A stretch of 11,788 nucleotides of DNA from Lachnospiraceae bacterium UBA1251 (lineage in GTDB: Bacteria > Bacillota > Clostridia > Lachnospirales > Lachnospiraceae), in contig DBVZ01000086.1 of NCBI GenBank assembly GCA_002308255.1, positions 22,594 through 34,381 of the forward strand, read 5' to 3'. A program made the translations under genes and the position numbers. The notes beneath the pieces are model-generated. The model was not told the DNA's origin. It worked only from the letters and a program-made list of their open reading frames with translations, and searched no databases. Shown here in pieces: positions 1-11,788 of the stretch. The stretch's first letter is position 1; each line of letters starts with the position of its first letter.

Positions 1-56
1 AAAGCGTTCAAATAAAAACAAATTCCGGAAAGAACGGAAAAGCAAAGGTGAACAAA

Positions 57-76
57 GCGGCATGGCTTCATGCGGC
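57..76 (+). other. Short hairpin upstream of the tubulin-like gene's ribosome binding site
   Basis: GCGGCATG (57-64) pairs with CATGCGGC (69-76) around a GCTT tetraloop, with one internal G-G mismatch. It lies 13 nt upstream of the Shine-Dalgarno. No T-run follows, so it is not an intrinsic terminator. It could be an mRNA processing or stability element, or chance. No convincing -35/-10 pair is visible in positions 1-102, so the promoter may lie before the window. Confidence 0.3.
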
Positions 77-102
77 AGCAATAATAAGCAGGAGGAAAGG
101 AA

Positions 103-3100
103 ATGATAGCACCAACCATCGTAATCGGACTCGGAGGAATCGGTTCGGATATCTGCTGCAGAGTATCGCGGCTGGTAAAGGACAAAGAGCAGAGAAGAAG
201 AATCCGCTTCGTCTGCATCGATACGGATATTAACGACCTTACACAGCGGCAGGAAGAAGATCCGAGGCTGATCACGATCCAGACCTCCGCGCCTTACACT
301 GTGGCAAATTATCTGAAGACCAATACGCGGGCTGACGAGAAATGGTTCCCGAAACACAACATTCTTTCGGGAAAGACGCCGACGGAAGGCGCCGGCCAGG
401 TCCGCGCGATCAGCCGTCTCGCCTTTGACGAAGCGGTCCGCGAAGGCCGCATGATGGCACTCACGAAAGCCATTGAGGAGCTGTATTTCCTGGACGGCGC
501 TGCCGAACCGCAGGCGGTCCGCATCATGATCGTCTCGACACTGGCGGGCGGCACGGGTTCCGGTATCGTTCTTCCGGTGGCGCTGTATGTCAGGAACTTC
601 CTGGAGACCCGCTTCCACAAGAGCGCTTCGGTCGTCCGCGGATTCTTCCTGCTGCCGGAGATCATGTTCGGCAACAAGAGCCCGGAGGAGTGCGGAAGCC
701 TTTGCTGCAACGCCTACGCTTCGATCCGTGAACTCGACGCGTTCATGCGCCGCGGCGACGGCGCCCTGGAAGGTCCGAAATATAAAGACCTTTCTCTTGA
801 GCTGCCGGATGTCAGCTCCGGAAGCTATGTCGATTACCACGTCTCCCCGTTCAATTTCTGCTTCCTCTATGACAAGAGGAACACGGACGACAAGCAGCTG
901 ATGAGCTTCGCGGACTACAAGGAGCACGCCGCAAATACGATCTACACGCAGGCGATCAGCGGCATCAGCAACCGCTCGAATTCCAACGAAGACAACACCA
1001 TCAAGCCGCTCGTCAAATCCAACGGCCGCAACCGTTTTGCCGGCGCAGGCTCCTCTCTCCTCAAATATCCGAGGGACAGCGTCCTCCGCTATGTCGCGGG
1101 CAAATGGTGCGTACAGGTTATGGACAAGGAATGGCTCGGCATCGACAAAGCCTACCAGAAATACCTCGCTGACCAGAAGGTCCTGCGCCAGAAGAACCCG
1201 AATCTGAAAGACCAGAGCCTCGCCGAGTTCTATATCGACCATGTAGAAAACGGTGAGAAGGGCAGCTTCGAGGAGCAGATCTACTCGATGTGCACGATCG
1301 TCGCGGAAGACGAGAGAGGAAACGAGGAACGCCTCTCCAAGGTCAGCCAGTACACGACCGCGCTGTCGAACTATATCACGGAACAGCTGAAGAGCGACGC
1401 GGAACTGACCAGCATCGGCGCCGCCTATGAAAATGCCTACGACCGCATCAACAAATCCGTCTCCGGCAGCAAGGAAGACGAGAAGATCGCGACGAAGGAA
1501 TACGCGGATGAAATGGAATCGCTGGCAGGCCTCGGCAAGGCGTACGTCAACGCCGCCACGGCAGCGGGCAACCGCCTCGGCAGAACGCTCGCGATGCAGC
1601 TCTTCCAGGACGAGAAGGATCATACATCCGACCGCAAACCGTACCGCATCGAGCACCACATGCACGATTCGGACGACAAATTCATTCATCCGAACGCAGT
1701 GCGGTATTTCCTGTACAGCGTGCAGAAGGCATTTACCGAAGGCATCGCGGGCGCGACGGAGCAGCTGGACGGCATTCAGCGCCGTGTAGATCCGTTTGAC
1801 GATCCGAATACGCCGGAGAAAGAGACCGGCATCGATGCCATCGAAGCGAACGAGAAGAAGATCAACAGCCGTTTCGGCGGCAAATCCCGCAGAGAGATCC
1901 TCGGAAAACTCGGCAAACAGCACGAGGCGGCGTTCGAGTACGGCACGCTCCTCATCAAGAAGGCGCTGTTCGAGGAAGGACAGAATTATCTCCGTTCGAT
2001 GAGCGACGCGTATGAAAAATTCTATACGAACTTCGACCATTATCTGGAGAGGACCCGCCTCGAGACCGGCGAGATCGAGCGCAAATACGTCAACGGCGAA
2101 GGCAAGGCGACCCGTTATGTCTGTGCGAGTGAAGCGTGCCTTAAGGGAATGCTTGCGGAAATGCCCTGCAGCGGTGAAAATACCAGCGTCAACGGCGATC
2201 TCAGCGCGGCGATCTATCATGAGATGAAGATGTATGCGGTCATGGTGAAAAAGCCGAACGCAAGTCTTTATTTCGAAAAACTGTATAATGACCGGATCAT
2301 GGGATTCTGGGAGGAAAGAGTGCTCGACAGCCATGCCGTCCGCATCAATATGGACGTTCTCACCGCTCTCGAAACGGAAGCGGATTATGAGAGGGAAGAG
2401 GCGATGACCGACGATCAGAAGCGCTACTATGCCGCCGCGGTCCTCAGGGAGGCAGAACGCCTCGCGGCCCCGTTCATCGAGGAGACGATGGGCGAGATCC
2501 GTCATCCGTTCACGATCTGCGCCTACAATCCGAAGGTCATGGGACCGGCGGACAGCACAAGACGCGCGTTCGTCAACAAAAATATCAACGATGCCCTCGG
2601 CGGACAGGCGGACGAGAACGTCAGCGAATACGAGCTCATGGTCTACAAGGCGATCTACAATATCAGCGCCGGTGATCTCGAGCGCTTCCGCGCGCCGGAA
2701 GGCAATAACACGATGGGCGGCGAGTACTATGCCTCCTATGTGGATACGATCCGCCAGCTGGGACCGGATTCCTCGAAGAATAAAGTTCTGACACCCCATA
2801 TCGACCGCCGCTGGCATCTCGTCAAATATATGCCGGATCTCGACGACCGCAACCAGGCTATCCTCGAGGACGAGATGGGCAGAGCGCTTGCGTGGGGACT
2901 GATTACCGGCAAGATCGAGCAGATCCCGCCGAGAGCCGGCGCGGGACAGGAGCATTTCCTGTATCAGCCCAAAGGCCGCAGAAGCAAGGAATTTGTGGTC
3001 TCCAACGGCACGCCGTGCGATGAGCTCTACGAAGTCGTCGACGCTCTGGCAATCAATCCGCCGCAGGTCGCGCAGATCCTCAGGGATTACAACAACACGC

Positions 3101-3669
3101 TCGACCGCGAGAAGAGAGACCGTGTGGAACTGCCGGAGAGCCGCCTGATCAATTCTCTCAACTGGCAGGATCCGGTGGACGTGTTCGGCGAGGAGCCGAG
3201 GCTGCACGCCGGCAAACAGAAAATGTTTGCGACGACCGCGGATCCGGTCCACGAGACCTTCCGCATCAAACAGTTTGCGGATTCGCAGAGAGCGTCCGTT
3301 TTCGACCTCCTGTACTGGATCAAGAACAGCACGCCGGTCAATGAGTACTCCGAGGAGGATAACGACAAGCTGTTCGAGAGCATTTTGAAGATGATCGAGG
3401 ACTATGTCGGCGCATATGTCGGGGAGGCCAAGAAATACGATATCTGCTACAAGATCCTGATCGATCAGTTCATCCTGTTCCTGAACAACCTCATGGATCC
3501 GGCGATCGACAGACCGAAGAACAGACTGTATGATTCGTGCGTGGCGAGCATCCGCGATCTTCTGGAAGAACGTCTGGAAGATCTATATGAGATGGAATCC
3601 GAAAAGACAGGTGTCTTTGACGAACTCTATTCGCAGGCTGTCGCCGCTGCGGAAGCCGCGCAGCAGTAA
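103..3669 (+). CDS. Tubulin/FtsZ-like GTPase (Tubulin_2-type) with long C-terminal extension
   Basis: Cytosolic GTPase of the tubulin/FtsZ superfamily, expected to bind GTP and possibly polymerise; its role here is unknown. The N-terminus has the nucleotide-binding glycine loop VIGLGGIG (residues 7-14) and an IDTD strand end (39-42). The tubulin signature T4 loop AGGTGSG is at residues 148-154. The strand FNFCFLYD (250-257) and RNRFAGAG...YP (about 309-323) fit the later part of the bacterial tubulin-like domain. The core covers roughly the first 350-400 residues. The remaining ~800 residues are charged, mostly helical in appearance, without a recognised domain, and lack membrane segments. 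The start is set by AGGAGG at 90-95, 7 nt before the ATG. Gene 2 follows after 139 nt. The GTPase assignment is strong; the exact equivalent of the T7 catalytic acidic residue could not be placed, so GTP hydrolysis is uncertain. Confidence 0.88.
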   Translation: MIAPTIVIGLGGIGSDICCRVSRLVKDKEQRRRIRFVCIDTDINDLTQRQEEDPRLITIQTSAPYTVANYLKTNTRADEKWFPKHNILSGKTPTEGAGQVRAISRLAFDEAVREGRMMALTKAIEELYFLDGAAEPQAVRIMIVSTLAGGTGSGIVLPVALYVRNFLETRFHKSASVVRGFFLLPEIMFGNKSPEECGSLCCNAYASIRELDAFMRRGDGALEGPKYKDLSLELPDVSSGSYVDYHVSPFNFCFLYDKRNTDDKQLMSFADYKEHAANTIYTQAISGISNRSNSNEDNTIKPLVKSNGRNRFAGAGSSLLKYPRDSVLRYVAGKWCVQVMDKEWLGIDKAYQKYLADQKVLRQKNPNLKDQSLAEFYIDHVENGEKGSFEEQIYSMCTIVAEDERGNEERLSKVSQYTTALSNYITEQLKSDAELTSIGAAYENAYDRINKSVSGSKEDEKIATKEYADEMESLAGLGKAYVNAATAAGNRLGRTLAMQLFQDEKDHTSDRKPYRIEHHMHDSDDKFIHPNAVRYFLYSVQKAFTEGIAGATEQLDGIQRRVDPFDDPNTPEKETGIDAIEANEKKINSRFGGKSRREILGKLGKQHEAAFEYGTLLIKKALFEEGQNYLRSMSDAYEKFYTNFDHYLERTRLETGEIERKYVNGEGKATRYVCASEACLKGMLAEMPCSGENTSVNGDLSAAIYHEMKMYAVMVKKPNASLYFEKLYNDRIMGFWEERVLDSHAVRINMDVLTALETEADYEREEAMTDDQKRYYAAAVLREAERLAAPFIEETMGEIRHPFTICAYNPKVMGPADSTRRAFVNKNINDALGGQADENVSEYELMVYKAIYNISAGDLERFRAPEGNNTMGGEYYASYVDTIRQLGPDSSKNKVLTPHIDRRWHLVKYMPDLDDRNQAILEDEMGRALAWGLITGKIEQIPPRAGAGQEHFLYQPKGRRSKEFVVSNGTPCDELYEVVDALAINPPQVAQILRDYNNTLDREKRDRVELPESRLINSLNWQDPVDVFGEEPRLHAGKQKMFATTADPVHETFRIKQFADSQRASVFDLLYWIKNSTPVNEYSEEDNDKLFESILKMIEDYVGAYVGEAKKYDICYKILIDQFILFLNNLMDPAIDRPKNRLYDSCVASIRDLLEERLEDLYEMESEKTGVFDELYSQAVAAAEAAQQ

Positions 3670-3741
3670 CGCGGTCTTTCCGGTCCGGTGCGCCAAATAA
3701 ACGGGAATGATCCGATACAGCGTTCCGGACCTCATATGACA

Positions 3742-3772
3742 CGGCATGCCGCGCGGAATGCACAGCGTGCCG
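3742..3772 (+). other. Hairpin in the 139-nt gap between genes 1 and 2
   Basis: CGGCATGC (3742-3749) pairs with GCGTGCCG (3765-3772), 8 bp with one G-U pair and a 15-nt loop. A second, longer-range pairing is possible between GGTCCGG (3682-3688) and CCGGACC (3725-3731). Neither is followed by a T-run, so neither looks like an intrinsic terminator. They may set the stoichiometry of gene 1 to gene 2 by protecting or processing the mRNA. The gap otherwise shows no clear promoter. Confidence 0.3.
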
Positions 3773-3794
3773 GAAGTAAGTGCAACCCAGGTTT

Positions 3795-3800
3795 GGAGAC
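3795..3800 (+). promoter_or_regulatory. Ribosome binding site that decides the start of gene 2
   Basis: GGAGAC lies 8 nt before the ATG at 3809. An in-frame ATG at 3746 would add 21 residues, but it sits inside the 3742-3772 hairpin and has no good Shine-Dalgarno. The downstream start is therefore preferred; it opens a natural-looking hydrophobic strand, MLTVIIYK. Confidence 0.7.
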
Positions 3801-3808
3801 TATCGTCT

Positions 3809-5767
3809 ATGCTGACGGTTATTATTTACAAAAAATCCTCACAATATTTTATAGACCGGTACAGGAGCCTGTTCCAACCCTACCTGAGCGCCAAGAAGAT
3901 CGCTTTCTGCTTCTGGGATGAAAACGGCACGGATATCGCCTCCTCATTAGCGACGCTTGCGGACACCGTCCGCGGCGTGCCGAGGTGGAAGGCGATCGTG
4001 GCCCTTCCCCTGACATCGGATATGGAAGAAGCCGCTGTTCAGTGGCGGTACCAGGAAAATCCGTTCGATTACACAGGGAAATATGACGAGATCCCGCAGC
4101 CGGGAGAGGAACCGAAGGTCATGGAGAGCGAAGTGCCGCTCATCCGCCTTGCCCATATGCTGGGCGGGGTCCCCCTTCCGGATCAGAATCTGCCGCCGGA
4201 GGAATACGAGGCGCAGCAGGAGGAATGGGAACGACTGGAAGCGAGGTACAGCTTCGGCTGTGACCGTCCCTCTTTCCTGTACCTGTTCGCTGCCAGGATC
4301 CAGAGGGAAATATCGCTTCCCGACACGACGGACAGGGAGATCATGGAGCGTCATGAGTCGGACAGCTCGATGTTCTGGTACCGCAACCGGTATCCGGCAA
4401 AAGCCCGTTTTATGGTGCAGGACTGCTCCCGTCCGGGGCACGCGCATTTCCGCGAAGACGTCTTCGGTTTCTGGATGACAGTCCTGACGGTCGCGCTCAA
4501 CGATATGCCGACCGGTACGTTTGAAGCATACAAGCTCTATAAAGTGAAGGCGGAAGTTGACAAGAAGACCCTTCACGAGACGTTCAGCGATTATTACAAC
4601 CGGCTGTCCGGCGTGCAGTTCTCGGCGGAAAAACGCATTATCGAGCTCCGCAAGAACACGCACCACACCAGGGAAATGGATGAGCTGCCGCCCTACGAGA
4701 TGCAGATCGACGTCCCGTTTTCCATGGAAAATGAAGAAGCGGCAAAGATCTCTTCCAAAGACATCGGATTTGCGGGCGACTGCCCGGTGAAGGAGGAGGA
4801 ATGGTGGCGCGGCACCGTCTATGAGAGCCGGAGCGCCTTAAGAAAACTGTTCCGGTCCCTGCAGGTCGTGCTGGACCGCTCTTCGATCAGCAGCCGCTTC
4901 AACGCAAAGCTCCTTGAGACCGAGATCCATGAAATGGACGAATATCAGGTCCAGGAGCTCGAAGGGGAGCTGCAGGAGCTGGAGAAGGATATCCTCGTGT
5001 TCAATACCGGCAAAACCCTGCCGATCCGGCAGTTCAACAGTGATCTCGAAGAGGCGGACAAGGCGGCGGTGACTTCCATGAGGAAGAGGATGTCCCGGAG
5101 TCTCACCGTCTGGGCGGGCATTATTATTCTGCTGATCTATCTTGCGGGTTATATTCCGGACATTATCTGGCAGATCCGGAATGATACCCTGGATGGAGAT
5201 TTTGCCGCGCTGATCTTCATCGGGGCGGATCTCCTCACGATCGCGCTGGTGCTCGGACTGTTCTCCTTCCGGTCGGTGATCCGGGCGAAGATACATGATT
5301 ATAACGGCGTCGTGACAAGGATCATGGGGCATATCCGGCAGGCGGGGAAGGTATTTTCCGATTATCTCTCCAAATGCTGCAGCTATATGCGCGGGCAGGG
5401 GATGCTGCAGGCACTCCTCGAGAGGACCATGGTCTCCACGATGAGCATCAAAATGCTGAGCCTCCACAAGGAGAAGCTCGGGGATCAGATGCGCGTGATC
5501 GAGGACTGGCTCGGAGACGCGGATCTCCATGTGCTGCCCGACCGCGGCGAAGCGGGGTACGCCGATTTCAATTTCGAGATCGAACCGCGCAATAACCGGG
5601 AATATCTCATTCATCTCGATTTCTTCGATCTTTCGATCGAGATGGACGACGGGAGCGCGATCCTCGCGCCGTATCCTTTCGTGGATGCGCTGCATGTCCG
5701 CAGGGAATCCCTGTACGAAAAACCTCTGGACGACGAGGAAGACGAGGAAGAAGGTGAGGAAGCATGA
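3809..5767 (+). CDS. Two-helix membrane protein of unknown function, coupled to the DA1-like gene
   Basis: I do not recognise the family. The 652-residue protein has a large N-terminal soluble part (about 1-427). This begins with a strand-rich segment (MLTVIIYK; then FCFWDENGTD) and contains a charged, probably coiled-coil stretch at about 364-396, rich in Glu and Leu. Two membrane helices follow at about 432-453 (AGIIILLIYLAG) and 466-487 (LLTIALVLGLF), joined by a short acidic loop. A C-terminal domain of ~160 residues ends in a very acidic tail (DDEEDEEEGEE). Basic residues before helix 1 (MRKRMSR) and after helix 2 (FRSVIRAK) predict that both soluble parts face the cytosol. Its stop overlaps the next start by ATGA, implying translational coupling and a shared complex with gene 3. 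It could be the membrane anchor or adaptor between the tubulin-like protein and gene 3; this is inference. Confidence 0.85.
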   Translation: MLTVIIYKKSSQYFIDRYRSLFQPYLSAKKIAFCFWDENGTDIASSLATLADTVRGVPRWKAIVALPLTSDMEEAAVQWRYQENPFDYTGKYDEIPQPGEEPKVMESEVPLIRLAHMLGGVPLPDQNLPPEEYEAQQEEWERLEARYSFGCDRPSFLYLFAARIQREISLPDTTDREIMERHESDSSMFWYRNRYPAKARFMVQDCSRPGHAHFREDVFGFWMTVLTVALNDMPTGTFEAYKLYKVKAEVDKKTLHETFSDYYNRLSGVQFSAEKRIIELRKNTHHTREMDELPPYEMQIDVPFSMENEEAAKISSKDIGFAGDCPVKEEEWWRGTVYESRSALRKLFRSLQVVLDRSSISSRFNAKLLETEIHEMDEYQVQELEGELQELEKDILVFNTGKTLPIRQFNSDLEEADKAAVTSMRKRMSRSLTVWAGIIILLIYLAGYIPDIIWQIRNDTLDGDFAALIFIGADLLTIALVLGLFSFRSVIRAKIHDYNGVVTRIMGHIRQAGKVFSDYLSKCCSYMRGQGMLQALLERTMVSTMSIKMLSLHKEKLGDQMRVIEDWLGDADLHVLPDRGEAGYADFNFEIEPRNNREYLIHLDFFDLSIEMDDGSAILAPYPFVDALHVRRESLYEKPLDDEEDEEEGEEA

Positions 5768-8700
5768 CGCTGAATACGAGACAGATCCTGGGCGTTCTGC
5801 TGGCCGCGCTTCCGTTCCTCTTTGTGGCCCTCCGCTCCGGAAAGATCAATTTAAAAAAGACAGAGCGCTCGCATCAGTTCATCCTGCCGATCTTCAGCGT
5901 GGTCTACTCCGCGTACATGATGACGCAGCTCACAAAGCTTACGAACACGCTGGTCCGCCTGATCGGAGCGCTCATTGCCCCGCTCTCCCGGATCCCCGGG
6001 ATCGGGCAGTTCCTGAGCGGCCTTTTCCGCGCGATCTACGCTCTTATGAATATCGGTTTCGGCCTGCAGCTCCTCGTAAATACGGCCGTTATGGCGATCT
6101 ACTGTATCCTGAAGAGGATCCTGCTGCCCGTTATACGGAAATGGTGGAGCAAGTGGAGATGGCTGTACAACCATACCAGCGCGTATTTCTATATTGAGAG
6201 AAAGGAAAGCGCGGCGCTCCGGCAGGAGTATTCCGATCTTCGGAAATACTTTAAGATCGCGTATTACATGGCCGTCTTCCTCGGCTATCTGGACTGCGTC
6301 CTGACGCTGATCCTCTCGTCGAGCGAAGCGTTCCGCTTCCCGTTCTATCCTGTCTTCGGCATCATTGTACTCGGAGAGATCTACTGCTTCCTTGACGGCA
6401 GGACGCCGGACGAGACGGCTGCGGGGCCGGGAACGGAAGATCCCAACATCCCGGATGTGGAATGCGAAGCCGTGATGGAGGAACTCGTGAAGAAGTTCCC
6501 GGACCGCGTTTCCCTGAAAGGCACGCGTCCGAAAATGTCCGCGCCGAGAAGGAAACATGACTGGGCGGAGGAGCTTTCGGCGGGCGACGACCTGGACGAA
6601 GTCGCAGGCACTTATTTCGCGACCCTTGCGGAGGGCGGCGAGAAGATCAATCCGGACTACGTCGAGGTGACAAGGCAGATCCTGCACGATAAAAACGTGC
6701 TGATCTACAATCCTTTCTACAGAGACCTCACCTCGTATCTTCTGCTGCCGATCTTCCATGAGCTGCTCAATAACCGCTCCTGTCTGATCGTGTGCGGAAG
6801 GATCACGGACGAGAAGGACATTATCGACTGGATCACGGGCGGCATCCGCGACGTGACCAACCTGCCGAAGCTCTGGAATATCGCCTCTTTAGAGAGTACG
6901 GGGGCGGAAGCGGACGACATTGACATCGGCGTCCTCGGGTTCCGCAAACTGTATGATCTCGCAGCGATTGCGGCGAACGGGAAGTTCTTTGAGAGAGTAT
7001 CGTTCGTGATCATGCTGGAACCCTCCAATATCCTCGGTACCGGCCAGATGGGCCTGCGCAATGTCGTGCAGTCCTGTGAGAGAGAGACCAAGAAAGTCAC
7101 TTACTGCGCGATCGACCGCAATGCGGACGGTCTTGTCGACGCGCTCAGCCATACGATCCGGCAGAGCGTGACCGAGGTCGTCGCATCGCCCTCGTCCGAA
7201 AGCCCGTACTGCCGCATGTTCTGGAAAGCGGAAGGACCGGGCGTACAGACCCGCATCCTGCCGCGCATCTCCCATTATATGGGACTCGGCGGAGAAGTGG
7301 CGGCGCTCGCGATGAATCTGGGTGTTCAGAACATTCACTGGTACAGCGGAAGCAAGATGCCGCTGCTTGACCTTGGATGGAACATCGAGCAGTATTACGA
7401 ACCGATCTGCCAGTATATCCACTCGCCGCGGGCGCAGGAGGAGATCAAGGCGCGGTTCCATTTCCATGAGAATCTCTGGCAGGCGGAAGCGATGCCGGAT
7501 ACTTTCCTCATGGTGGAAGACGAATTCTGCAATGTTTTCGAGATGGCGAGGACATTTTCAAGCAGGATCGTCCGCAGGGGATTCCTCAACGTACTTGCGG
7601 AATCCTATATGCTTCGCGACTATATGTGCGCGAACAGCGTTCTGTTTACGAATGACAGCAAGGCGATTCCCTCCATCGTGCCGGATTACGCCCGGACGGA
7701 GAGGAATTTCGTCCTTCTGATGCTGATGCTGATGTCGACGCAGCCGATCTATGAGAGTTTCCTTATCAAGGAGCTTGCACTGCACGGCTACGAAGGCCAG
7801 CAAAGTCCGGTGGACCTTTTCCAGGATCTTATCAGGAAACACACCGGAGAATATATCCCGGTGCAGACGATCCACAACGACGCGGTGCTGGGAGGAAGCA
7901 CCTACAGCAGGTTCTCCTACCGCGTGGACCGCTCGGCGGTCGAGTCGGTACTCAATTCCGCCCTCAAGACGGCGCATTATGTTGTTGAAAATGAAGAGAC
8001 GGAAATGTATCCGATGGGCAACCGCCTGATGGACCACATCGAGCAGACGCTGCTGCCGGGACAGTTCTTCAGCTACGACAGCAAGTATTACCAGGTGCGT
8101 TCGATCTCGCCGGCCAACGGTATTATCGTGCGGCGCGCGGCGGATCACATCAATGGGCGTGTGTATTACCGGCAGCTCCGCACCTATCAGGTGAATATAC
8201 GGCACCGGCTGGACGATGCGAGAGACCTGCGGGGCTTTTCGATCGGCAATGCGTTCGCGGATATTGACGTCGCGACGGACGGATACCTTGAGATGAAAGC
8301 GTCCAATCTCCTGACCGATGCGACGGTGGTGCGGCTTGAGAAAGTGCGGAAGCGCTCTGTCGTTTATAAAGAGATCATGGAAGTAAGACTGCCGGATTCG
8401 ACGCCGGAGATCCGCTTCACGATCTGCGTATTGCTCAATGAGCTGCTGAAAACACTCTATCCGAACGAGGCGGGCTATATCGTTGCGGCGGCACCGGACC
8501 TTCCGGAAGACGTGAAGAAGCACGAAGATTATCTGGAGAGGCTCCGTGTGCTCATGCCGGCCCTTTCCGTGGAGGGCGGACAGCCGGACTGCATCTACTT
8601 TATCGAAGACAGCAATATCGATCTCGGGCTGCTCGTATCCATTGACCGCAATTTCCAGCGGATCATGGAGATTATGACCGACTACCTCGACTGGTACCTT

Positions 8701-9834
8701 GATCCGGACCGCAGTGAGGGAACGAAAGCGGTTGACGAGGACAATATTCCGGAAGGAGAGGGCGGTGCCCCGTCGGAAGACAGGACTGCCGTAGAGGAAA
8801 ACACGCCTGCCCGGGAGAGTCAGGAGGCTGTGAAGAACCGGAGCTTTGCCGAACTGGATGTGATGGGGAATACCGGAACACCGGTGGCGGCGGAGACCGT
8901 GGAAAGCATTCTGCGCACGCAGACCGCGAAGGGCGATGTGGACGGCGAGGACGAGGAATCGACGGAGATCGGTGCCGTCAGGATCGAAAAAGCCGTCGAA
9001 TACCTCACTTACGGATACTGCGAAGAGGGTGCGCCCGACTGGCTCGCTCTGGAAGAGACCCTCGAGTACCTGCAGGGCAGACGGTTCGACGACAGCAGCC
9101 TGCACCGTGCCCGCACGAAACCCGCGGGATTCGACGAAGGCAGTGATTACGATCCGAGAACGCCGGGCGTCCACTACTGCGACTTCTGCGCAAAACCGCT
9201 TGAACCGGATCACTTTACGGTCCTTAAAGACGGCAGGGAGCGCTGCCCGGAATGCGGCGCGACCGCGGTAAAGACGCGCAAAGCCTTCAAGAGAGTCTAC
9301 TCGCAGACGCTGGATGAGATGGAACGCGCATTTAATATCAAGATCGACGTTCCGATCAGGATCCGCATGGCGAACGCGAGAAAGGTCAATGAGGAAGAAG
9401 GCGGAAAGTCGACATTTACGCCGACGCCGGCCTTTGACGGACGCGTGCTCGGATATGCGCAGAAGAAGGGCAGCGAATACCTGCTCATGGTCGAGAACGG
9501 CGCGCCCGAATGGAATATGAAGCAGACGCTGGTGCACGAACTGACCCATATCTGGCAGTTTACGCACTGGAATGACAGTCAGGTCGAACATCTCACCAAA
9601 GGAGACCGGGACCTGCACGGCCTTCTTTATGAAGGAATGGCGGTATGGTCCGAAGTGCAGTATCTGGTCGCGATGGGCGAGAAGGAGAAAGCGATCCGCT
9701 ACAAGAGAAACCGCGACTGCGATCCTTCCGTTTACGGTGTCGGCATGGCGCTTTATCTCGGAAAATACCCGGTACAGGAAGTGAGCAGCATTCCCGCGGA
9801 GGAAAGTCCGTTCGGACATTTTCCGCCGGTATGA
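5764..9834 (+). CDS. Membrane-anchored degenerate SF2-helicase-like protein with LIM-like zinc ribbon and DA1-like metallopeptidase
   Basis: Multidomain protein of 1356 residues. Hydrophobic segments lie at about 7-23, 39-56, 88-114, 162-184 and 192-210. Basic stretches at 24-38 and 115-145 (KRILLPVIRKWWSKWRW) predict that everything after residue 210 is cytosolic. Residues ~300-480 follow the order of an SF2 helicase RecA domain without the catalytic residues: NVLIYNPFYRD (311-321) sits where the Walker A should be and FVIMLEP (414-420) where DExH should be. Residues ~760-815 (LLPGQFFSYDSKYYQV) and ~943-980 (CIYFIEDSNIDLGLL) recall the C-terminal part of MrfA/DUF1998-type helicases. An acidic low-complexity linker covers ~980-1070. 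Then come C1139-x2-C1142 and C1161-x2-C1164, and H1258-E-L-T-H1262 with E1290 in YEGMAVW, a gluzincin zinc site. The ribbon-to-peptidase layout resembles plant DA1. The peptidase is confident, DA1 kinship fairly so, the helicase remnant tentative. Confidence 0.85.
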   Translation: MTLNTRQILGVLLAALPFLFVALRSGKINLKKTERSHQFILPIFSVVYSAYMMTQLTKLTNTLVRLIGALIAPLSRIPGIGQFLSGLFRAIYALMNIGFGLQLLVNTAVMAIYCILKRILLPVIRKWWSKWRWLYNHTSAYFYIERKESAALRQEYSDLRKYFKIAYYMAVFLGYLDCVLTLILSSSEAFRFPFYPVFGIIVLGEIYCFLDGRTPDETAAGPGTEDPNIPDVECEAVMEELVKKFPDRVSLKGTRPKMSAPRRKHDWAEELSAGDDLDEVAGTYFATLAEGGEKINPDYVEVTRQILHDKNVLIYNPFYRDLTSYLLLPIFHELLNNRSCLIVCGRITDEKDIIDWITGGIRDVTNLPKLWNIASLESTGAEADDIDIGVLGFRKLYDLAAIAANGKFFERVSFVIMLEPSNILGTGQMGLRNVVQSCERETKKVTYCAIDRNADGLVDALSHTIRQSVTEVVASPSSESPYCRMFWKAEGPGVQTRILPRISHYMGLGGEVAALAMNLGVQNIHWYSGSKMPLLDLGWNIEQYYEPICQYIHSPRAQEEIKARFHFHENLWQAEAMPDTFLMVEDEFCNVFEMARTFSSRIVRRGFLNVLAESYMLRDYMCANSVLFTNDSKAIPSIVPDYARTERNFVLLMLMLMSTQPIYESFLIKELALHGYEGQQSPVDLFQDLIRKHTGEYIPVQTIHNDAVLGGSTYSRFSYRVDRSAVESVLNSALKTAHYVVENEETEMYPMGNRLMDHIEQTLLPGQFFSYDSKYYQVRSISPANGIIVRRAADHINGRVYYRQLRTYQVNIRHRLDDARDLRGFSIGNAFADIDVATDGYLEMKASNLLTDATVVRLEKVRKRSVVYKEIMEVRLPDSTPEIRFTICVLLNELLKTLYPNEAGYIVAAAPDLPEDVKKHEDYLERLRVLMPALSVEGGQPDCIYFIEDSNIDLGLLVSIDRNFQRIMEIMTDYLDWYLDPDRSEGTKAVDEDNIPEGEGGAPSEDRTAVEENTPARESQEAVKNRSFAELDVMGNTGTPVAAETVESILRTQTAKGDVDGEDEESTEIGAVRIEKAVEYLTYGYCEEGAPDWLALEETLEYLQGRRFDDSSLHRARTKPAGFDEGSDYDPRTPGVHYCDFCAKPLEPDHFTVLKDGRERCPECGATAVKTRKAFKRVYSQTLDEMERAFNIKIDVPIRIRMANARKVNEEEGGKSTFTPTPAFDGRVLGYAQKKGSEYLLMVENGAPEWNMKQTLVHELTHIWQFTHWNDSQVEHLTKGDRDLHGLLYEGMAVWSEVQYLVAMGEKEKAIRYKRNRDCDPSVYGVGMALYLGKYPVQEVSSIPAEESPFGHFPPV

Positions 9835-9892
9835 AGGGGAAGCGGAGGACACTTTCCTGACGGTCTGTCGAAGCATATCCGGAATTGCTTAA
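9785..9892 (+). other. Alternative +1-frame tail at the 3' end of the DA1-like gene
   Basis: The annotated protein ends in a Pro-rich, unstructured-looking HFPPV just after SPFG. The +1 frame is open from 9785 to a TAA at 9890-9892. Shifting at the GG of 9814-9815 would give PF followed by DIFRRYEGEAEDTFLTV and a few more residues, which looks more like a folded protein end. This could be a real frameshift, an assembly error or chance. The peptidase zinc ligands lie upstream and are unaffected. The rest of the 106-nt gap to gene 4 (9835-9940) shows no promoter or terminator I can support. Confidence 0.25.
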
Positions 9893-9940
9893 AAACGAGC
9901 GGATGAAAAATCCAGATTCGGGTAATGGTACAGTAAGAAC

Positions 9941-11311
9941 ATGAAAACAAACAGAAGACCCGGTGTAAAATTAATGACGGTACTCCTGATCCTGCTGATC
10001 CTGGCAGGACTGGGAGCGTTCGTCTATCTTTTCACGGAAAAAACCCCGGAGGAGGAGCAGACGGCGCAGACGGCGGGAACAGCGGCTGCTCCGACACAGA
10101 CGCCTCCGCCTTCCCTTTCGCAGCTTTATGAAGAGGAGCTCGAAAAGCTCGAGGAAGAGAACAGGCCCGCGCCGACCGGAACGCCTCTGCAGCTTCCGAC
10201 GTCCGCGCCTTCGGAAGAAGAGGAAGAGGAAAGTGCAGTTCCTTCCCCTGCACCGGCAGCAACGCCCGCCGCTGCGGAAGAAGAGCAGGCAGAGGCAGAA
10301 CTTTACTATTATTACAGCCTTCTTGATGACGAAGAAAAGGCCGTTTACGACCAGATCCTGGAAGGGATCGGGAACCGCAGCGATCTGTTCGGGGTAAACA
10401 CGGACATGGACGCGGACCGACTTTCGCAGATCTCCCATTTTGTGTTCTGCGACCACCCGGAACTGTTCTGGTTCAAGGGCGCCTATCACTATACGGATTA
10501 CGGCGATCATTACAACATGGAATACACCTATACCCTGACGCAGGAGGAAATCGACGCACGGCAGGCGGAGATCACCGCTGCGACGGAAGAATTTCTTGCC
10601 GGGGTGGACGAAGACCTTTCCGATTATGAGAAGATCAGAATGGTCTACGATTATCTGTGCTTTAACACGGTTTATCAGAACTCGCCGGACGATCAGAATA
10701 TTTACAGCACTTTTGTCTCCCGTGAAACGGTCTGCGAAGGATATGCCCGCGGTGCGGAATACCTGCTGCAGCAGCTGGGGATCCCGTGTATCCTGATCGA
10801 AGGGAACGCCAACGATGACTCGCACGCCTGGAACGCGGTCCTGTGCGACGGCAAATGGTACGGTATGGATGTTACCTGGGGCGATATGGATTACGGCATG
10901 AAGGGATCGGTCATGAATGCGCCGGAAGAACTGGAAGCCAACTATGCGTTCCTGCTGTCGGACGACGAGGAATTCTATACGCAGCAGGGCCGTGTGCCTG
11001 ATGCGGAGTTCTTTACCGGTGTCCTGCCCGCCTGCACGGATCCTTCCCTGCGGTATTATCCGTCGCACGGACTCTTCTATGAAGACACGGAAGATGCCTG
11101 GAACACAGTACAGGAGAGTCTTGACGGCGGAGAAACGGTCTTTTCCTGCCAGTTCGCCAGTGAGGAGCTCCGGGACGCATTTCTCGCAGACATTGCCGAT
11201 GACCGATATTCGGATATGGTTCTCAAGACGACGGGAGCGCAGCAGATCCATACGGGATACTGCTACAGCGAGGAGGGAAATACGATCGATATCTGGTATG
11301 AGGCTGCATGA
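9941..11311 (+). CDS. Membrane-anchored extracellular transglutaminase-like protein
   Basis: A 456-residue member of the transglutaminase-like cysteine protease-fold superfamily. These catalyse amide cross-linking or, often in bacteria, peptide or amide hydrolysis; the substrate here is unknown. A basic N-terminus (MKTNRRPGVK) precedes one hydrophobic segment (about 12-31) with no lipobox cysteine, giving an uncleaved anchor or signal peptide. A Pro/Ala/Glu-rich spacer (33-120) would hold the catalytic domain away from the membrane. The catalytic triad is visible: Cys265 in ETVCEGYARG, His295 in DDSHAWNAV, and Asp310 in WYGMDVTWGD. The ~100 residues after the domain are unassigned. The start codon has only a weak Shine-Dalgarno; an in-frame TAA at 9923-9925 rules out a much earlier start, and Met12 lies inside the hydrophobic segment. 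It lies 106 nt after the DA1-like gene and may be co-transcribed. Confidence 0.88.
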   Translation: MKTNRRPGVKLMTVLLILLILAGLGAFVYLFTEKTPEEEQTAQTAGTAAAPTQTPPPSLSQLYEEELEKLEEENRPAPTGTPLQLPTSAPSEEEEEESAVPSPAPAATPAAAEEEQAEAELYYYYSLLDDEEKAVYDQILEGIGNRSDLFGVNTDMDADRLSQISHFVFCDHPELFWFKGAYHYTDYGDHYNMEYTYTLTQEEIDARQAEITAATEEFLAGVDEDLSDYEKIRMVYDYLCFNTVYQNSPDDQNIYSTFVSRETVCEGYARGAEYLLQQLGIPCILIEGNANDDSHAWNAVLCDGKWYGMDVTWGDMDYGMKGSVMNAPEELEANYAFLLSDDEEFYTQQGRVPDAEFFTGVLPACTDPSLRYYPSHGLFYEDTEDAWNTVQESLDGGETVFSCQFASEELRDAFLADIADDRYSDMVLKTTGAQQIHTGYCYSEEGNTIDIWYEAA

Positions 11312-11312
11312 C

Positions 11313-11352
11313 CGGATTTGTGAAAAATCTGTTATCTTTATTGCATTTCTTA
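11313..11352 (+). terminator. Weak candidate intrinsic terminator after the transglutaminase gene
   Basis: CGGATTT (11313-11319) pairs with AAATCTG (11325-11331), 7 bp with one G-U pair and a 5-nt loop. A T-rich tract follows, TTATCTTTATTGCATTTCTT. The stem is AT-rich and weak, and the tract is interrupted, so termination would be partial at best. Its position, 2 nt after the stop and just before a good promoter, supports a transcription-unit boundary here. Confidence 0.3.
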
Positions 11353-11369
11353 AACGGTAAGTGTATGAT
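11341..11369 (+). promoter_or_regulatory. Sigma-A-type promoter for the downstream secreted-protein gene
   Basis: TTGCAT (11341-11346) and TATGAT (11364-11369) are separated by exactly 17 nt. The -10 box matches the consensus at five of six positions, the -35 box at the key TTG. Transcription would start near 11376, giving a leader of about 138 nt before the ATG at 11514. The -35 overlaps the T-rich tract of the candidate terminator. Confidence 0.6.
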
Positions 11370-11381
11370 TAAATCCCACGA

Positions 11382-11466
11382 CTGTTTCCGCTTTTTCATG
11401 TACGGGGGTTCATGAAGAAACAGCCTGCGGGGTGCCGCACTGCAGTACCAGCGGCGGTTCTGGGAC
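11382..11466 (+). other. Structured 5' leader with three successive hairpins
   Basis: Hairpin 1: CTGTTTC (11382-11388) with GAAACAG (11417-11423), continued inside by TTCATG (11395-11400) with CATGAA (11411-11416), with a 6-nt bulge on the left and a loop holding GGGGG. Hairpin 2: TGCGG (11426-11430) with CCGCA (11435-11439), loop GGTG. Hairpin 3: GTACCAG (11445-11451) with CTGGGAC (11460-11466), one mismatch, 8-nt loop. I match this to no known riboswitch class. It could regulate gene 5 by attenuation or by hiding translation signals. Confidence 0.4.
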
Positions 11467-11513
11467 ATCTGGGAATACGGCATGGGTGTGAAAGAACAGG
11501 ACAAGGAGTATAA
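11412..11513 (+). CDS. Possible 33-residue leader peptide
   Basis: An ATG inside the leader hairpin's inner stem opens a 33-codon frame beginning MKKQPAGCRTAVPAAVL. Its TAA directly abuts the ATG of the secreted-protein gene. GGGGG at 11403-11407, in the hairpin loop, could serve as a Shine-Dalgarno with a short 4-nt spacer. If translated, it would couple to gene 5. The residue composition (Gly, Ala, Arg, Cys, His) gives no family, and the frame may be open by chance. Confidence 0.2.
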   Translation: MKKQPAGCRTAVPAAVLGHLGIRHGCERTGQGV

Positions 11514-11517
11514 ATGA
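11416..11517 (+). pseudogene. Possible remnant of a coding sequence overlapping the start of gene 5
   Basis: A frame without a usable start runs from the TGA at 11413-11415 to a TGA overlapping the next gene by ATGA. It encodes YQRRFWDIWEYGMGVKEQDK and ends EYK. The aromatic-rich, charged composition and codon choice resemble real protein more than the competing leader-peptide frame does. It could be the 3' end of a decayed gene or chance. Few codons are available, so confidence is low. Confidence 0.2.
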
Positions 11518-11788
11518 AATATAAAAAGCTGTTGATCTTTCTGATAGCTGCGTCTTTAGTACCAAGAACCGGAGCTTACACGGTGTTCGCGGGAGCGGAT
11601 ACCGCTGTTAGTATGTCTGCGCAGCAGGAAAGCAGTTCTTCCGGAGCTGACAGCGAAGCGGAAGACAGCACGGTGAATCCCGCAGATCCGGGATCTTCGG
11701 ACAGTGAGACCAATCCGGCGGACAGCGGTCCCTCCACGGAATCCGGAACGGACAGCGCTTCTTCCGGAACGGACAGCGCTTCTTCCGG
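11514..11788 (+). CDS. Secreted Ser/Asp/Thr-rich repeat protein, N-terminal part only
   Basis: Runs off the window end; 91 full codons are visible. The start has an AAGGAG site at 11503-11508, 5 nt before the ATG. A classical signal peptide is present: basic MKYKK, hydrophobic LLIFLIAASLV, and a likely cleavage after VFA at residue 26. The mature part is low-complexity, rich in Ser, Asp, Glu, Gly, Thr and Pro, and turns into a perfect heptad repeat SGTDSAS from residue 77. Such stretches usually form flexible stalks or linkers in cell-surface proteins; the functional domain must lie beyond the window. It has its own promoter and leader, so it is probably transcribed apart from genes 1-3. Codon use becomes repetitive in the repeat, which fits recent slippage-driven expansion. 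Confidence 0.8.
   Translation, partial: MKYKKLLIFLIAASLVPRTGAYTVFAGADTAVSMSAQQESSSSGADSEAEDSTVNPADPGSSDSETNPADSGPSTESGTDSASSGTDSASS
11742..11788 (+). repeat. 21-bp in-frame tandem repeat
   Basis: The unit TCCGGAACGGACAGCGCTTC plus a final T occurs at 11742-11762 and 11763-11783 without a change, and a third copy starts at 11784 and is cut by the window edge. Each unit encodes SGTDSAS. Perfect identity at the DNA level suggests recent duplication or slippage, and copy number probably varies between strains. Confidence 0.9.

Follow-up and report, generated by a model that had tools for sequence, protein, structure and literature searches.

A tubulin-like gene followed by genes for two membrane proteins, one of which combines a helicase-like body with a zinc peptidase site, raises the question of whether these genes act together and, if so, in what. 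The window analysed here is the whole stretch of 11,788 nucleotides from contig DBVZ01000086.1 of Lachnospiraceae bacterium UBA1251, a draft genome of 152 contigs that is 69.7% complete. A sequence-only reading had taken the three genes for a linked membrane unit. The linkage holds and the three open reading frames are present as described (Table 1), including the ATGA by which genes 2 and 3 overlap; the unit was incomplete as proposed, since it has at least four genes, with one for an exported vWA-type protein directly upstream of gene 1 and outside the window.

A gene order that outlasts sequence identity

In some gut Clostridia the gene set occurs in fixed order and with a patchy distribution. 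The tubulin gene precedes gene 2 in 26/26 fetched loci whose contig reaches far enough, and gene 2 precedes gene 3 in 24/24 such loci, two of the loci in each count having only a positional match to gene 2. Because this order persists at gene 2 identities as low as 21%, the adjacency of genes 1-3 is not a matter of chance. Identities across 14 loci, with species kinship ignored, covary between genes 2 and 3 (Pearson 0.97, Spearman 0.71) and between genes 1 and 3 (Pearson 0.87, Spearman 0.76); covariation between g0 and gene 2, also with kinship ignored, is weak (Spearman 0.34). Homologues of the three genes were not mostly found apart: among 391 genomes of the class, gene 2 occurs in 4 and gene 3 in 6, and all 4 gene 2 carriers hold both other genes, while gene 3 occurs in 5 of 250 genomes of the family, each time with Tubulin_2 on the same contig. 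The gene 3 match in G379, a fragment of 222 aa, lies on a contig of 7.7 kb in a genome with no Tubulin_2 match. One relative (L025) has lost the unit, and the carriers include cultured gut bacteria, such as Faecalicatena contorta ET51 and Faecalibacterium sp. An122. Many defence systems travel on plasmids or phages; the plasmids and phages that we searched gave no match to the unit.

The vWA-type gene of the window's own contig (L002:9699-12506) encodes a protein that starts with a signal-like segment, carries a MIDAS-type motif and has a single C-terminal helix, features that make it the likely outside sensor. DxSxS is present in 15/15 aligned vWA-type proteins, and the Pfam vWA model matches weakly (E 0.085 in the copy beside the window, 0.024 in L017). 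The tubulin signature read from gene 1 is confirmed by its Tubulin_2 match and by the invariance of the loop, and a hydrophobicity scan recovers the two membrane helices claimed for gene 2. Gene 2 probably starts at 3809, giving 652 aa, because its relatives begin there (P0001 is 652 aa). No precomputed Pfam domain was found in any of the 48 gene 2 homologues, and a gene 2 model (pLDDT 84.3) gave no Foldseek match at E ≤ 0.001.

Table 1. Features of the unit and of gene 4, in window coordinates
Feature	Position	Strand	Basis
Gene 1, Tubulin_2 (FtsZl1-type) GTPase, 1188 aa	103..3669	+	Pfam PF13809, 5.8e-56, residues 6-340
GTP-binding loop AGGTGSG, residues 148-154	544..564	+	GGTGSG columns invariant in 19/19 aligned sequences
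Gene 2, two-helix membrane protein, 673-aa ORF	3746..5767	+	48 homologues
Gene 2 membrane helices, residues 452-470 and 488-506 (673-aa ORF)	5099..5263	+	Hydrophobicity scan
Gene 3, pseudo-helicase tethered to the membrane, zinc peptidase at the C-terminus, 1356 aa	5764..9834	+	ATGA overlap with gene 2
Gene 3 N-terminal membrane domain, helices near 3-21, 94-112, 165-183, 192-210	5770..6393	+	Hydrophobicity scan
Gene 3 two RecA-like domains, residues about 263-635, without ATP-binding motif	6550..7668	+	
Gene 3 NPFYRD in the Walker A loop position	6709..6726	+	Between model strand 95-98 and helix 102-118
Gene 3 EPS in the position of helicase motif II	7018..7026	+	Invariant in 65 rows; end of model strand 195-201
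Gene 3 canopy-like region, residues about 636-978 (predicted boundaries, read off the structure model)	7669..8697	+	Corresponds to OB/connector/DUF1998 part of MrfA
Gene 3 acidic linker, low confidence	8722..8985	+	pLDDT < 50 over model residues 770-857
Gene 3 four-Cys motif CxxC...CxxC (C1139, C1142, C1161, C1164)	9178..9255	+	65/65 rows
Gene 3 zinc peptidase domain	9271..9831	+	Weak matches to DUF6782, DUF6055 and BSP profiles
Gene 3 HELTH zinc-binding site, residues 1258-1262	9535..9549	+	H-E-x-x-H columns invariant in 65 rows
Gene 3 E1290 of EGMAxW, likely third zinc ligand	9631..9633	+	EGMAxW in 65/65 rows
Gene 4, transglutaminase-like, N-terminal helix, optional partner	9941..11311	+	PF01841, 3.1e-11

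A helicase body without its ATP-binding motif

The description of gene 3 as a pseudo-helicase scaffold stands. In a Foldseek search, its closest fold was MrfA (6znp_A, E 1.3e-22, 816 columns; next family 8e-8), and the alignment to 6znp_B covers residues about 231-1107. Judged from the structure model, gene 3 has a helicase body of MrfA/YprA (DUF1998) type, tethered to the membrane, that has lost its ATP-binding motif; GxGK[TS] occurs in 0/65 rows of the gene 3 alignment. The membrane helices and zinc peptidase site first noted in the protein were both recovered, the former by a simple scan that gives four hydrophobic helices in the window and five above threshold in a relative (L054), suggesting a fifth helix near residues 38-57. 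The N-terminus would lie outside the cell, since in one homologue (P0167) an S8 protease and a Big_2 domain are placed ahead of the first gene 3 helix.

The MrfA/YprA family has a four-Cys DUF1998 cluster. In gene 3, the four invariant cysteines, which probably bind zinc, stand in the tail, behind a disordered linker, and no DUF1998 profile was among the matches of 34 members. The peptidase domain has weak profile matches to DUF6782 (31/34 members), DUF6055 (21/34) and BSP (15/34). The peptidase is probably active, and E1290 is likely to complete the zinc ligands. This output end varies among homologues: the peptidase is absent in L036, single in others and present in two copies in P0161, and in L045 a transglutaminase is fused behind gene 3. 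A gene 4-like gene adjoins the unit downstream in L005, L008, L009, L012 and L050 and upstream in L055, so that a transglutaminase-like gene is beside or fused to the unit in 8/28 cassette loci. A cytosolic gene 3 tail fits badly with the L045 fusion, which has no intervening helix, while stand-alone gene 4 looks exported.

Immune-type neighbours and the role of the unit

A TIR gene lies within 20 kb of the unit in 13/20 TIR-bearing genomes, against 1.06 expected (P 1.5e-13), a P value from uniform placement that is too small because TIR genes cluster among themselves. The first batch of genomes in this test was listed after TIR genes had already been noticed in several of its loci; in a second batch, 2/7 were near (P 0.03). 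G066 has no TIR gene near the unit, and TIR genes on the cassette contig about 36 kb (G391) and about 41 kb (G403) away were scored as absent. The test left aside G035 and G405, which lack TIR genes, and G071, in which the cassette is split over three contigs. Other Tubulin_2 genes served as controls and had a TIR gene within 20 kb in 0/7 TIR-bearing genomes, with G207, G444 and G613 set aside as lacking TIR. Contig sizes were assumed for two controls (G533, G564) and rough intervals were used for the rest; no control had a TIR gene on the tubulin contig, and the result does not depend on these sizes and intervals. TrkA-N/RyR channel-like genes also recur near the unit, in counts that carry no background rate, with a RyR domain in L055 at 7.8e-8. 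Thoeris-type defence has a TIR gene together with a ThsA-type effector. PADLOC gave no match to genes 1-3 and two weak matches to gene 4, and its best match among 34 gene 3 members was at only E 0.038. Because the unit often stands near immune-type genes, it may serve bacteria as a defence or alarm complex that has so far gone unrecognised.

We tentatively favour a complex that keeps watch at the membrane, its cytosolic protease gated by assembly of the tubulin, as part of immune or stress signalling. The vWA-type protein, Tubulin_2, gene 2 and gene 3 would form a four-gene complex across the envelope, with genes 1-3 as its cytosolic and membrane part and the vWA-type protein sensing outside. 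Gene 3 would be anchored through about five helices, its long C-terminal part in the cytosol; its MrfA/YprA-type body, having lost the ATP-binding motif, would now be a scaffold, with the peptidase and four-Cys motif as output, and gene 2 would link it with the tubulin. An envelope signal, or else a ligand bound to the dead helicase, may alter how the tubulin-like GTPase assembles at the membrane, and this in turn may free or cluster the peptidase, leading to cleavage of a cytosolic target. The proposed immune or stress role rests on the rarity of the unit, its loss in a relative, the variation at its output end and the TIR and RyR/TrkA channel-like genes among its neighbours. In a more elaborate version, which we consider unlikely, the vWA sensor and the GTPase would release the protease from the dead-helicase scaffold as one arm of an alarm platform, a second arm on the same island would consist of TIR NAD-derived signals acting on RyR-domain TrkA/RCK-type channels, and the helicase body would be a sensor of nucleic acid or nucleotide and not a motor.

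The same gene set could instead remodel the membrane or envelope, with the tubulin-like protein forming a scaffold bound to the membrane, the vWA-type protein and an optional transglutaminase working on the wall, and the peptidase trimming a component. Remodelling was proposed for FtsZl1 systems, which share the Tubulin_2 and vWA core (PMC2875224, in the text available), and the hydrophobic helices of the vWA-type protein, gene 2 and gene 3, together with the recurrent transglutaminase, suit such a machine. We nonetheless doubt it, since rarity, patchiness and loss are unlike a core envelope function and the TIR enrichment would go unexplained. We find it improbable, too, that the unit is a stress-signalling relay unconnected with defence, in which an outside signal crosses the membrane and the cytosolic peptidase cuts a regulator. 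The subtilase-type S8 domain joined to gene 3 in P0167, the intact HExxH site and the STAS/phosphotransferase and HD genes upstream on the window's own contig are consistent with a relay; against it, other loci do not share these genes (a phmmer search at E ≤ 1e-4 found a single weak match to a kinase gene, in L006, and nothing in the remaining loci searched), and the TIR and RyR neighbours point toward NAD-type immune signalling.

A part for the cassette as an accessory of type VII-like secretion, placing or gating an export ATPase of EssC/FtsK type, seems quite improbable. In L006, gene 3 is directly followed by a WXG100 protein and an EssC-like ATPase that scores 753 bits against a cut-off of 778; FtsK/EccC-like ATPases follow gene 3 in L017, L019 and L022, and short pieces do so in L020 and L055; and the cassette contig of G035 carries an EssC over the cut-off some 10 kb past the vWA gene. 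Yet FtsK/EssC-like genes or pieces adjoin only 6/28 cassette loci, outside the conserved unit, and one also adjoins another tubulin system (L057). EssC passes the cut-off in 2/19 carrier genomes, in one of them (G394) on another contig; it gave no match at E ≤ 1e-10 in the window's genome, which is 69.7% complete; YukC/EssB was not found in the 19 genomes; and the main text of a type VII survey (PMC11217815) does not mention tubulin. Unrelated neighbours or an assembly artefact, for which the draft state of the window's genome might speak, are already refuted by the conserved order, which recurs in numerous independent assemblies with median identities of 26-48%, two of them named as isolates or strains (L006, L008).

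Relation to known tubulin, peptidase and helicase systems

The sequence-only reading knew of no described system of this make-up; the tubulin part is not new, since Tubulin_2 with a vWA-type protein is a published core (PMC2875224, PMC7159879, in the text available of each). In FtsZl1 systems (Makarova and Koonin 2010, PMC2875224), predicted to be membrane machines, a Tubulin_2 protein with a long C-terminal extension likewise adjoins a MIDAS vWA protein with signal or membrane segments. Unlike these, our unit adds gene 2 and the pseudo-helicase/peptidase, and neither an OmpA-type nor a GTPase gene was found among the scanned neighbours. The words helicase, peptidase and protease do not occur in the main text of PMC2875224; gene 2 or gene 3 may be among the families that it leaves unnamed, A1-A2 and B1-B9 in Additional File 6. 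The GAP1-N2/DO-GTPase conflict systems with tubulin (Kaur et al. 2020, PMC7159879) similarly combine tubulin genes of firmicutes with an extracellular vWA protein anchored in the membrane; in the text available, genes 2 and 3 were not found beside theirs. A further difference is that the TIR-bearing control genomes, 7/7, have no TIR gene within 20 kb. Neither DO-GTPase nor GAP1 was found among those of the unit's neighbours that were scanned with Pfam, a scan that does find DO-GTPase2 in L039, L040 and L041.

DA1-type peptidases, which also carry a LIM domain, have a cysteine motif followed by an HExxH peptidase. Gene 3 shares this layout, shows a four-Cys motif only as regards a LIM domain, and had been called DA1-like; the name is not supported beyond layout, since PF12315, which we take to be the DA1-like profile, was missing from the 13 families to which 34 members had matches at E ≤ 0.05, and the nearest profiles are the weak ones given above.

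For firmicute tubulin systems, the available text of PMC2875224 and PMC7159879 names no protease or other tested output. The unit offers Tubulin_2 a candidate output in the zinc peptidase, whose site is intact, and a candidate scaffold in the MrfA-type body; with both in hand, also in cultured gut bacteria, a role of bacterial tubulin outside division becomes testable, and the TIR/RyR neighbourhood hints at which challenge comes first. MrfA/YprA (DUF1998) helicases include members of DISARM, Druantia and ARMADA (PMC12458937), whose main text mentions neither peptidase, protease nor transmembrane. Gene 3 shares with them the fold of RecA1, RecA2 and canopy and differs in lacking the ATP-binding motif, in the membrane helices ahead of the body and in the peptidase that stands in place of a nuclease behind it. 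It would add a membrane-bound, motor-dead, peptidase-tailed branch to a family of helicases whose other ties are with DNA repair and phage defence.

Linkage and co-occurrence of the genes

The window lies on a 43-kb contig (G000:C148:22594-34381) of a 1.85-Mb draft genome that is 69.7% complete, and all four of its long genes read from the plus strand. The protein encoded immediately 5′ of gene 1 starts with a signal-like sequence, carries a vWA MIDAS-type motif and has a single C-terminal helix; we label it vWA-type from this motif together with weak Pfam vWA matches (E 0.085 here and 0.024 at locus L017). This gene, the tubulin gene and genes 2 and 3 almost certainly constitute a real unit.

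Genes of the window and recurrent neighbours (L-handles denote loci; L002 is the window's own contig)
Feature	Position	Strand	Product
Gene 1	103-3669	+	1188 aa; Tubulin_2, PF13809, 5.8e-56
Gene 2	3746-5767	+	Pfam: nothing over cut-off
Gene 3	5764-9834	+	1356 aa; Pfam: nothing over cut-off
Gene 4	9941-11311	+	transglutaminase-like (Pfam)
vWA-type protein	L002:9699-12506		935 aa; immediately 5′ of gene 1
Related channel-like membrane proteins	L055:16241-18163, L054:17925-19667, L004:6560-8566, L018:16424-18178, L049:4643-6421		TrkA-N-like or RyR-like parts in some members

Scanning species genomes with a gene 2 alignment gave 21 loci, 20 of which hold the unit, the other being the remnant L025. 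We count 28 cassette loci (the window, L005-L024, L036, L043, L044, L045, L050, L054 and L055). Wherever the contig reaches, the vWA-type gene lies 5′ of the tubulin (24/24, taking in L042, an extra vWA-tubulin contig end, and L036, with other ORFs between), the tubulin is followed by gene 2 (26/26) and gene 2 by gene 3 (24/24). The last two counts include L036 and L050, where the protein in gene 2's place gives no gene 2 profile match and has a similar length and a helix pair at a similar position. The first of the extra ORFs of L036 (L036:3488-6468) has an exported vWA-like start (VVSVVYDDF). Across 14 loci, with species kinship ignored, pairwise identities covary between genes 2 and 3 (Pearson 0.97, Spearman 0.71), 1 and 3 (0.87, 0.76) and 1 and 2 (0.81, 0.49), and most weakly between the vWA-type gene and gene 2 (0.79, 0.34). 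L025 is a loss of the unit, since it shares with L022 a 4.3-kb upstream flank at 88% DNA identity plus one downstream gene and retains gene 2 in pieces only (L025:10187-10942).

The sequence-only reading had proposed genes 1 to 3 as a single unit, and tabulation bears this out, the three not being mostly apart. Among 391 evenly drawn genomes of the class, 10 carry Tubulin_2, 6 gene 3 and 4 gene 2; the four with gene 2 all have the other two (in G071 over three contigs). Gene 3 occurs without a gene 2 match in G066, which carries the L036 form; in G379, a genome with no Tubulin_2 match, all that matches is a 222-aa piece of the peptidase, encoded on a contig of 7.7 kb. Gene 3 is absent from the 15 other listed genomes of the window's family in this sample. 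An overlapping sample of 250 genomes from the family of Faecalicatena (G394) has 12 with Tubulin_2 and 5 with gene 3, the latter always on the same contig as Tubulin_2 (5/5); gene 2 matches five genomes, one of which (G438) is treated as a false match, and the search misses the gene 2 in G641. The window's own genome probably belongs to this family, since G087, listed as sharing the window's family in the class sample, recurs here at the same coordinates as G584. Tubulin_2 stands without genes 2 and 3 in 4/10 class genomes (leaving out G129, whose contig ends after the vWA-type gene and gene 1) and 7/12 family genomes. A Pfam scan of three such loci, L039-L041, found DO-GTPase2 in all, with GAP1 domains in the two loci whose candidates it covered, L041 and, below cut-off, L040. 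From these counts, and from the DO-GTPase2 at Tubulin_2 loci lacking them, genes 2 and 3 are part of one tubulin subfamily; neither was found away from it in either sample, if contig ends and the G379 fragment are set apart.

Architecture of genes 2 and 3

The gene 2 model (pLDDT 84.3) begins with an alpha/beta domain, continues with helices and the two membrane helices, and gave no fold match at E <= 0.001. A tubulin-like signal in it was weak and at background level, and sequence searches gave it no support.

Gene 3 very probably has a motor-dead MrfA-type body, and its predicted zinc peptidase is quite probably active. The four-Cys motif and peptidase are absent at L036 and present twice in the homologue P0161. 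The homologue P0167 carries S8 protease and Big_2 domains ahead of the first helix, which suggests an N-terminus outside the cell; with the five membrane helices of the L054 protein, this would place the tail inside, and a cytosolic tail is predicted as fairly likely. The peptidase-transglutaminase frame of L045:6018-8201, with no membrane helix between the two domains (L045 is truncated at its start by a contig end), fits such a tail poorly, as stand-alone gene 4 looks exported. At L007 and L022, gene 3 forms two ORFs split towards the acidic linker, by real interruption or assembly error.

Genes neighbouring the unit

Flanking genes are mostly unlike from locus to locus. TIR_2 genes lie within 20 kb of the unit in 11/13 TIR-bearing genomes of a first batch (expected 0.77) and 2/7 of a second (expected 0.29, P 0.03). 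Together these make 13/20 (expected 1.06, P 1.5e-13 under uniform placement), a P value that is indicative, because several loci of the first batch were already known to have TIR genes when it was listed and because TIR genes cluster. Near other Tubulin_2 contexts the count is 0/7 (expected 0.18). On the window's contig, a TIR ORF (L061:3819-4415, within L061:3819-5910) lies ~18 kb 5′ of gene 1. A second ORF, L061:4279-5910, overlaps it and encodes a hydrophobic segment plus leucine-rich repeats; the overlap contains an N, the two frames are left unjoined, and the domain set is Toll-like. The same contig encodes a 1450-aa protein (L002:666-5018) that combines a protein kinase domain (1.7e-17) with a weak match to a Card1-like endonuclease close to its C-terminus.

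Channel-like membrane proteins occur near 9/28 loci (the window contig, L006, L008, L012, L018, L019, L050, L054 and L055), a raw count, uncorrected for background, from flanks of unequal length, and also near the L025 remnant. Related proteins recur beside the unit (table), and L018, L054 and L055 have a second channel-like family alongside, with weak Castor/Pollux or Slo-RCK matches; weak TrkA-N matches also occur among these neighbours. RyR (PF02026) matches at 7.8e-8 in L055 and, below cut-off, at 3.9e-5 in L054. Passages of a 2026 preprint on phage proteins describe RyR-family domains that bind or cleave cADPR-type immune signals (PMC13232231).

The transglutaminase-like gene 4 accompanies 8/28 loci, and FtsK/EssC-like ATPases adjoin 6/28, two of these as short pieces only. 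In Faecalibacterium sp. An122, gene 3 is followed directly by an EssC-like ATPase, a 90-aa ORF (visible in L047) and then a WXG100 protein (L006:15910-21097). An ATPase matching the L017/L019 FtsK/EccC-like family (L057:952-4290, E 1.2e-58) lies beside another tubulin system, the rest of which looks by eye like the DO-GTPase/GAP1 type. L022:20885-21925, whose N-terminus looks helical and WXG-like by eye and whose C-terminal domain is a WHH/colicin-type nuclease, is likely a secreted interbacterial toxin.

Proposed role and relation to known systems

On the reading that we favour, the vWA-type protein would act as a sensor outside the cell, the tubulin would assemble at the membrane, gene 2 would couple the tubulin to gene 3, and gene 3 would provide a dead-helicase scaffold with a protease as output, the whole complex serving immune or stress signalling. 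Such a role is a tentative assignment, slightly short of an even chance, and control of the peptidase by the tubulin is rather doubtful.

The vWA-tubulin core is a known one, as earlier papers already describe Tubulin_2 alongside vWA (PMC2875224, PMC7159879, PMC9871819). In the portions covered of these papers and of sources on the YprA family (PMC12458937) and type VII variants (PMC11217815), tubulin is described neither with a pseudo-helicase nor with a metallopeptidase of the gene 3 kind, and main-text word searches agree; Additional File 6 of PMC2875224 lies outside this coverage. Within it, what appears to be new beyond the known core is the pseudo-MrfA/peptidase partner, gene 2 and the TIR/RyR neighbourhood.
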